From Gammaproteobacteria bacterium (GTDB taxonomy: Bacteria; Pseudomonadota; Gammaproteobacteria; Eutrophobiales; Eutrophobiaceae), in NCBI GenBank assembly GCA_016193395.1, contig JACPSH010000014.1, forward strand, positions 1-64,000: a stretch of 64,000 nt of DNA, given 5' to 3'. The stretch's first letter is position 1. The number at the start of each line of letters is the position of its first letter. The position numbers and the translations under genes are program-made. Positions 1 through 64,000 of this stretch are shown here, piece by piece. The notes beneath the pieces are model-generated. The model did not search any database. It saw only the letters and a list, made by a program, of their open reading frames with translations, and was not told the DNA's origin.

Positions 1-1
1 C

Positions 2-433
2 GAACGCAGCGCCTTCGTCACGCACAACCATCCCGAGGGCATCAAGGGCGCGCAGGCGGTGGCTCTGTCGATCTATCTGGCGAGGACCGGCGCCGGCAAG
101 GACGACATCCGGCGCGAGATCAGCCACCGGTTCGCCTACAACCTGGAGCGCACGCTGGAACAGATTCGGCCGGACTACAGCTTCGACGTCTCCTGCCAGG
201 GTTCCGTGCCGGAGGCGATGATCGCCTTCCTCGAATCGAGCGGCGTCGAAGACGCGATCCGCAAGGCCGTTTCTCTCGGCGGCGACAGCGACACCATGGC
301 GTGCATCGCCGGCGGCATCGCCCAGGCATTCCACGGCGGAGTCCCCGAGGAGATTGACTCCAGCGCGCGGCGTCACCTGCCGGCGGAATTCCTAGAGATC
401 GTCGACAGATTCAACAGCACATTTGGACTCTGA
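2..433 (+). CDS. ADP-ribosylglycohydrolase family protein, C-terminal part
   Basis: The open frame runs in from the left edge, so only about the last 143 residues are present. The segment THNHPEGIKGAQA near the edge and GGDSDTMACIAGG further on are the metal-binding signatures of ADP-ribosylglycohydrolase (DraG/ARH) folds; the two aspartates of GGDSD normally bind Mg2+. The family removes ADP-ribose from proteins or small molecules. A GTG at 59 lies inside the conserved fold and is not a credible start. The substrate cannot be told from this fragment. No partner (DraT-like ADP-ribosyltransferase) is visible, but the upstream side is outside the window. Confidence 0.85.
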   Translation, partial: ERSAFVTHNHPEGIKGAQAVALSIYLARTGAGKDDIRREISHRFAYNLERTLEQIRPDYSFDVSCQGSVPEAMIAFLESSGVEDAIRKAVSLGGDSDTMACIAGGIAQAFHGGVPEEIDSSARRHLPAEFLEIVDRFNSTFGL

Positions 434-456
434 ACTGGGGAGAGGGAGATCGGAAA

Positions 457-1761
457 CTACAGCTCGCGAAGCGCGACGGTGACCGGCAGGCGCGCCGCGT
501 ACAGGGCCGGGAACAGGCCGCCGAGGAAGCCGATCGCGAGTGCCCATTGCAGCCCCAGCAGCATCAGCGCAGGCGAAACCTGGAACTGGAACACGACCTG
601 GCTGAAGTTGCCGCCCAGGGTGGAGGCCGTGTAGCCGTGAAACACGGCCCAGGCGACACAGGCTCCGAGCAGGCCTCCGACCAGCGCCAGCAGCAGCGTT
701 TCGATCAGAAGCGCGGCGATGACCGGCGGGCTGGTGAAGCCCAGCGCGCGCAAGGTCGCGATCTCCCGCGCCCGCGCCGCGACCGCGGAGTACATGGTGT
801 TGAGCGCGCCGAACACGGCCCCCACCGCCATGATCACGGCGACGCCCAGCCCGAGGATGCGGATGATCTGGGTAAGCTGCTCCGACTGCTTGTTGTAATA
901 CTCCCGCGTCGTCTGCACGTCCACCTTGAGCCGCGGATCGGCGGCGGCCGCCGCCTGGAAGTCCGCGAGTGCCGCGGGTTCCCTCAGGCGCAGGGTCACG
1001 GACTGGAAGGCGTTACGTCGACTGGCCGCGGCGAGCGATTCCACGTCCGCCCACAGCTCGGATTCGTGCGCATCCCCGGATTCGAACACGCCGACGACCT
1101 TCCAGCTCTGGTTGCTGAGCAACACAATCGAACCCGGTTCCAGCCCGGTGAACTGCGCCAGGGCCCCCTTGCCCACGATGATTTCGTTCCTGCCGGGCTC
1201 GAACGGTCGCCCTTCCTTCACGCGCACGTTCGGACGCAACGTCCAGACTTCCGGGCTGACGCCGCGGAATTCGACGTTCGCGTCCGTACCCGTGGATTTT
1301 TTCGGCACGTTGGAGACCAGCACGATTTCAGAGGAGGCCACCGGGCGGCCCAGCGCGTCGCGCACGATTCCGGGCAACTGCCGCAGCAACGTTGCGGTAT
1401 CGCGATCGAACCCGGAAGACAGCTCGGAGTCCGCGCCGGAGCGGAGCACAATCACTGCATCGTCCGCGCCTGCCTGCCGGACCGTCGTCGCAAATCCCCC
1501 CGCCATCGCCAGCAACGCGACCAACACGCCCACGACGCCGGCGATGCCTACCACGATGACGGAACTCGCGCCTAGACGCTGCGGCAGGGTCGACAGTCCA
1601 GTCCAGGCGATCAGCAACGCCTGCCGGCCGCGGCGCGCCGCGGCAAGCCAGAGCGCGAACGGCACGACAAACGCGACAAGCGAGATCGGCGCCGCCAGCC
1701 ACGCTCCGATAATCAGGAACACCAGGATCCCGATCCCGATGTTCGCAAGGAATGATTTCAT
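457..1761 (-). CDS. ABC transporter permease, MacB/FtsX type (second permease)
   Basis: A 434-residue inner-membrane protein. It has two hydrophobic segments in the first 45 residues, another near 70-90, a large soluble domain of MacB-PCD type at about 95-300, and three C-terminal helices of the FtsX domain. The motif AREIATLRALGFT, just after the first FtsX helix, is typical of the cytoplasmic coupling helix that contacts the ATPase. It is the last gene of a four-gene reverse-strand operon, 19 nt after the first permease. MacB-type transporters usually act as mechanotransmitters that move lipoproteins, peptides or toxins out of the periplasm together with an adaptor. The substrate here is unknown. 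Confidence 0.88.
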   Translation of the reverse strand: MKSFLANIGIGILVFLIIGAWLAAPISLVAFVVPFALWLAAARRGRQALLIAWTGLSTLPQRLGASSVIVVGIAGVVGVLVALLAMAGGFATTVRQAGADDAVIVLRSGADSELSSGFDRDTATLLRQLPGIVRDALGRPVASSEIVLVSNVPKKSTGTDANVEFRGVSPEVWTLRPNVRVKEGRPFEPGRNEIIVGKGALAQFTGLEPGSIVLLSNQSWKVVGVFESGDAHESELWADVESLAAASRRNAFQSVTLRLREPAALADFQAAAAADPRLKVDVQTTREYYNKQSEQLTQIIRILGLGVAVIMAVGAVFGALNTMYSAVAARAREIATLRALGFTSPPVIAALLIETLLLALVGGLLGACVAWAVFHGYTASTLGGNFSQVVFQFQVSPALMLLGLQWALAIGFLGGLFPALYAARLPVTVALREL

Positions 1762-1780
1762 CGTAGGGACCGGGCCACGA

Positions 1781-2941
1781 TCAATGGCCTGCCAGCGCGT
1801 CCACGATGCGCAGACGCATCGCCCGCAGCGCGGGCGCCAGTCCCACGGCCAGGCCGAACGTCAGCATCAGCCCGACACCGGACAGCCAGGTTTGTGGCGG
1901 CAAGACAAAATCGAACCGACCTTCGGAGGCGGCGGCAAATACAGGCAGCAGCACGCGCGTCAGCAGAAGCCCGAGCAGGCCGCCAAGCACCAGCAGCAGG
2001 GCGGATTCCGCCAGCACGAGGGCCAGGATGCCGCGATTGGAGAAGCCGATGGTCTTCAGTACGGCAAGCTCCGGGATGCGCTCGCGGATCGCCTGCGCCA
2101 TGGTGTTGCCCGTGAGCAGCAGCAGCGTGAAGAACACTGCCGCCATGATGGCGCTTACGATCAAGCCGATGTCGCCGATCTGCTTGGCGAATGAGAGCTC
2201 CCACGCCCGCTCGCTGTCGGTCCTGGTCTCGTCGGGGGAATTGGCAAACATCCGGTCAATGGTGCGCGCGATCTCCTCCGCGCGCCCCGGATCGTCGATG
2301 CGTATCGTGTACCAGCCGACCGTCCCCTGTTCGAAGGTGCGCCCCTCGTCGAAGTAGTCGTAGCGGAACAGCATCTGCCGCTCGAGGTTGCGCAGCTTCG
2401 GCTCGGAGGCATGGAAGATGCCCACCAGGTCGAAGATCCAGGTGTTGGTGCCGTCCTTGTTCGGGTAAATGGTGGCCTTAAGCGGGATCTTGTCGCCCAG
2501 CTTCCAGCCGAAGCGCTTCGCCAGCGTCGCGCCCACGATGGCGCCGGTTCGCGTGCTCAGGAACGCCTCGCGCTCTGCGGGGGACAACACGAATTCCGGG
2601 TTGGCGTCCAGCGTGGATTCGGGACTGACGGCGAAATTGGCGAAGAAATTCTTCTCGTCCTGGTAGATGCCGCCGAACCAGTTCGCCCAGGAGACCAGCT
2701 TGACGCCGGGCACAGTCTGGATGCGGCCGGCGTAGGACAGCGGCAGCGACTGGATGATGGAGAAGCGCGAGGCCACGACCATGCGGTCGATGCCGTTGAT
2801 GTTCTCCGGGCCGTTGAAGGCGATACGCACGGCGTCCAGCATGCCGAACAGGCAGAAGGCGGCGGCAATGGAGAGCAGGGTCAACACGGTACGCGCGCGC
2901 TTGCGGAACAGGCTGGCCCAGAGCAGGTGCAGGTATTTCAT
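1781..2941 (-). CDS. ABC transporter permease, MacB/FtsX type (first permease)
   Basis: A 386-residue permease with one N-terminal transmembrane helix (about residues 12-35), a MacB-PCD-like periplasmic domain to about residue 250, and three C-terminal helices with the coupling motif RERIPELAVLKTIGFS. It is a paralogue of the next gene but has a shorter N terminus, so the transporter is probably a heterodimer of two different permeases. A hairpin-chain repeat of about 220 bp separates its start from the stop of the ATPase gene, which could uncouple expression within the operon. The ATG at 2941 fits the usual family start. Confidence 0.88.
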   Translation of the reverse strand: MKYLHLLWASLFRKRARTVLTLLSIAAAFCLFGMLDAVRIAFNGPENINGIDRMVVASRFSIIQSLPLSYAGRIQTVPGVKLVSWANWFGGIYQDEKNFFANFAVSPESTLDANPEFVLSPAEREAFLSTRTGAIVGATLAKRFGWKLGDKIPLKATIYPNKDGTNTWIFDLVGIFHASEPKLRNLERQMLFRYDYFDEGRTFEQGTVGWYTIRIDDPGRAEEIARTIDRMFANSPDETRTDSERAWELSFAKQIGDIGLIVSAIMAAVFFTLLLLTGNTMAQAIRERIPELAVLKTIGFSNRGILALVLAESALLLVLGGLLGLLLTRVLLPVFAAASEGRFDFVLPPQTWLSGVGLMLTFGLAVGLAPALRAMRLRIVDALAGH

Positions 2942-2951
2942 GGCGTTGCGT

Positions 2952-3170
2952 TAGCAGGCTGTTGAAAAACAGCGTTTTTCGACAGCCTGCGCCCGGTGTA
3001 GGGCAGATTTCCCGCTCCTGCGAAATCTGCATTCCCGCCATCCCTGGCGGTCAGAGCCACCGGCATTTTTCAATCGCGTCAAGCAATTGAAAAATGGAGC
3101 AAAGCGGAAATCGCATTTTCGCTTTGCGAGTTGAAAAACGATATGGAAATCGTTTTTCAACATCCTGTTA
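2952..3170. repeat. Intergenic hairpin-chain element, copy 1 (complete)
   Basis: The ends are inverted repeats: TAGCAGGCTGTTGAAAAAC on the left and, read on the other strand, TAACAGGATGTTGAAAAAC on the right (17 of 19 match). Between them lie consecutive hairpins: a 17-bp stem at 2954-2990, a GCAGATTT/AAATCTGC stem, CCGCCATCCCTGGCGG, an ATTTTTCAAT/ATTGAAAAAT stem, GCAAAGCG/CGCTTTGC, and a 13-bp stem at about 3130-3161. The outer TAA of the right end (3168-3170) is the stop codon of the ATPase gene. Related copies are at 14162, 44748 and 60292. It looks like a non-autonomous mobile or REP-like element; short open frames inside it are not genes. Confidence 0.85.
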
Positions 3171-3854
3171 GCTGACCTGGCCGTCGACCAGCGTGCCCTT
3201 GTCGAGGTGCAGGACGCGGCGCGCGTGGTCGGCGGCCTTCGGGTCGTGGGTGACCATGACGATGGTCTTGCCGTGCTCCCGGTTCAGTTGCTGCAACAGG
3301 GCCAGTACGTCCTCGGCGGACTGCCGGTCGAGATCGCCAGTGGGCTCATCGCAGACCAGCAGCGGCGCATCCGAGACAATGGCGCGGGCGATGGCGACGC
3401 GCTGCTGCTCGCCGCCGGACAACTGGCTTGGCTTGTGAGCGGCGCGCGCTTCGAGTCCGACGAGCTTGAGCGCAATACCGGCATTGCGCCTGCGCTGCGC
3501 GCCATCGAGTCGTGTCAGCAGCAGCGGCAATTCGACGTTTTTTTGCGCCGAGAGCATCGGCAGCAGGTTGTAGAGCTGAAACACGAAGCCGACATTGCCC
3601 GCCCGCCAGCGCGCGAGTTCATCGGTCGATAACTGATCGATGCGCCGGCCGGCCACTGTCACGCTGCCGTCGGTCGGCGCATCCAGGCCCGCGATCATGT
3701 TCAACAGGGTGGTCTTGCCCGATCCGGACGGTCCCATCAACGCCACGAAGTCGCCTTTCGGCACATCCAGGTTGACATGGTGCAGCACCTCGACATTCTG
3801 GCTGCCGCGGCGGTAGACCTTGCTCAGGTTGCGGACTTCCGCGAGGTTTTCCAT
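3168..3854 (-). CDS. ABC transporter ATPase, MacB/LolD type
   Basis: A 228-residue ATPase that powers the two permeases. Walker A GPSGSGKTT is at residues 41-49, the Q-loop glutamine at about 93, the signature LSGGEQQR at 145-152, and Walker B LLVCDE at 165-170, followed by PTGDLD. These match the LolD/MacB/FtsE class. The start at 3854 (MENLAEV) is preferred because the longer open frame upstream is low-complexity and overlaps the adaptor gene; it leaves a 25-nt gap to the adaptor stop. The TAA stop is supplied by the end of the neighbouring hairpin-chain repeat. Confidence 0.93.
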   Translation of the reverse strand: MENLAEVRNLSKVYRRGSQNVEVLHHVNLDVPKGDFVALMGPSGSGKTTLLNMIAGLDAPTDGSVTVAGRRIDQLSTDELARWRAGNVGFVFQLYNLLPMLSAQKNVELPLLLTRLDGAQRRRNAGIALKLVGLEARAAHKPSQLSGGEQQRVAIARAIVSDAPLLVCDEPTGDLDRQSAEDVLALLQQLNREHGKTIVMVTHDPKAADHARRVLHLDKGTLVDGQVS

Positions 3855-3879
3855 GGTTCTCCAACCCCGATGAATTCGA

Positions 3880-5118
3880 TCAGCCTGACGCTCCGCCCTG
3901 GCCAGACTTGACGCGCTGGCCGTCGGAAAGGTCCGCAGGCGGGTTGACGACGACCTGCTGTCCGGCCTTGATCCCGGATTCGACGAGCCGCTGTCCGCCG
4001 AAGTCCGCGCCGGCACGGACGTCGCGGCGGAGCGCGTAGCCCGCCGAGACAATAAACACCACGTCACGTCCGTCGCGTTCGACTACCGCGCCGGCCGGGA
4101 CGCGCACGCCGCCCGGCGATGGCACGGGCGCGGCCTGCGTCTCATCAAGATAAGTGACGTGCACGCCCATGTCGGGCACGATGCGCGGATCCTTTGCCTT
4201 GATCGCGATGCGCACCCTGACGGTGGCCTTGCTGCGGTCGGCCGCCGGGATGATGGCGATGACCTCGGCCGGGATCTTCCACTCGGGATAGGCGTCGAGC
4301 ACCGCCTCGACCGGCTGGCCCGGCGTCACGCGGTTGATGAAGGCTTCGTTGACATCCACTTCGATCTCGAGGGAATCCATGTCGACGATCGTGCCGATGC
4401 CGGTGCGCGTGTAGCCGCCTCCCGCGGAGATCGGCGAGACCATCTCCCCGGGCTGCGCCGCCTTGGCGATGACCACGCCCGCGAACGGCGCCCGGATCAC
4501 GGTATCGGCTTCGTCGACCTCCGCGACCTTGAGCTGCGCCTCGGCCACGCCGATCTGCTCGCGCTGCGCCTTTAGCTGCGCCTCGAGCGAAGTGACCAGC
4601 GTCTCCGCGTTGTCCAGCAACTGCTGCGCCGTCAGGCCGCGCTCCTTCAGATTCTGCTGGCGCGCGAGGTCGCGCTCTGCCTGCTCGATCTGGGCCTGGA
4701 GTTCGCCGAGCCGCGCCCGCGCCGCGTCGATCTGTGCGCGCGCCACGCCGAGTTGAGCCTTGGCGGAAGTATCGTCGAGCCGCGCCAGTACCTGCCCCTC
4801 CTCCACTCGATCTCCCTCCTCGAACAGCACCTCGATCAGCTTTCCCGTGACCTTGGACGCCACGGTCGCCTGGCGCCGCGCCGTGACGTAGCCGGTCGCT
4901 TCCAGAACGGCGCGGCTGGCGCCGGGAGCGGGGAGCTCGGCAACGGCGATCTCCACCTCCACCGCGTGCCCGCCCAGAAACATCACCGCCGCAACGCCGG
5001 CAATCACCAGCAGCACGGACGCAGCGAACAGCAGTGGCCACACCGTTCGCGCGGCGTCGCTGCCAGCGCGCTGGGCGGGGTCGATACGGAGTTCCGAGAG
5101 AAGCTGTTTGTCGTTCAT
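3880..5118 (-). CDS. HlyD/MacA-family periplasmic adaptor subunit
   Basis: A 412-residue membrane-fusion protein, first gene of the efflux operon. One transmembrane helix (about residues 27-49) anchors it in the inner membrane. A split biotinyl-lipoyl domain flanks a coiled-coil hairpin at about 110-200, rich in Q, E, A and R, and is followed by beta-barrel and membrane-proximal domains. The start MNDKQLLSEL at 5118 is chosen because the open frame upstream of it is the antisense of the divergent oxygenase gene. With the ATPase and two permeases it makes a MacAB-like export system. No outer-membrane TolC gene is in the window. Confidence 0.9.
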   Translation of the reverse strand: MNDKQLLSELRIDPAQRAGSDAARTVWPLLFAASVLLVIAGVAAVMFLGGHAVEVEIAVAELPAPGASRAVLEATGYVTARRQATVASKVTGKLIEVLFEEGDRVEEGQVLARLDDTSAKAQLGVARAQIDAARARLGELQAQIEQAERDLARQQNLKERGLTAQQLLDNAETLVTSLEAQLKAQREQIGVAEAQLKVAEVDEADTVIRAPFAGVVIAKAAQPGEMVSPISAGGGYTRTGIGTIVDMDSLEIEVDVNEAFINRVTPGQPVEAVLDAYPEWKIPAEVIAIIPAADRSKATVRVRIAIKAKDPRIVPDMGVHVTYLDETQAAPVPSPGGVRVPAGAVVERDGRDVVFIVSAGYALRRDVRAGADFGGQRLVESGIKAGQQVVVNPPADLSDGQRVKSGQGGASG

Positions 5119-5269
5119 GAGTGTTCCGCACGCAGCATACCAATGCCACGAACACCCGGCCAATCCCGTCCACCGGCCCCGCGGACCCGGCTCCGGCAGC
5201 GTTCTTGTCTGGAGCGCGCCGTGATCCGTTGTCATAATGTGGGCGTTCCGGATCCGCGAAACGCCCGAC

Positions 5270-6385
5270 ATGACCCTTCCCCCTCTGACCGCCGGCGAGC
5301 CCGCGCCATGGTTTGTCGGCAGGACCGCGTTGAACCCGAACTTCAATTTTGAATCGGCTGCCGGGAGAAAAGTCGTTCTGGCGTTCCTCGGTTCGGCCGC
5401 GAATCCGGCCAGCCGTGACTTTCTGGCGGGCCTTTCCTCGATTCGGGATCGCTTCGACGATGTCACCACCTGCTTCTTCGGTGTATCCATCGATCCGGGC
5501 GACGAGCGGCTCGGACTGATCGCCGACGATATTCCCGGGATCCGCTTTTTCATGGACGACAACCGGGAAATCAGCCGCGCCTACCGCGCACTCGGCGAGC
5601 AGGGCGTCTATCGCCTGCTGGTCTACATCCTGGACGCCCAGCTGCGCGTCGTTGCCGCCCTGCCGATCGGTGCCGATGCCGGGGAGTGCATCGCGCACCT
5701 GCGACACGAACTCGATGCCCTGCCCGCAACGGGGGAACCCTGGCCCGCGACGGCGCAGGCGCCGGTGCTTGTCGTTCCGCGCGTGTTCGAACCGGCCCTG
5801 TGCCGCACGCTGGTAGAGACTTACGAGCAGGGCGGAGGCGAGGACTCAGGTTTCATGCGCGACGTCAAAGGCAAGACCACCCTGATCATCGATTACGGCC
5901 ACAAGCGCCGGCGCGACTGCACGATCAAGGACGAAAAGCTGCGCAACGCGTGCATGGTGCGCATACACGACCGGCTTGCGCCGGAGATCCACAAGGCATA
6001 CCAATTCCGGGCCACGCGCATCGAGCGGCATATCGTAGCCTGTTATGACGCCGGGGAAGGCGGCCACTTCCGCGCGCACCGCGACAATACGACCCTCGGC
6101 ACCGCCCACCGCCGCTTCGCCGTTTCCCTGTTCCTCAACTCCGGCGAATATGACGGCGGTTTCCTGCGGTTCCCCGAGTACGGACCTGCGCTGTTCAGCG
6201 CGCCGACCGGCGGTGCCGTGGTGTTCTCCTGCTCCCTGCAGCATGAAGCCACGCCCGTGACCCGCGGCCGGCGCTACATGTATCTGCCGTTTCTCTATGA
6301 CGAGGAAGCAAAGCGGCTGCGCGAGGAGAATAAGCAGTATCTCGATGAACGGCTCACGGGCGCGGGAGACACTACAGAAAAGTAG
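5270..6385 (+). CDS. Peroxiredoxin-like domain fused to a prolyl-4-hydroxylase-type 2OG-Fe(II) oxygenase
   Basis: A 371-residue two-domain protein. Residues 1-150 follow the AhpC/TSA thioredoxin-like fold (VVLAFLGSAANPASRDF, then FFGVSIDPGDER), but no cysteine is present where the peroxidatic Cys should be, so peroxidase activity is unlikely. Residues 165-345 form a P4Hc-type oxygenase domain with the iron ligands H270-x-D272 and H325 and a 2-oxoglutarate-binding arginine at about 334. Such enzymes hydroxylate proteins or small molecules. The ATG at 5270 starts the conserved region; an upstream in-frame ATG at 5237 is less likely. It is divergent from the efflux operon. Substrate unknown. Confidence 0.85.
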   Translation: MTLPPLTAGEPAPWFVGRTALNPNFNFESAAGRKVVLAFLGSAANPASRDFLAGLSSIRDRFDDVTTCFFGVSIDPGDERLGLIADDIPGIRFFMDDNREISRAYRALGEQGVYRLLVYILDAQLRVVAALPIGADAGECIAHLRHELDALPATGEPWPATAQAPVLVVPRVFEPALCRTLVETYEQGGGEDSGFMRDVKGKTTLIIDYGHKRRRDCTIKDEKLRNACMVRIHDRLAPEIHKAYQFRATRIERHIVACYDAGEGGHFRAHRDNTTLGTAHRRFAVSLFLNSGEYDGGFLRFPEYGPALFSAPTGGAVVFSCSLQHEATPVTRGRRYMYLPFLYDEEAKRLREENKQYLDERLTGAGDTTEK

Positions 6386-6465
6386 GTGGCAAATGGCAGG
6401 TGAAATATAGGGGCTAATGTTTTCACCTACATGCTATCTGCTATCTGCTACCTGCTACCTGCTTC
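6383..6465. repeat. Degenerate heptanucleotide tract
   Basis: The right part (6431-6465) is five consecutive 7-mers: ATGCTAT, CTGCTAT, CTGCTAC, CTGCTAC, CTGCTTC. The left part holds GGCAAAT, GGCAGGT, GAAATAT and AGGGG, which is related to the complementary form. The lactate permease stop codon (6455-6457) lies inside the tract. The same units recur at 8111-8201 on the other side of the permease gene, and a weaker version is at 21099-21136. Confidence 0.7.
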
Positions 6466-8104
6466 CGCCCACCACCATCCCCGTGAACGGCCAAACCGTC
6501 GCCTGCAGGTGCACGAGCAGGCCGACCAGCACGGCGAGCGCCAGGCTGTGGAAGAAGACGTAACGCAGGATCGCGCCCTCGTGCCCGTACCACTGCGTCG
6601 CCGTGCTCGCGACCACGATGCTCTGTGCATCGATCATCTTGCCCATCACGCCGCCCGAGCTGTTCGCGGCGCACATGAGCACCGGGCTCACGCCGGTCTG
6701 CTCGGCGGTGATCTTCTGAAGGCTGCCAAACAGGACATTGGAAGCGGTATCGGAGCCGGTCAGCGCGACGCCGAGCCAGCCGAGCAGCGTGCCGAAAAAC
6801 GGGTAGAACGCCCCCGTCCGCGCCAGAGCCAGCCCGAGCGTCGCATCGAGTCCCGAATAGCGCGTGAGGAAACCGAGCGCCAGCATGGCCGCGATGGTCA
6901 GCAGCGAGTACCGGACGCGCAGCAGGGTCGCGAAGTATTCAGCCAGGATTTCGCGTGGACGGAATCGCAGCGCGAGCGCGGCGATGAGCGAGGCCGCCAG
7001 GATCCCCGTGCCGGTTGCCGATAACCAGTTAAGTCGATAGACCGCTTCCTCCGCATATATGGGCTGACCGGGACGGGGCTTTGCTGCGACCGGATAGCTG
7101 CGCGCCACTTCGCCGTGCAAGCCGTTCACTTCGATCGCCGGCGCGGACATCTGATCGAGCGAATGCTTGACCGCGGGCAGGCCCCACAGAAACACGAGGC
7201 AACTCAGGATGATCCACGGCAGCCAGGCGCGCCGCAGGGTGCGGCGGTCCGCGGCATACGATGGATCCGCCGACTCCGTGTCCTTCCTGGTTGCCGACGG
7301 CTCCCAGAAGCGCAGCAGTATCAGGACCGTGCCCATGGAACAGACCGAGGCGACGATATCCACCAGCCAGGGACCGTGGAAATTGGACACCAGGAACTGC
7401 GGCAGGGCGAACCCGACGCCGGCGGCCAGCGCCGCCGGCCACACCGCAAGCGCGCCGCGCAATCCGGCATAGGCCCACACCAGCCAGAACGGCACGATCA
7501 GGGAGAAGAACGGCAACTGCCGGCCGGCCATGGCCGAGAGCGCGTGCAGTTCGAGCCCGGTCACGCCGGCGAGCGCGATCAGCGGCGTGCCGAGCGCGCC
7601 GAAGGCGACCGGCGCGGTGTTCGCAATCAGCGAAAGCGCGCAGGCATGCAGCGGCGTGAATCCGAGGCCGGCGAGGATTGCCGCCGAGATTGCGACCGGT
7701 GTTCCGAATCCCGCGGCGCCTTCGAAGAACGCGCCGAAACAGAAGGCGATCAGGATGAGCTGGATGTGAGGATCGGGCGTGACGCGCGCGAGGCTTGCCT
7801 GCAGGACCTGGAACAGCCCGCGCCGGACCGTAAGCGCGTAGAGAAAGATGAGGTTGAGCACGATCCAGCCGATGGGAAGCAGGCCGTACGCGGCGCCATA
7901 GGCGACCGCAGCGCCGGCGGCGCGTGCCGGCATGTGGTAGACCCCAATCGCCACGAAAAGCGCCATGGCCAGTGCGGCCAGCGCCGCGAAATGGATGCGC
8001 ACACGCAGAAAGGCGATGGAACCGAGCAGGATGAAAATGGGCAGTGCCGCGACGAGCGTCGAGAGCAGCGCGTTACCGAGCGGATCGTAGTGCTGGAACC
8101 ACAT
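6455..8104 (-). CDS. lldP: L-lactate permease (LldP/LctP family)
   Basis: A 549-residue polytopic inner-membrane protein with the usual family length and a dozen or more hydrophobic segments. Family blocks such as GAFFEGAAGFGTPVAI near residue 125-140 and GSDTASNVLFGSLQK near 435-450 identify the lactate permease family, which imports L-lactate or glycolate with protons. No lactate dehydrogenase gene is adjacent, so its catabolic partner lies elsewhere. Both ends of the gene are flanked by heptanucleotide tracts. The start at 8104 gives the expected N terminus ahead of the first helix. Confidence 0.92.
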   Translation of the reverse strand: MWFQHYDPLGNALLSTLVAALPIFILLGSIAFLRVRIHFAALAALAMALFVAIGVYHMPARAAGAAVAYGAAYGLLPIGWIVLNLIFLYALTVRRGLFQVLQASLARVTPDPHIQLILIAFCFGAFFEGAAGFGTPVAISAAILAGLGFTPLHACALSLIANTAPVAFGALGTPLIALAGVTGLELHALSAMAGRQLPFFSLIVPFWLVWAYAGLRGALAVWPAALAAGVGFALPQFLVSNFHGPWLVDIVASVCSMGTVLILLRFWEPSATRKDTESADPSYAADRRTLRRAWLPWIILSCLVFLWGLPAVKHSLDQMSAPAIEVNGLHGEVARSYPVAAKPRPGQPIYAEEAVYRLNWLSATGTGILAASLIAALALRFRPREILAEYFATLLRVRYSLLTIAAMLALGFLTRYSGLDATLGLALARTGAFYPFFGTLLGWLGVALTGSDTASNVLFGSLQKITAEQTGVSPVLMCAANSSGGVMGKMIDAQSIVVASTATQWYGHEGAILRYVFFHSLALAVLVGLLVHLQATVWPFTGMVVGGSR

Positions 8105-8110
8105 GAAGAA

Positions 8111-8201
8111 GCAGTGAGCAGATAGCAGGTAGAATATAGGGGTCGCGCGAGGAAGCTCCGTTCCTTTCCCTATATGCTACCTGCTACCTGCTACCTGCTG
8201 A
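8111..8201. repeat. Heptanucleotide tract forming an inverted repeat
   Basis: The left arm has GCAGTGA, GCAGATA, GCAGGTA, GAATATA, GGGG. The right arm has CCCTATATGCTACCTGC followed by further CTGCTAC units. GCAGGTAGAATATAGGG (8125-8141) pairs with 8168-8184 with one mismatch, across a loop of about 26 nt. It lies between the argA stop and the lldP start, both on the reverse strand, so it could be a 3' hairpin of argA. There is no T-run. Confidence 0.7.
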
Positions 8202-8207
8202 ACCGTC

Positions 8208-9524
8208 CTATAGCTTCTTGACGAGTACTTTGGAATTCCGCTGGTAGTTGTACAGCTTCTGCCTCTCGACCGGCAGGTTCTCGACTGCGGTCTCCACGAA
8301 ACCGCGCTCGAGGAACCAGTGCTCCGCGCGCGTGGTCAACACGAACAATTGCTTCGTCCTGGCGCGTTGCGCGTCCCGCTCGACGATCGTCAAAAGCTGC
8401 TCGCCGCGACCGCGCTCATGGTACTCGGGATGCACCGCCAGGCACGCAAGCTCGGCCGCCGCGTTGCCGGGGAAAATGTACAGGGCGGCGCAGGCGATGA
8501 TGACGCTGTCGCGCACCAGCACGGTGTAGTGCTCGATGTCGAGCTCGATCTTCTCGATTGACCTCTCGACCAGCGTACCGTCCTGCTGGAGCGGTTCGAT
8601 GAGTTCGAGGATGCCGCCGATGTCCGCGGGCGTCGCCTTGCGGATCTCGTCGAAAGACGACAGGCTGATCATGGTCCCGGTGCCGTCCCGCGTGAACAGT
8701 TCGCGGAGAATCGCCCCGTCCAGCCGCCGGTCGATGATGTGCACGCGGCGCACGCCCTTGCCGCAGGCGAACACCGCCTGGCGCAGGTATTCCGATGCAT
8801 CTGTCCGTCCATTCATGGATTCGAGCAGGGATGCCGCTTCCTCGCGCGTCAGTTCGCGCAGCAGCTTGCCGTTAGCGCCGGCGATGCCCTCGGCTTCAAT
8901 CAGGTAGATGAGCTTGTCGGCGCCGATCTCCACGGCGAGCTGCGCGGCAAGGTCGCGCGACTCCAGGTTGAAGGCTTCGCCCGTCACGGAGTAGCCGACC
9001 GGCGGCAACAGCACGATCTCGTGACCGTCCAGGTTCGTGCGGATCGACTTGACGTCGATGTTGCGCACGTTGCCGGTGAATTCGTAATCCACGCCATCGA
9101 CGATGCCGATGGGCTTCGCGGTGACGAAATTACCGGAGGTGACGCGCACTTCGGCATTGGACATGGGCGTGTTCGCGAGCCCCATGGACAGGCGCGCCTG
9201 GATCTCGATGAGCAGCTGCCCGGCCGCGCTGGTGACGATATCGAGCGCCTTCGCATCCGTGATGCGCAGACCGCGGTGGTAGCGCGACTCGATCCCGGAT
9301 TGCGTCACGCGCTCCTCCACCGAATGGCGCGCGCCGAAGACAATGACCAGCCGTATGCCCAGGCTGTGCAGCAGGGCCAGGTCATGCACCAGGTTGATGA
9401 AGTCCTCGGACTCGACCGCGGTGTCGTCGAACTGCACGACGAAGGTCTTGCCGCGATGGACGTGAATATAGGGCGAGGCGCCCCTGAACCAGTCCACGAA
9501 CTTCGAGCCTTTACTGCGCGGCAT
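8208..9524 (-). CDS. argA: Amino-acid N-acetyltransferase (N-acetylglutamate synthase)
   Basis: Makes N-acetyl-L-glutamate from glutamate and acetyl-CoA, the first step of arginine synthesis. The 438-residue protein has an amino-acid-kinase-like domain (about residues 20-280) that normally carries the arginine feedback site, then a GNAT domain (about 290-430) with the acetyl-CoA loop VHPEYHERGRGEQLL. This two-domain, roughly 440-residue form is the classical beta/gammaproteobacterial ArgA. argG is elsewhere in the same window (38.2 kb), so the arginine genes are scattered rather than in one operon. Confidence 0.95.
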   Translation of the reverse strand: MPRSKGSKFVDWFRGASPYIHVHRGKTFVVQFDDTAVESEDFINLVHDLALLHSLGIRLVIVFGARHSVEERVTQSGIESRYHRGLRITDAKALDIVTSAAGQLLIEIQARLSMGLANTPMSNAEVRVTSGNFVTAKPIGIVDGVDYEFTGNVRNIDVKSIRTNLDGHEIVLLPPVGYSVTGEAFNLESRDLAAQLAVEIGADKLIYLIEAEGIAGANGKLLRELTREEAASLLESMNGRTDASEYLRQAVFACGKGVRRVHIIDRRLDGAILRELFTRDGTGTMISLSSFDEIRKATPADIGGILELIEPLQQDGTLVERSIEKIELDIEHYTVLVRDSVIIACAALYIFPGNAAAELACLAVHPEYHERGRGEQLLTIVERDAQRARTKQLFVLTTRAEHWFLERGFVETAVENLPVERQKLYNYQRNSKVLVKKL

Positions 9525-9685
9525 CTGCGCTCCCCTCCCGGAAAAAGTGCGCGATCATACAGTCAGGACGCGCCGCAATGAAATAATTCCGTGCATCGCC
9601 GGGCAACGCCTCGCCTGACACCGTTCCGGCGCGTATTGTATTCTAGCCGAGTCCCGCCCAACGACCAGAGCCGCACGTACCGCAC

Positions 9686-11365
9686 ATGTCGGAGAAATTG
9701 AACCGTTACAGCGCCAGGATCACGCAGCCGAAATCCCAGGGCGCATCCCAAGCGATGCTCTACGGCACCGGCCTCACCGCGGCGGACATGGACAAGCCCC
9801 AGGTCGGGATCGCCAGCGTCTGGTTCGAAGGCAACACCTGCAACATGCACCTGCTCGAACTGGCGGAGAAGGTCAAGGAGGGCGTGCAGGCCGCCGGGAT
9901 GATCGGCATGCGCTTCAACACGGTCGGCATCAGCGACGGCATTGCCATGGGCACAGACGGCATGAGCTATTCGCTGCAATCGCGCGACCTGATCGCCGAT
10001 TCCATCGAGACGATCATGGCGGGCCAGTGGTACGACGCCAATGTCTCGCTCCCAGGCTGCGACAAGAACATGCCTGGCTGCATCATCGCCATGGGCCGGC
10101 TGAACCGCCCGTCGCTCATGGTCTACGGCGGCACGATCCGAGCCGGACGCCAGGAAGGGAAAAAGGTCGACATCATCTCCGCGTTCCAGAGCTACGGCGA
10201 ATTCATCGCCGGCAAGATGGACGAGGCGACGCGGCTCGCAGTGGTGAGGAGCGCCTGCCCGGGGCCCGGGGCCTGCGGCGGCATGTACACGGCGAACACC
10301 ATGGCAAGCGCCATCGAGGCACTCGGCATGTCGCTGCCCTACAGCTCTTCCACGCCCGCGACCGATCCCGCGAAACTCGACGAATGCTTCAGGGCGGGCG
10401 AGGCGATCCGCAATCTGCTGGAGCGCGATCTGAAACCGCGCGACATCATGACGCGCGCCGCGTTCGAAAATGCCATGGTGCTGGTCACGGTCCTCGGCGG
10501 CTCAACCAACGCCGTGCTGCACCTGATCGCGATGGCGCGCGCGGTCGGCGTCACGCTGAAACTGGAGGATTTCCAGAAGGTGAGCGATCGCACGCCCTTC
10601 CTGGCGGACCTCAAGCCGAGCGGCCAGTACGTGATGGAGGATCTGCACAACGTCGGCGGCACGCCGGCAGTCATGAAGTACCTGCTGGATAACGGCATGC
10701 TGGACGGCGGCTGCATGACGGTGACTGGCCGAACCCTCGCGGAAAACCTGGCCGGCGTGCCGGGGTTGAAGCCGGGGCAGAAGGTGATCCAGCCGCTCAA
10801 TGCACCGATCAAGCCGACCGGCCACATCCGCATCCTGCACGGCAACCTGGCGCCGGGCGGCGCGGTGGCCAAGATCACCGGCAAGGAGGGCGAGCAGTTC
10901 AGCGGCCCTGCGCGCGTGTACGATTCCGAAGAGGCGATGCTGTGCGGGCTCGAGGCTGGGGAGATTAAAAAGGGTGACGCCGTGGTCATCCGCTACGAAG
11001 GCCCGAAAGGCGGGCCGGGCATGCCGGAGATGCTGACACCGACCTCGGCCGTCATGGGCACAGGGCTGGGGCAGCACGTAGCGATGATCACCGATGGCCG
11101 CTTCTCCGGCGGCTCGCACGGTTTCATTGTCGGCCACGTCGTGCCGGAAGCCCAGGATGGTGGGCCGATCGCCCTGCTCCGCGACGGCGACCGCATCGTC
11201 GTCGATGCGCGCAGCAACCGCATCAGCATGGAAGTGGACGAGGCGGAATTGCGCCGGCGCCGCGAGCAGTGGTCAATGCCGCCCTACAAGGCTACCCGCG
11301 GCACGCTCCTTAAATATATAAAGAGCGTCAAATCCGCCTCGGAAGGCTGCGTTACCGACGAATAA
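9686..11365 (+). CDS. ilvD: Dihydroxy-acid dehydratase
   Basis: Converts 2,3-dihydroxy-3-methylbutanoate (or -pentanoate) to the 2-oxo acid in valine, leucine and isoleucine synthesis. The 559 residues match the family length. Iron-sulfur ligand motifs are visible: GNTCNMH with C52, [10 protein letters not shown], and [17 protein letters not shown]. The C-terminal block [12 protein letters not shown] is also conserved. It stands alone, divergent from argA across about 160 bp, and is convergent with the Prx5 gene, sharing a long hairpin downstream. Confidence 0.97.
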
Positions 11366-11372
11366 CGTCCAT

Positions 11373-11434
11373 TGGGGTCAGGCTTGCGTTTGTTGCGCTA
11401 GGCACGTAACGCAAGATTCGCAAGCCTGACCCCA
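11373..11434. terminator. Long hairpin between convergent ilvD and Prx5 genes
   Basis: TGGGGTCAGGCTTGCG (11373-11388) pairs perfectly with 11419-11434. The inner region can also pair (GTTGCG with CGTAAC-type sequence). The position between two convergent stops suggests a bidirectional terminator or mRNA-protecting hairpin. There is no T-run, and the GGGTCAGGC stem resembles REP-type palindromes. Confidence 0.5.
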
Positions 11435-11448
11435 CTTAAGGAATTACT

Positions 11449-11949
11449 TTAGATTTTGCCGAGGAGGTATTCGGCGGAGCTGGTGGTGCACTGGGCCGGC
11501 GATTCTTCCAGGTTCAACTGCTTGACCACGCCGTTATCCACCAGCATGGAGAAGCGCTGCGCGCGCAAGCCCATGCCGAAGCCGCTCGCGTCCATCGACA
11601 GACCGAGGGCTTTGGCGTAATCGCCATTGCCGTCGGCGAGCATCAGCACCTTGTCGCCCGCGCCGGCGCTCATGCCCCAGGCATCCATGACGAACACGTC
11701 ATTAACCGACATGCAGGCGACGGTATCGATTCCCTTCTTCTTCAGGGCTGTCGCCTGATTGACGAAACCGGGCAGGTGCTGTTTCGAACAGGTCGGCGTG
11801 AAGGCGCCGGGAACTGAAAACATGACAACCTTCTTCCCCTTGAAAAGCTCATCCGTGGACAGGGCGCCCGGCCCATCCTTTTTCATGATTGCGAATGTGC
11901 CCGCAGGAACCTTATCGCCAGTCTTGATAACCACTGTTGCATCCTCCAA
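11449..11949 (-). CDS. Peroxiredoxin, Prx5 type
   Basis: A 166-residue thiol peroxidase. The peroxidatic cysteine C54 sits in [16 protein letters not shown], the Prx5 signature. The block CMSVNDVFVMDAWG and the C-terminal part are also typical. It lacks the glutaredoxin domain found in its paralogue at 23175, so it must take electrons from an external thiol system. It reduces hydrogen peroxide and organic peroxides in the cytosol. The start at 11949 is the only reasonable one. Confidence 0.93.
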   Translation of the reverse strand: MEDATVVIKTGDKVPAGTFAIMKKDGPGALSTDELFKGKKVVMFSVPGAFTPTCSKQHLPGFVNQATALKKKGIDTVACMSVNDVFVMDAWGMSAGAGDKVLMLADGNGDYAKALGLSMDASGFGMGLRAQRFSMLVDNGVVKQLNLEESPAQCTTSSAEYLLGKI

Positions 11950-11994
11950 TCAAGTGTTTGGGTGTTCGGGACAACTGTTCCGTCAACGGCGGAA

Positions 11995-12372
11995 TTACTC
12001 CCGGAGTTTTTTCAGCGCCTGATTCCACGATTCCGTCATTGGGTTGTTCGTGAGCTGAAGGTCGACTCCGATCGGCCAGGACTTGCGTTTCCCCGCCGCG
12101 CCTTTCGGCGGCGCCTTTTGCGTCCAGACGACTGTCCCGATGAAGCGATATTTGCTGTAGGCGCCGCCCAGGTTGATCTGGAGTTCCAGGAGCGAATTCG
12201 GCATAGCCGGCACGTCCACATTCAGGCGCAGGCCGCCCTCGGACAGGTCTCGCGATGAACATTTGAATTCCCTGCCCTCCAGTATCGGGTTGCCGGGCGC
12301 AGACTGGATGCGGACTGTTACCGGCGCTTTTTCCCTGACTCGCGAAAATCGCCTTTTTTCCGTTGTGCTCAC
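11995..12372 (-). CDS. PilZ-domain protein (probable c-di-GMP binder)
   Basis: A 125-residue single-domain protein. RRFSRVR at about residues 7-13 matches the RxxxR half of the c-di-GMP-binding site, and DLSEGGLRL at about 42-50 matches the (D/N)xSxxG half, with the usual spacing. Both halves are intact, so ligand binding is likely. It lies between the Prx5 gene and a lytic transglycosylase on the same strand without tight coupling. A GGDEF cyclase is encoded at 62.2 kb, but no direct link is visible. Confidence 0.85.
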   Translation of the reverse strand: MSTTEKRRFSRVREKAPVTVRIQSAPGNPILEGREFKCSSRDLSEGGLRLNVDVPAMPNSLLELQINLGGAYSKYRFIGTVVWTQKAPPKGAAGKRKSWPIGVDLQLTNNPMTESWNQALKKLRE

Positions 12373-12424
12373 GAAAACCTGCCCTCCGGATGAATCGAAT
12401 TTCCCGGGCGCCCACCCGGGGGTG

Positions 12425-13054
12425 TCAGGACATGGATTTCCGGTATTGCTGGTAAAGGGCCACGACCTTCTTCACGTAGCTGCGGGTCTCATTGTACGGC
12501 GGGATCTGGTGCCCGTGCTTGACTACCGCACTCTCTCCCGCGTTATACGCCGCCAGGGCCAGCGCGAGGTTGTTGTTGAACATCTGCAACAGGTCACGCA
12601 GGTAACGGGTTCCGCCGCTGACGTTCTCGGATGGATTGGTGCGGTTGCGCACGCCATACCGGCGCGCGGTCTCCGGCATGAGTTGCATCAACCCGACCGC
12701 GCCCGCCTTCGACACGGCATCCGGGTCATAGGCTGATTCCGCCGTAATGACGGCGTGCAGCAGCGAGGGGGGCAGTTGGTAATGCTTGGCGTAGAAATCA
12801 ATGGTGGTCGTGTACTTCTTGCGGTTCTTCTCGAAGTTCTGCAGGGCGATCCCGCTCTTCGACTCTTCCCAGCCTTTCCAGGTCTTGACTAGGCGCTTGT
12901 ACTGGGAATTCTTGGCGGTATCGGTCAGCGTGACGCGCCCGTGCTTGTCGACATACTTATATATGTCGGCGGCGGCAGCCGGCGCCAGCGTTGTGGCGGC
13001 CACCGCCAGTATCAGGCGCAGCGCAAGGCTTCTGCTGTCTCTTATCACTGCCAT
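12425..13054 (-). CDS. Lytic transglycosylase (SLT domain) with N-terminal DUF4124
   Basis: A 209-residue exported enzyme that cleaves peptidoglycan glycan strands. A signal peptide (about residues 1-29, ending AAAA) is followed by a DUF4124 segment IYKYVDKHGRVTLTD. The SLT fold starts near residue 88. The catalytic glutamate is E106 in ITAESAYDP. GAVGLMQLMPETARRYGV and LALAAYNAGE are the other family motifs. It is a small, stand-alone type. Confidence 0.92.
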   Translation of the reverse strand: MAVIRDSRSLALRLILAVAATTLAPAAAADIYKYVDKHGRVTLTDTAKNSQYKRLVKTWKGWEESKSGIALQNFEKNRKKYTTTIDFYAKHYQLPPSLLHAVITAESAYDPDAVSKAGAVGLMQLMPETARRYGVRNRTNPSENVSGGTRYLRDLLQMFNNNLALALAAYNAGESAVVKHGHQIPPYNETRSYVKKVVALYQQYRKSMS

Positions 13055-13241
13055 CGCAACCCCGTCAATTAATGTGGTTTCTCTGAATTCTAACTAAGGC
13101 ACGAGCGAATAAGCAATTAAACGAGCAAATCGAGCGTCGTTAGAGCGGACGGTACAATACCGCCGCAGCCCTCCCGCTCACGGGTACGGCCAGGGACAAT
13201 TCCTGCCCGGCGTGCGGTGCGGCCACAAATTTGGAAACTGA

Positions 13242-13745
13242 ATGCCCTCCGAAGAGAAATTTCATTTCTGTCCGCGTTGCGGCAACCGGCTCGAAATCAG
13301 GCACGTGGACGACATTGCGCGCAACGCCTGCCCCGTTGCGGCCTGCGGCTTCATCCACTGGGACAATCCGGTGCCGGTGGTCGCCGCCATTGTTGAGCAT
13401 GAAGGCACGGTCGTCCTTGCCAACAACGCCGCCTGGCCCGATCACCTGTTCGGCCTCATTACCGGATTTCTGGAGAAAGCCGAGACGCCGGAAGACGCGG
13501 TGCTGCGCGAAGTGCGCGAGGAACTGGGCCTCGAGGGAGAAATTGCCTCGCTGGTCGGCCTGTACCCCTTTGCTGAAATGAACCAGATCATAATCGCTTA
13601 CCACGTCCGCGGCGCGGGAATGATCCAACTGGGGGCGGAACTTCGTGCCTTCAAGCGCATCGAGCGCGGGAAGCTGCGCGCGTGGTCCTTCGGCACCGGT
13701 CACGCCGTGCGCGACTGGCTTGCGCGCGAACCAGGCCGGTCGTGA
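13242..13745 (+). CDS. NUDIX hydrolase with zinc ribbon
   Basis: A 167-residue protein with a four-cysteine zinc ribbon (C10, C13, C30, C35) followed by a NUDIX domain. The NUDIX box is complete from G75 to L97 (GFLEKAE, seven residues, then REVREELGL). The arrangement resembles the zinc-ribbon and catalytic part of NudC-type NAD(H) pyrophosphatases, but it is shorter and lacks the N-terminal domain, so the substrate is open. Its TGA stop overlaps the GTG start of the alkyltransferase-like gene (GTGA), so the two are probably translationally coupled. Confidence 0.87.
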   Translation: MPSEEKFHFCPRCGNRLEIRHVDDIARNACPVAACGFIHWDNPVPVVAAIVEHEGTVVLANNAAWPDHLFGLITGFLEKAETPEDAVLREVREELGLEGEIASLVGLYPFAEMNQIIIAYHVRGAGMIQLGAELRAFKRIERGKLRAWSFGTGHAVRDWLAREPGRS

Positions 13746-14083
13746 CGCTTTACCAGCGCATCTACGACCAGGTGCGGCGCGTGCCGCGCGGCAGGGTCGC
13801 GACCTACGGACAGATCGCGCTTTGCGCGGGCCGATGCGGCGCAAGACAGGTCGGCTATGCGCTCGCCGCGTTGCCCGATGATTCGGACGTCCCATGGCAG
13901 CGCGTCGTCAACAGCCGCGGTGAGATCAGCCGCAGGAGCTCGAGCGACGGCCACGACCACCAGCGCTGGTTGCTGGAAGAGGAAGGGATCGAATTCTCGA
14001 CCGCGGGCCGGATTGATCTGCCACGCTTCGGATGGAACAGCGCTGCAATCCCGAAGGCGGCGCCAGCCGCAGTGCGAGCTTGA
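13742..14083 (+). CDS. Alkyltransferase-like protein (MGMT/ATL family)
   Basis: A 113-residue protein similar to the DNA-binding half of O6-alkylguanine-DNA alkyltransferase (IYDQVRRVPRGRVATYGQIA, the GARQVGYAL helix, then NSRGEIS). The catalytic PCHR motif is replaced by PWQR at residues 51-54, which is the mark of ATL proteins. These bind alkylated guanine without repairing it and hand it to nucleotide excision repair. The GTG at 13742 is chosen because it gives a 4-nt overlap with the NUDIX stop and the usual ATL length. A longer reading from 13682 would run inside the NUDIX gene. Confidence 0.85.
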   Translation: MTLYQRIYDQVRRVPRGRVATYGQIALCAGRCGARQVGYALAALPDDSDVPWQRVVNSRGEISRRSSSDGHDHQRWLLEEEGIEFSTAGRIDLPRFGWNSAAIPKAAPAAVRA

Positions 14084-14161
14084 GCGGCAACGGCATGTAT
14101 ATGGCCTCACAGACCGTCGGTCGCGGCGCCCCCGCGGGCGCAGGGGCGTTCATCGATTAGT

Positions 14162-14202
14162 GATGCAAAAGTCCATGGATGGACTTTTGCATCAACCTGT
14201 TA
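14162..14202. repeat. Hairpin-chain element, copy 2 (single-hairpin form)
   Basis: GATGCAAAAGTCCA, loop TGGA, and TGGACTTTTGCATC form a perfect 14-bp stem at 14162-14193. It is followed by AACCTGTTA, whose last three bases (14200-14202) are the reverse-strand TAA stop of the batD gene. The right end matches the CCTGTTA end of copy 1, and the stem matches copies 3 and 4. A collapsed, one-hairpin version of the family. Confidence 0.8.
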
Positions 14203-15960
14203 GAGCCGGTGCAGGGGTTCGAGGGCCTGCGGTTCGGCCGCGGTAGGAGGCGCACTTCGCTGCTGCTGTTCCGCGGCGAAGGCCTGCCACAACCGCTGAC
14301 CTTCCCAGCTTGCGCCGCCATTGGCGTACAACGCGCGGTTCAGCGCAGCGAGTTCCGTGGACAAGGCCTCGCCCGCCCGCGCCTGCAAATCGCCGATGCT
14401 GACCGGGGGATCTTCCTGCCACCGCGAACGCGCCCAAAGCAGCAGGGCGTCCTTGGCGCGCGCGGCGTCGCCCGCTTTGCACGCCTGCCGCAAATCACGC
14501 ACCGCGCCGCTGGAGGAGTCCGCTTTGGGGGAGGGCATATGGCGCTTCCCTGCCCGTCCGCGCCAGAGCCACAACAGGGTCAGCAGCCAGCCGGCCCCGA
14601 ACACAAGACTGAGCGCCTGCCAGATGAACTGATCGGGCGCGGCGGCCGCACCCTCACCTGCCGATGATGTCTGTTCAGCTTCGGGCTGCCGGCTCTCCGG
14701 ACCCGTTGCCGAGTCCGGGGCCACGGCGGGAGCACCGGTCGCGCCCGAGCCCTGCACGCCTTCCGCCGGCAGCACGTTGATCCGCCGTGGCGGCAGCACG
14801 GCCTGCTCGAGCTTTCCCGTAGTCGTGTCCCACCACTGCATGCGGATCTCGGGCAGTTTGAAGTTTCCTGCCCGCGACGGTATCAACGCCGTCTTTTCCT
14901 CGCGCGTGCCCAGGATGCCGGCCGGCGACCTGGCATCGCGCAGCACCGGTTGATCCGGGTAGGACTTGAATCCGTCCGGGACCCATGCCGGGATTTCCGG
15001 CAACTGCCCCGCCGTGAGCCCGTTTGCCGTCAGGGTGAGCGTCCGGGTGATCGGTTCGCCGACGCGGAACTTCGGCGGGTCCTTCGACCATGCGTCGGAG
15101 AAATGCAACTGGCGCGCGGGCAGCCAATGACCGCCGCTGGAGCCCGCGGGGACCGGCGCGACCTCGATCGTCACGGGCGCGGACTGGCGCACCAGCGTTT
15201 GCGGCTGCGGCCCGAACGGATCCATGAGCGAGAACGGCATCCGGCCGGCCCGACCCTGGAACTGCACCGGCTGGATCGTGATCGTGCCGCTGGACTGGGG
15301 ATAGACCGCGAAGCTGCGCTCGACCACTTCATATTGCCGGCCCATGACCTGCGTGTCGTATCCCCGGTCCTCGCCGAGCTTCTCGATCACCGCGCCGCCG
15401 TTCTCCACCACGGGATCGCTCAGCGTCGCATTCGACGTCGGAACCGAACGGAACAAACGCACGGTGTAGATCACTTCCGCCTGCACCCAGGTCTTCAGCG
15501 GTTTCGCTTCCACTTCCAGGAAGACCTCACCGCTGCCGGTCCCCGCGCCCGTTCCCGGCTTGCGTTTCCCGGGCGCCGTTCCACCGCGGACCACCGTGAG
15601 CGGCAGCGCCGGGCTGCGATCCTTTCCGAACGCGATCGACGGGATCGAGAGCGAACCCTCGCGCCGCGCGAGCAGCGTCAGCGTCCAGGTCCGCAAGCGC
15701 GACGTTCTGCCGTTGACGATACTGATGTTGCTGCTGTGCGCGCGCGACAACACTTCGAAATCCCTGTCGAGCGGCGAGAAATCCGGATCATCATCGACGT
15801 CGCCCGAGGCCTGGAAGATTACCTGGAAGGACTCCTCCATGGACGCGGGGTCGCGGTCGACGCGCACGTCGATCGCCGCTGCCGACGCGCAGCGCAGCGC
15901 GCCGAACAAAAGCAGCGCGATCACGCAGCCTGCGCGCGCGGTTTCGCGATACAGCCTCAC
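14200..15960 (-). CDS. batD: BatD-like protein (oxygen-tolerance, Bat operon)
   Basis: About 586 residues. An N-terminal signal peptide or anchor (hydrophobic stretch CVIALLLFGALRC) is followed by a large periplasmic beta-rich region with BatD features (VFLEVEAKPLKTWVQAEVIYTVR cut short here; the block is at about residues 125-150). A transmembrane helix near 475-495 precedes a cytoplasmic tail of about 100 residues. BatD proteins are thought to help aerotolerance or envelope stress defence; the biochemical role is unknown. The GTG at 15960 overlaps the preceding stop as GTGA. The stop TAA is the end of a dispersed repeat. Last gene of the operon. Confidence 0.85.
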   Translation of the reverse strand: MRLYRETARAGCVIALLLFGALRCASAAAIDVRVDRDPASMEESFQVIFQASGDVDDDPDFSPLDRDFEVLSRAHSSNISIVNGRTSRLRTWTLTLLARREGSLSIPSIAFGKDRSPALPLTVVRGGTAPGKRKPGTGAGTGSGEVFLEVEAKPLKTWVQAEVIYTVRLFRSVPTSNATLSDPVVENGGAVIEKLGEDRGYDTQVMGRQYEVVERSFAVYPQSSGTITIQPVQFQGRAGRMPFSLMDPFGPQPQTLVRQSAPVTIEVAPVPAGSSGGHWLPARQLHFSDAWSKDPPKFRVGEPITRTLTLTANGLTAGQLPEIPAWVPDGFKSYPDQPVLRDARSPAGILGTREEKTALIPSRAGNFKLPEIRMQWWDTTTGKLEQAVLPPRRINVLPAEGVQGSGATGAPAVAPDSATGPESRQPEAEQTSSAGEGAAAAPDQFIWQALSLVFGAGWLLTLLWLWRGRAGKRHMPSPKADSSSGAVRDLRQACKAGDAARAKDALLLWARSRWQEDPPVSIGDLQARAGEALSTELAALNRALYANGGASWEGQRLWQAFAAEQQQRSAPPTAAEPQALEPLHRL

Positions 15961-17672
15961 CACGATTTCTCTCCCGGCTCGTTCGACGCGTGGCCTTGCT
16001 TGTATTGGTACAGGAACTTGCGCCTCAGCAGCCCTCCCGGATCGTCCGGGATGCGGCGCAGCCATTGTTCCGCCGCCTGCCGCTCCTCATCAGCCGCGTC
16101 ACGATCGCCTTCCGTGACCGGTTTCCTGCCCGCGGGGCGACCGCTATCTTCCGGCGCCGGCGGGGGCTTCGATACGGTCTGTTCTTCACCCGCGGCCTGA
16201 TCCCCGGAATCCTCCTCCGAAGTTTGTCCGTCCTGGCCTTCGCGGGGCTGATCCCGTCCGGTCCCGGGTGGCTCCTGTTGTTCGCCCTGCTGCGCCTGTG
16301 GTGCCTGACGCTGCAATTCCTGTTCCAGCAGCGCCTTGTTGTATTTCGCGTCCGCGTGTTCCGGGATGCGCCTCAATACCTCGTCGTAGGCCGCAATCGC
16401 CCCGGAATATCTGCCAAGCCGCGCCAGGGCATTACCCCGGTTGTAAAGACTGTCCGGCTGGCTCGCGCCGTCCAGCGCGGACGCGGCGGCATCGAATTCG
16501 CCGGCGCGGTAGTGCGCGGTGCCCTTCCAGTCCGGATCCCGGAATAACCTGGCCGCCCGGCCGGGATCGCCCGCTTCCAGGGCGCGCTTGCCCATCTGGT
16601 CGGCGCGCAGCCAGAGACTGTCCCAGTCCAGCGCGCTCGCCGGCCGCGGCAAAGGCATCAACCCGAGCAGCAGCACCGCGACGTATCCGCGCCGGAAAGC
16701 AATCGCGGCGAGCGGCAGCAGCGCGAGGAGCAACCACGGTCCCTGTTCCTCCCACACATCCGTGCGCAACCCGGTCGGCATCGCGTCCATCGCGTTAACC
16801 GATGCTTCAAACTGCCGGCCGAGCATGTCCAGATCCGAATCGTCCATGGAGAGGCGCGCAAACGTGCCTCCGCCGGTCTGGGCGAGCCGGCGCATTGGCG
16901 CCTCATCAAACCTGGCAACCACGATCTCGCCGCGACTGTCCTTGAGGAAGCCGCCCTCTGAAAGCGCGATGGGCGCGCCCTGCTCCGTGCCGACGCCGAG
17001 CACCGAGAGCCGGAATCCTTTCCCCACCAGATCGCGTGCCGCCTTCTCCGCCCGCGACGCGTCGACTTCATCGGTGATCAACAGAACGTCCCCGTGGCTC
17101 CGGCCCGCCTGGCGCAGCAACTCGCCCGCGCGTTCGAGGGCAAGGTCCGCGCGGCTGCCCTGTGCCGGCATGATATCCGTGGTCACGGCCGGCAACTGCG
17201 ACAGGATCGTGGCGCCGTCGTCCGTCAGCGGCGCGACCGTGAAGGCATCGCCGGCGTAAACCAGCAGCGCCGTCTGCCCTTCCTGCCGCTGGCGCAGCAG
17301 ATCGGCGATCTTGAAACGCGCCCTCGCAAGGCGCGAGGGACTGATGTCGTTGGCATCCATCGAGCGCGACAGGTCGAGCGCGATCCCAAGTGCGCTCTGC
17401 GGACTGAAGACCGGCTGCGGCAGCCGGCTCCAGGTCGGACCGGCGAGCGCCGCGATGGCGAGCAGGCCGCCGGCCACCAGACCGAGCCATGCGAACCGTC
17501 GTGGACGCGCCTCGGAACCGAGCAGGATGAAGGGCAGCAGTACCGGATCGCAGACGGCCTCCCAGCGGCTGCCGGAGCGGCGCCGGAACAGGAGCCACAG
17601 CAGCGCCGCGAGCGGCACGAGCGCGAGAAACCACGCCGGACGCAGAAAATGAAACTGGCTCCAGTCAATCAC
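15957..17672 (-). CDS. BatB/BatC fusion: VWA domain plus TPR
   Basis: 571 residues. Two N-terminal helices (about residues 8-28 and 60-80) are followed by a von Willebrand A domain with the MIDAS motif D100-L-S102-R-S104. Then come a helix near 310-345 and TPR-like repeats at about 375-455 (AGEFDAAASALDGASQPDSL and the following AIAAYDEVLRRIPEHADAKY). The last 110 residues are acidic and rich in Q, E, P and D, as in BatC. In Bacteroides-type operons BatB and BatC are separate; here they are one chain. It overlaps both neighbours by 4 nt. Confidence 0.9.
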   Translation of the reverse strand: MIDWSQFHFLRPAWFLALVPLAALLWLLFRRRSGSRWEAVCDPVLLPFILLGSEARPRRFAWLGLVAGGLLAIAALAGPTWSRLPQPVFSPQSALGIALDLSRSMDANDISPSRLARARFKIADLLRQRQEGQTALLVYAGDAFTVAPLTDDGATILSQLPAVTTDIMPAQGSRADLALERAGELLRQAGRSHGDVLLITDEVDASRAEKAARDLVGKGFRLSVLGVGTEQGAPIALSEGGFLKDSRGEIVVARFDEAPMRRLAQTGGGTFARLSMDDSDLDMLGRQFEASVNAMDAMPTGLRTDVWEEQGPWLLLALLPLAAIAFRRGYVAVLLLGLMPLPRPASALDWDSLWLRADQMGKRALEAGDPGRAARLFRDPDWKGTAHYRAGEFDAAASALDGASQPDSLYNRGNALARLGRYSGAIAAYDEVLRRIPEHADAKYNKALLEQELQRQAPQAQQGEQQEPPGTGRDQPREGQDGQTSEEDSGDQAAGEEQTVSKPPPAPEDSGRPAGRKPVTEGDRDAADEERQAAEQWLRRIPDDPGGLLRRKFLYQYKQGHASNEPGEKSW

Positions 17673-18661
17673 GGGATGCGCGCACTGATCTTGAAAGACA
17701 ACAACAAGGCCGAAAGCAGCAACGCGAGGGCCAGCGGTACGTGGAACAGGGCGCTGCGCGGACGGAAACGCCTGGGATCGCCGGCCACGGGCTCGAGCTC
17801 GTCGAGCAGGCGGTAGATCTCCTCCAGCTCATTCGTGTCGCGGGCGCGGAAGTACCGGCCGCCGGTCTTTGCGGCGATGGCCTTGAGCGCCTCCTCGTCG
17901 AGCTCCGCGGAAGGATTCACGTTGCGGAAACCGAAAAAATCGCGCACCACCATCTCGTCCGCGCCGACGCCGATGGTGTGGATCCGCAGCCCGTCGCCCG
18001 CGGCGAGTTCGGCGGCCTCCAGCGGCTCGACCACGCCGGCCGTGTTGGCGCCGTCGGTAAGCAGGATCAGCACGCGGTTCTCCTGGTCGCGGCCACGCAA
18101 CCGTTTGACCGCAAGCCCGATGGCGTCCCCGATCGCCGTGGCCTTCCCGGCGAGACCGATGGCGGACTCGTCCAGAAACGTGCGCACCGTGTCGCGATCG
18201 AAAGTCAGCGGCGCCTGAAGGTAGGCCTGCTCGCCGAACAGAATGAGGCCGATGCGATCGCCCACGCGGCGTTCGATGAACTCGCCAGCCACGCGCTTCG
18301 TCGCGGTCAGACGATCCACCTGCCGGCCGCCGAGGACGAAATCCTCCTCCTGCATGCTGCCCGACAGGTCCACGGCCAGCATGAGATCGCGGCCGCTTAC
18401 CGGGATATCGACCAGATCGCCCAACCACTCCGGACGCATGCTGGCGCCGACCAGCAATATCCAGGCAAGCGCGGCGAGCAGCAGCAGCCAGCCCGGCCGC
18501 CGTTGCGTCGATTCCGGCCCGGCCTGCGCCTCGATGAAGTCGCGCAGGAACGGGACGCGCAGCGCCGCATCGCGGGGACGCAGCGCCGGTTGCAGCACGA
18601 GCCTCGCAAGCCACGGCAGCGGCAGCAGCACGGCCAGCCAGGGCCATTCGAAATGGATCAT
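17669..18661 (-). CDS. batA: BatA-like VWA-domain membrane protein
   Basis: About 330 residues. Helices at about 5-22 and 57-75 and a C-terminal helix flank a VWA domain whose MIDAS motif is D98-L-S100-G-S102 (AVDLSGSMQEEDF), followed by LLTDGANTAG. All metal ligands look present. The start MIHFEWPWLA at 18661 gives an ATGA overlap with the upstream stop; the longer frame upstream is inside the DUF4381 gene. Works with the other Bat proteins at the inner membrane. Confidence 0.92.
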   Translation of the reverse strand: MIHFEWPWLAVLLPLPWLARLVLQPALRPRDAALRVPFLRDFIEAQAGPESTQRRPGWLLLLAALAWILLVGASMRPEWLGDLVDIPVSGRDLMLAVDLSGSMQEEDFVLGGRQVDRLTATKRVAGEFIERRVGDRIGLILFGEQAYLQAPLTFDRDTVRTFLDESAIGLAGKATAIGDAIGLAVKRLRGRDQENRVLILLTDGANTAGVVEPLEAAELAAGDGLRIHTIGVGADEMVVRDFFGFRNVNPSAELDEEALKAIAAKTGGRYFRARDTNELEEIYRLLDELEPVAGDPRRFRPRSALFHVPLALALLLSALLLSFKISARIP

Positions 18662-19119
18662 AGTGCGGCGATCCAGTGTCGGCAGAGATCGAACAGCGGC
18701 GCGAGTTCGATGTTCGGCACGTTCCGCCGATAGGGTCCATCGAGAAGAATGCGTCCAGCGCCCGTGGAGAATGGGCGGCCGGCCAGTGGCCGGTCCAGGA
18801 ATTCGAGCCATGCGATGCCCGTCACCCCGGCGATCTCGCGGCGCGCAAAGCGGCTGACCGCAACCCGGCGCAGTAATATGGACAGCTCACGCAGCAGCGC
18901 CGGCGCTTCCTCATGTACCGCGCGTTCCCGCAGGGCGTCCAGTTCGCGACGGGCATAATCGATCGCCGAAAGGCGCGCACGGCGCCGCCGCCAGATCCAG
19001 AAAACCAATGCGCACAAAGCGCACCCGGCCAGCACCCACCAGCCGGGGGCCGGCGGCCACCAGGATGGATCCGGCGGAAAATGAATATCCCGCAAGGGCA
19101 GTGTCTGCGGGTCCATCAT
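18658..19119 (-). CDS. DUF4381 family protein of the Bat operon
   Basis: A 153-residue single-pass membrane protein. PLRDIHFPPDPSWWPPAPGW precedes one helix (about residues 29-45) and a basic stretch WRRRRARLSA. The rest is an alpha-helical cytoplasmic domain. The N-terminal LRDIH.P motif and the position between the DUF58 gene and batA are the hallmarks of DUF4381. Function unknown. The start at 19119 makes an ATGA overlap with the DUF58 stop; 19116 (the next Met) is the alternative. Confidence 0.85.
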   Translation of the reverse strand: MMDPQTLPLRDIHFPPDPSWWPPAPGWWVLAGCALCALVFWIWRRRRARLSAIDYARRELDALRERAVHEEAPALLRELSILLRRVAVSRFARREIAGVTGIAWLEFLDRPLAGRPFSTGAGRILLDGPYRRNVPNIELAPLFDLCRHWIAAL

Positions 19120-20054
19120 CGGCCGCGGGGAACGTTCAGGCCGGCCTGCAACACCGCCAGCGGATCTTCGTGCGTGCCGCACAGGATGAAATGCATGCCA
19201 TTGCGGCGCGCGAGCAGCTCCAGCCGTCCGCTGCGCTCGACAAAGCGCTCGCGGTAGCGCCCGACTACGGCCGTGTTGAAGGTATCCAGCAAAAACTCGT
19301 CGCGGCCGTTGCTCAGCGGATACTGGCCAGGCGGCGGCAGATCGCGCTCCAGCGGATCGTGCAGCATGACCATGACCAGATCGGTGCTGCGCCCGAGGCG
19401 CACGAGCTGCGATTCGGCCCGCTCATCCAGATCGCGAAAATCGCTCAACAGAAAGACGAGGCTGCCGGGACGCGCCACCCGCCGCAGCCGCGCCAGGGCG
19501 CGCCCGCCGGAATCGCCGTTGCCTTTGGGTTCCCGATCGCCGCGCCACGCCGGATGTTCCACCATGCGGCGGATGAACTGGAGCACCGCCGCCTTGCCGC
19601 GCTGTGGCTTGATCTCGTGGTGCTCGTCCTCCGAGAAAATCACCGCGCCGACGCGATCGCCCTGCTGCGCGGCGCTCCACGCGAGCAGGCTGGCCAGCTG
19701 CGCCGCCAGCACGGACTTGTAGCAGCCGCGCGTGGCAAAGAACATCGGCCCGCGGAAATCCACCCACAGGAACACCGGGCGCTCGCGCTCCTCGCGGAAC
19801 ATCTTGGTATGCGGCCGGCCGGTGCGCGCGGTGACGCGCCAGTCGATGTTGCGGATGTCGTCGCCCGGCTGGTACGGGCGCGACTCGTCGAACTCCATCC
19901 CTCGCCCCTTGAACGGGGACTGGTAATCGCCGGACTGCCGGGCCGCGATGCGGCCGGCACGCAGCGGCACGCTGGCCCCATGCCGGTTCAGGCGCACCAG
20001 CGCCGGAACGCTGATCTGCACGGCCTCGTTGACCTGCTGCGCCCGGACGTTCAC
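19116..20054 (-). CDS. DUF58 domain protein of the Bat operon
   Basis: About 312 residues, cytoplasmic, with the DUF58 core RPYQPGDDIRNIDWRVTAR followed by a VWA-like fold (FLWVDFRGPMFFATRG). DUF58 proteins are regularly co-transcribed with MoxR ATPases, and the pair is thought to act as a chaperone for the VWA proteins encoded downstream. The GTG at 20054 is chosen because it overlaps the moxR stop as GTGA, like the other junctions of this operon. A further upstream in-frame ATG lies within moxR. Confidence 0.9.
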   Translation of the reverse strand: MNVRAQQVNEAVQISVPALVRLNRHGASVPLRAGRIAARQSGDYQSPFKGRGMEFDESRPYQPGDDIRNIDWRVTARTGRPHTKMFREERERPVFLWVDFRGPMFFATRGCYKSVLAAQLASLLAWSAAQQGDRVGAVIFSEDEHHEIKPQRGKAAVLQFIRRMVEHPAWRGDREPKGNGDSGGRALARLRRVARPGSLVFLLSDFRDLDERAESQLVRLGRSTDLVMVMLHDPLERDLPPPGQYPLSNGRDEFLLDTFNTAVVGRYRERFVERSGRLELLARRNGMHFILCGTHEDPLAVLQAGLNVPRGR

Positions 20055-21019
20055 GGCACGGCGATGCGGGCGATCAGCTCCCCGATCACGGTATCGGGCG
20101 TGATCCCTTCCGCCTCGGCCTCGTAATTGAGGATCAGCCGGTGGCGCAGGATATCCGGAGCGAGGGCCTGGATGTCCTCCGGGCCGACGAAATCGCGTCC
20201 GTTGAGCCAGGCATGCGCACGCGCGCAGCGATCGAGATAAATCGTTGCACGCGGACTCCCGCCGTACTGCACCCATTGCGCCAGTTCCTTGCCGTAGGCG
20301 CCCGGCGAGCGCGTCGCGAGCACGAGTTGGATCAGGTATTCCTCAAGTTGCGGCGCCATGTGGATATCGAGCACTTCCTCGCGTGCCGCGAAGATCGTCG
20401 CCTGGCTGACGCGCCGCGCGCCCGTTCCGGGATTCGCGGCATCGCGGTGCGCCTCGGTCCGCGCCAGCGCAAGGATGGCTTTTTCCTCCTGGCCCTGGGG
20501 GTAGGTAATGCGCACGTGCAGGAGGAAACGGTCCAGTTGCGCCTCGGGCAGCGGGTAGGTGCCCTCCTGCTCGATCGGGTTCTGTGTCGCCATCACGAGG
20601 AACATTTCCGGCAGCTTGTAAGTCTCGCGCCCGACGGTGATCTGGCGCTCGGCCATCGCTTCGAGCAGCGCCGACTGCACCTTGGCCGGGGCGCGGTTGA
20701 TCTCATCCGCCAGCACCAGGTTATGGAAAAGCGGACCCTGCTGGAAACGGAAGCTGCCGTCCTGCGGCCGGTAGATCTCGGTGCCGGTCAGATCGGCGGG
20801 CAGCAGGTCAGGCGTGAACTGCACGCGGTGAAAATCGCCCTCGATACCCTCGCCGAGCACCTTGATGGCGCGGGTCTTGGCGAGTCCCGGGGCGCCCTCG
20901 ACCAGCAGGTGACCGTCCGCGAGCAGCGCGATCAGCAGGCGGTTGACCAGAACCTTCTGGCCGATGATGCGCGTGCTGACGAAATTCTGTAGATGCTGGA
21001 TTTCCGTTCTGACAGACAT
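20051..21019 (-). CDS. MoxR-family AAA+ ATPase
   Basis: 322 residues. Walker A GAPGLAKT is at 42-49 and Walker B LVLADE ends at D104-E105, followed by INRAPAKVQSALLEAM. Sensor 1 is in MATQNPIEQEGTYPLPEAQ. These are the diagnostic MoxR blocks. MoxR ATPases are AAA+ chaperones for VWA-domain protein complexes, which fits the following batA and batB genes. It is the first gene of the six-gene operon. The start MSVRTEIQHL at 21019 is the family start; the upstream extension runs into the divergent gene's promoter region. Confidence 0.95.
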   Translation of the reverse strand: MSVRTEIQHLQNFVSTRIIGQKVLVNRLLIALLADGHLLVEGAPGLAKTRAIKVLGEGIEGDFHRVQFTPDLLPADLTGTEIYRPQDGSFRFQQGPLFHNLVLADEINRAPAKVQSALLEAMAERQITVGRETYKLPEMFLVMATQNPIEQEGTYPLPEAQLDRFLLHVRITYPQGQEEKAILALARTEAHRDAANPGTGARRVSQATIFAAREEVLDIHMAPQLEEYLIQLVLATRSPGAYGKELAQWVQYGGSPRATIYLDRCARAHAWLNGRDFVGPEDIQALAPDILRHRLILNYEAEAEGITPDTVIGELIARIAVP

Positions 21020-21098
21020 GCGTCTTCCTCGAAAGATGAACAACTTCCCCGGGGGCGCGCCGGCTTCCTTATTGACTTGTGGCGCACCATAAAATTCC

Positions 21099-21136
21099 GT
21101 AGGCAGAATACAGTAGATGGCAGGTAAGCTGCCTAC
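21099..21136. repeat. Hairpin with heptanucleotide-like units
   Basis: GTAGGCAG (21099-21106) pairs with CTGCCTAC (21129-21136). The loop holds AGTAGATGGCAGGTAAG, similar to the heptad units at 6.4 and 8.1 kb. It lies in the divergent region between moxR and the HEAGH protein, immediately upstream of the latter's ATG, and could mask its ribosome-binding site. Confidence 0.45.
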
Positions 21137-21142
21137 TTCACC

Positions 21143-21901
21143 ATGTACTCCACCTGCCCCAAATGCGGCCACCAGCGCGGCGACGGCGGAGCGGAAGATT
21201 CGTGCCCGGCCTGCGGCATTGTCTATGCGAAGTGGCTGAAGAATAAACTGGGTTCGGCGGCGGGCGTGCGCACGTCAGCGCCCGCGCGGTCTTCCTCCGA
21301 GGCCGGATGGTGGGCGAGCGTGCCCGGACTGCTCATGCAGGTGGAGGGGCGCGTCAACCCCCTCATCTTCTGGGGCCGCGTGGTGGTATGGGTCGGACTG
21401 ATCTACTGGGGCTGGCGCTTCATCGCGATGGATTTCGTGGAGAACCCCTGGGCGATCGGGAATGCCTGGATGCACAACGTCAACCTGGTTTTCCACGAAG
21501 CCGGCCACATTCTCTTCCGGCCGCTCGGCTGGTTCATGACCATCCTCGGCGGGACGCTCGGCCAATTAATCATGCCCGGGGTCGTCATGGGGGTGTTCCT
21601 TTTCAGGAACCGCAACCCGTTCGGAGCGGCGGTCGGCCTGTGGTGGCTGGGACAGAGCTTCATGGACTGCGCTCCGTATATAGATGACGCCCTGGAACAG
21701 AAACTGGTCCTGCTCGGCGGCCATACCGGGGCGGACGCGCCCGGCAACCACGACTGGAACAATATCCTCGGGGAATTCGACGTGCTGGAACGCCACCGCC
21801 AGTACGCCAGCCTTGCGGACGGCGCCGGCACGCTGCTGGTGATCCTCGCCCTGATCTGGGGCGGCGCCCTGTTGTGGCGACAGTTCCAGCGCCTGGAATA
21901 A
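21143..21901 (+). CDS. Zinc-ribbon membrane protein with an HEAGH motif (M50-like)
   Basis: 252 residues. An N-terminal zinc ribbon has C5, C8, C21 and C24. At least four hydrophobic segments follow (about 75-95, 132-155, 160-178, 228-245). The motif H118-E-A-G-H122 in a hydrophobic setting, and a later APYIDDA stretch, resemble the HExxH and aspartate ligands of M50-type intramembrane proteases. Whether it is a protease is unproven. It lies 73 nt upstream of the TetR gene and reads the same way. I do not recognise a named family member. Confidence 0.7.
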   Translation: MYSTCPKCGHQRGDGGAEDSCPACGIVYAKWLKNKLGSAAGVRTSAPARSSSEAGWWASVPGLLMQVEGRVNPLIFWGRVVVWVGLIYWGWRFIAMDFVENPWAIGNAWMHNVNLVFHEAGHILFRPLGWFMTILGGTLGQLIMPGVVMGVFLFRNRNPFGAAVGLWWLGQSFMDCAPYIDDALEQKLVLLGGHTGADAPGNHDWNNILGEFDVLERHRQYASLADGAGTLLVILALIWGGALLWRQFQRLE

Positions 21902-21946
21902 CCCCTCTGCGCGGGGCTTGCATTGCCCGCCGGAGGCGGTATGATG

Positions 21947-21962
21947 TTAGTTATCCAACTAA
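21947..21962. promoter_or_regulatory. Putative TetR operator, copy 1
   Basis: TTAGTTATCCAACTAA, an inverted repeat of the form TTAGT-N6-ACTAA, lies 12 nt before the TetR gene start. The same TTAGT-N6-ACTAA pattern occurs again at 22595-22610. The position fits autorepression. Confidence 0.6.
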
Positions 21963-21974
21963 CTACGGGCCGCC

Positions 21975-22562
21975 ATGCCGAAAACCAGCGATAAGCGCGA
22001 GCGCCTGATCGAAGCAGCCAAAGGCCTGATCCACCAGCAGGGCTTCCATCGCACGACGCTGGCCGACATCGCGAAGAAATCGGGCGTACCCCTGGGAAAT
22101 GTTTACTACTACTTCAAGACGAAGGAAGAGATTGGCGAGGCGGTCATCCAGGAACGGAAGAAGAAACTGACGGGCACCCTGGATTTGTGTTGCAAGCAGG
22201 TCGACCCGAAAGCGGCGTTGAAAAAACTGGTGAAATACGTAAGCAGAGGCAGCGATGAAGTGGCGGAAAAAGGTTGTCCCAATGCGAGCCTGTGCCAGGA
22301 GCTGGACAAGAACCACTCGTCATTGGCTGACTCCGCCGATGAATGCATGCGTGTCATGATCGATTGGGCGAGCGATCAATTCAAAGCCCTCGGATACGCG
22401 GATCCGAACAGGATGGGTTTTGAATTTGTCGCTCGATTGCAGGGAGCGATGCTGCTGGGGCACGCCCTGCACGACCCGAAGTGCATCCGCCGGCATATGA
22501 ACGCCCTGTGCGAGTGGATTGACGGGCTGAACGACGTGCCGGTGCAGAGGAAGATCACATAA
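21975..22562 (+). CDS. TetR/AcrR-family transcriptional regulator
   Basis: 195 residues. The N-terminal DNA-binding domain is clear: a basic first helix RERLIEAAKGLIHQQGF, then TLADIAKKSGVPLGNVYYYF, the TetR recognition helix, then KTKEEI. The C-terminal ligand domain is of a TetR_C type with several cysteines (CCKQ, GCPNASLC) that might sense thiols or metals; this is speculation. Matching operator-like repeats lie just upstream of it and upstream of the following small exported-protein gene, so both are probably under its control. Confidence 0.9.
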   Translation: MPKTSDKRERLIEAAKGLIHQQGFHRTTLADIAKKSGVPLGNVYYYFKTKEEIGEAVIQERKKKLTGTLDLCCKQVDPKAALKKLVKYVSRGSDEVAEKGCPNASLCQELDKNHSSLADSADECMRVMIDWASDQFKALGYADPNRMGFEFVARLQGAMLLGHALHDPKCIRRHMNALCEWIDGLNDVPVQRKIT

Positions 22563-22594
22563 TACGGCGGCAACAAAAAATTTTTGCGGAATAC

Positions 22595-22610
22595 TTAGTC
22601 AGTTAACTAA
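22595..22610. promoter_or_regulatory. Putative TetR operator, copy 2
   Basis: TTAGTCAGTTAACTAA has the same TTAGT-N6-ACTAA layout as the site before the TetR gene. It lies 33 nt after the TetR stop and about 170 nt before the small exported-protein gene, so it probably regulates that gene. Confidence 0.55.
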
Positions 22611-22778
22611 ATTGTAACCTATGTCGCGCATCATGCGGGGGAACGAGCGGAAACTCGCGGCGGCGCCCGGGCAGCGGGTGCGCGTCGCGAGCAGCAGCGA
22701 TGGCTGTCGCTGGCAAAATTTTTTGCGCTCGCATTTGCTTAGAAAACTGACACAGGACCGGAACAAAGGAGAACGATC

Positions 22779-23045
22779 ATGAAAACGCTTATGAAGATCG
22801 CCCTGCTGGGCGCCGCCCTGGCGGCGGCGCAGGCGGTGTCGGCCGATTCGCGGGCGAATCCATGGTCCGCCCGGCTGCAAACTTGGCTGGAGCGGGATCT
22901 GCCCGCCTCCCTGCAATCGTGGCTGCAGCGCGATCTCAGCGCCGAGATCCACGATGGCGTCGAGTCATGGTTCCAGGAGAAGTACACACGGATCGTGCTG
23001 ATCGAGGCCCTCCTGCCGGACAACCAGATCTGCCTTTCGGAGTAA
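22779..23045 (+). CDS. Small exported protein of unknown function
   Basis: 88 residues, not recognised. A clear signal peptide (MKTLMKIALLGAALAAAQAV, cleavage probably after SA-D) leaves a mature chain of about 66 residues. The mature part has a short tandem repeat, LQTWLERDLPAS then LQSWLQRDLSAE, likely amphipathic helices, and a single cysteine near the C terminus. A good ribosome-binding site (AAAGGAGAA) precedes the ATG. A TetR-operator-like site lies upstream and a strong terminator downstream, so it is a single-gene unit. Confidence 0.72.
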   Translation: MKTLMKIALLGAALAAAQAVSADSRANPWSARLQTWLERDLPASLQSWLQRDLSAEIHDGVESWFQEKYTRIVLIEALLPDNQICLSE

Positions 23046-23097
23046 GGCCCCGGCGCAGAGCCGAACTGCTTTTCTCCCCTTGACCTCCCCCGAGGTC

Positions 23098-23138
23098 GCC
23101 GTCGCGGTTCCCCCTCCCCCGCCGCGACGGCTTTTTTT
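23098..23138 (+). terminator. Rho-independent terminator
   Basis: The stem GCCGTCGCGG (23098-23107) pairs with CCGCGACGGC (23122-23131) and is followed by seven T residues. It ends transcription of the small exported-protein gene. The next gene is on the opposite strand. Confidence 0.88.
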
Positions 23139-23174
23139 ATTCAATGCGGGCCGCGGCTCCGGCTCCTTCATTAC

Positions 23175-23918
23175 TCAAGCCGCCTTGCGTTCGTCAAGCC
23201 AGCGTTCGAGGGCTTCCGTCCCGCCGATGTGCCGGCCGTTGATGAACACCTGGGGCACGGTTTCCGCGCCGGCAACCGCGCGCAGCGACCGCCGCGTCAC
23301 CTCGCCGTCCAGCAGGATCTCATCGAAGCCGATGTCCCGATCGTGCAGCAGGCCCTTGGCCCGGCGGCAGAACGGACAGCCTTCGCGCGTGAAGAGCGTG
23401 ACATCCAGCGGCCGGCCGGCATTGGGATTGATGAAATCGAGCATGGTGTCCGCGTCCGAAACCTCGTACGGATCGCCCGGCTTGTTCGGCTCCACGAACA
23501 TCTTCTCGATGACGCCGTCCTTCACCAGCATCGAATAGCGCCACGAACGCTCGCCGAAGCCCAGATCATCCTTGTTGACCAGCATGCCCATGCCGCGCGT
23601 GAACTCGCCGCTGCCGTCCGGGATGAACTGGACGTAGTCCGCGTTCTGATCGCGCTGCCATTCGTTCATGACGAACGCGTCGTTGACCGAGATGCAGACG
23701 ATGGCGTCCACGCCGTTCCTTTTGAACAGCGGCGCCAGCTCGTTGTAGCGCGGCACATGCGCCGACGAGCAGGTCGGCGTGAAGGCGCCCGGCAGCGAAA
23801 AGACCGCCACGGTCCTGCCGGAGAAGATCTGATCGCTGCTTACGTGGACCCACTCGTGGTCCTTGCGCAATTTGAAGGTCACCTGCGGCACGCGCTGACC
23901 TTCCCTGTTGACTGCCAT
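23175..23918 (-). CDS. Peroxiredoxin-glutaredoxin fusion (Prx5-Grx)
   Basis: 247 residues. The Prx5 domain (1-165) has the peroxidatic cysteine C50 in [13 protein letters not shown] glutaredoxin domain follows (about 172-245) with the redox pair C181-P-F-C184 and the [14 protein letters not shown] glutathione-binding loop. This hybrid is known from Haemophilus and other Gammaproteobacteria as a glutathione-dependent peroxidase that reduces itself. The start at 23918 ([10 protein letters not shown]) is preferred to a longer frame with no homology. It is a second Prx5 paralogue besides the one at 11449. Confidence 0.95.
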
Positions 23919-24028
23919 GGTTCTCGCTCCTCTGTCTGATGGGTGGATCCGGCAGGGCCGGGATGACGCCACCTTAGGGGAGCGGGAAGGATTGCTGAAA
24001 TTGATTATTTAGCTTGGCTCGATGCGTA

Positions 24029-25522
24029 TTAACTATCGGCCAGCCCATCCAGCAACAGACTCACCGCGTACCGCACCCCGAACCCGGTCGTTTCGGTCGG
24101 GATGTGCGCCAGCCCGTTCTTGCTGCGGGCCGCGGACAGATCGATGTGCACCCACGGCACGTCGTTCTTCACGAAGCGTTGCAGAAAGCGCGCGGCGAGG
24201 ATCTGGTCCGTGCCGCTCTCGGTCGAGCACTGCTTCACGTCCGCAATGTCGCTGCGCAGGGCCTCGTCGTAATCCGCGTCCATGGGGAAGGGCCAGACCC
24301 GCTCGCCGCTCGTGCGTCCGTTGCGGACCAGCCTGGGCACGAGGTCCTCGCGGTTCGTGAAGATGCCGCTGTAGGCGCGGCCGAGTGCATGGACACAGGC
24401 GCCGGTCAGCGTCGCGAAGTCGATGATGAGCCCCGGCTTTCCCCTCGACGCCAACGCCAGCGTGTCGGCGAGCACCATCCGTCCTTCGGCATCGGTGTCG
24501 ATGACTTCGATGGTCGTGCCGTCACACGCTGCAATGACGTCATTCGGCTTGTAGGATTTCGGGCCGATATGGTTCATGGCGAGCGCGAGCCAGGCTTCAG
24601 CGGGATGACGATAATTCAGCTTGGTCAGCGCGAGCAGCGTGCCGAGCGCGACCGCGCTGCCCTGCATGTCCTGGTGCATGTTGTACATGGTGCGCGCGGT
24701 CTTGAGGTTCACCCCGCCGGTGTCGAAGCAGATCCCCTTGCCGACCAGCGCCACTTTCGCGGCGCCGCGTTGCCCGCCGCCGCGCGGCTGGTAACGCAGA
24801 CGGACGATGCCGGCATCCGCGGTCGGGCTGCCCTGCGCCACCGCGAGAAACGCTCCCGCCTTCATGTGCGCGAGCGATTTCATGTCGTGGAATTCGAGTT
24901 TCCAGTGATTCTCGCGCGCGATCCTGCGGATCGCCTTCAGATAATCCGCGGGGGTCAGCATGTTCGAAGGCAACAGGCTCAGTTGCCGCGCAATGGCATT
25001 ACCTTCCGCTTCGGCCGCGGTGCGCCCGAAACCATGTGGCGCGCGCACGCCGAACAATTCCACCGCGCGGAGGCGCGGCTTGTCGTCACCTTTGCTCTTG
25101 AAGCTCGGCATTTGCGCGGCGGCGGCGTAGGCAGCCGCGATAACGGCTTCCGCGATGCGTTCGCATTCGCGCGCCGGGAATCCCGCTACCGCCACGGCGA
25201 ATTTCTCCGCCTTGTTGCGCACCGGAACGGCGACCAGCTTGCGCGCGAGCGTAAGCAGCTCGAACTGTCCCAGGCGCGGCTTGATGGAGGCGAAGGCGAC
25301 CCGCGTGCCATTCTCATTCGGCAGTTCCGTGATGAAGGGTTCCGTATCCGGCTCCTTGCGGCCGAGCCGCGCGCGACGTTGATAAAGGAGATCCGCGGAG
25401 GGAAAGCGGACACCGCGCCGGGCTTCGAAGGGGAGGATCACGACCCAGTCCGCGTACTTTTCCACGTCGGTTTCAGCCGGCCATCCGGCGTGCTGCCGCA
25501 GTTTCAAAGCAATACCTTGCAT
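24029..25522 (-). CDS. Leucyl aminopeptidase family protein (M17)
   Basis: 497 residues. The catalytic C-terminal domain carries the M17 blocks: VGKGICFDTGGVNLK (metal-binding lysine and aspartate) and VIDTDAEGRMVLADTLA (the NTDAEGRL signature, here DTDAEGRM). It removes N-terminal amino acids from peptides using two divalent metals and is usually a hexamer. The N-terminal domain is more divergent. It is divergent from aceE with a spacing of about 30 bp. Confidence 0.92.
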   Translation of the reverse strand: MQGIALKLRQHAGWPAETDVEKYADWVVILPFEARRGVRFPSADLLYQRRARLGRKEPDTEPFITELPNENGTRVAFASIKPRLGQFELLTLARKLVAVPVRNKAEKFAVAVAGFPARECERIAEAVIAAAYAAAAQMPSFKSKGDDKPRLRAVELFGVRAPHGFGRTAAEAEGNAIARQLSLLPSNMLTPADYLKAIRRIARENHWKLEFHDMKSLAHMKAGAFLAVAQGSPTADAGIVRLRYQPRGGGQRGAAKVALVGKGICFDTGGVNLKTARTMYNMHQDMQGSAVALGTLLALTKLNYRHPAEAWLALAMNHIGPKSYKPNDVIAACDGTTIEVIDTDAEGRMVLADTLALASRGKPGLIIDFATLTGACVHALGRAYSGIFTNREDLVPRLVRNGRTSGERVWPFPMDADYDEALRSDIADVKQCSTESGTDQILAARFLQRFVKNDVPWVHIDLSAARSKNGLAHIPTETTGFGVRYAVSLLLDGLADS

Positions 25523-25553
25523 GGGTAGTTACTTGTTATAGTTGAGAACCAGA

Positions 25554-28211
25554 ATGGCAGAAAAACCAATAGACGTCGATCCGCAGGAAACGCAGGAGTG
25601 GCTGGAGTCGCTGGATGCGGTCATGGACCGCGAAGGCATCGAGCGCGGGCATTTCCTGCTCGAACAACTGGTGGCGCGCGCGCGCAAGACCGGCGCCTAC
25701 CTGCCCTATTCCGCGAATACCGCCTACCTGAACACCATCCCGCCGTCGCGCGAGGAACGTTCGCCCGGCGATCCGGGAATGGAATGGCGCATCCGATCGC
25801 TGGTGCGCTGGAACGCGATGGCGATGGTGGTGCAGGCGAACCGCATGGAAGGCGACGTCGGCGGGCACATCGCCAGCTTCCAGTCCTCCGCGACCTTGTA
25901 CGACGTCGGCTTCAACCACTTCTTCCGCGGCGCGACCGAGGAACAGCACGGCGACCTGGTCTTCATCCAGGGCCACTCGTCCCCCGGCATCTACGCGCGC
26001 GCGTTCCTGTCCGGACGCATCAGCGAGGAACAACTGCACAACTTCCGGCGTGAGGTGGACGGCAAGGGATTGTCCTCCTATCCGCATCCCTGGCTGATGC
26101 CCGATTACTGGCAGTTCCCGACCGTGTCCATGGGACTGGGGCCCCTCATGGCCATCTACCAGGCGCGCTTCCTGCGATATCTCGAGGGCCGCGGCATCGT
26201 CAAGCCGAGCGATCGCAAGGTGTGGTGCTTCATCGGCGACGGCGAAACGGACGAGCCGGAGACCATGGGCGCGATCGATCTCGCCGCGCGCGAGAAGCTC
26301 GACAACCTGATCTTCGTCATCAACTGCAACCTCCAGCGGCTCGACGGCCCGGTGCGCGGCAACAGCAAGATCATCCAGGAGCTGGAAGCGGCGTTCCGCG
26401 GCGCCGGATGGAACGTCATCAAGGTGATCTGGGGATCGTACTGGGACCCGCTGATCGCGCGCGACACGCACGGCCTGCTGCAGAAGCGCATGGAAGAGTG
26501 CGTGGACGGCGAGTACCAGGCCTTCAAGGCGAACGACGGCGCCTACGTGCGCGAGAAGTTCTTCGGCAAGTACCCCGAACTGAAAGCCATGGTCGCCAAT
26601 ATGTCGGACGCCGACGTATGGCGTCTGAACCGCGGCGGTCACGACCCCCACAAGGTCTATGCCGCCTACGCCGCGGCCGTGAAGCACCAGGGCCAGCCCA
26701 CCGTGATCCTCGCGAAAACCGTGAAGGGCTACGGCATGGGACTCGCCGGCGAAGGACAGAACATCACGCACCAGCAGAAGAAAATGCACGAGGATGCGCT
26801 GCGCCAGTTCCGCGATCGCTTCAACATCCCGATCCCGGACGACAAGATCGCGGAGGCGCCGTTCTACCGGCCGCCGGAGGACAGCCCCGAGATCAAGTAC
26901 ATGAAAGAGCGCCGGCAGGAGCTCGGCGGCTTCCTGCTGGAGAAGTGGCCGCACGCGGCGCCGCTCACCGTGCCTGAGGTGTCCATCCACGACAAGCTGC
27001 TCAAGGGCAGCGAGGGCCGCGAGATCTCGACCACCATGGCCTTCGTGCGCATCCTGAACGCGCTCCTCAAGGACAAGGGGCTCGGCAAGCACATCGTGCC
27101 GATCATCCCGGACGAAGCGCGCACCTTCGGCATGGAAGGACTGTTCCGCCAGCTCGGCATCTATTCATCCGAGGGACAGCTCTACGAACCGGTGGACGCG
27201 GACCAGGTGATGTACTACCGCGAGGACCGCGCCGGACAGATCCTGGAAGAAGGCATCAACGAGGCCGGCGCGTTCTCCTCCTGGATCGCCGCCGCCACGG
27301 CCTACAAGTACCACCGCATTCAGATGGTACCGTTCTACATCTTCTATTCCATGTTCGGCTTCCAGCGCATCGGCGATCTGGCCTGGGCCGCCGGCGACAT
27401 CCGTTCGCGCGGTTTCCTCATGGGCGGCACCGCGGGGCGCACGACACTGAACGGCGAGGGATTGCAGCACCAGGACGGCCACAGCCACATCCTCGCCTCC
27501 ACCATCCCGAACTGCGTGTCCTACGACCCGACCTTCGCCTATGAGCTCGCCGTGATCATCCACGACGGACTGAAACGGATGTTCGCGAAAGAAGAGGACG
27601 TCTATTACTACATCACCGTCATGAACGAGAACTACGAGCATCCGGCGATGCCCGAAGGCGCGGAGGAAGGCATCCTCCGCGGCATGTACCTGCTGCACAA
27701 AGGCGGGAAGAAGAAACTGCGCGTGCAGCTCATGGGCTCGGGCACCATCCTGCGCGAAGTCATCGCGGCAGCGGACCTGCTCGGCCAGGACTTCGGCATC
27801 GATGCCGATGTCTGGAGCGTGACCAGCTTCAACGAATTGCGGCGCGACGCCATCGACGCTCAGCGCTGGAACCTGCTGCACCCGGAAGAGAAGCCGCGGC
27901 AGAGTTACGTCGAACGCCGCCTCAAGGGGCACGCCGGGCCGGTGGTCGCCGCGACCGATTACATGAAGATTTATGCAGAACAGATCCGCGCGGTGATGCC
28001 GGCGCCTTTCATCACGCTCGGCACCGACGGCTTTGGCCGCAGCGACACGCGCGCCAAGCTGCGCGAGTTCTTCGAGGTCAACCGCCACTACGTCGCCGTC
28101 GCCGCGCTCAAGGCCTTGGCGGATGAAGGCCAGGTACCGGCATCGAAAGTAACCGAAGCCATCAAGAAATACGGCATCGATCCGGACAAGCCGAATCCTG
28201 TGACCGTCTAG
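25554..28211 (+). CDS. aceE: Pyruvate dehydrogenase E1 component (homodimeric type)
   Basis: 885 residues, the usual length of the single-chain AceE. It decarboxylates pyruvate with thiamine diphosphate and transfers the acetyl group to the E2 lipoyl arm. The TPP motif GDGETDEPE is near residue 228 and continues to the distal asparagine in INCNLQRLDGPVRGN. ATG 25554 (MAEKPIDVD) is chosen over a TTG at 25542. It is followed after 7 nt by aceF. No lpd (E3) gene or pdhR regulator is nearby. Confidence 0.97.
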   Translation: MAEKPIDVDPQETQEWLESLDAVMDREGIERGHFLLEQLVARARKTGAYLPYSANTAYLNTIPPSREERSPGDPGMEWRIRSLVRWNAMAMVVQANRMEGDVGGHIASFQSSATLYDVGFNHFFRGATEEQHGDLVFIQGHSSPGIYARAFLSGRISEEQLHNFRREVDGKGLSSYPHPWLMPDYWQFPTVSMGLGPLMAIYQARFLRYLEGRGIVKPSDRKVWCFIGDGETDEPETMGAIDLAAREKLDNLIFVINCNLQRLDGPVRGNSKIIQELEAAFRGAGWNVIKVIWGSYWDPLIARDTHGLLQKRMEECVDGEYQAFKANDGAYVREKFFGKYPELKAMVANMSDADVWRLNRGGHDPHKVYAAYAAAVKHQGQPTVILAKTVKGYGMGLAGEGQNITHQQKKMHEDALRQFRDRFNIPIPDDKIAEAPFYRPPEDSPEIKYMKERRQELGGFLLEKWPHAAPLTVPEVSIHDKLLKGSEGREISTTMAFVRILNALLKDKGLGKHIVPIIPDEARTFGMEGLFRQLGIYSSEGQLYEPVDADQVMYYREDRAGQILEEGINEAGAFSSWIAAATAYKYHRIQMVPFYIFYSMFGFQRIGDLAWAAGDIRSRGFLMGGTAGRTTLNGEGLQHQDGHSHILASTIPNCVSYDPTFAYELAVIIHDGLKRMFAKEEDVYYYITVMNENYEHPAMPEGAEEGILRGMYLLHKGGKKKLRVQLMGSGTILREVIAAADLLGQDFGIDADVWSVTSFNELRRDAIDAQRWNLLHPEEKPRQSYVERRLKGHAGPVVAATDYMKIYAEQIRAVMPAPFITLGTDGFGRSDTRAKLREFFEVNRHYVAVAALKALADEGQVPASKVTEAIKKYGIDPDKPNPVTV

Positions 28212-28218
28212 GATTTCG

Positions 28219-29538
28219 ATGGAACGCGAAATCAAGGTCCCCAACATCGGCGACTTCCACGACGTGGAGGTCATCGACATCGCGGTCAAGCCCGGCGACG
28301 AAGTGCAGTTGGAGTCACCACTCATCTCCATAGAGAGCGACAAGGCCTCCATGGAGATCCCCTCGCCCGCCGCCGGCGTCGTGCGCAAGCTGCTGGTCAA
28401 GGTCGGCGACAAGGTGAACGAAGGCACGCCTATCGTGATGCTTGAAGAAAAGGCGGGAACCGCCAAGGCACCGGCTGCGGCAAAGGCGTCCGAACCTGCA
28501 CGCGAACCCACGAAGGTCAAATCACAGGAGCCGCCGCCGTACGCCGCGGCACCGGCACCACAACTGGAAGCCGGCCAACGACCCGCACCCGTCACTCCTA
28601 CCAGCACTCAAACGGTAGGCTCCAGCATGTCGGCGCGCGCTTATGCCAGCCCCTCGGTACGGAAATTCTCCCGCGAACTGGGCGTCGATCTCGGTCTCGT
28701 GCGCGGCTCCGGCCGCAAGGGCCGCATCCTCCAGGAGGACGTGAAGGCCTTCACCAAGGCGGTGATGTCGGACAACCGCGTGTTCGGCAAGGGCAGCGGC
28801 GCGGGACTGCCGGAGATCCCCCCGGTGGATTTCTCCAAGTTTGGGCCGGTGGAGAGCAAGCCGCTGTCGCGGCTCAAGCGTCTGGGCGCACAGAGCCTGC
28901 ACCGGAGCTGGATCAATATCCCGCACGTCACGCAGTTCGACGAGGCCGACATCACCGAGCTCGAGGCGTTCCGCAAGTCGAAGCTGGAGGAAGCTTCGAC
29001 GCAGGGCCTGAAGCTCACGCTGCTGACCTTCCTGATCAAGGCCGCGGTGGTGGCGCTGCGCAAGTTCCCGGAATTCAACGCCTCGCTCGCCCCGGACGGC
29101 GAATCGATGGTCTACAAGAATTACTTCCACATCGGCTTCGCGGTGAATACCGACCAGGGGCTGGTGGTGCCGGTGATCCGCGACGCGGATCAGAAAGGGC
29201 TATTCGAACTGGCGCGCGAACTCACGGAACTTGCCGAGAAGGCACGAGAGAAAAAGATCAAGCCGCCGGAGATCCAGGGCGGCTGCTTCACCATCTCCAG
29301 CCTCGGCCACGTCGGCGGCACCGGCTTCACGCCGATCATCAACGCGCCGGAAGTCGCGATCCTCGGCGTTTCGCGCTCGGTGATGAAACCGGTCTACCTG
29401 AACGGCAAGTTCGAACCGCGGCTGATCCTGCCGTTCGCGCTGTCCTACGATCACCGCGTCATCGACGGCGTGGATGGCGCCGAGTTTACGCGCTACCTCA
29501 GCACCATCCTCACCGACATCCGCCACATTCTGTTGTGA
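28219..29538 (+). CDS. aceF: Dihydrolipoyllysine acetyltransferase (E2 of pyruvate dehydrogenase)
   Basis: 439 residues. There is one N-terminal lipoyl domain with the target lysine K42 in IESDKAS, a flexible Ala/Pro/Lys linker, a peripheral subunit-binding domain (YASPSVRKFSRELGVDL, about 136-172), and the acyltransferase core with the catalytic H412 in SYDHRVIDGVDG. E. coli AceF has three lipoyl domains; one is common in many other bacteria. It forms an operon with aceE. Confidence 0.96.
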   Translation: MEREIKVPNIGDFHDVEVIDIAVKPGDEVQLESPLISIESDKASMEIPSPAAGVVRKLLVKVGDKVNEGTPIVMLEEKAGTAKAPAAAKASEPAREPTKVKSQEPPPYAAAPAPQLEAGQRPAPVTPTSTQTVGSSMSARAYASPSVRKFSRELGVDLGLVRGSGRKGRILQEDVKAFTKAVMSDNRVFGKGSGAGLPEIPPVDFSKFGPVESKPLSRLKRLGAQSLHRSWINIPHVTQFDEADITELEAFRKSKLEEASTQGLKLTLLTFLIKAAVVALRKFPEFNASLAPDGESMVYKNYFHIGFAVNTDQGLVVPVIRDADQKGLFELARELTELAEKAREKKIKPPEIQGGCFTISSLGHVGGTGFTPIINAPEVAILGVSRSVMKPVYLNGKFEPRLILPFALSYDHRVIDGVDGAEFTRYLSTILTDIRHILL

Positions 29539-29543
29539 ATGAT

Positions 29544-29568
29544 CCCTCTCCCCTTGCGCGGGAGAGGG
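29544..29568 (+). terminator. GC-rich hairpin after aceF
   Basis: CCCTCTCCC (29544-29552) pairs with GGGAGAGGG (29560-29568), directly after the aceF stop. No T-run follows, so it may be an RNA-stabilising hairpin rather than a true terminator. The CCCTCTCCC palindrome is a common intergenic repeat in Proteobacteria. Confidence 0.4.
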
Positions 29569-29588
29569 CGGGGAGAGGGAGAGATAAC

Positions 29589-30047
29589 ATGACGATCAAC
29601 ACTCCCCCCAAAGCTCGCTTTTCCATCAATGTCATTGAAGACGCAGACAATCGCCTGCTGCTGTTGCATCGATATACGAAGACGACCTGGGGCCCGGGCA
29701 AGTGGGGTTTTCCCAGCGGTCACATAGAAGCGAGGGAATCACCGGAGGAATGTTCCTTGCGAGAACTGCATGAGGAACTCGGAAGCGAACCTAAGGTTGA
29801 ACTGGTAAAGCCCTTTGGTCCCGTTCGCGACACCTTTTACGGTGGTCTCTATGAGATCCACCTATTTCACTACCGCTACCTCGGTGGTGAAATCCGCCTA
29901 AATGATGAGCACACCGATTTCAACTGGGTAGCAAAAGTAGACTTTAAGAAGTACGACTCCATGAACGGCATCGACGAAGACATCCTCTACCTCAACATCT
30001 GGCCCCGCGAATTCCTCCGCGAAGAGAAGTTGCCTGGACGAAAGTGA
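29589..30047 (+). CDS. NUDIX hydrolase
   Basis: 152 residues with a full NUDIX box from G44 (GHIEARESPEECSLRELHEE, then LG), so it should hydrolyse a nucleoside-diphosphate-linked compound with Mg2+. The upstream WGPGKWGFPSG block is typical of MutT-like enzymes. Substrate unknown. Its base composition is less GC-rich than aceF, and it opens a patch of accessory genes. The ATG at 29589 follows GGGAGAGATAAC, a plausible ribosome-binding site. Confidence 0.85.
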   Translation: MTINTPPKARFSINVIEDADNRLLLLHRYTKTTWGPGKWGFPSGHIEARESPEECSLRELHEELGSEPKVELVKPFGPVRDTFYGGLYEIHLFHYRYLGGEIRLNDEHTDFNWVAKVDFKKYDSMNGIDEDILYLNIWPREFLREEKLPGRK

Positions 30048-30078
30048 ACTGTCAGCGGCGGGCTATCGCATTGCCGTC

Positions 30079-30110
30079 ATTCCGGACCTCACGAAGTGAG
30101 CGTCCGGAAT
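30079..30110. repeat. ATTCCGG hairpin repeat (single unit)
   Basis: ATTCCGGAC and GTCCGGAAT frame an inner CTCAC-GAA-GTGAG stem, and the flanks read CGTC and CCAGCC. It is a member of the CGTCATTCCGG...CCGGAATCCAG family also found at 31.8, 35.8, 38.0 and 54.2 kb. Confidence 0.75.
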
Positions 30111-30160
30111 CCAGCCCTCGTGCCCCATGCGTCACAATGCCGTCGGCTTTCTACCGTAGA

Positions 30161-30439
30161 TCAAGCCGCAACCTTCTTCTTTATCGATGCCATTTCGCGC
30201 TCCAGCCTCGTCAGCCGGACCTCCGCAGACTCGCGGCTTGTCAGCCCGTCGCGCAGGATCCGGTTGAGCAGCCGCTGATACGGAACACCGGTTGCGCTTG
30301 CCTCCTCCTTGAGAAGAGCAAGGCTTTCCGCATCCAGGTTGATCGTAATCTTGACCAACTTGTTCCGGGCCACCGACTTGCGGATACGTCGGGTCTCGGC
30401 CGGGTCAAGCTTCAGATTTCTAAGACTTGGCTCTTTCAT
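30161..30439 (-). CDS. brnA: BrnA-like antitoxin (ribbon-helix-helix)
   Basis: 92 residues. VKITINLDAESLALLKEEAS and the following VPYQRLLNRILRDGL resemble the ribbon-helix-helix fold of BrnA/CopG-type antitoxins. The C-terminal helix (RLTRLEREMASIKKK) is charged. It should bind and neutralise the BrnT toxin and repress the operon. ATG 30439 (MKEPSLRNLK) gives a 20-nt overlap with the end of the toxin gene, the usual toxin-first order of brnTA. Confidence 0.8.
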   Translation of the reverse strand: MKEPSLRNLKLDPAETRRIRKSVARNKLVKITINLDAESLALLKEEASATGVPYQRLLNRILRDGLTSRESAEVRLTRLEREMASIKKKVAA

Positions 30440-30698
30440 AATACATCTCCCGGAACTTGCGCCATTCAGCAACGCCAATAACCCGAATTGCTTGTTCTCT
30501 CTTCACATAACGCGTGGTCAGCACACGACCAGCACGGGACTTGCCGACCCAGTAAAATCGCTTCTCGACTGTCGAGTGGAGCCTGTCGGAAAGCGCAAAA
30601 CCATTTGGATCGAAAAAACATTCCACGGCCGCAGCAAAGCTGATGCCATGTTTGCGGAGATTCTCCTTCTCCTTTGTGGCGTCCCATTCAAATTGCAC
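30420..30698 (-). CDS. brnT: BrnT-family toxin (DUF497)
   Basis: 92 residues, typical DUF497 length. The N-terminal FEWDATKEKENLRKHGISF is the family signature, and RFYWVGKSRAGRVLTTRYVKRE forms the RelE-like sheet with a basic active site. BrnT toxins are ribonucleases that block translation. The gene is first in the operon, with the antitoxin overlapping its 3' end. A palindrome at 30718 is a likely operator. The 3' part may be read through the start of brnA. Confidence 0.88.
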   Translation of the reverse strand: MQFEWDATKEKENLRKHGISFAAAVECFFDPNGFALSDRLHSTVEKRFYWVGKSRAGRVLTTRYVKREQAIRVIGVAEWRKFREMYYERAKS

Positions 30699-30717
30699 CC
30701 ATTCACGCTACCATACA

Positions 30718-30732
30718 GGTATGTATGATACC
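30718..30732. promoter_or_regulatory. Putative operator of brnTA
   Basis: GGTAT-GTATG-ATACC is a perfect inverted repeat 20 nt upstream of the brnT start, within an AT-rich stretch (ACCATACAGGTATGTATGAT). Toxin-antitoxin operons of this type are autorepressed by the antitoxin binding to such palindromes. Confidence 0.55.
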
Positions 30733-30832
30733 ATATCCGGTCAGGTGATGTTGTCAATCCCTCAATAGACCGTGAATTTGATTCTTTCCCTATATTCTAT
30801 ATTCGACATTCTTGATTCCCCGGCCCCCACCC

Positions 30833-31606
30833 ATGCCCATACCTCTCGCTTACGAAAACCTTGGCCAGGGCGATCCCCTCCTTATCCTCCACGGCCTCTT
30901 CGGCTCAAAGCGCAACTGGCTGTCCATTGCGAAGCCTCTGTCGGAATTCGTTCAGGTCATCGCGGTCGACCTGCGCAACCACGGCAACAGCGGGCATGCC
31001 ACCACGATGAGCTATCCGGAAATGGCGGAAGACGTGATTCAACTCGCCAATCAACTCCACCTAGAACAGTTCACCCTCGCCGGCCACAGCATGGGCGGCA
31101 AGGTCGCGATGACCGCGGCGTTGCATCACCCGGATCGCATCAGGCGCATGATGGTCCTCGACATCGCGCCGGTACCGTACGACTCCGGCTTCGCCCGCTA
31201 CCTGGACGTAATGCAAACCATGCCGTTAGATCGGATCGCCTCGCGCAAGGAGGCTGAACAACACCTCGCCACCGTGATCGAGAATGACCTCGTGCGCCAA
31301 TTCCTTTTGCAAAACCTCGTCCGCGACCAGGGCGCATTCCGCTGGCGCATCAACCTCCAGGCCATCGGTGACAACCTGCCCGAGATCGCCGGATTCCCCG
31401 AAGTGGACGCCGGAACCACGTACACTGGCCCATCCCTGTTCGTCTCCGGGGGCCGGGCCGAATACCTGACGCCCGCGCACGAGCCGGTCATCCGCCGCTA
31501 CTTCCCCGGCGCTGAACTCCACATCATCAAGAACGCCGGCCACTGGCTGCATGTCGAGGAAGCGGCCGCCGTCCTGGAAGGCTTCCGTCGATTACTGGAC
31601 CGTTAG
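30833..31606 (+). CDS. Alpha/beta-fold hydrolase (YbfF-like esterase)
   Basis: 257 residues. The nucleophile is S86 in LAGHSMGGK, the oxyanion region is LHGLFGSKRNW, and the catalytic histidine is in NAGHWLHVE near the C terminus; an acid is expected around residue 200. VDLRNHGNSGH matches YbfF-type esterases. It should hydrolyse short acyl esters, possibly acyl-CoA. ATG 30833 (MPIPLAYENL) is chosen over 30812, since the extra residues are proline-rich and not conserved. Confidence 0.88.
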   Translation: MPIPLAYENLGQGDPLLILHGLFGSKRNWLSIAKPLSEFVQVIAVDLRNHGNSGHATTMSYPEMAEDVIQLANQLHLEQFTLAGHSMGGKVAMTAALHHPDRIRRMMVLDIAPVPYDSGFARYLDVMQTMPLDRIASRKEAEQHLATVIENDLVRQFLLQNLVRDQGAFRWRINLQAIGDNLPEIAGFPEVDAGTTYTGPSLFVSGGRAEYLTPAHEPVIRRYFPGAELHIIKNAGHWLHVEEAAAVLEGFRRLLDR

Positions 31607-32024
31607 TACGCTGTCACCGATTTGAGGCATGAAAGACACGACCGCAGCGGGACTATCATTTCCATGCGGGCAGCGGGCGTTGACTGAACAGCGCGACCGA
31701 TTTCTACGTCACATTTGAATTTAGGCTTTTGGAGCATGAATCGAATTTGCACCGCACCGGTGAGTTCCGAAAGTTAACTAATCCGTGAGGGGCAGTTATC
31801 GAGGCTTGCGTAATTGGCGAACTTCAACCCGTCATTCCGGGCAAGGGTCCGCAGGACCCGCGACCCGGAATCCAGCGCCTTTCCGCTGACCTCAGGATTC
31901 CGGATAGCCGCTGCGCGGCTTCCGGAATGACGAAGTAATGTTCACAAATTATGCAAGGCTCAATAGTACAGTCATACAATCGGGGATCGGTAAGGCGTTC
32001 CCCACAAACATAAAGGAGGACAGT
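31607..32024. repeat. Intergenic region with a paired ATTCCGG (BIME-like) element
   Basis: The region of about 420 bp has no credible gene. At 31832-31936 it holds two inverted hairpin units: CGTCATTCCGGG...CCCGGAATCCAG and, opposed, GGATTCCGG...CCGGAATGACG. The rest (31607-31831) shows nothing I recognise. The last 80 bp should hold the globin promoter and a GGAGGA ribosome-binding site. Confidence 0.7.
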
Positions 32025-32510
32025 ATGTACACACACAACTTGAATCGCAGCGCCGCTCTTGGGTTCGTCGCCATTCTGCTCGCGGGATCCCAGGCGGCGC
32101 TGGCGCAGAACGGTGCAGAACAACAGCAACAGTCACTGTACGACCGGTTGGGTGGTCTGGCGCCAATCTCCGTCGTGGTGAGCGATTTCATCGACGCCCT
32201 GGTGCCCGACGCTGTCCTCAATGCAAATCCTGCGATCGATGCCGCGAGGAAACAAGTTCCAGCCCCGTACTTGAAGTACCACGTGACCGCCATGGTGTGC
32301 CAAGCCACTGGCGGACCATGCCAGTATCACGGTCGGGGGATGAAAGAGTCTCACGCTCATCTGAATACAACTGAGCGGGAGTGGGATCGCATGGTCATCC
32401 TTTTCAAGGAAGTGCTCGCAAAACACAAGGTGCCGGCAAAGGAAACCCAAGAACTGTTGGACATCATCGGTTCGACGAAAGCGGATATTGTAGTTTTGCG
32501 ACAGAATTAA
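32025..32510 (+). CDS. Exported truncated hemoglobin, group I
   Basis: 161 residues. A signal peptide (about 1-27, ending ALA-QNG) is followed by a 2-on-2 globin: SLYDRLGGLAPISVVVSDF at the start, the QATGGPCQYHG loop, and a proximal histidine, probably H110 in MKESHAHL. Group I truncated globins bind oxygen or NO. Export to the periplasm is unusual for the family and suggests NO or O2 handling there. ATG 32025 is preceded by AAGGAGGACAGT, which settles the start. Two extra cysteines (C92, C99) flank the GGP loop. Confidence 0.85.
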   Translation: MYTHNLNRSAALGFVAILLAGSQAALAQNGAEQQQQSLYDRLGGLAPISVVVSDFIDALVPDAVLNANPAIDAARKQVPAPYLKYHVTAMVCQATGGPCQYHGRGMKESHAHLNTTEREWDRMVILFKEVLAKHKVPAKETQELLDIIGSTKADIVVLRQN

Positions 32511-32530
32511 CGTGGTTGAGCGGACGGGGA

Positions 32531-32568
32531 GATAGGTAACCATTTAGTCGGGTGACATAGGTAACAGT
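32531..32568. mobile_element. Possible insertion-sequence end remnant
   Basis: ATAGGTAAC occurs twice within 35 bp (32532-32540 and 32557-32565), the second within GGGTGACATAGGTAACA. Ends like TGTTACCTATGTC are seen on some IS481-type elements. No transposase is present. It sits exactly between the globin gene and the broken pirin/acetyltransferase junction, which suggests a deletion or excision scar. Confidence 0.35.
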
Positions 32569-32583
32569 CACCGCCGTCCTTCT

Positions 32584-33303
32584 CTATCTGCCGATGGCCT
32601 GGCTGGAGCGACGAGCTGGCCGGTCGGCAGGGCGTCTGGGAGTCGAACCCGCGGGCGCTGGCCTTCTATGCCAATCGAGCGCCGCGCCGTCGCCCCGCTC
32701 CAGCGCCTGACCGTCCACCTTGATGCTGCCGCGGGCGATCTGGATCCAGCCCAGGCGGCCGGGCTTGAAGGGGTAGCTGAGTTCCGTGCCGGAAGCGAGG
32801 CGGGCGACGTAGACGTCGGCGTCCTGGTGCACGAGCACCGAGCCTTCGCGTGCATCGCCGGACGCAACGAGATGCAGCTTGTTGTTGACCTCGTTCGAGA
32901 AACTTTTCTGCTCGTATCCGGGCTGTAATCCCACTTGCGCCGGGATGATCCAGATCTGAAGGAAGTGCACGAGTTCCTTGTCGGAGGCGTTGAACTCGGA
33001 GTGCGTGATGCCGCTGCCGGCGGTCATGCGCTGCATCTCGCCCGGGCGGATCAACACGCCGGTGCCGAGGCTGTCTCTGTGCTGGAGCGCGCCTTCCAGC
33101 ACCCAAGACAGGATCTCCATGCCCTGGTGGCTGTGCTGCGCGAAGCCCTGGCCCGGCTGGACGCGGTCCTCGTTGATGACGCGCAACGGGCCATGGCCCA
33201 TGAATTCCGGATCGTGGTAGCTGCCGAAGGAGAAGGTGTGGCGGCTGTTGAACCAGCCGTGATCGGCGAGTCCGCGGTAATCAGAACGTCAAATGGCGAT
33301 CAT
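32584..33303 (-). pseudogene. Pirin-family gene with an early stop and a replaced 3' end
   Basis: From ATG 33303 the reading is MIAI, then TGA (33289-33291), then RSDYRGLADHGWFNSRHTFS with the rest of a pirin cupin domain open to 32584. Pirins usually start MIxIRRAxxRGxADHGW, so the stop stands where an arginine codon (CGA) is expected. No alternative start lies before the conserved metal-site region; the first Met is at 33201. The C-terminal end after GDGAAL is unrelated sequence antisense to an acetyltransferase fragment. The pirin iron ligands (HSHQGME) are intact. Probably non-functional. Confidence 0.75.
32586..32681 (+). pseudogene. Fragment of a GNAT-family acetyltransferase gene
   Basis: In the forward frame this stretch reads WPGWSDELAGRQGVWESN and then PRALAFYANR. 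GVWExNPRALAFY followed by R is the conserved acetyl-CoA-binding end of many GNAT acetyltransferases (usually continuing RxGF). Only about 30 codons are left, with no start, and the frame runs into the antisense of the pirin gene at about 32676. A gene remnant joined to another truncated gene. Confidence 0.5.
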
Positions 33304-33326
33304 AATGTCACCCCGCCCTTGGGCAC

Positions 33327-33992
33327 TTACTTCTTCTGTTCCTTGATGACGTCCTGCGCCTTCACATAGCACTCCATGAGCGCGGCGTAGTTCGGCGCCA
33401 CGGCCATCAGGAGTTTTCCGAAGTCGGCGGCCTCCGGGCGGTTCCAGGTACGGAACAGTTCGCAGATCACCGCGTTGGTGGTGGTTGGGATGACCCCCGC
33501 CTGGATGAAGCGCGCGACCGTGGTCCTCGATACCATCTCGCTGGGATCTCCCGACGCATCGATCACCGCGTGCACCGTGAAGCCCGCCGCCTTGGCGTCC
33601 AGAGCCGGAAACATGACGCAGACGCTGGTCCACACGCCCGCCATGATCAGTGTCGTCCTGCCCGTGGCCCGCACCGCCTTCACGAATTCCTCGTTGTCCC
33701 AAGCGCTGACTTCACCCTTGCGCCGCACGAAGACCGCATGCGGCGCAACCTGGTGGATCTCCGGCATGAGCGGACCGTTGGGTCCGTTCGGTTCCGAGGC
33801 CGTGGTGATGATGGGAATTTTCAGAACTGCGGCCGTCCTGGCCAGCGCAGTGGTGTTGGTGCGCAATTCCGCAACACTGATGTCCTTCACCGTCTGGAAC
33901 AGGCCCGACTGGTGATCGAGCATCAGGAAGACGGCATCCGCGGGGTCAATCAGGGCCTTGCCGCCGCCGGTACTTAACACGCTTGTCGCCAT
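33327..33992 (-). CDS. Isochorismatase-family cysteine hydrolase
   Basis: 221 residues. The catalytic triad of the family is visible: D26 in FLMLDHQSGL, K92 in VRRKGE, and C125 in GVWTSVCVM. It lacks the partner domains of true isochorismatases and resembles the YcaC-type hydrolases of unknown substrate. It lies upstream of the broken pirin gene on the same strand and downstream of an SDR gene; pirin, isochorismatase-like and SDR genes often cluster in detoxification islands. Confidence 0.9.
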   Translation of the reverse strand: MATSVLSTGGGKALIDPADAVFLMLDHQSGLFQTVKDISVAELRTNTTALARTAAVLKIPIITTASEPNGPNGPLMPEIHQVAPHAVFVRRKGEVSAWDNEEFVKAVRATGRTTLIMAGVWTSVCVMFPALDAKAAGFTVHAVIDASGDPSEMVSRTTVARFIQAGVIPTTTNAVICELFRTWNRPEAADFGKLLMAVAPNYAALMECYVKAQDVIKEQKK

Positions 33993-34032
33993 TTCTTTGT
34001 CTCCATTAGTGCGTTCGAAAGTTCGTTCAGGC

Positions 34033-34740
34033 TTATCCGGAGGCTGCGACTAGATACACACCGGGCTCGGCTGATAGTCCCTTCTTGACTTGGCGGGTCG
34101 TCTCGTCGGCCAGTACTTCCTCTTTGCCCGCTTCGAGTGCTTTGAGGACCTGGCGCACGACGTCCAGGGGATTCGACTTTTCACCGGGAATGTCCCGGGC
34201 CATGTCCGTATCCATCAACCCGACGTGCAGGGCAACGACTTGTGTTCCCTGGGCGCGGAGTTCCAGGCGCAGGCCGTTGGTCAGGGACCAGGCTGCGGAT
34301 TTCGATGCGCAATAGGTCCCGCCGCCCGGCAAACTGATCCAGCTCAGCACCGACAGCACGTTGATGATCGCGCCCCCGCCGTTGGCGGCCAGCACCGGCG
34401 CGAATGCACGGCTCATGGCGAGCGGGCCGAAGTAATTCGTCTCAATCTCGGCGCGTGCGTTCGCAATGCTCTTTTCGCCCAGAAAGCCTGAGCCCCGTGC
34501 AATGCCGGCGTTATTGACCAGCAGGGTCACGTCGCCACAGGCCTTTGCCGCGGCCGCCACCTCCTCGGGCTTGGTGATGTCCAGCTTGATCTCTGCAACG
34601 CCCGCAATCGTAATTGCGGAAGGATTGCGCGCCGCGGCGTAGACCTTTTTTGCGCCGCCTGCGAGCAGCTTCTCGGCGAAGGCCTTTCCCAAACCCCGAT
34701 TGGCGCCGGTGACCAGTGCGACTGCGTTCTTGATTTTCAT
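34033..34740 (-). CDS. Short-chain dehydrogenase/reductase
   Basis: 235 residues, classical SDR. The NAD(P)-binding motif TGANRGLG is at 11-18, NNAG at 76-79, the catalytic serine at about 130-133, and Y143-x-x-x-K147. Family length is normal. Substrate unknown. It is 40 nt upstream of the isochorismatase-like gene on the same strand, so they are likely co-transcribed. Confidence 0.92.
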   Translation of the reverse strand: MKIKNAVALVTGANRGLGKAFAEKLLAGGAKKVYAAARNPSAITIAGVAEIKLDITKPEEVAAAAKACGDVTLLVNNAGIARGSGFLGEKSIANARAEIETNYFGPLAMSRAFAPVLAANGGGAIINVLSVLSWISLPGGGTYCASKSAAWSLTNGLRLELRAQGTQVVALHVGLMDTDMARDIPGEKSNPLDVVRQVLKALEAGKEEVLADETTRQVKKGLSAEPGVYLVAASG

Positions 34741-35059
34741 GAGATGGGCCTCGCGTCCCGAGTGAGGGTGCCGGATAGATTGTTCGCGACCAACTGTACC
34801 TGATCAATGTCGAGCATGAAGATAACTATGGCTTGAGGGGCCGCACTTAATCGGTGCGTGGACGTACGATGCTGTCACACTCAACTGTCAAGGCACAAGG
34901 AATGAGGACATTTCCAGTGCAGGCGGGTAGTTGCAGACTGATCCAGCTATGATCAATGAGCCTGTCCGCCCGCATGTCAGGAATGAGTTCGGCGCGGGCG
35001 AGGCGGCTTGCTATGATTATGCGGTGCGCCCCAGGCGCCGGAACGGCAGAGGAGAATTT
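34741..35059. other. Intergenic region without recognised features
   Basis: About 320 bp between the divergent SDR and CxxCH-protein genes. I see no repeat, RNA gene or open frame of merit. It must hold both promoters; a GAGGAGAA ribosome-binding site ends it. Confidence 0.5.
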
Positions 35060-35680
35060 ATGCGCAAATTGAACCCTGGATTGCTTCTGGCTGGAGTGCT
35101 GTTGCTATTCGGTGTCGCCAGCCGGGCCGGCGCGGACGATGCCGCCGCCGGCAAGCAGCTTGCCGTGGGCGACGACACATTCGGCTGCATAAGCGACATG
35201 AAGAAGGTCAAGCACTTCTTCGTGGACAACCTGCTAGGCGATCTCGACGGCACCGTGGCGGTTGCCAACTCGGCGACCGGAGGCGTGTATCCTCCGGGGA
35301 CCGTGCTTCAACTGATTCCGACCGAAGTGATGATCAAGCAGAAACCGGGCTTCAGCCCCGCGACCAAAGACTGGGAGTTCTTCGAGCTGGAAGTCTCCCC
35401 CGAAGGATCGAAGATTCGCACGCGCGGATTCGCTCAGGTGAACAACCGCTTCGGCGGCAACTGCTTCGGCTGCCACGTCAAGGCGCGCCCGGAGTTCGAC
35501 TTCGTCTGCGAGCTGGACCACGGCTGCGATCCCATCCCCGTCACGCGCCCGATGATCGCAGCGCTGCAACATACCGATCCGCGTTGCAAGAGCGCGGGGC
35601 CGGTCAGTCCCGAGGATGCGGAAGCCTTGCGACAACTGGGCGAAATTTCCAAGCCCCCTGCACAGCCGGGCGCGAAGTAG
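35060..35680 (+). CDS. Exported CxxCH-motif (probable c-type heme) protein
   Basis: 206 residues. A signal peptide (about 1-25, ending AGA-DD) leads into a periplasmic protein with a single heme-attachment motif C135-F-G-C138-H139. A second cysteine pair follows (FVCELDHGC). The region WEFFELEVSPEGSKIRTRGF and the lone CxxCH recall cytochrome P460-like folds, but I am not sure of this. It probably carries one covalent heme in the periplasm. ATG 35060 follows a good GGAGA site. It is alone between repeats, with no redox partner nearby. Confidence 0.7.
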   Translation: MRKLNPGLLLAGVLLLFGVASRAGADDAAAGKQLAVGDDTFGCISDMKKVKHFFVDNLLGDLDGTVAVANSATGGVYPPGTVLQLIPTEVMIKQKPGFSPATKDWEFFELEVSPEGSKIRTRGFAQVNNRFGGNCFGCHVKARPEFDFVCELDHGCDPIPVTRPMIAALQHTDPRCKSAGPVSPEDAEALRQLGEISKPPAQPGAK

Positions 35681-35824
35681 CCGCACGACGTTTGGAAAGT
35701 TGACACGGCACGCATTGCACGTCTCAGATCAGCGTTGCCTGATCTGATTTGGCATGCTGTTTCTACAGATTTCCCAAGCAGATCGGTCCGGGTATCAAGC
35801 CCGCGTCAACGCCGATCATGGCGT

Positions 35825-35872
35825 GCCAGGGCTGGATTCCGGACAACGCCTGCGGCGTTTCCGGAATGACGG
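35825..35872. repeat. ATTCCGG hairpin repeat (single unit)
   Basis: GCTGGATTCCGGA and TTCCGGAATGACG frame an inner AACGCC-TGC-GGCGTT stem. Opposite orientation to the unit at 30079. It lies 20 bp before the MFS gene start. Confidence 0.75.
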
Positions 35873-35890
35873 CAATGCGAAAATCCAGCC

Positions 35891-37111
35891 GTGACGGAAA
35901 AGACTGAACAAATCCTGCCTGATCGCGGCGCGGTGCGCGCGCTGCCGGCCGGCGTCTGGGCGCTGGGCTTCGCCTCGCTGTTCATGGACATGTCCTCGGA
36001 GCTCATCCACAGCCTGCTGCCGGTATTCCTGACTACCGTGCTGGGCGCGGGCATGGTCGCAGTCGGCATTATCGAGGGCGTCGCGGAGGCGACCGCTTCG
36101 ATCATCAAGGTTTTCTCCGGCGTGATCAGCGATCGGCTGGGCAGGCGCAAACCACTTCTCATCCTCGGCTATGGTCTGGCCGCGATCACGAAGCCCGTGT
36201 TTCCGCTGGCCGGGTCGGTGGCCTGGGTATTCGGTGCGCGCTTCGTGGACCGGATCGGCAAGGGGATCCGCGGCGCGCCGCGCGATGCGCTGATCGCGGA
36301 TATCACACCACCGGAACTGCGCGGTGCGGCGTACGGTTTGCGCCAGTCGCTGGATTCCGCCGGCGCGTTTTTCGGGCCGCTGCTCGCGGTCTCGCTGATG
36401 CTCCTGCTCGCGGACGACATCCGCGCTGTGTTCTGGGTCGCGACGGTGCCGGCGCTCATTTCCGTCAGCCTGATCGTTTTCGCGGTGCGTGAGCCGGAAC
36501 AGGCGCCGCACGCGGAGGGGCCGCGCAAGCCCCTGACCTTCTCCGGCGCGCGGCGACTCCCACCGACCTACTGGTTCGTCGTGCTGCTCGGGGCGGTGTT
36601 CACGCTCGCGCGCTTCAGCGAGGCCTTCCTCGTGCTGCGCGCGCAGGACGTGGGCATCGCGCTGGCCTGGGTGCCAGCCGTGATGATCGTGATGAATGTC
36701 GTCTACACGCTGGTGTCGTACCCGGCCGGCATGCTTGCCGATCGGATGAGTCACCGGGCGCTGTTGTTTGCCGGGCTGGCGCTGCTGGTGATTGCCGATC
36801 TGGTCTTGGCGGCCGCGACGACGCCCTACCCCGCGTTGATCGGGGCCGCGTTCTGGGGCGTGCACATGGGCCTCACGCAGGGACTGCTCGCCAAGCTCAT
36901 CGCGGATACGGCGCCGGCGGAGCTGCGCGGTACGGCCTTCGGGATCTTCAACCTGATCGGCGGCGGGGCGCTGCTGCTGGCGAGCGTCGTCGCGGGCGTG
37001 TTATGGACCGTGCTCGGCGCCGCGGCCACGTTCCTCGCCGGGGCCGTGTTTGCCGCGATCGCCGCGACCGGTCTGCTCGCGTACCGACCGAGGCCGGTCG
37101 CCCCGGCATGA
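35891..37111 (+). CDS. MFS transporter
   Basis: 406 residues with about 12 transmembrane segments. The loop between helices 2 and 3 is GVISDRLGRRKPLLILGYG, the MFS signature, and DRIGKGIRGAPRDALIAD follows. This second block is typical of a subgroup of uncharacterised MFS exporters. The GTG start (MTEKTEQIL) has no clear alternative. Substrate unknown. Confidence 0.9.
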   Translation: MTEKTEQILPDRGAVRALPAGVWALGFASLFMDMSSELIHSLLPVFLTTVLGAGMVAVGIIEGVAEATASIIKVFSGVISDRLGRRKPLLILGYGLAAITKPVFPLAGSVAWVFGARFVDRIGKGIRGAPRDALIADITPPELRGAAYGLRQSLDSAGAFFGPLLAVSLMLLLADDIRAVFWVATVPALISVSLIVFAVREPEQAPHAEGPRKPLTFSGARRLPPTYWFVVLLGAVFTLARFSEAFLVLRAQDVGIALAWVPAVMIVMNVVYTLVSYPAGMLADRMSHRALLFAGLALLVIADLVLAAATTPYPALIGAAFWGVHMGLTQGLLAKLIADTAPAELRGTAFGIFNLIGGGALLLASVVAGVLWTVLGAAATFLAGAVFAAIAATGLLAYRPRPVAPA

Positions 37112-37203
37112 TGCCGGGCGGCTCGTGTCCGGGCGGACGGAGAACCGTACGGACACGCGGACTATAATTGATGAAATCCGTTTCCAGCCTGGAGGGGCCG
37201 CGG

Positions 37204-37359
37204 ATGATCCGGAAACTCCCGTCGGGCGGATACCGTCTTTACTCCCGGTCGATCAACCCGAAGACCGGGAAGCGCCGCAACCTCGGCACTTTCAACACGC
37301 GCGCAGCGGCCGAGCAGCACGAGCGCGAAGTCCAGTTTTTCAAACGGCGCACAAGGTAG
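37204..37359 (+). CDS. Small conserved basic protein
   Basis: 51 residues. The sequence MIRKLPSGGYRLYSRSIN, then KTGKRRNLGTFNTRAAAEQHEREVQ shortened here, is strongly basic and resembles a short beta-sheet domain like the arm-binding domain of phage integrases; similar stand-alone small proteins occur in other Gammaproteobacteria. A GGAGG site 7 nt before ATG 37204 favours this start over 37171. Function unknown; nucleic-acid binding is a guess. Confidence 0.6.
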   Translation: MIRKLPSGGYRLYSRSINPKTGKRRNLGTFNTRAAAEQHEREVQFFKRRTR

Positions 37360-37375
37360 ATGGGGTGAGCAAGTG

Positions 37376-37582
37376 ATGAATGTGAATACGCCTGTCATTG
37401 CGCTGCGGATCGCCGGGACAATATTCGGGGTGGTCAGTCTCGCGCACCTGCTGCGCCTCGTTGTTCATGCCGACATTGTGATCGCGGGCTACGCGGTACC
37501 CGGATGGATGAGCGCGGCGGCATTCGTGGTGGCGGGCGCACTCAGCCTGTGGATGTGGAGGCTGTCGGCGCCCAGGGAATGA
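37376..37582 (+). CDS. Small membrane protein
   Basis: 68 residues with two hydrophobic helices (about 8-26 and 40-62) and short charged ends. Not recognised. The frame is kept by its good membrane-protein pattern and its position 16 nt after the preceding small gene, suggesting co-transcription. It could be assigned to a general small-membrane-protein class only. Confidence 0.5.
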   Translation: MNVNTPVIALRIAGTIFGVVSLAHLLRLVVHADIVIAGYAVPGWMSAAAFVVAGALSLWMWRLSAPRE

Positions 37583-37622
37583 CGACAATGCGACGCAGGA
37601 TGAAGGGGCGTCATTTCGAGCC

Positions 37623-37967
37623 ATGAAGGCATCGGCGAAAGAACTGCTGGCGAAATTGCCCGGCCCGACTACGAAGGAATGGCCGCAAGGCGAACGTTTT
37701 GCCCAGGCGTTCGCCCATGGCTCCATGTCCGTGGAATTCTACGCGCCGCGGGGCAAGGATCCGCAGACGCCGCACGAGCAGGATGAGATCTACATCATCC
37801 ATTCCGGCAGCGGTGAATTCGTGGAGCGCGAACGACGCACGCGGTGCAAGGCGGGGGATGCGCTGTTCGTCGCGGCCGGCGTGCCGCACCGCTTTGAAAA
37901 CTTCACGGCGAACTTCTCGACCTGGGTCGTGTTCTGGGGCCCGAAGGGTGGGGAATCGTCCCACTGA
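37623..37967 (+). CDS. Single-domain cupin protein
   Basis: 114 residues. The two cupin motifs are visible: PHEQDEIYIIHSGSGEF (motif 1 with H and E metal ligands) and GDALFVAAGVPHRFENF (motif 2 with H). It probably binds a metal and may be an isomerase, dioxygenase or sensor; nothing more can be said. It ends just before a paired ATTCCGG repeat. Confidence 0.85.
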   Translation: MKASAKELLAKLPGPTTKEWPQGERFAQAFAHGSMSVEFYAPRGKDPQTPHEQDEIYIIHSGSGEFVERERRTRCKAGDALFVAAGVPHRFENFTANFSTWVVFWGPKGGESSH

Positions 37968-37969
37968 CC

Positions 37970-38096
37970 CGTCATTCCGGATCGGCCGCAGGCCGCATCC
38001 GGAATCCAGCCCTGATACGCGTTCAACTCCAAGAGGGCCGGCCTTGCGCGTCGTGCCTGGATTCCGGACGTTTGCTGCGCGGTCCGGAATGACGAC
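37970..38096. repeat. Paired ATTCCGG (BIME-like) element
   Basis: Two opposed units: CGTCATTCCGGATCGGCCGC...GCATCCGGAATCCAG and CTGGATTCCGGAC...GTCCGGAATGACG. It has the same paired layout as at 31832 and 54208. Confidence 0.8.
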
Positions 38097-38188
38097 TTCA
38101 TCGCATACCCATTACAATGAACGCCCTTTAGCCACAGGGGTCGGAGCGCGCGCGCCGGCCGCTTCTCCTGATCGGCAACGGAATTGAA

Positions 38189-39430
38189 ATGAAAAAGCAG
38201 AAATACAAAAAGGTGGTGCTCGCCTACTCCGGCGGACTGGATACCTCGGTCATCCTGAAATGGCTGGTAGAGAACTACGGCTGCGAGGTCGTGACCTTTA
38301 CCGCCGATATCGGCCAGGGCGAGGAGCTGGAGCCCGCGCGCGCCAAGGCCAGGAAGCTCGGCGTGAGGGAGATCCATATAGAGGACCTGGTCGAGGAATT
38401 CGTCAGCGACTTCGTCTTCCCCATGTTCCGGGCCAACACGCTCTATGAAGGCGAGTACCTGCTCGGGACGTCCATCGCCCGCCCGTTGATCGCCAAGCAC
38501 CTGGTGGAGATTGCGCGCAGAACTGGGGCGGATGCCGTGGCGCACGGCGCGACCGGCAAGGGCAACGACCAGGTACGCTTCGAACTCGGCGCCTACGCGC
38601 TGAACCCGGAGATCAAGGTCATCGCGCCGTGGCGCGAGTGGGACCTGAGCTCGCGCGCAGCGCTGCTGGCCTACGCCCGCAAACACGGGATCCCCATCGA
38701 GCAGAAACGCGGCCGCCAGGCCCCGTATTCGATGGACGCCAACCTGCTGCACATCTCCTATGAGGGCGGGATCCTGGAAGATCCCTGGTACGCGCCCGAG
38801 GAGTCGATGTGGCGACGCACGGTGTCGCCCGAGAAGGCGCCGAACCGCCCCGAGATCATCGAGATCGGCTTTGCGCGCGGCGACGCCGTGACGTTGAACG
38901 GCAGGACTCTCACGCCAGGCGGGATGCTGAAAGCCCTGAACGTGCTCGGCGGTAAACACGGCATCGGCCGCACCGACATCGTGGAGAACCGTTACGTCGG
39001 CATGAAATCGCGCGGCTGTTACGAAACGCCGGGCGGCACGATCCTGCTGAAGGCGCACCGCGCCATGGAATCCATCACGCTGGACCGCGAAGTCGCCCAT
39101 CTCAAGGACGACCTGATGCCGCGGTACGCCAGTCTGATCTACAACGGCTACTGGTGGAGCCCGGAACGGCAGGCCCTGCAGACGCTGATCGACGCGACGC
39201 AGAAGCGGGTGAACGGCGTCGTGCGGCTGAAACTCTTCAAGGGCAACGCGCTGGTCACGGGCCGCAAGTCGCCGACCGACAGCCTGTTCGACGCGAGCAT
39301 CGTCACTTTCGAGGATGATGCCGGCGCCTACAACCAGAAGGACGCGGAGGGCTTCATCCGGCTGAACGCGCTCAGGCTGAAGATCCTCGGCAGGAAGAAA
39401 ATGGTGAAGCGAAAAAGGGAACAGACTTAA
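38189..39430 (+). CDS. argG: Argininosuccinate synthase
   Basis: 413 residues. Joins citrulline and aspartate with ATP in arginine synthesis. The ATP-pyrophosphatase P-loop AYSGGLDTS is near residue 12, and [15 protein letters not shown] and [13 protein letters not shown] are family blocks. It stands alone; argH is not in the window. Confidence 0.97.
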
Positions 39431-39464
39431 CCCGGATTATTCATGAACGGCAAGTCGACAAGCG

Positions 39465-39569
39465 GACGGGTGGCATCGGGTACCGACGTCCGCGCGCAGC
39501 GGAAGGGCCCCGCTGGGGGATGGGTGGAGCGAGCACGGACGGCAGTACCCGATGACAGGACCCGGCCAC
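39465..39569. ncRNA. Candidate structured element, copy 1 (downstream of argG)
   Basis: About 105 bp that match a second copy at 55256-55358. Outer stem CATCGGGTAC (39474-39483) pairs with GTACCCGATG (39545-39554). An inner GGTCC-type stem and a CCCC-GCT-GGGG hairpin follow. In the second copy the outer stem is CACCGGG/CCCGGTG, so a T-A pair became C-G and pairing was kept. GACAGGACCCGGCC ends both. It lies between the argG stop and the convergent antiporter. It may be a small RNA or a palindromic repeat. Confidence 0.5.
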
Positions 39570-39601
39570 CCCGTGTTTCAATCGTTCATAAGTAATCCGC
39601 G

Positions 39602-40846
39602 TTAAGTCTGTCCCTGGTTCGTTTTGTGCGTGAGTTTCAGCCGGCGCAGCAGCCAGGGCAGGCTGCTCGACTGCACGAACAAACCGAACAGCACCGTGCC
39701 GTAGACGATCGACTGGACCGTGTACCACGCCTCCAGCTCCACCGGCAGCGACAGGGCCAACGCCATGGCGAAGGTGCCGGGCGTGCCTGTCCAGGCAATG
39801 GCCGCCTGGTAGTTCAGCGGGACCCGCTGCGATTCGGTCATGCGTGCCAGCGGCCCCAGCAGGCCGAACACGATGAACGTCCGCGCAAGCAAGAGCGCCA
39901 CGATGCCGATGAGCATCGCCAGCCACTCATCGCGGAACATCGACAGCGTGATGGTGACGCCGGCGATGAGAAAGATCAGTCCGGAAGTGACGTGCGCGGC
40001 GAATTCCCACAGCGATTCCACGAAGTCGCCTGATAGCCCGCGCCGGCGGCGGAATTCCGCGAGCGCGAGGCCAGTCGCGAGGACCGCCATGACGCCGGAG
40101 AAATGAAACTGGAACTGGGCGACCAGGAATGCGCCGTATACGCAGGCCAGGGTGGCGACCGCGCCAATGTGGACGTGCCCGCTGTAACGGAGGACGAACA
40201 GCAGTATTCCGCCAAAGACAATCCCGACCGCGATACCGCCGGCGACAATCGTGAGGAAGGATACGGATGCCCCGACGAAGCCTTCGAAGGGCGCATCCGG
40301 CAGGGTCATCTGCAAAGCGACCATGAATATCACGACCGCGGTCGCATCATTGAACAGCGCTTCGCTTTCGAGCAGCACCTGCAGCCGTTCCGGCGCGCCG
40401 AGCCTGCGCAGCAGCCCGATCACGGCGCCCGGATCCGCGGCGCTCAGCATGGCCGCGGTCAACAGGGCGATGACGATGGGGAACCCCTCGGGATGACCCA
40501 CGCCCAGGTAGAGCAGGGCACCGATGATGAATACCGCGGCCAGCATCAGCGGCAGCGCCAGGAGGAAAATCGGGACGATGTCGTTCCAGATCCGGCGCGC
40601 GTCCAGGCGCAGCGCCGCGTGAAACGTCAGCGCCGGCAGAAAGATGTTGCTGATGAGGAAATTGAAGTTGTCCCACCGGATGCCGGTGTCGAGCATGAAT
40701 TCGCGGGTGACCAACTCGGAGGCTGCGAAGCCCAGCGTGACCAGCATGACCCCGCGCGGGACATGCAGCCGTTCGGCCGGCGGCTCCAGAACGTAGCCGG
40801 CGAGCAGCAGCAGGAGAAAGAAGAGGATGGCGCCGATGCTCAACAT
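39602..40846 (-). CDS. Cation:proton antiporter (CPA1/NhaP type)
   Basis: 414 residues with about 12 hydrophobic segments, CPA1 type. The paired-acid motif region SAADPGAVIGLLRRLG and NDATAVVIFMVALQ fits the Na+/H+ exchanger core. It exchanges Na+ or K+ for protons at the inner membrane. It starts 55 nt after the stop of the FMN glutamate-synthase-like gene and reads the same way, so it may be the last gene of the hvf operon. Confidence 0.88.
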   Translation of the reverse strand: MLSIGAILFFLLLLLAGYVLEPPAERLHVPRGVMLVTLGFAASELVTREFMLDTGIRWDNFNFLISNIFLPALTFHAALRLDARRIWNDIVPIFLLALPLMLAAVFIIGALLYLGVGHPEGFPIVIALLTAAMLSAADPGAVIGLLRRLGAPERLQVLLESEALFNDATAVVIFMVALQMTLPDAPFEGFVGASVSFLTIVAGGIAVGIVFGGILLFVLRYSGHVHIGAVATLACVYGAFLVAQFQFHFSGVMAVLATGLALAEFRRRRGLSGDFVESLWEFAAHVTSGLIFLIAGVTITLSMFRDEWLAMLIGIVALLLARTFIVFGLLGPLARMTESQRVPLNYQAAIAWTGTPGTFAMALALSLPVELEAWYTVQSIVYGTVLFGLFVQSSSLPWLLRRLKLTHKTNQGQT

Positions 40847-40901
40847 ATTTCAGTCACGGCGGATTTGTCCCACTCCCGCAACGGAAGAGGGGAATCGTTC
40901 C

Positions 40902-42410
40902 TCAGGCGGCGAATCGGGATGTGACTTCCGGGAACAGCTTGTCGAGCGGGATGGACAGCCCGTGATCCGCGACGATGCGCGCATGGTGGCGCCGCAACTG
41001 CCGCGGCTCCTGCACGCCGCAGGAGTGCGCGATGACGCCGACTTCCTTGGTCATGTTCTTCTGGTAGTGCATTACGCGCACCGCCTTTTCCTGCGGCACC
41101 AGGCCGCGCTGCAGGTGCGGATTGTGCGTGGTGACGCCCGTGGGGCAGGTATTCTTGTTGCACTGGAGCGCCTGGATGCAGCCCAGCGCGAACATGAAAC
41201 CGCGCGCCGAGTTGACGAAGTCGGCGCCGACGCACAATGCCCAGGCGACGTCGGTCGGCGTCACGAGTTTGCCGGAGGCAACGACCTTGATCCGGTCACG
41301 CAGTCCGTATTCAACCAGCTTGTCCACGATCAGCGGCAGGCTCTCGCGGAGCGGCAGTCCGACGCCGTCGATCAGAGGCATCGGCGCGGCTCCGCTGCCG
41401 CCTTCGGCGCTGTCCACGGTCATGAAATCCGGCGCGCACTGGACGCCGCGGACGCGGATCTCGGCGAACAATTCGTCCAGCCACTGGTGGGCGCCGATGC
41501 AGGCCTTGAGGCCGGTCGGCTTGCCCGAGATTCCGCGGACGCGTTCGATCATGTCGAGCAGCTCGGCATTCGATTTCACTTCCAGGTGCCGGTTCGGACT
41601 GATGGAGTCCTCTCCCGCCTGGATGCCGCGGATCTTCGCAATCTCCTCCGTCACTTTTGCGGCCGGGAGGATGCCGCCCTTGCCCGGCTTTGCGCCCTGG
41701 CTGAGCTTGATTTCGATCATCCTGACCTGCTCGTGGCTTGACAATTCCAGCAGCTTCTCTTCGCTCAGGTTGCCGTCGAGATCGCGCACGCCGTACTTGG
41801 CCGTTCCCATCTGGAACACGATGTCCGCCCCGCCCTCGAGGTGATAGGGGGACAGACCGCCTTCGCCCGTGTTCATCCAGCAGCCGGCCATGCGCGCGCC
41901 GTTTGACAGCGCCAGCACCGCGGGCCTCGAAATCGCGCCGAAGCTCATGCCGGAAATATTGAAGAAGGAGGGGGTCGTGTACGGCTTCCTGCAACGGGGC
42001 CCGATGGTGACGGGCATCGGGTCCACCGCGTCCTCGGAGAGCGTCGGAAACGGCGTGTTGACAAACATGATCGTGCCGGACCGGCGCAGATCGCGCGTGG
42101 AACCGAAGGCCACGGTGTTGTCCAGGTTCTTGGCGGCGCGGTAACACCAGGATCGCTGCGCGCGATTGAACGGCAGTTCCTCGCGATCCATCGCGAAGAA
42201 GTACTGGCGGAAGAATTCTCCCAGGTGTTCGAACAGGTACCGGAAGCGCCCGATGACGGGATAGTTGCGGCGCACCGCATGCTCGGTCTGCGTGATGTCG
42301 ACCACGTACATGACGACCACCGCGAGCGCCCCGACGCCGATGACGAACACGAACAGCGCCGCCATGAACTGCAGCGCATACGTCACAAACGTCTGCCATT
42401 GGTCCGGCAT
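40902..42410 (-). CDS. FMN-binding glutamate-synthase-family protein, membrane-anchored
   Basis: 502 residues. An N-terminal helix (about 8-35) anchors a large domain homologous to the FMN and Fe-S domain of glutamate synthase (SFGAISRPAVLALSNGARMA, GEGGLSPYHLEGGADIVFQ-type blocks, TVDSAEGGSGAAP). The cysteine cluster CIQALQCNKNTCPTG near the C terminus matches the 3Fe-4S ligands of GltB. It lacks the glutaminase domain, so it does not make glutamate by itself; its natural reaction is unknown. It begins 18 nt after hvfC, so it is probably co-transcribed with hvfABC. Confidence 0.88.
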   Translation of the reverse strand: MPDQWQTFVTYALQFMAALFVFVIGVGALAVVVMYVVDITQTEHAVRRNYPVIGRFRYLFEHLGEFFRQYFFAMDREELPFNRAQRSWCYRAAKNLDNTVAFGSTRDLRRSGTIMFVNTPFPTLSEDAVDPMPVTIGPRCRKPYTTPSFFNISGMSFGAISRPAVLALSNGARMAGCWMNTGEGGLSPYHLEGGADIVFQMGTAKYGVRDLDGNLSEEKLLELSSHEQVRMIEIKLSQGAKPGKGGILPAAKVTEEIAKIRGIQAGEDSISPNRHLEVKSNAELLDMIERVRGISGKPTGLKACIGAHQWLDELFAEIRVRGVQCAPDFMTVDSAEGGSGAAPMPLIDGVGLPLRESLPLIVDKLVEYGLRDRIKVVASGKLVTPTDVAWALCVGADFVNSARGFMFALGCIQALQCNKNTCPTGVTTHNPHLQRGLVPQEKAVRVMHYQKNMTKEVGVIAHSCGVQEPRQLRRHHARIVADHGLSIPLDKLFPEVTSRFAA

Positions 42411-42428
42411 GGCTCGATTTCCCGTCGA

Positions 42429-43187
42429 TCAGCGGGCGCGCACGCCGGGAACGACGTTCTTTCCGCGCAACGCCTCGAGGATTTCGAGCCCGCCCTGGAT
42501 CACGACCGCGGGGTCGGGATGCTGAAGCTCCACGACAATCTGCTGCATGAGTTCCCGTCCCGTGCGGCCGCTCTCCTGCTGCATCAGCTCGACCAGCCGC
42601 GCGGAGACCGGATTCAATTCCAGGAAGCCGATCTGATCCTCGAGGTCGCGGTAGATGACCAGATAGGTAGGCTGGTCCGGCGCTGTCTCCGGCAGGAAGT
42701 CCGGTTTGATCCTGTGCACCGGGAAGCGGTAGGCGAACGGCCAGGCCAGCGGGCTCAACACCGGGATGCCGCCCAGCAGGTCGCCGTCCGCGTCGATGCC
42801 CGTGAGATCGATTTCGCGCGGGTCGATGGAGAGCGCGAGTTCCACCCATTCGTAATGGGCGAGTTCCAGCAGGAACGGAAAGTCGCCGGGCTGGATCCCG
42901 CGTTCGTGCTCCAGGTAGTGCAGGAATTCCTGCGGCATTTTCGGAAACAGCGGCGTGTGCGCGCGGTGATTCCGGAAATAATCGCGGACCAGCGAGTGCC
43001 AGCGCTCGTCGGAGCAGATCCTGCGCAGCACCGGGAAACAGCCGGCGAGGAAACTTTGCACGTTCTTGTACAGGAGATCGCGGTAGATCTCCATGCGCCG
43101 GTCTTCGATGTCCCGCGGCGCCGGCGCGCCATCCGGATCGCGGATGTTGCCGGTGAATTCGAATTGCCGCTTCTGGAAGGGCTTCAA
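42429..43187 (-). CDS. hvfC: HvfC/DUF2063-family RiPP maturation protein
   Basis: 252 residues. The N-terminal segment (about 25-110) with YKNVQSFLAGCFPVLRRI and WHSLVRDYFRNHRAHTPLF is the DUF2063 domain. The rest is the less conserved HvfC C-terminal domain. It is thought to present the precursor peptide to the MNIO enzyme (HvfB). It begins 1 nt after the hvfB stop, so the two are translationally coupled. DUF2063 proteins were once called putative DNA-binding proteins; that old label is unlikely here. Confidence 0.9.
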   Translation of the reverse strand: MKPFQKRQFEFTGNIRDPDGAPAPRDIEDRRMEIYRDLLYKNVQSFLAGCFPVLRRICSDERWHSLVRDYFRNHRAHTPLFPKMPQEFLHYLEHERGIQPGDFPFLLELAHYEWVELALSIDPREIDLTGIDADGDLLGGIPVLSPLAWPFAYRFPVHRIKPDFLPETAPDQPTYLVIYRDLEDQIGFLELNPVSARLVELMQQESGRTGRELMQQIVVELQHPDPAVVIQGGLEILEALRGKNVVPGVRAR

Positions 43188-43188
43188 G

Positions 43189-44079
43189 TCAGCCGTGACC
43201 GGCGAGGCGCTCGCTGACCGGGCGTGCGTATTTCGCCTGGAGCCGCCGGATCACGTCCACTTCCTCGAGCATTCGCGCGACCGGCGGAATGTTGAAATCG
43301 CGTTCGAGCAGGGTCGGAAACACGCCGAAGTGGCGGTAGGCTGTGTCCAGCAGGTTCCAGACCGGGTCGATCACGTTCGAGCCGTGCGTGTCGATGCGCA
43401 GGTCTGCCGCCTCGACGTAATGCCCGGCGATGTGCGCGTAGGCAATGCGCTCCGCGGGCAGGGCTTTCAGGAACCGCTCCGCATCGTAGCCGTGGTTGAT
43501 GGAATTGACGTAGATGTTGTTGATGTCCAGCAGCAGGTCGCAATCCGCGCGCTCCAGAATCGCGTTGATGAAATCGATCTCGTCCATCTCGCGCCCCGGC
43601 GCCGCGTAGTACGACACGTTTTCGATGGCGAGCCGGCGGCCGGTAATGTCCTGGGTGCGGAGGATGCGCTCGGCGACGTAATCGACGGCATCCTCCGTGA
43701 ACGGGATCGGCATCAGGTCATAGAGGTGGCCGTCATCCGCGCAATAGCTCAGGTGTTCGCTGTAGCAGCGGATGGAGAATGCATCGAGGAACCGGCGCAC
43801 GCGCCGCAGGAAGGCCTCATCGAGCGGCGCCGGTCCGCCGATATTGAGCGACAGTCCGTGGCAGACGAACGGCACCTGCTCCGCCAGCGCGCGGAACCGG
43901 CGCCCGAATTTCCCGCCGATGTCAATCCAGTTCTCGGGCGCCACTTCCATGAAATCGACGGAAGGGGGAACACGATCTGCGAGCGAGCCGATGAAGGCTC
44001 GCCGCAGACCCAAACCTGCACCTTGTACAGGGTAATTTTTCAACGTCTGTTCGAAAGGGCCAGGTGCCGCCCTGGCCAC
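43189..44079 (-). CDS. hvfB: HvfB: MNIO-family (DUF692) RiPP maturase
   Basis: About 296 residues, TIM-barrel, multinuclear non-heme iron oxidative enzyme. Family blocks with metal ligands are present: MEVAPENWIDIGG, VCHGLSLNIGG, YSEHLSYC, AIENVSYYA, LLLDINNIYVNSINH, and the final AHIAGH and IDTHGS histidines. MNIO enzymes oxidise cysteine residues of a precursor peptide (to oxazolone/thioamide or thiooxazole-type groups), which then bind copper. GTG 44079 is chosen, 10 nt after the hvfA stop; the upstream frame is the antisense-like shadow of the hvfA repeats. No upstream Met lies within the barrel. Confidence 0.93.
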   Translation of the reverse strand: MARAAPGPFEQTLKNYPVQGAGLGLRRAFIGSLADRVPPSVDFMEVAPENWIDIGGKFGRRFRALAEQVPFVCHGLSLNIGGPAPLDEAFLRRVRRFLDAFSIRCYSEHLSYCADDGHLYDLMPIPFTEDAVDYVAERILRTQDITGRRLAIENVSYYAAPGREMDEIDFINAILERADCDLLLDINNIYVNSINHGYDAERFLKALPAERIAYAHIAGHYVEAADLRIDTHGSNVIDPVWNLLDTAYRHFGVFPTLLERDFNIPPVARMLEEVDVIRRLQAKYARPVSERLAGHG

Positions 44080-44089
44080 GGCTTCAGTT

Positions 44090-44437
44090 TTACTTGTCCA
44101 TGCCTTCGCCGCACTTGCCTTCGCCACACTTGCCTTCGTGCGCCTTGCGCTTCTCGCCGCACTTGCCTTCGCCGCACTTCCCTTCCGCACTCGTATCCTT
44201 GTCCTCGCCGCATTTGCCTTCGCCTTCGTCCTTAGCCTTGCCTTCCTCCTTGCCTTCCTCCATGCCTTCGCCGCACTTGCCCTCGGCGTCATGGCCGGCG
44301 ACCATGTAGCCGCTGGCGGACAGGTCGTTCATATTGAACGGGTTCGCCGCCGCGCCGACGACGGGGCTGAGCAGCGACACCGCAAAGGTTGCGCCGATGG
44401 CGGCAGCGATCGGTTTCAGGTTCGTCTTCTTCGACAT
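44090..44437 (-). CDS. hvfA: HvfA-type RiPP precursor, cysteine-rich (copper-binding)
   Basis: 115 residues. A signal peptide (about 1-31: basic start, IAAAIGATFAVSLLS, ending AAA) is followed by a short stretch (NPFNMNDLSASGYMVAGHDA) and a repeat-rich Gly/Glu/Lys core. Six cysteines, each in GKCG, lie in two isolated and two double (EGKCGEGKCGE) units. EGKCG is the known modification site of MNIO enzymes. The Lys/Glu-rich stretch MEEGKEEGKAKDEGE between the first two cysteines is a length variation. ATG 44437 follows a strong GGAGGA site. The core is exported and probably binds copper. Confidence 0.92.
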   Translation of the reverse strand: MSKKTNLKPIAAAIGATFAVSLLSPVVGAAANPFNMNDLSASGYMVAGHDAEGKCGEGMEEGKEEGKAKDEGEGKCGEDKDTSAEGKCGEGKCGEKRKAHEGKCGEGKCGEGMDK

Positions 44438-44473
44438 CAGGAGTTCCTCCAGAGTTGGGAATGAATCGTGAAT

Positions 44474-44489
44474 CGACCCTCGCGGGTCG
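44474..44489 (-). promoter_or_regulatory. GNRA-type hairpin in the hvfA leader
   Basis: On the coding strand CGACCC-GCGA-GGGTCG is a 6-bp stem closed by a GCGA (GNRA) tetraloop, about 37 nt before the hvfA start. It may stabilise the leader or regulate translation. The promoter is probably further upstream in 44490-44570, but I cannot place it. Confidence 0.45.
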
Positions 44490-44747
44490 TGATTAAAGTG
44501 GTTTGTTTGCAATCCACCTGCGCTCGGCAGGCTTCAAAATCTTGATCTGCTACCCGGCGCAGGATCAGGTTAATCGACCCGCGCTCCGCGGGGAAGTTCT
44601 GGCCGCGCCGAAGAGACGTGGCCGCGCAGCTCGGGCCGATGACCGGGACATTTCGAGCTGCGCATTGTAAGGCTTAACTATCAATGAGTTGCAGCAACTA
44701 TGCCGGGGCGCGGCCGCGGTCCACGCAACGCGGACCGACCGGGTAAG

Positions 44748-45023
44748 TAACAGGCCGACACGTTGAAGTAAAACTCCGTTTTGCTTCAGCGTGCGGCGCC
44801 CGAGGGCAGATTTGCTGCTCCTGCGAAATCTGCACTTCCGCCATCCCTGGCGGTCGGATGGGACGCAGCATTTATCAAGCACGCCAGTGCTTGATAAATG
44901 GAGCGAGGCCGAAGCTCTGCTTTGCTTGACGCGAGATGCAAAAGTCCGGCAGAAAATTGCTCCTACATTTTCTGCATTCCCGCCGTCCATGGCGGTCTGA
45001 CGGACTTTTGCATCAACTTGTTA
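44748..45023. repeat. Hairpin-chain element, copy 3 (longest)
   Basis: Left end TAACAGG (44748-44754), right end CTTGTTA (45017-45023), whose TTA is the reverse-strand TAA stop of lysS. Hairpins in order: GTTGAAG..CTTCAGCG type, GCAGATTT/AAATCTGC, CCGCCATCCCTGGCGG, a CAAGCACG-type stem, GGCAGAAAAT/ATTTTCTGC, CCGCCGTCCATGGCGG, and an outer ATGCAAAAGTCC/GGACTTTTGCAT stem. The block TCCTGCGAAATCTGCA is shared with copy 1. Left of it (44440-44747) the intergenic region shows no gene, only the hvfA leader. Short frames here are not genes. Confidence 0.85.
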
Positions 45024-46511
45024 ATACCGCGGACGCATGTGCGGGAACAGGATCACGTCGCGAATCGACGGTGAATCCGTCAACAGCATCACGAGCCGAT
45101 CGACGCCGATGCCTTCGCCGGCCGTGGGCGGCAGTCCATATTCGAGCGCGGTGATGTAATCCTGATCGAAGTGCATGGCCTCCTCGCTTCCGCGTTCCTT
45201 CTCGGCGAGCTGGTGGCGGAAACGCTCAGCCTGGTCGTCCGGGTCATTCAGTTCCGAGAAGCCGTTCGCGATCTCCCGGCTGGCGATGAACAACTCGAAG
45301 CGATCGGCGATCGTGGGGTCGTCGTCGTTCCTGCGGGCGAGCGGCGAAACCTCGGTCGGAAAAGCCGTGATAAAAGTAGGCGCGACGAGTCTCGCTTCGA
45401 CCGTCTTCTCGAAAATCTCGAGCAGCGCCTTGCCGAGACCCGCCGCGGCGTCCAATGGCACGCCCAGGCCCTCGGCCACGTCGCGCGCGTTAGCGAGCGA
45501 GCGCAGATCGGCTGCCTTGATTTCCGGGTTGTAGCGCAGGATCGACTCCACCATGGTCATGCGCTCGAACGCGCCGTCAAAATCGATGCGTTCGCCCTGG
45601 TATTGAATCGCGGTCGACCCGGTGACATTACGCACCAGGGATTGCATCATGTCCTCGCTGAGATCGATCATGTCGCGGTAATCCGCATAGGCCTGGTAGA
45701 ACTCCAGCATCGTGAATTCCGGGTTGTGCCGGGTAGAAAGCCCCTCGTTGCGGAAATTGCGGTTGATCTCGAACACCCTCTCGAGCCCGCCGACGACCAG
45801 CCGTTTAAGATACAGTTCCGGCGCGACGCGCAAATACAGTTCCATGTCGAGGGTATTGTGGTGCGTGACAAACGGACGCGCGTTCGCCCCGCCGGGGATG
45901 ACCTGCATCATGGGCGTCTCCACTTCGATGAAGCCGCGGTCCCTCATGTACGCGCGCAGGAAATCCGTGACGCGTGCGCGGACCTCGAAGGTGCGGCGCG
46001 TCTCTTCGTTCATGAGCAGATCGAGGTAGCGCTGGCGGTAGCGGGTCTCGTGGTCCGTCAGGCCATGGAATTTTTCCGGCAACGGCCGCAGCGACTTGGC
46101 GAGCAGTCGGACCTCCCGCGCCTGTACCGACAGCTCGCCGGTCTTCGTCTTGAACAGCGTGCCCGTGGCTCCGGCGATGTCGCCGATGTCCCACTTGCGG
46201 AATGACTCGTACATCCCGTCCGGCAGGGTGTCCTGGCGGCAGTAGAACTGGATGCGGCCCGACATATCCTGCAGGTGCGCGAACGCCGCCTTGCCCATCA
46301 CCCGGCGGCTCATCATCCGGCCCACGATGCTCACCGGCACCGGGCTCTTCTCCAGTGCCTTTGCCTCCGCGGCGCCGTACTTTGCGTGCAGATCCGCGGC
46401 CAGTGCGTCGCGCCGGAAATCGTTCGGATAGGCAATCCCGGCCGCGCGCAGCTCGTCGAGGTGCCGGCGGCGGTTTGCAATCAGCTCGTCTTCGGTGGTG
46501 TGTTCGGACAT
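45021..46511 (-). CDS. lysS: Lysyl-tRNA synthetase, class II
   Basis: 496 residues. Attaches lysine to tRNA-Lys. An N-terminal OB-fold (about 55-140) is followed by the class II catalytic core: motif 2 [14 protein letters not shown] and motif 3 [12 protein letters not shown] are clear. The length is normal. Just downstream of prfB on the same strand, as in many Gammaproteobacteria. The TAA stop coincides with the end of a dispersed repeat. Confidence 0.97.
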
Positions 46512-46559
46512 GGCCCTGAAGGAGGAATATGGAATAACGAACTATATTCTACATTCCAT

Positions 46560-47658
46560 CTACACCCCCGCCTTCAAACTCGCCTCGAGGAACGGATCCA
46601 GATCGCCGTCCAGGACGGCCTGCGTGTTGGTTTTCTCCACGCCGGTGCGCAGGTCCTTGATGCGCGACTGGTCGAGCACGTAGGAACGGATCTGGCTGCC
46701 CCAGGTGATGTCCGCCTTGGAATCCTCCACGGCCTGTTTCTCGGCGTTGCGCTTCTGCATTTCGAGTTCGTAGAGCTTGGCGCGCAGCTGTTTCAGGGCC
46801 TGCGCCTTGTTCTTGTGCTGCGAGCGTTCGTTCTGGCACTGCACGACGATGCCCGTCGGCAGATGGGTGATGCGCACCGCGGAATCGGTCTTGTTCACGT
46901 GCTGCCCGCCCGCCCCGCCCGCGCGGTAGGTGTCGATGCGCAGTTCCGCGGGGTTGATCTCGATATCGATGGTCTCGTCCACTTCCGGCGAAACGAACAC
47001 GGAGGCGAATGAAGTGTGGCGGCGGTTGCCGGAATCGAAGGGCGACTTGCGCACCAGGCGGTGGACGCCGCTCTCCGTGCGCAGCCAGCCGTAGGCATGA
47101 TCGCCGCGGTAATGCACCGTGGCGCTCTTGATCCCGGCGACTTCGCCCGCTGAGACTTCAATCAAATCCGTCGCGAACCCGCGTTTCTCGCCCCAGCGCA
47201 GGTACATGCGCAGCAACATCTCGGCCCAGTCCTGTGCTTCGGTACCGCCGGAGCCTGACTGGATGTCGAGGTAGGCGTTGCTGGCATCCATCTCCCCGGA
47301 GAACATGCGCCTGAATTCCATGCCGGCCAGTTCGCGTTCGAGGCGGTCCAGATCGGCGACCACGGACTGCATGGCATCCGCGTCGTCTTCGGCCCGCGCC
47401 ATCTGAAGCAGCTCGGCGGCCTCCTGGAGGCCGGCATCCAGCTTGCGGAAGGTCGTGACGACGCGGTCGAGCTCGGCGCGTTCCTTGCCCAGCGACTGCG
47501 CCCGCTCCGGCTTCTCCCAGACCGCCGGGTTTTCGAGCTCGCGGCTGACTTCGATCAGGCGTTCGGATCGGCGGTCGTAATCAAAGATACCTCCTGAGCT
47601 CGTCAGTACGCTCGCGGAGGTCCTTGATATGCGCGTTGATGGCGGTGAACTCGAGCAT
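46560..47658 (-). CDS. prfB: Peptide chain release factor 2 (RF2), programmed +1 frameshift
   Basis: Recognises UGA and UAA stops. Translation starts at ATG 47658 ([10 protein letters not shown]) and reads 25 codons to CTT (47584), where the next codon is TGA (47581-47583). A +1 shift skips one base and continues with GAT TAC (DYDRR) to 46560, giving 365 residues. The shift site is AGGAGG TAT CTT TGA, with the internal Shine-Dalgarno AGGAGG. SPF (in RKSPFDSG) is the RF2 anticodon-like tripeptide and GGQ lies in [10 protein letters not shown]. It is self-regulated by RF2 level. Confidence 0.95.
47576..47596 (-). promoter_or_regulatory. RF2 +1 frameshift site
   Basis: Coding strand AGGAGG-TAT-CTT-TGA. 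An internal Shine-Dalgarno, the slippery CTT codon and an in-frame TGA give the classical low-RF2 autoregulatory shift. Confidence 0.95.
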
Positions 47659-47696
47659 TTTTTGGTGACCACGCAGGGGTGGCGGGCGCGATTGTA

Positions 47697-49424
47697 CTAT
47701 AGCGATAACATCTCTTCGACGATCAGTTGCACGCTGCGCCGTCCCCGGTACTCGTTTATGTCGAGCCGGTAGGCGACATGCACGCGCCCGCCGTCGGGCG
47801 CGTCCAGGCTGTCGGCGCGGTTGAAGGCGATGGCGTCGATCGGCGCCGGGCGCCCGGGAACGGCGAGGCTGAACTTCAGATGCCGATCCACCACGGTCCT
47901 GCACCTGAGCAGATCGAACTCGCCGTCGAAGAGCGGTTCCGGGAAGGCCTGGCCCCACGGCCCCGAGCGTCTGAGCAGCTCTGCGGTTTCCACCGTGAAA
48001 TCGTCCTCGCCGAGCGCACCGTCACTGAGCAGCATGCTGGCGCGCGCGGGCTCCGGCAACACCCGCCCTACTTCCTCTTCGAACAGGCGCGTGAACTCGG
48101 GCAACCGGCCTTCATCCAGCGACAGGCCTGCGGCCATGGCATGGCCGCCGAAGCGGCGGATGAGTTCCGGATGGCGGTTGGCGATATTCGCCAGCACGTC
48201 GCGCATGTGGATGCCATCCACCGATCGGCCGGAGCCCTTCAGCATGCCCTCCGACTCGCGTGCGAAGGCAATCACCGGACATTGCACGCGTTCCCTGATC
48301 TGCGATGCCAGCACGCCGACGACCCCGGCGTGCCAGGATTCATTGTAGATGCAGACCGAGCGCGGCGGGACTGCGCCGGCGAACTCCCGCAGCGACGGCA
48401 GATCCGCGAGCGCCTGGTGCTGCATCTCCGCCTGGATCTGGCGGCGTTCGCGATTCAGCGAATCGAGTTCGGCGGCCATCTCCGCGGCCACGGCAGGATC
48501 GTCAGCCGTCAGGCACTCGATGCCGAGCCGCATGTCGGTCAGACGTCCCGCGGCATTGAGGCGAGGCCCGGCAAAGTACGCCAGGTCATTCGCCGTGGCC
48601 GCGTTCCGCGAACGGTTGGCGACCTCGAGCATCGCGCTGACGCCCGGGCTGCAGCGGCCGGCGCGGATCCGCTGCAGGCCCTGCTCCACCAGCACGCGGT
48701 TGTTGTAGTCCATGGGCACCATGTCGGCCACGGTCCCGAGCGCAACGAGGTCCAGGAATCCCGCGAGATTGGGCTCCGCGATCCCGCGGCGCTGGAACCA
48801 GTCCCTGGAACGCAGCAGCGCGCGCAGGGCGGCGAGCACATAGAACATGACGCCGACGCCGGCCAGGCACTTGCTCGGGAACGCGTCGTCCTGGAGGTTC
48901 GGATTGACGATGGCGCTGGCCGCCGGCAATGACGGCCCCGGCAGGTGGTGATCCGTGATAATCACGTCGATGCCCTTTGCGCGCGCGTGCTGCACTCCTT
49001 CCAGGCTCGATATGCCGTTGTCGACGGTCATCAACAGATCCGGCTTGTAGGGCAGCGCGAGTTCCACGATCTCCGGCGTCAGGCCGTAGCCGTGCTTGAA
49101 GCGATCCGGCACCAGGTAATCGACGCTCGCGCCCATGGCGCGCAATGCGCGCAAGCCGAGCGCGCAGGCCGTCGCGCCGTCCGCGTCGTAGTCCGCCACG
49201 ATCATCAACCGCCTGCCAGATTCCAGCGCGGCCGCGATCAGTTGCGCCGCGGTCTCGACCCCGCTCAGCGTCCGGTAGGGATGCAGGTTGTCGAGGGAAT
49301 AATCGAGTTCGCGCCCGGATTTGACATTGCGGCCGGCGTAGATCCGGCGCAGCAGCGGGTGCAGCTCCCCGGGCAGATCGACCTGGGCGGGGATCAGACG
49401 CCGCTGGATGACGCGCCGGATCAA
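47697..49424 (-). CDS. recJ: Single-stranded-DNA-specific exonuclease RecJ
   Basis: 575 residues, 5'-3' ssDNA exonuclease of RecF-pathway recombination and mismatch repair. The DHH-family motifs are present: ADYDADGATACALGL near residue 78 (motif I) and ITDHHLPGP near 155 (DHH). DHHA1 and OB-type domains follow. It is the usual neighbour of rpfE-like genes. The stop lies about 40 nt upstream of prfB. Confidence 0.95.
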   Translation of the reverse strand: MIRRVIQRRLIPAQVDLPGELHPLLRRIYAGRNVKSGRELDYSLDNLHPYRTLSGVETAAQLIAAALESGRRLMIVADYDADGATACALGLRALRAMGASVDYLVPDRFKHGYGLTPEIVELALPYKPDLLMTVDNGISSLEGVQHARAKGIDVIITDHHLPGPSLPAASAIVNPNLQDDAFPSKCLAGVGVMFYVLAALRALLRSRDWFQRRGIAEPNLAGFLDLVALGTVADMVPMDYNNRVLVEQGLQRIRAGRCSPGVSAMLEVANRSRNAATANDLAYFAGPRLNAAGRLTDMRLGIECLTADDPAVAAEMAAELDSLNRERRQIQAEMQHQALADLPSLREFAGAVPPRSVCIYNESWHAGVVGVLASQIRERVQCPVIAFARESEGMLKGSGRSVDGIHMRDVLANIANRHPELIRRFGGHAMAAGLSLDEGRLPEFTRLFEEEVGRVLPEPARASMLLSDGALGEDDFTVETAELLRRSGPWGQAFPEPLFDGEFDLLRCRTVVDRHLKFSLAVPGRPAPIDAIAFNRADSLDAPDGGRVHVAYRLDINEYRGRRSVQLIVEEMLSL

Positions 49425-49434
49425 GCGGCCGCTC

Positions 49435-50460
49435 TCACGCGCCGCCCATGTGGGCCGCGAGCGGGGCCGGGCGGCGCCAGAAGAAATACAACGAGGGCCT
49501 GGTGATCACGAAGCGGCGGTCGCCGGTGTCGAGTTCGAGCGTGCGCAAGACTCCGCTTCGCAACATCTGCGCAGCGGGATCGAACCAATGTTCCTCGAAG
49601 GCGCACACGACATTGTGCCATCCTTCCAGATCCTGGATCTCCACGCAGCGCTTGCAGGCATCCGCGACCACGAGAATGGGCGCGGCGCCCGCCCCGGTTC
49701 CGGACAGGTCGCGCAACGACGGCGCCATCGGCGCGGACGGGATCCCGCCAAAGCGCGCAAACGCGCGCGCGCCAAATTCATCCGAATACACCTTCCACCA
49801 GCGTGGCCGGGGCGCGGGCGGCGCATCGCCGATGCCCCACAGCCAAAGGCTATTTACCGCCGGCATGCCGCGCGATTCACGGGAGCGATTCACCTCGCTG
49901 CTGTGCAGCTGCATCTGGATTTCATTCAGGACACCGTGCCAGCGCGCCGCGTCCTCGCCCGCGGGCAGTGCGCCGGCGACGTTGCCGCCGACGACTTCGT
50001 CGAGTTCGCGCGTCCGCAACGCCGGCCGCGCATCGAGGCGCAGGTACCAGCGCTCGGGGTGCGGCACCTCGAGTTGCCAGCCCCGTGCTTCGACCAGGCC
50101 GCGCAATTCCGCGGCCAGCGCGAGCGCATCGCGAATGTCCAGATTCAGCGCACGCGCATCGAGCAGGATCAGACCGTGCCGATCCGCGCGCAGGTGCACC
50201 GGATCGGCGCGCATCCAGCAGCCGGGGGCGTATTCGTCCGCGTCGATCTGATGCGTGATCGCTGCGACCGGCACGTCCTGATCAGGCGGCGTTTCCAGAT
50301 CGAACAGCCTGCACAGGGTTACGTGGTAGGACGACGGCGACGCCCGCTTCTGCTGCGCCCGGCCAAGGAGGAATTCAAGCGACTCCGCGCGGGGGATGTA
50401 GTCCTCGCTGAAACGCGCGGCGGGACCGAAGAGGCCGGGAATGTAGAGCGTGACGTTCAA
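49435..50460 (-). CDS. RpfE-like protein (phosphoglycerate-mutase-fold regulatory family)
   Basis: 341 residues. Resembles the conserved protein next to recJ in Xanthomonas (RpfE), from the alkaline-phosphatase/iPGM-like superfamily: GLFGPAARFSEDYIP at the start, WMRADPVHLRADRHGL, NSLWLWGIGDAP in the middle, and a C-terminal half with VADACKRCVEIQDLEGW. Metal-site motifs of a real phosphoglycerate mutase are not obvious, so an enzymatic role is doubtful. It is 10 nt upstream of recJ and probably co-transcribed. Function is unknown. Confidence 0.75.
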   Translation of the reverse strand: MNVTLYIPGLFGPAARFSEDYIPRAESLEFLLGRAQQKRASPSSYHVTLCRLFDLETPPDQDVPVAAITHQIDADEYAPGCWMRADPVHLRADRHGLILLDARALNLDIRDALALAAELRGLVEARGWQLEVPHPERWYLRLDARPALRTRELDEVVGGNVAGALPAGEDAARWHGVLNEIQMQLHSSEVNRSRESRGMPAVNSLWLWGIGDAPPAPRPRWWKVYSDEFGARAFARFGGIPSAPMAPSLRDLSGTGAGAAPILVVADACKRCVEIQDLEGWHNVVCAFEEHWFDPAAQMLRSGVLRTLELDTGDRRFVITRPSLYFFWRRPAPLAAHMGGA

Positions 50461-50464
50461 TATT

Positions 50465-51604
50465 CTACATTCTGCTCAAAATTACCCGCTTCACCGCCTC
50501 CGGCTCCGCCGGCACCTTGATCACCGGCGCCGTGCTCTGGGCCATCGCGGTGTCGGGATCCTTGAGACCGTGTCCGGTCAGCGTACACACTACCACGCTT
50601 CCGGCGGCAATCCTGCCGCTGCGGATATCGCGCATGGCACCGGCGACCGAAACCGCGGACGCCGGTTCGCAGAAAATCCCCTCCTTCTCGGCCAGCAATT
50701 TCTGCGTGGCTAGGATTTCCGCGTCCGTAAATTCACCGAACCAGCCGCCGGATTCGCGGCTCGCCGCCCGAGCGAGATCCCATGACTGCGGATGCCCGAT
50801 GCGGATCGCGGTCGCCACGGTTTCCGGGCGGTCGACCATGCCGCCGCGCAGGAACGGGGCGGCGCCGCTCGCCTGATACCCGAGCATCTTCGGACGCGCT
50901 GAGGTCACGGGCGGCGACATGGCATAGCGGCTCACGTTTCCCATGAGCGAATACAGCGAGGTCGCCGCGCCCGCGTACTCGCTGTAGCCGATCCAGTGCG
51001 CGCTGATGTTGCCGGCGTTTCCGACCGGCAGGCAGTGGCAGTCGGGGGCACGGCCCAGCGCCTCGACGATCTCGAATGCGGCGGTCTTCTGACCTTGCAA
51101 CCGGTAAGGGTTGATGGAGTTCACGATGGCGACCGGCGCCGTAGTGGCGATCTCCTTGACCATGCGCATGCCGTCGTCGAAATCACCCGCGATCTGGATT
51201 ACCACCCCGCCGTGCATCATGGCCTGGGCGAGCTTGCCCATGGCGATCTTCCCTTCCGGGATGATGACAAAGGCAATAATACCGGCACGCGCGGCGTACG
51301 CCGCGGCGGAGGCGGAGGTGTTGCCGGTGGAAGCGCACATGATGGCGCGCGAGCCGCTGGTGACCGCCTGCGTGACCGCGAGCGTCATGCCGCGATCCTT
51401 GAATGAACCCGTGGGGTTCAGTCCCTCGTACTTGACGTAGATTTCCGCCCCGCCGCCGGCCAGCTCCGGCAGGTGCTCGAGCCGGATGAGCGGCGTGTTG
51501 CCCTCGGCCAGCGAGACGATCCGGGCGCCAGCGGCGACGGGCAGGCGCGATTGGTAGCGGGAGATAATCCCGCTGTAGTGGGAGGACGCCGGCATACGGG
51601 ACAT
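50465..51604 (-). CDS. thrC: Threonine synthase
   Basis: 379 residues. Makes threonine from O-phosphohomoserine with PLP. The PLP lysine is K69 in NPTGSFKDRGM, and the cofactor-binding loop CLPVGNAGNISAHW follows. This is the shorter form similar to those of Bacillus and plants rather than the roughly 430-residue E. coli ThrC. It is just downstream of hom in an operon-like order. A Met at 51595 is an alternative start. Confidence 0.94.
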   Translation of the reverse strand: MSRMPASSHYSGIISRYQSRLPVAAGARIVSLAEGNTPLIRLEHLPELAGGGAEIYVKYEGLNPTGSFKDRGMTLAVTQAVTSGSRAIMCASTGNTSASAAAYAARAGIIAFVIIPEGKIAMGKLAQAMMHGGVVIQIAGDFDDGMRMVKEIATTAPVAIVNSINPYRLQGQKTAAFEIVEALGRAPDCHCLPVGNAGNISAHWIGYSEYAGAATSLYSLMGNVSRYAMSPPVTSARPKMLGYQASGAAPFLRGGMVDRPETVATAIRIGHPQSWDLARAASRESGGWFGEFTDAEILATQKLLAEKEGIFCEPASAVSVAGAMRDIRSGRIAAGSVVVCTLTGHGLKDPDTAMAQSTAPVIKVPAEPEAVKRVILSRM

Positions 51605-51621
51605 AGGCAGTATTTGCTCTT

Positions 51622-52938
51622 CTACGCCAGCGTCTCGACGCGAATTCGGAACACCTTGCCGTCGACGGCGTCCAGCGCCTCGATCTTGCTGATCGCCTCG
51701 ACCATGTTGCGCTCGCGGATGCGCTGGGTCAGGAAGATCACCGGTACGTGCCGGGCGCCGTGATCCGGTTCCTTCTGGATGATCGCCTCGATGCTGATGT
51801 CCTGTTGGCCGAGTATGGCGGTGATGTTCGCCAGCACACCGGGCCGGTCCACGGCGTAAAGCCGAAGGTAGTAGGCGGTCTCGACGTCGTCCATGCTCTT
51901 CACGGAGATATCGGAAATCGCGTGTGGCTGGAATGCGAGATGCGGCACGCGGTTTTCCGGGTCCGCGGTCATGGCGCGCACGACGTCCACCAGGTCCGCG
52001 ACTACGGCGGAGGCGGTTGGCTCGGCGCCCGCGCCGGCACCGTAATACAGGGTCGGCCCGATCGCATCGCCGATCACGAGCACGGCGTTCATGATGCCTT
52101 CCACGCTGGCTATCAGGTGCCGCTCCGGGATGAGCGTCGGGTGCACGCGCAGCTCGATGCCGCCGGGGGCGTTTCGCGCGATGCCCAGCGACTTGATGCG
52201 GTAGCCCAGCTCCTCCGCGTAGTGGATGTCCACCGGCGAAATCTGCGTGATCCCTTCGCGGTACACCTTGTCGAATTGCAGCGGGATGCCGAAGGCGATG
52301 GACGCCAGGATGGTGAGCTTGTGCGCGGCATCGACGCCTTCGACGTCAATCGCCGCATCCGCCTCTGCGTAGCCGAGACGTTGCGCGCTGGAAAGCGCCG
52401 AGCGGAAGTCCGAGCCCTGCTCGCGCATCTCGGAGAGGATGTAATTGCAAGTGCCGTTGATGATGCCGGCGACGGTCTGTATGCGATTGCCGGCCAACCC
52501 TTCGCGCACCGCCTTGATGATCGGGATACCGCCCGCCACCGCGGCCTCGAAAGCCACGATGACGCCCTTCCTCCGCGCGGCTTCGAAGATCTCGTTTCCA
52601 TGCAACGCAATCAGAGCCTTGTTGGCGGTGACGACGTGCTTGCCGTTGCGGATCGCGGTCAGCACGATCTCGCGGGCGGGATCGATGCCGCCAATCAACT
52701 CGCAGACGATTTCGATTTCCGGGTCATTGACGATCGCGAAGGGATCCTCGATCAGCGCGATCCCCTCCATGGAGAACGACCGCAGCTTGTGGTGATCGCG
52801 CGCCACCGCCTTGCTGACGCGGATGCCGCGGCCCGCGCGGCGCGCGATCTCCTCCGCGTTGCGGCGCAGGACGTTGATCGTACCGCCGCCCACGGTGCCG
52901 AGGCCGAGGAGGCCGACATTGACGGGCTTGAGTGCCAT
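51622..52938 (-). CDS. hom: Homoserine dehydrogenase
   Basis: 438 residues. Reduces aspartate semialdehyde to homoserine. The NAD(P) motif GLGTVG is at 12-17, the catalytic core VAGGIPIIKAVREGLAGN follows, and a C-terminal ACT domain (about 355-435, DRPGVLANITAILGQQDISI) suggests threonine feedback. Not fused to aspartokinase. ATG 52938 (MALKPVNVGL) is chosen; a Met 33 nt upstream adds unconserved residues. Between alaC-like and thrC genes on the same strand. Confidence 0.96.
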   Translation of the reverse strand: MALKPVNVGLLGLGTVGGGTINVLRRNAEEIARRAGRGIRVSKAVARDHHKLRSFSMEGIALIEDPFAIVNDPEIEIVCELIGGIDPAREIVLTAIRNGKHVVTANKALIALHGNEIFEAARRKGVIVAFEAAVAGGIPIIKAVREGLAGNRIQTVAGIINGTCNYILSEMREQGSDFRSALSSAQRLGYAEADAAIDVEGVDAAHKLTILASIAFGIPLQFDKVYREGITQISPVDIHYAEELGYRIKSLGIARNAPGGIELRVHPTLIPERHLIASVEGIMNAVLVIGDAIGPTLYYGAGAGAEPTASAVVADLVDVVRAMTADPENRVPHLAFQPHAISDISVKSMDDVETAYYLRLYAVDRPGVLANITAILGQQDISIEAIIQKEPDHGARHVPVIFLTQRIRERNMVEAISKIEALDAVDGKVFRIRVETLA

Positions 52939-52981
52939 GGCTTGGGAACGAGAGAGCGGAAGGGGAAGCAAGTAGTCTGCT

Positions 52982-54184
52982 TTAACCTACCTTCCTCGCC
53001 TCGCTGCCGATCTGCCGGAGCATGCTGCGCATGCCTCGGATCGCCTGGCGCGTGCGATGCTCGTTTTCGATCAGCGCGAAGCGCACGTGGCCGTCGCCGT
53101 ACTCGCCGAAGCCGATTCCGGGAGACACCGCCACCTTCGCTTCAAGCAGGAGCTTCTTCGCGAACTCGAGCGAGCCGAGGCTCCTGAATTCAGGCGGAAT
53201 AGGCGTCCACACGAACATGCTCCCCTTCGGCTTCTCCACGCGCCATCCAATCGAGTTCAGACCGCTGCACAGCGTGTCGCGTCGCGACTGGTAGACCTGG
53301 CGGGTCTCCTCGAGGCAGGACTGATCGCCCTCGAGCGCGGTAATGGCTGCGACCTGGATCGGCGTGAACATTCCGTAATCGAGGTAGGACTTGATGCGCG
53401 CCAGCGCTTTGACCAACGCCGGATTGCCCACCATGAAACCGACGCGCCACCCCGGCATGTTGTAGCTCTTCGAGAGCGTGAAAAACTCGACGGCGACTTC
53501 CTTCGCGCTCTTGACCTGCAGGATCGAGGGCGCCTGGTAGCCGTCGAAGACGATGTCGGCATAAGCGAGATCCTGCACGACCCAAATCTGGTTCTCACGC
53601 GCGAAGTCGATCACCTTCTCGAAGAAATCGAGTTCGACGCACTGGCCGGTTGGGTTGCTCGGGAAATTGACGAGCAGCATCTTCGGCCGCGGCCAGGAAT
53701 TGCGCACCGCGCTTTCCAGTTCCGCAAAGAAATCCACATCCGGACCGACCGGGACGTGGCGCACATCGGCGCCGGCGATGATGAAGCCGTAGGGATGGAT
53801 CGGGTAGGACGGGTTCGGCACCAGCACGGCGTCGCCGCGCTCGACGACCGCCATCGCCAGGTGCGCGAGCCCCTCCTTCGATCCGAGCGTGACAATCGCT
53901 TCCGAATCCGGATCCAGATCGACGGCGTAGCGCGCACGGTACCAGTTACAGATCGCGCGGCGCAGGCGCGGGATACCGCGCGATACGGAATAGCGGTGCG
54001 TATCCTTGCGCGAGGCGGCCTCGACCAGCTTGTCGATGACGTGCTGGGGCGCCGGCCGATCCGGGTTGCCCATGCCGAAGTCGATGATGTCCTCGCCGCG
54101 CTGCCGCTCCTGCTGCTTCAACTCGTTGACGATGTTGAAGACATACGGCGGCAGCCGCTTGATTCTGGGAAAGTCTGTGTCCAC
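52982..54184 (-). CDS. alaC: Class I/II aminotransferase (AlaC-like)
   Basis: 400 residues. The PLP lysine is K239 in [13 protein letters not shown], and NFPSNPTGQ and [12 protein letters not shown] are typical. The sequence resembles E. coli AlaC (alanine:2-oxoglutarate transaminase). It is 44 nt upstream of hom and probably co-transcribed, an arrangement known from several Proteobacteria. Exact amino acid preference is not proved by sequence. Confidence 0.9.
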
Positions 54185-54207
54185 TGCCTCAGCCCTTCTC
54201 CCCTGCC

Positions 54208-54308
54208 GTCATTCCGGACGCTGCGAAGCAGCGGTCCGGAATCCAGTTGAAATTTGCATTGACTGGATTCCGGGTCGCGCCCGCTTCGCGGGCTTGCCTG
54301 GAATGACG
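54208..54308. repeat. Paired ATTCCGG (BIME-like) element
   Basis: Two opposed units: CGTCATTCCGGAC...GTCCGGAATCCAG and CTGGATTCCGGG...CCTGGAATGACG. Between divergent alaC and the nitrilase gene. Confidence 0.8.
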
Positions 54309-54403
54309 AAAGACGGATTTCGTTGAATTAGGTTTCGAACCACAATCGCCGCGAAATTATACGGTATCTGTCTGATTACAGGCTACTTACGTATACTGCC
54401 TCG

Positions 54404-55219
54404 ATGGTTCGCGCGGCAGTCGTGCAGATGGTTTCAACGGCGGATGTGCAGGAAAACCTGGACACCGCCGCCTCGCTCATCGGTCAGGCCACTGGAGCCG
54501 GCGCGCAACTGGTCGCGTTGCCCGAGTTCTTTGCCATCATCAGCGAGAACGATCGCGACAAACTGGCGATCCGCGAGCCGTTCGGCGCCGGGCCCCTGCA
54601 GGCCTTCCTTGCGGATACCGCCCGGCAGCACGGGATCTGGCTGATCGGGGGGACGGTACCGCTCGCGTCCGACGAGCCGGACCGGGTCTATAACAGTTGC
54701 CTCGTATATGACGACCACGGTCAATGCGTGGCCCGCTACGACAAGCTGCACCTGTTCGACGTTTACGTTGACGGGCAAGGCGGCGAACAATACAACGAAT
54801 CGGCGACCATGAAGCATGGCGATTCGGTCGTCGTTTCGCCCACGCCGTTCGGAAAGATCGGCCTGTCGGCCTGCTACGATTTGCGTTTCCCGGAACTCTA
54901 CCGCCGCATGCTTGCCGAAGATGCCGTGATGTTCAGCGTGCCATCCGCGTTCACGGAAAAAACGGGGCGCAAGCACTGGGAGATGCTGCTGCGCGCGCGC
55001 GCGGTGGAGAACCTCTGTTTCGTCATCGCGCCCGCCCAGGGCGGCCGGCACAACGCGAAGCGCACGACCTGGGGACACAGTCTGATCGTCGATCCCTGGG
55101 GCGAGATCCTGGCCGAGATCGATACCGGCCCCGGGTTCGTGTGCGCCGATCTCGACCTGGAGGCCCTGCACGAACTTCGCCGCACCTTCCCGGCGCTGAA
55201 CCATCGCAGGATCTCATGA
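54404..55219 (+). CDS. Carbon-nitrogen hydrolase (deaminated-glutathione-amidase-like)
   Basis: 271 residues. The nitrilase triad is E41 (ALPEFF), K114 (RYDKLHLFD) and C157 (LSACYDLRFPELYR). The DLRFPELYR block and the length fit the Nit1/YbeM group, which removes the amide from deaminated glutathione, a metabolite-repair reaction. Other amides are possible. It is upstream of tldD, with a structured repeat in the gap. Confidence 0.87.
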   Translation: MVRAAVVQMVSTADVQENLDTAASLIGQATGAGAQLVALPEFFAIISENDRDKLAIREPFGAGPLQAFLADTARQHGIWLIGGTVPLASDEPDRVYNSCLVYDDHGQCVARYDKLHLFDVYVDGQGGEQYNESATMKHGDSVVVSPTPFGKIGLSACYDLRFPELYRRMLAEDAVMFSVPSAFTEKTGRKHWEMLLRARAVENLCFVIAPAQGGRHNAKRTTWGHSLIVDPWGEILAEIDTGPGFVCADLDLEALHELRRTFPALNHRRIS

Positions 55220-55255
55220 CGCGGCCAAGTCCTGTGATCGGATCAATGATATGCA

Positions 55256-55358
55256 GACGGGTGGCACCGGGGGCAATCGTCCGCGCGCAGCGGAAGGCCC
55301 CCACCGGGGGAGGGTTGGATCGAGCACGGATCGTGGCGCCCGGTGACAGGACCCGGCC
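55256..55358. ncRNA. Candidate structured element, copy 2 (before tldD)
   Basis: Second copy of the element at 39465-39569, with about 80% identity by eye and shared blocks CCGCGCGCAGCGGAAGG, CGAGCACGGA and GACAGGACCCGGCC. CACCGGG pairs with CCCGGTG where copy 1 has CATCGGG/CCCGATG. An extra outer pairing is possible between GGCC..TCCTGTGATCG (from 55223) and the end of the element. It lies 43 nt before the tldD start. Confidence 0.5.
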
Positions 55359-55400
55359 GCATCCGGTTCCGCTCCTCGATGAACAATCCACGCTGACAGC

Positions 55401-56843
55401 ATGAATAAGTCGCTCACGATCGCCACGCAGCACTTGCTGGAACCTGCGGGGCTCGACGCCAGGGACATCGAGAAGACCCTCGACGGCGTCATGACGCGCC
55501 GGGTCGATGACGCCGATCTCTACTTCGAGACGACGCAATCGGAGTCCTGGGTGCTGGAAGAGGGGATTATCCGCGAGGGCTCGCACAGCATCGATCGCGG
55601 CGTCGGCGTGCGCGCCGTAAGCGGCGAGAGGGCCGGGTTCGCCTACTCGGACGAAATCGTGCTGCCGGCCTTGAGCCGCGCCGCGAAGACCGCGAAAGCC
55701 ATTGCGCACAACGGCCGCCGCGGCCGCGTACAGGCCTGGCAGCGCCGTGAACCGTCGCCGCTCTACCGGCCGGACGACCCGCTGGAGTCCATAGCGCCGC
55801 AGAAGAAGATCGAGGTGCTGAAACGCGTGGACGCGCTGGCCCGCGGGAAGGATCCGTGCGTGAAGCAGGTGGTCGCAAGCCTGAACGCGATGCATACGAT
55901 GGTGCTCGTCGCGTCCATCGACGGCACGTTTTCAGCGGACGTGCGGCCACTGGTGCGATTGAACGTCAGCGTCATCGTCGAGAAGGACGGCCGGCTGGAG
56001 AAAGGCAGCGCGGGCGGCGGCGGGCGCTTTGGCTATGAATATTTCCTGAAAGGTGGCATCGCCGAATCTTATGTGGAGGAAGCAGTCAACCAGGCCCTGC
56101 ACAATCTCGGGGCGGTTCCCGCGCCGGCAGGCACGATGACAGTGGTGCTGGGCCCCGGCTGGCCGGGGATTCTCCTTCACGAGGCGATCGGCCACGGGCT
56201 CGAGGGGGATTTCAACCGCAAGGGCACGTCCGCGTTCAGCGGGCGCATCGGCCAGCGCGTGGCGACGCCGGAAGTGACGGTGGTGGACGACGGCACGATC
56301 GCGGAACGGCGCGGCTCGCTCACGATCGACGATGAAGGCACGCCGACACAGAGCACGACGCTGATCGAGCGCGGCATCCTGCGCGGCTACCTGCAGGACA
56401 AGCTGAACGCGCGGCTGATGGGCATGAAGCCGACCGGCAACGGCCGGCGCGAATCGTATGCCCACCTGCCGATGCCGCGCATGACCAATACCTACATGCT
56501 CGGCGGGAGCCACGACCCGGAGGAGATCATCCGCTCGGTCAGCAAGGGCATTTACGCCTCGCAATTCGGCGGCGGGCAGGTGGACATCACGAACGGCAAA
56601 TTCGTCTTCAGCGCGAGCGAGGCGTGGTTGATCGAGAACGGCCGCAGGACGCGGCCGATCAAGGGCGCGACGCTGATCGGCAACGGCCCGGACGTGCTGA
56701 CGCGGGTCGCCATGGTCGGCAACGACATGCGGCTCGATTCAGGGATCGGCGTGTGCGGCAAGGACGGGCAATCCGTGCCGGTCGGCGTCGGCCAGCCGAC
56801 CATCCGCATCGATGAACTGACGGTCGGCGGCACGGCGACCTGA
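55401..56843 (+). CDS. tldD: Metalloprotease TldD
   Basis: 480 residues. The zinc motif is H260-E-A-I-G-H265 (HExxxH, in [14 protein letters not shown]) and a conserved cysteine block is at the C terminus ([20 protein letters not shown]). TldD works with TldE (PmbA) to degrade unfolded peptides and to mature some RiPPs such as microcin B17; tldE is not in this window. The TldD-type zinc protease here may also act on peptide products, but no link with hvfA is shown. Confidence 0.96.
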
Positions 56844-56883
56844 ATTCAGGCCGCCCGCCGGGTATTCGCTCCGCTCAATCGGC

Positions 56884-56908
56884 AATCAAGGGCTCTGACC
56901 CCTTGATT
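56884..56908. terminator. Hairpin between tldD and CHRD gene
   Basis: AATCAAGG (56884-56891) pairs with CCTTGATT (56901-56908). Between convergent stops, with a GGCTCTGAC loop. No T-run; a bidirectional terminator is a guess. Confidence 0.4.
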
Positions 56909-56921
56909 CCCGGTTACACCC

Positions 56922-57377
56922 TCAGAACAGGTTCCCGCGCAAGGCACCGGACCCGAAGGTCATGGTGTGGACGTTGATGTAATAGCTCGCGGGGTTGGCC
57001 TTAATCGCGTTGAATATCGTCGTTGTAGTCGTCACGCAGCCGCTTGAAGTACCCGGATTCCCGCCGTTAGGCGCTGTGAGCGTCACTTTGGCCGAACCGG
57101 CCACACCCGCCCTTCCCGCGTGGATATGAGCCGCGGTCGGCGTATCGGTGTTGTTCACGATGATCGCGAAACAAATCTTCGTCGTGCCGTCGAGGACAAC
57201 GGTCGCAGTGCCAAAGGCATCCGCATCGCCGGTATTCGGGGCAGAGGCGGTAACTTCGTTGCCGCCGGCAAGAAAGGCAAAAAACGTGTCGGCGCCTGCG
57301 GCGAAAGCATGATTGACAGGCAAGACAGCCATTGCCAGAAAAACGGCGGACTTTTGAATCAGTTGCTGTAAATTCAT
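56922..57377 (-). CDS. Exported CHRD-domain protein
   Basis: 151 residues. A signal peptide (about 1-27, ending AFA) is followed by a CHRD domain (GGNEVTASAPNTGDADAFG, then AAHIHAGRAGVAG and YYINVHTMTFGSGALRGNL). CHRD domains are found in chordin and in bacterial secreted proteins; the function is unknown. ATG 57377 (MNLQQLIQKS) follows a GGGGGTAAC ribosome-binding site; a longer frame is not supported. Confidence 0.88.
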   Translation of the reverse strand: MNLQQLIQKSAVFLAMAVLPVNHAFAAGADTFFAFLAGGNEVTASAPNTGDADAFGTATVVLDGTTKICFAIIVNNTDTPTAAHIHAGRAGVAGSAKVTLTAPNGGNPGTSSGCVTTTTTIFNAIKANPASYYINVHTMTFGSGALRGNLF

Positions 57378-57776
57378 GTTACCCCCTCGGCCGGTTGGAA
57401 AACTCGCATGGACTTCTTTACCCGGGTAAGTATAGCCAACGCGCGGACGGCCACGCGGAGCGGGCGCGGTGCACTTCCAAACCATCCCGACTCCGGTGAA
57501 TCATGCATTGCAATCGTCGTCGCTCCGAGCCGCGGGCCGCGTTTTACCATGTTCATGCTCGGGTGTCCTCTATTTAGTCGGTTCGGTGCAGCCGGTTAGC
57601 AGCAACTTCTACAGTACTCCGTGAAGTAGGCGATCTTGCGGGACATGTTCCTGTGCTTTAGTCTTTGCGAGCTTCCGCAAAAACAAAGGTTCGCATGACG
57701 AACCCGGGCGGATTCGATGCGCCGGCCATGTCGCCGGCGACACATGATCCCGGCTGCTTCGGCCGAGGGGGAGACC
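57378..57776. other. Divergent intergenic region between CHRD and TonB-receptor genes
   Basis: About 400 bp. Short frames on both strands look like chance. A weak hairpin TTTGCG...CGCAAA lies at 57664-57681. Both promoters must be here. The end has a GGGGGAG ribosome-binding site for the receptor gene. Confidence 0.5.
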
Positions 57777-60269
57777 GTGACGACCTACCAGTGCAAGAGA
57801 TCCCTGCTGTTGGCCGCTCTCGCGTGCGCGTGCCTGCCGGTCGCCCCGCAAGCAGCCGAGCTCGAAGAAATCATCGTCACCGCGCAGAAACGCGAACAAT
57901 CCCTGCAAGATGTCAGCGCGGCCGTCACCGCGGTGGACGCGGATCGGCTGCAGTTCGCGCAAATCGACAATCTCGAGGACCTGCAGATGGTCGTGCCGAG
58001 CATCTATCTTGGCAACGATTTCAACATGGCGAAGCTGTTTATCCGCGGTGTCGGGGCGAATACCTCGACCACCGGCAGCGAGACCGGCGTCGCGATGCAC
58101 GTGGACGGCGCGGTCGTCTCCCGTGCCGAGGCCCAGCTTACTTCGCTGTTCGACCTGGAGCGCGTTGAAGTCCTGCGCGGCCCGCAGGGTTCTCTGTACG
58201 GCCGAAACGCGGTCGGCGGCTCGATTAACCTGATCACGGCCAAACCGACAGATACGCTTTCGGGCTACGGCCGCTTCACCGCGGGCAACTATGAATACCT
58301 GGGCTTTGAGGGCGCCGCCGGCGGTCCGCTCTCCGAATGGGCGCGGGGCCGGATCGCGGTGAAGACCGAGGATCGCGACGGTTTCGGGGACAATCCCGTG
58401 ACCGGCCACGACGTTGACGATCTCGATCGCAAGATGGTCAGGGCGCATCTGCAACTGCTCCCCACGGATAATGTCGATGTCCTGCTCACGGGAGAATATT
58501 ACGACCAGAATGATGCCTCCCGTGCCCTGAAATTCCGCCGCGAAGCCTTCCCCGGCGTCCCCCGGTTGACTGCGGGCGGTTGTATTACCGGCACGTGCAC
58601 CTTCGCCGCCGACAAACGCGATCTGGCGTCGGAAATCGATCCGGAAACCGACGCCGAAACCTGGTCTTTCACCGGCACGCTGAACTGGCAGGTCAGCGAC
58701 AACATTACGCTGACGAACATCACGAACTACCGCAGGCTGGAGGGATTCATCACGCAGGACCTCGATATCGCGGCCACCGCGAACAGCCTGGCGACGACCG
58801 GGTTCAATTCCACGATCCAGAGACGCGACATCGAGAGCGAACAGACCAGCACCGAGTTCCAGTTCAAGTACGACAACCAGGACTGGCTGACCGGCGTCGC
58901 GGGATTCTTCTATTTCGACGAGGGCCAGCGACCCGTGGACACCATCGATGCGGACCCGATCCTCGGGCAGCCTCACATACTGGCGACGCTCGCGGATCCC
59001 TCGGCAGCAGGTTATCCATTCCCTCCGCCGCCGGCTCCGACGAGTTTTCCCACCGGCCTCCAGATCGATGGTGCGTACCTGCCTGAAGTGCCGATCGACC
59101 CGTTGTTCGCCCTGGTCCAGTGCAACACCGCCGAGTACATGGACATCGATCCGGCAAATCCTCCGGCGCCCAAGCGGGTCTGCATCAAGTCCGATCTGGG
59201 GACAGAGGTCTGGGCGCTGTTTGGCCAGGCCAACCTCAGTTTCGCGCAGTTCACGCTCAAACTGGGCGGCCGGTACAGCGAGGAAGAGCGCACGGCGTCC
59301 AATCCCTCGATCATCATTGCCAGGAACGGCGTAGGCCCGGTGCTCATCACCACCGCGGACGGCACATTCAACAAGGAAACCTTCCACAAGTTCACTCCGG
59401 AAATCGGCTTCGCGTGGCGGGCGACCGACGACATGATGTTCTATTACACCTGGTCCGAGGGCTTCAAGGCGGGCGCCGGCGAAAACGCAGCCCCGGGTCC
59501 GGCCACGGCATTCGTGTCGGTCATTGTCGAACCCGAGGAGATCCAGAACCAGGAGTTCGGCGTGAAATCGACGTGGTTTGACAACCGCCTGGCCGTCAAC
59601 GTCGCGGGTTACTTCTACGAACTCGAGGACCAGCAGATTAACAAGACGTTCTCGGGCGGGCCGGCGGGTTTCAGCACATTGTTCGAAAACGCCGCGAAGA
59701 CTACCGCCAAGGGCTTTGAAATCGAATTCTCGGCAACACCCTTGGAGGAATTCCGGTTCAGCGGTTCGCTGTCCTATCTGGACTCGGAGTACGAGGATTT
59801 CCTCACCAGTGATCCCCTGAATCCCAGGAACATTTCGACGCCAGGGCCACCCGGCTTTCCTGCCGACCCGACCGGATTCAATCCCGCGGAGCCGCAGATC
59901 CAGCTCGCCGGCAACCGGACGCGGAACGCGCCGGAATGGTCGTGGAACCTGCACGCCGAGTATGACTTCATGGGACTGGGGCTGCCGCTGGACGGTTATC
60001 TGACGTTGATGGGGGACGTTGCCTACCGGGATGACACTTTTTTCACCGAGTTCAACCGGTTGCTGGAAGGCCAGGACTCCTACGCACTTGCCGACCTCAA
60101 TCTGCTGTTCACCTCGGGCGACGGACACTGGACCGGCAACCTGTGGGTCAAGAACGTCACGGACAAGCTGGTGGCATCCAGCACGTTTCAACTTGCCACC
60201 GCGCGAACGATCGGCGTGACGTATATGCCGCCGAGGACCTACGGCTTTACGCTGGGCTACCGTTTCTAG
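57777..60269 (+). CDS. TonB-dependent outer-membrane receptor
   Basis: About 830 residues. A signal peptide (CKRSLLLAALACACLPVAPQ) is followed by a TonB-box-like EEIIVTAQKREQ, the plug domain (VEVLRGPQGSLYGRNAVGG), and a 22-strand barrel ending in GFTLGYRF with a terminal phenylalanine. This style is typical of receptors for sugars, sterols or other organics as well as siderophores. The substrate is not indicated. GTG 57777 follows a GGGGGAG site. No TonB or periplasmic partner is nearby. Confidence 0.92.
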   Translation: MTTYQCKRSLLLAALACACLPVAPQAAELEEIIVTAQKREQSLQDVSAAVTAVDADRLQFAQIDNLEDLQMVVPSIYLGNDFNMAKLFIRGVGANTSTTGSETGVAMHVDGAVVSRAEAQLTSLFDLERVEVLRGPQGSLYGRNAVGGSINLITAKPTDTLSGYGRFTAGNYEYLGFEGAAGGPLSEWARGRIAVKTEDRDGFGDNPVTGHDVDDLDRKMVRAHLQLLPTDNVDVLLTGEYYDQNDASRALKFRREAFPGVPRLTAGGCITGTCTFAADKRDLASEIDPETDAETWSFTGTLNWQVSDNITLTNITNYRRLEGFITQDLDIAATANSLATTGFNSTIQRRDIESEQTSTEFQFKYDNQDWLTGVAGFFYFDEGQRPVDTIDADPILGQPHILATLADPSAAGYPFPPPPAPTSFPTGLQIDGAYLPEVPIDPLFALVQCNTAEYMDIDPANPPAPKRVCIKSDLGTEVWALFGQANLSFAQFTLKLGGRYSEEERTASNPSIIIARNGVGPVLITTADGTFNKETFHKFTPEIGFAWRATDDMMFYYTWSEGFKAGAGENAAPGPATAFVSVIVEPEEIQNQEFGVKSTWFDNRLAVNVAGYFYELEDQQINKTFSGGPAGFSTLFENAAKTTAKGFEIEFSATPLEEFRFSGSLSYLDSEYEDFLTSDPLNPRNISTPGPPGFPADPTGFNPAEPQIQLAGNRTRNAPEWSWNLHAEYDFMGLGLPLDGYLTLMGDVAYRDDTFFTEFNRLLEGQDSYALADLNLLFTSGDGHWTGNLWVKNVTDKLVASSTFQLATARTIGVTYMPPRTYGFTLGYRF

Positions 60270-60291
60270 ATCTGCACGGGTGTGTTCCCGT

Positions 60292-60347
60292 TAGCAGGGT
60301 GAAGCGAGATGCAAAAGTCCATGGATGGACTTTTGCGGCAAGCTGTC
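60292..60347. repeat. Hairpin-chain element, copy 4 (short form)
   Basis: Left end TAGCAGG (60292-60298) as in copy 1. GCAAAAGTCCA, loop TGGA, TGGACTTTTGC form an 11-bp stem (60311-60336). GCGAGATGCAAAAGTCC is shared with copy 3. The right end (GCAAGCTGTC) is divergent. It is 23 nt after the TonB-receptor stop. The rest of this gap to 60442 holds nothing recognised. Confidence 0.75.
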
Positions 60348-60442
60348 TGGTGATTGCAGGACTCTCGCGTTCGCGGCCAACCCGCTCTTCGTCTGTATAG
60401 AGGGCGGCTTTGCATTCCGATTCTCTCCGACGCTCATGCGCC

Positions 60443-61192
60443 TTATCCCCGGCCGATGTATGGCATTTTCGTCGCCATGAGGGTCATGAACTGCACGTTG
60501 GCGTCCAACGGCAGCTTGGCCATGTATACCACCGCCTGGGCGACGTGCTCCACGTCCATGGTCGGTTCCTTCATGATCGACCCGTCGGCCTGGACGATGC
60601 CGTCCTTCATGCGTTGCGCGAGATCAGTCGCGGCATTGCCGATGTCGATCTGACCGCAGGCGATGTTGTATTTGCGCCCGTCGAGCGAAGTGGCCTTGGT
60701 GAGCCCCGTGATGCCGTGCTTGGAGGCGGTGTAAGGCGCGCTGTCCGGCCGCGGTGCGTGCGCTGCGATCGAACCGTTGTTGATGATGCGCCCGCCCTGC
60801 GGCGACTGGGCCTTCATGATCCGGAAGGCTTCCTGCGTGCACAGGAACGCGCCGGTCAGATTGACATCGATCACCTGTCGCCAGTGCTCGTAGCTCAGGT
60901 CTTCGAGCGGCAACGGCGGCGCGCCGGTGCCGGCGTTGTTGAAGAGCAGGTCGAGTCGGCCGAATTTCCCACGTAGCCTGTCAAAGAGCGCACGTACCGA
61001 TTCCGGTTTGCCGACATCGGCCGCCACCGCAACGGCGCTAACGTCATTCGCCGCCGCATCCCGGATGGTCTCCAGCAATGGCGGTTCGCGCCGGCCGGCC
61101 AACACGACGGCATAGCCCTCGCGCAGCAGGGCAAGGGACACGGCCCGGCCGATCCCTGTCCCGGCGCCGGTCACCAGCGCAACCTTGCTCAT
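60443..61192 (-). CDS. Short-chain dehydrogenase/reductase
   Basis: 249 residues. The NAD(P) motif TGAGTGIG is at 8-15, NNAG at about 85, and the catalytic S141, Y154 and K158 (YTASK) are present. Classical SDR. Substrate unknown; not clearly linked to its neighbours. It is divergent from the queuosine-precursor transporter gene. Confidence 0.93.
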
Positions 61193-61276
61193 GGTGTACG
61201 CCCCCCGTTGCTCTGTGCTACAAGTGCGATCGACCGGGGCGACCGCCCCGGCCGCCGAATCCTACAGGGATAATCC

Positions 61277-62035
61277 ATGCTGAACGACCGCGCCTCGCGC
61301 CTGCAGGTCATGCTGGCCGGCTTCTTCATCTGCAACGCGCTGATCGCGGAATTCATCGGCGTGAAGGTCTTTTCGCTCGAAGACACGCTAGGGCTGGCGC
61401 CGTTCAACTGGCGGCTGTTCGGCCAGTCCGGTTCGCTCAGTTTCACCGCCGGTGTCCTCGTCTGGCCGGTCGTGTTCATCATGACCGACATTATCAACGA
61501 ATACTTCGGCCGGCGCGGCGTGCGCACCCTGTCGTGGCTTACGGTCGGCCTGATCCTCTACGCATTCCTGTTCGCCTACATCGCCATTGGCCTGGTCCCG
61601 GCGGGATGGTGGGTGACGGTGGGCGACGCCAGCGGCGTTCCAGACCTGCAGGCGGCGTTCGCCTATGTCTATGGCCAGGGCCTGTGGACCATCGCCGGCT
61701 CGGTCACGGCGTTCCTGATCGGCCAACTCATAGATATCACCGTGTTCCGGCAGATCCGCCTGCTTACCGGGGAACGCATGATCTGGCTGCGGGCGACCGG
61801 CTCCACGGCCATTTCGCAGCTCGTCGACAGTTTCGTCGTGCTCTACATCGCTTTCGTCATCGGCCCGCAACACTGGCCCATTCCGCAGTTCCTGGCCATA
61901 GGCACGGTCAACTATTGCTACAAACTGGCCGCCGCCATCGCCCTGATTCCACTCATATACATCGTGCGCGACGCCATCGAGCGATATCTCGGTCCGGATC
62001 TCTCGGACCGGCTGAAGTCACAGGCGCTCGGTTGA
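61277..62035 (+). CDS. Queuosine precursor transporter (VUT/DUF165 family, YhhQ-like)
   Basis: 252 residues with 6-7 transmembrane helices. The sequence VFIMTDIINEYFGRRGVRTL is the DUF165 signature, and the C-terminal region TGSTAISQLVDSFVVLYIAF also fits. YhhQ imports the queuosine precursor preQ0 or preQ1. The protein carries an additional stretch (about 105-150) between helices. No que biosynthesis gene is nearby. Confidence 0.9.
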   Translation: MLNDRASRLQVMLAGFFICNALIAEFIGVKVFSLEDTLGLAPFNWRLFGQSGSLSFTAGVLVWPVVFIMTDIINEYFGRRGVRTLSWLTVGLILYAFLFAYIAIGLVPAGWWVTVGDASGVPDLQAAFAYVYGQGLWTIAGSVTAFLIGQLIDITVFRQIRLLTGERMIWLRATGSTAISQLVDSFVVLYIAFVIGPQHWPIPQFLAIGTVNYCYKLAAAIALIPLIYIVRDAIERYLGPDLSDRLKSQALG

Positions 62036-62196
62036 CCTGCGTCGACCTCCGTCGGGCGCGGCGAGCGGGCCCACTGCGAATTGACGCTGATCACCGGCCG
62101 GCGCACACTACTGCAAAAGGGCGACAAAAAAGAAATAGAAGAGCCCTAACCCCCTAACCGGCCGCGCAAACCTGGGGAGGAGTTGCAGACCGCGCC

Positions 62197-63123
62197 ATGG
62201 CCAGTACCGCGCCATCCGACGTCGTCCATTTCGAAAAGCGCCTGCAGGAACGGCTCCAGGCAATCCTGGATGCCATGCCTGTGGCTATATCGTGGGCTCG
62301 GCTGGACAACCAGCACATCGAGTTCGTGAACAGGAAATTCACGGCGATGTTCGGGTACGTCCTGGGGGATCACCCAACGGTGACGAACTGGATCGAGTCC
62401 ACCTACGTCAATCCCGAGCACGTCAAACGCGCCGGGGACATGTGGTACAAGCACTTCGGGGGCGCTTCCACCGAACCTTTCGAGATCCCGCAGGTGGAAG
62501 TGGACGTACTCTGCAAAGACCAAACGATCAAGACCACCCTGCTCGGCGGCGTCATCGTGCCGGAAGCCGGCTGGGCGCTGGCAACGTTTGTGGACATCAC
62601 CGAACGCAAGGAAGCGGAGAACCGCGTCCAGAAACTGGCGCTCGAGGATCCGCTCACCGGTCTGCCGAACCGGCGCGCCTTCACCGATACGCTGAAGGGC
62701 AGCATCGCCCGCGCCGCGCGCCAGAATTCGCGCACCGCGCTGCTGATTATCGACCTCGACGGCTTCAAGCCTCTGAATGACACGCTGGGCCACGACCGCG
62801 GCGACATCGTATTGCAGACCGTTGCGCAGCGTCTCACCCAGGGGATCCGGGCCGGCGATCTGGTGGCGCGCATAGGCGGCGACGAATTCGCGGCTATCGT
62901 CGACGGCATCGTCGACTCACGCGTGGCCGAAGACGTCGCCACGCGCCTCATCGCCGGGATCCGCAAACCGATCACGCTCAACGGCAATGAAGTCGAGCTG
63001 GATTCCAGCATCGGCATCAGTGTCTACCCGACCGATTCGTCGGACGAGCAGACGTTATACCGCAACGCCGACCTTGCGCTGTACCGCGCCAAGAACAGCG
63101 GGCGCGGCCGGTGGAGCCGATAG
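62197..63123 (+). CDS. PAS-GGDEF diguanylate cyclase
   Basis: 308 residues. A PAS-like domain (about 18-135, AILDAMPVAISWARLDNQHI) precedes a GGDEF domain. The active site G227-G-D-E-F231 is intact. An inhibitory site RAGD (218-221) lies exactly five residues upstream, so product feedback is likely. It makes c-di-GMP from GTP. Soluble, with no membrane helix. ATG 62197 follows GGGAGGAG. Confidence 0.93.
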   Translation: MASTAPSDVVHFEKRLQERLQAILDAMPVAISWARLDNQHIEFVNRKFTAMFGYVLGDHPTVTNWIESTYVNPEHVKRAGDMWYKHFGGASTEPFEIPQVEVDVLCKDQTIKTTLLGGVIVPEAGWALATFVDITERKEAENRVQKLALEDPLTGLPNRRAFTDTLKGSIARAARQNSRTALLIIDLDGFKPLNDTLGHDRGDIVLQTVAQRLTQGIRAGDLVARIGGDEFAAIVDGIVDSRVAEDVATRLIAGIRKPITLNGNEVELDSSIGISVYPTDSSDEQTLYRNADLALYRAKNSGRGRWSR

Positions 63124-63211
63124 CCTAGAATCATTTGCCCGGCACATAGCCATACGCACCGCCCTCTAGCCGTTGCGCAGGATGTTGCTTGTTCACGGCG
63201 GCAGGATCTCG

Positions 63212-63235
63212 GGGTCGGAGCGTGCGCTCTGACCC
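63212..63235. terminator. GGGTC palindrome downstream of the cyclase and aroC
   Basis: GGGTCGGAGC (63212-63221), loop GTGC, GCTCTGACCC: a 10-bp stem with one G-T pair between convergent stops. No T-run. It resembles the palindrome at 11373 only in the GGGTC part. Confidence 0.4.
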
Positions 63236-63248
63236 GTGTTTCCGGTTT

Positions 63249-64000
63249 TCATTCACCGCCCGGTTTTGCCGGGATGACCGGCGTCTGCGAGCGGATATCG
63301 CTGCACTGCGCGCGGTGACGCAGTGCATGATCCATCAGCACCAGCGCGAGCATGGCCTCGGCAATCGGCGTCGCGCGTATTCCCACACAGGGATCGTGGC
63401 GCCCGGTCGTCGCAACCTCCGCCGCCTCGCCGCGAATATCGATCGTCCGCGCCGGCAGTCGGATGCTTGAAGTCGGCTTGAGCGCAATGCTGACCACGAT
63501 GTCCTGGCCGGAGGAGATCCCGCCGAGCGTGCCGCCGTTGTTGTTGCCGAGGAAACCCTGCGGCGTCATCTCGTCCCGGTGTTCGGTGCCCTTTTGCTCC
63601 ACGACAGCGAAGCCGGCGCCGATCTCGACGCCTTTGACGGCATTGATCCCCATCATCGCTTTCGCGATATCCGCATCCAGCCGATCGAAGATCGGCTCGC
63701 CGAGGCCGACCGGGACCTTCTCTGCAACCACGTTGACGCGCGCGCCGATGGAGTTGCCTTCCTTGCGCAATCTGTCCATGAAGGTCTCGAGCTCGGCGAC
63801 GCGCGAGGGGTCCGGGCAGAAGAATGGATTTTCATCGACCACCGCCCAGCTCCGGTGCTCGAGGCGGATCGTCCCGAGTTGCGCGAGGTAGCCGCGGATC
63901 AAAGTGCCGTATTTCTCCCGCAGCCATTTCTTGGCGATCGCGCCGGCGGCGACGCGCATGGCGGTCTCCCGGGCCGAGGCGCGGCCGCCGCCGCGGTAGT
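63249..64000 (-). CDS. aroC: Chorismate synthase, C-terminal part
   Basis: The open frame runs to the right edge, with about 249 residues present. It makes chorismate from EPSP, using reduced FMN. Conserved blocks: [19 protein letters not shown] at the edge, then [15 protein letters not shown] and [13 protein letters not shown], and [17 protein letters not shown] near the end. The family is about 360 residues, so roughly 110 are outside. Confidence 0.96.

Follow-up and report, generated by a model that had tools for sequence, protein, structure and literature searches.

What might a glutamate-synthase-like FMN protein and an antiporter contribute to a gene set for a modified peptide of the HvfABC type? 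The question is raised by a locus in a window of 64,000 nucleotides (the whole stretch of gammaproteobacterial DNA that we analysed), in which five minus-strand genes follow one another in the order hvfA-hvfB-hvfC-FMN protein-antiporter, separated by 10, 1, 18 and 55 nt (Table 1). A first-pass annotation, made from the sequence alone, had reported the same spacings for the precursor, DUF692 (MNIO), DUF2063, FMN and antiporter genes, and our coordinates agree with them. The span that it gave, 40902-44437, covers hvfA to the FMN gene but leaves outside the antiporter gene, which it counted in its text. The five genes are probably transcribed as one operon, judging from their arrangement. A separate promoter before position 42410 had been named as an argument against a single unit; candidate promoter and terminator sites within the gene set do not rise above those of shuffled sequences. 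Upstream of hvfA, no Rfam match was found up to E=1 within 44000-45100, and the palindromes present there belong to an interspersed genomic repeat instead of a regulatory RNA.

Table 1. Features of the hvf locus and its borders in the window.
Feature	Coordinates	Strand	Description
argG	38189..39430	+	Convergent orientation; delimits the cassette slot downstream
CPA1-type Na+(K+)/H+ antiporter	39602..40846	-	Goes with the FMN gene where that is linked to hvf
55-nt gap	40847..40901	-	Site of hvfX (DoxX-like) in most linked same-family relatives; hvfX absent here
FMN/[3Fe-4S] glutamate-synthase-like protein	40902..42410	-	502 aa, one N-terminal membrane helix, no glutaminase domain
hvfC	42429..43187	-	DUF2063 / NGO1945-type partner (RRE); TTG start at 43187
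hvfB	43189..44079	-	MNIO (DUF692) peptide maturase; GTG start at 44079
hvfA	44090..44437 (coding 44437-44093, stop 44092-44090)	-	RiPP precursor, 115 aa, putative Sec-type leader, NF050137
Interspersed intergenic repeat copy	44740..45020	.	Lies upstream of hvfA; matched at 54 sites across the genome
lysS	45021..46511	-	Upstream border of the cassette slot

The HvfABC-type identity proposed by the first-pass annotation is borne out by curated models. The hvfB product matches the MNIO Pfam family (E=1.6e-103) and the NCBIfam HvfB model NF003818 (436 bits, cut-off 360), its nearest solved structure being the MNIO protein 3BWW, while HvfC matches NF050145 (305 bits, cut-off 142) and the structure 3DEE. 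The hvfA product passes the cut-off of the HvfA-family domain NF050137 (57 bits against 19.5) but falls below that of the narrower HvfA equivalog NF050188 (52 against 95). Its six cysteines, as had been noted, are all located in E/DGKCG-type (EGKCG/GKCG) motifs, and its N-terminus, as read from the sequence, combines a basic start with a hydrophobic stretch, both conserved among relatives. The Lys/Glu-rich stretch pointed out between the first and second cysteines is real, though we reject it as a special trait of this HvfA, since precursors of relatives (4-15 cysteines) frequently contain similar cysteine-free stretches. Precursors with EGKCG motifs accompanied by MNIO and DUF2063 partners form the oxazolin/fontiphorin group, now called captophorins, in which cysteines are converted to 5-thiooxazoles and the peptides bind copper (PMC13097082). 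On the basis of sequence, hvfA-hvfB-hvfC is a new member of this known EGKCG class.

The closest described systems share this core and differ in what accompanies it. The hvfABCX (oxazolin) locus of nontypeable Haemophilus influenzae has the same precursor type, MNIO HvfB and partner HvfC; unlike it, the present locus has no hvfX and carries the FMN and antiporter genes after hvfC. The fon cluster (fontiphorin) of Fontimonas thermophila, of the captophorin class, likewise combines EGKCG repeats with an MNIO and PME1 (DUF2063), whereas the main text on it lists DoxX, DUF2282 and regulators, and no glutamate-synthase-like gene, as co-occurring genes (PMC13097082). Among Buf_EGKCG/oxazolin clusters in a landscape study of MNIO enzymes, rare extra redox genes occur (oxidored_molybd, ferric reductase), and its main text does not mention FMN-GltS or an antiporter, which its supplements may do (PMC12452194). 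The same study gives the core gene set as RiPP, MNIO, DUF2063 and DoxX. More generally, neither a glutamate-synthase-like nor an antiporter gene is mentioned in the main texts of PMC13097082, PMC12452194 and PMC13419390 (supplementary tables may list them), in keeping with the earlier view that the extension lies outside the usual hvf set, and a literature search for an "FMN-binding glutamate synthase" in such clusters returned nothing relevant.

The sole Pfam match of the 502-aa FMN protein is Glu_synthase (PF01645, E=6e-85), which spans residues 140-466; no glutaminase domain was found by Pfam. Its predicted structure (built from 29 sequences, mean pLDDT 79) consists of a membrane-length helix at residues 2-40 and a barrel, and in structural comparison the model matches glutamate synthases best (Z 33.3 to 1ea0, with an rmsd of 2.8 across 376 residues). 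The FMN domain of GltB, the glutamate synthase alpha subunit, shares the barrel fold, the FMN region and the C-x5-C-x4-C cluster motif, whose cysteines in our protein (C411, C417 and C422) do not vary among 30 sequences and line up with those of GltB. The protein differs from GltB in its length, the lack of a glutaminase domain and its N-terminal membrane helix, and identity is ~25%. Because basic residues come after the helix, the catalytic part (the FMN/[3Fe-4S] barrel) is probably cytoplasmic.

The first-pass annotation had stated that its reading would be refuted if relatives did not carry the FMN protein along with the hvf genes; this refutation clearly fails. In our main sample of 370 gammaproteobacterial genomes (at least 90% complete), the FMN protein is found in 125, HvfB in 121 and both in 51. 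The two are only weakly associated as to presence (odds ratio 1.7, p = 0.02), so the signal resides in physical linkage: in 24 of the 51 genomes with both (expectation 0.35), the genes lie within 7 kb of each other and in every case share a strand, and these 24 genomes are spread over 15 families. At least seven gene orders are observed, namely A-B-C-FMN-X-NHE, A-B-C-X-FMN(-NHE), A-B-FMN-X-C, A-FMN-X-B-C, FMN-X-B-C, FMN-X-NHE-B-C and A-B-C-[acetolactate synthase-]aldehyde dehydrogenase-FMN-X-NHE, so that FMN and X are sometimes inserted inside the hvf set; the order B-C-X-FMN also occurs. On the FMN protein tree, the linked state requires 21 changes, at least seven of them forced by strong branches. 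This scatter indicates that linkage was gained or lost repeatedly, and it rejects the idea of one clade of specialised hvf-linked FMN proteins. The FMN-HvfX(-antiporter) extension of the hvf operon is a recurrent variant in many little-studied Gammaproteobacteria.

We also sampled 397 mostly complete genomes from across the phylum. Of the 10 that have both genes, only two (G000 and G113) show linkage; HvfB-type matches in this sample are confined to the same class. Among FMN-like proteins of about 45% identity with listed places, none of 14 lies near an HvfB. Where linked loci have named records, most of these are metagenome-assembled genomes. The extension seems confined to lineages known mainly in this form, which may explain why the surveys cited above do not mention it.

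The FMN gene is most tightly tied to hvfX, whose H. influenzae product, a DoxX-like protein, is described as uncharacterised (PMC13419390). HvfX (NF050144) accompanies 31 of the 37 hvf-linked FMN rows versus 6 of the 74 unlinked ones, several of the latter being interrupted by contig ends or including a precursor gene, and the FMN gene directly adjoins hvfX in all 31 linked loci that have both. In the window, no hvfX match was found anywhere, and a hidden or decayed copy between the FMN and antiporter genes is ruled out by this lack of a match and by the mere 55 nt available. The absence of this usual fourth member was not visible in the first-pass annotation. One HvfX is encoded elsewhere in this genome (contig C44, NF050144, 209 bits). 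Simple transposition of the family's operon copy to this place is not supported, as the HvfX tree does not group it with operon HvfX proteins of the same family.

As for the antiporter (Na_H_Exchanger PF00999, E=1e-49, CPA1-type), 19 of 38 linked FMN-hvf loci carry it. As a control we took 20 loci in which HvfB has no FMN gene linked to it; these often read rnf-nth-hvfABC-hvfX, and neither the antiporter (0/20) nor TPP/ALDH genes (0/20) were found in them. The antiporter thus travels with the FMN gene and not with hvf as such.

Taken as a whole, we tentatively read the locus, at somewhat less than an even chance, as a copper-buffering EGKCG RiPP operon in which FMN-GltS joins HvfX in a redox unit at the membrane and the antiporter is secondary. 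By analogy with characterised homologues, we infer that the cysteines of HvfA are modified and that the peptide binds copper: in the cytoplasm, HvfB, activated by HvfC, would turn them into 5-thiooxazoles, and Sec would export the peptide, which would bind Cu(I) outside. The FMN protein, anchored by a single helix with its barrel probably facing the cytoplasm and inseparable from HvfX in gene order, would serve with HvfX in peptide maturation or in copper stress. In vitro, HvfBC depends on a reductant (DTT or ascorbate) both to reach the active mixed-valent state of its iron centre and to keep the thiols of HvfA reduced (PMC13419390). A flavin/iron-sulfur protein that is anchored in the membrane and tied to HvfX in gene order is a natural candidate donor, and we infer electron transfer from FMN-GltS: under copper or oxidative stress, electrons from FMN-GltS/HvfX would most likely keep the HvfBC iron centre in the active Fe(II)/Fe(III) state, HvfA thiols reduced, or both. 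In the same stress response, the antiporter would play a secondary part in pH and ion homeostasis. As characterised hvf, fon and ngo systems produce thiooxazoles in E. coli without an FMN gene (PMC13097082), the FMN protein is not essential to the chemistry and would at most aid it. It also counts against the redox reading that many genomes with HvfB have no linked FMN gene and that redox alone does not explain the antiporter.

The main rival, which we consider rather unlikely, is a metabolic bypass. Copper at acid pH inhibits GOGAT in E. coli (Djoko et al. 2017, as cited in PMC6250119), and a glutamate-synthase-like enzyme carried with a copper-buffering peptide would secure the supply of glutamate. 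The antiporter, joined in some loci by acetolactate synthase and aldehyde dehydrogenase, would belong to the same response to copper and acid stress. The fold of the FMN protein, nearest to glutamate synthases, agrees with this, as do the TPP (PRK08322-type) and ALDH genes of some linked loci, which are metabolic; the same FMN family also adjoins acetolactate-synthase and aldehyde-dehydrogenase genes in loci without hvf, which points to a metabolic role. A bypass fits these genes and the antiporter better than redox does. However, the protein has no glutaminase domain and its cluster cysteines are the same as those of GOGAT, a full-length GltB is already encoded in this genome, and both the strict adjacency to HvfX and the insertions between hvfB and hvfC are left unexplained.

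It is also conceivable, though quite unlikely, that the targets of FMN-GltS and HvfX are the exported peptide or copper instead of HvfBC, for example by quinone-linked Cu(II) reduction or by handling thiol or sulfur damage at the membrane. HvfX is a membrane protein always found beside the FMN gene, and a DoxX homologue in another context protects from oxidative or sulphur stress (PMC12452194), but the basic residues that follow the helix favour a cytoplasmic catalytic domain. Finally, hvf and FMN cassettes may both be mobile, or often enter shared slots (lysS-argG, downstream of rnf-nth), and look like one operon by position only, with no functional link. Within the window's family, the slot between lysS and argG varies in content, with either hvf or FMN by itself or the two together, so that this family alone would not prove a link, and the low linkage in the mostly complete phylum sample points the same way. 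Such chance neighbourhood is nevertheless improbable given same-strand linkage in 15 families and differing genomic contexts, and FMN-HvfX pairs located inside the hvf set.

Within the redox reading, the most specific version makes FMN-GltS and HvfX a membrane complex dedicated to electron delivery and, with it, the first physiological reductant system for thiooxazole-forming MNIO enzymes. We regard it as unlikely in this strong form; if true, such a complex would be built into the copper-peptide operons of many uncultured Gammaproteobacteria. FMN-GltS is in any case a concrete candidate bearing both on the role of HvfX and on the in-cell reductant of the MNIO iron centre.

The genome encodes a second MNIO locus on contig C11, which is a Buf2-like bufferin cluster. 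Bufferins (Buf1/Buf2, BufABC) resemble the present system in combining an MNIO with a DUF2063 partner and differ from it in precursor family, and the genome's two MNIO proteins share only about 42% identity.

In many families, the rnf (electron transport) and nth operon lies immediately 5' of the hvf cluster. The FMN-GltS family also has a second recurring context, without hvf, in which it accompanies genes for a TPP enzyme of the acetolactate-synthase type and an aldehyde dehydrogenase. The lysS-FMN-argG synteny of the window's family reappears at L066, in a metagenome-assembled record titled Klebsiella pneumoniae, with the FMN protein at 79% identity; the species label of this record looks wrong.

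At L147 and L150, where FMN-GltS and the antiporter are also present, the HvfA homologues carry EF-hand-like segments between two EGKCG pairs. At L168, three tandem hvfA precursor genes lie 5' of a single hvfBC set, followed by FMN, hvfX (encoding a DoxX-like protein) and the antiporter. L085 and L178 each combine a candidate HvfA-like precursor with FMN and HvfX, and no MNIO gene was found in the sequence stretches retrieved around these candidates.

The window's genome (G000) contains a second MNIO locus, L185 (G000:C11:4000-12392). A 258-aa protein encoded there is likely BufC, and a convergent gene pair likely encodes an ECF sigma/anti-sigma couple. In a study of the MNIO landscape, sigma factors were reported with Buf1 clusters and not with Buf2 clusters (PMC12452194).

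Features and contexts of hvf, FMN-GltS and the second MNIO locus
Feature	Locus	Position of the locus	Type
hvf directly downstream of rnf-nth	L163, L165, L188, L190, L193 and others		
FMN-GltS without hvf	L104, L108, L121, L122, L131 and others		PRK08322 + aldehyde dehydrogenase
MNIO gene	L185	about 4000-6941	BufB-type
Precursor	L185	about 4000-6941	Buf2-like, six Cys

Finally, the intergenic region 5' of hvfA (window 44740-45020) represents one copy of a palindromic repeat that is interspersed through the window's genome, where 54 places match it, several of them with about 90% identity over about 180-210 bases.
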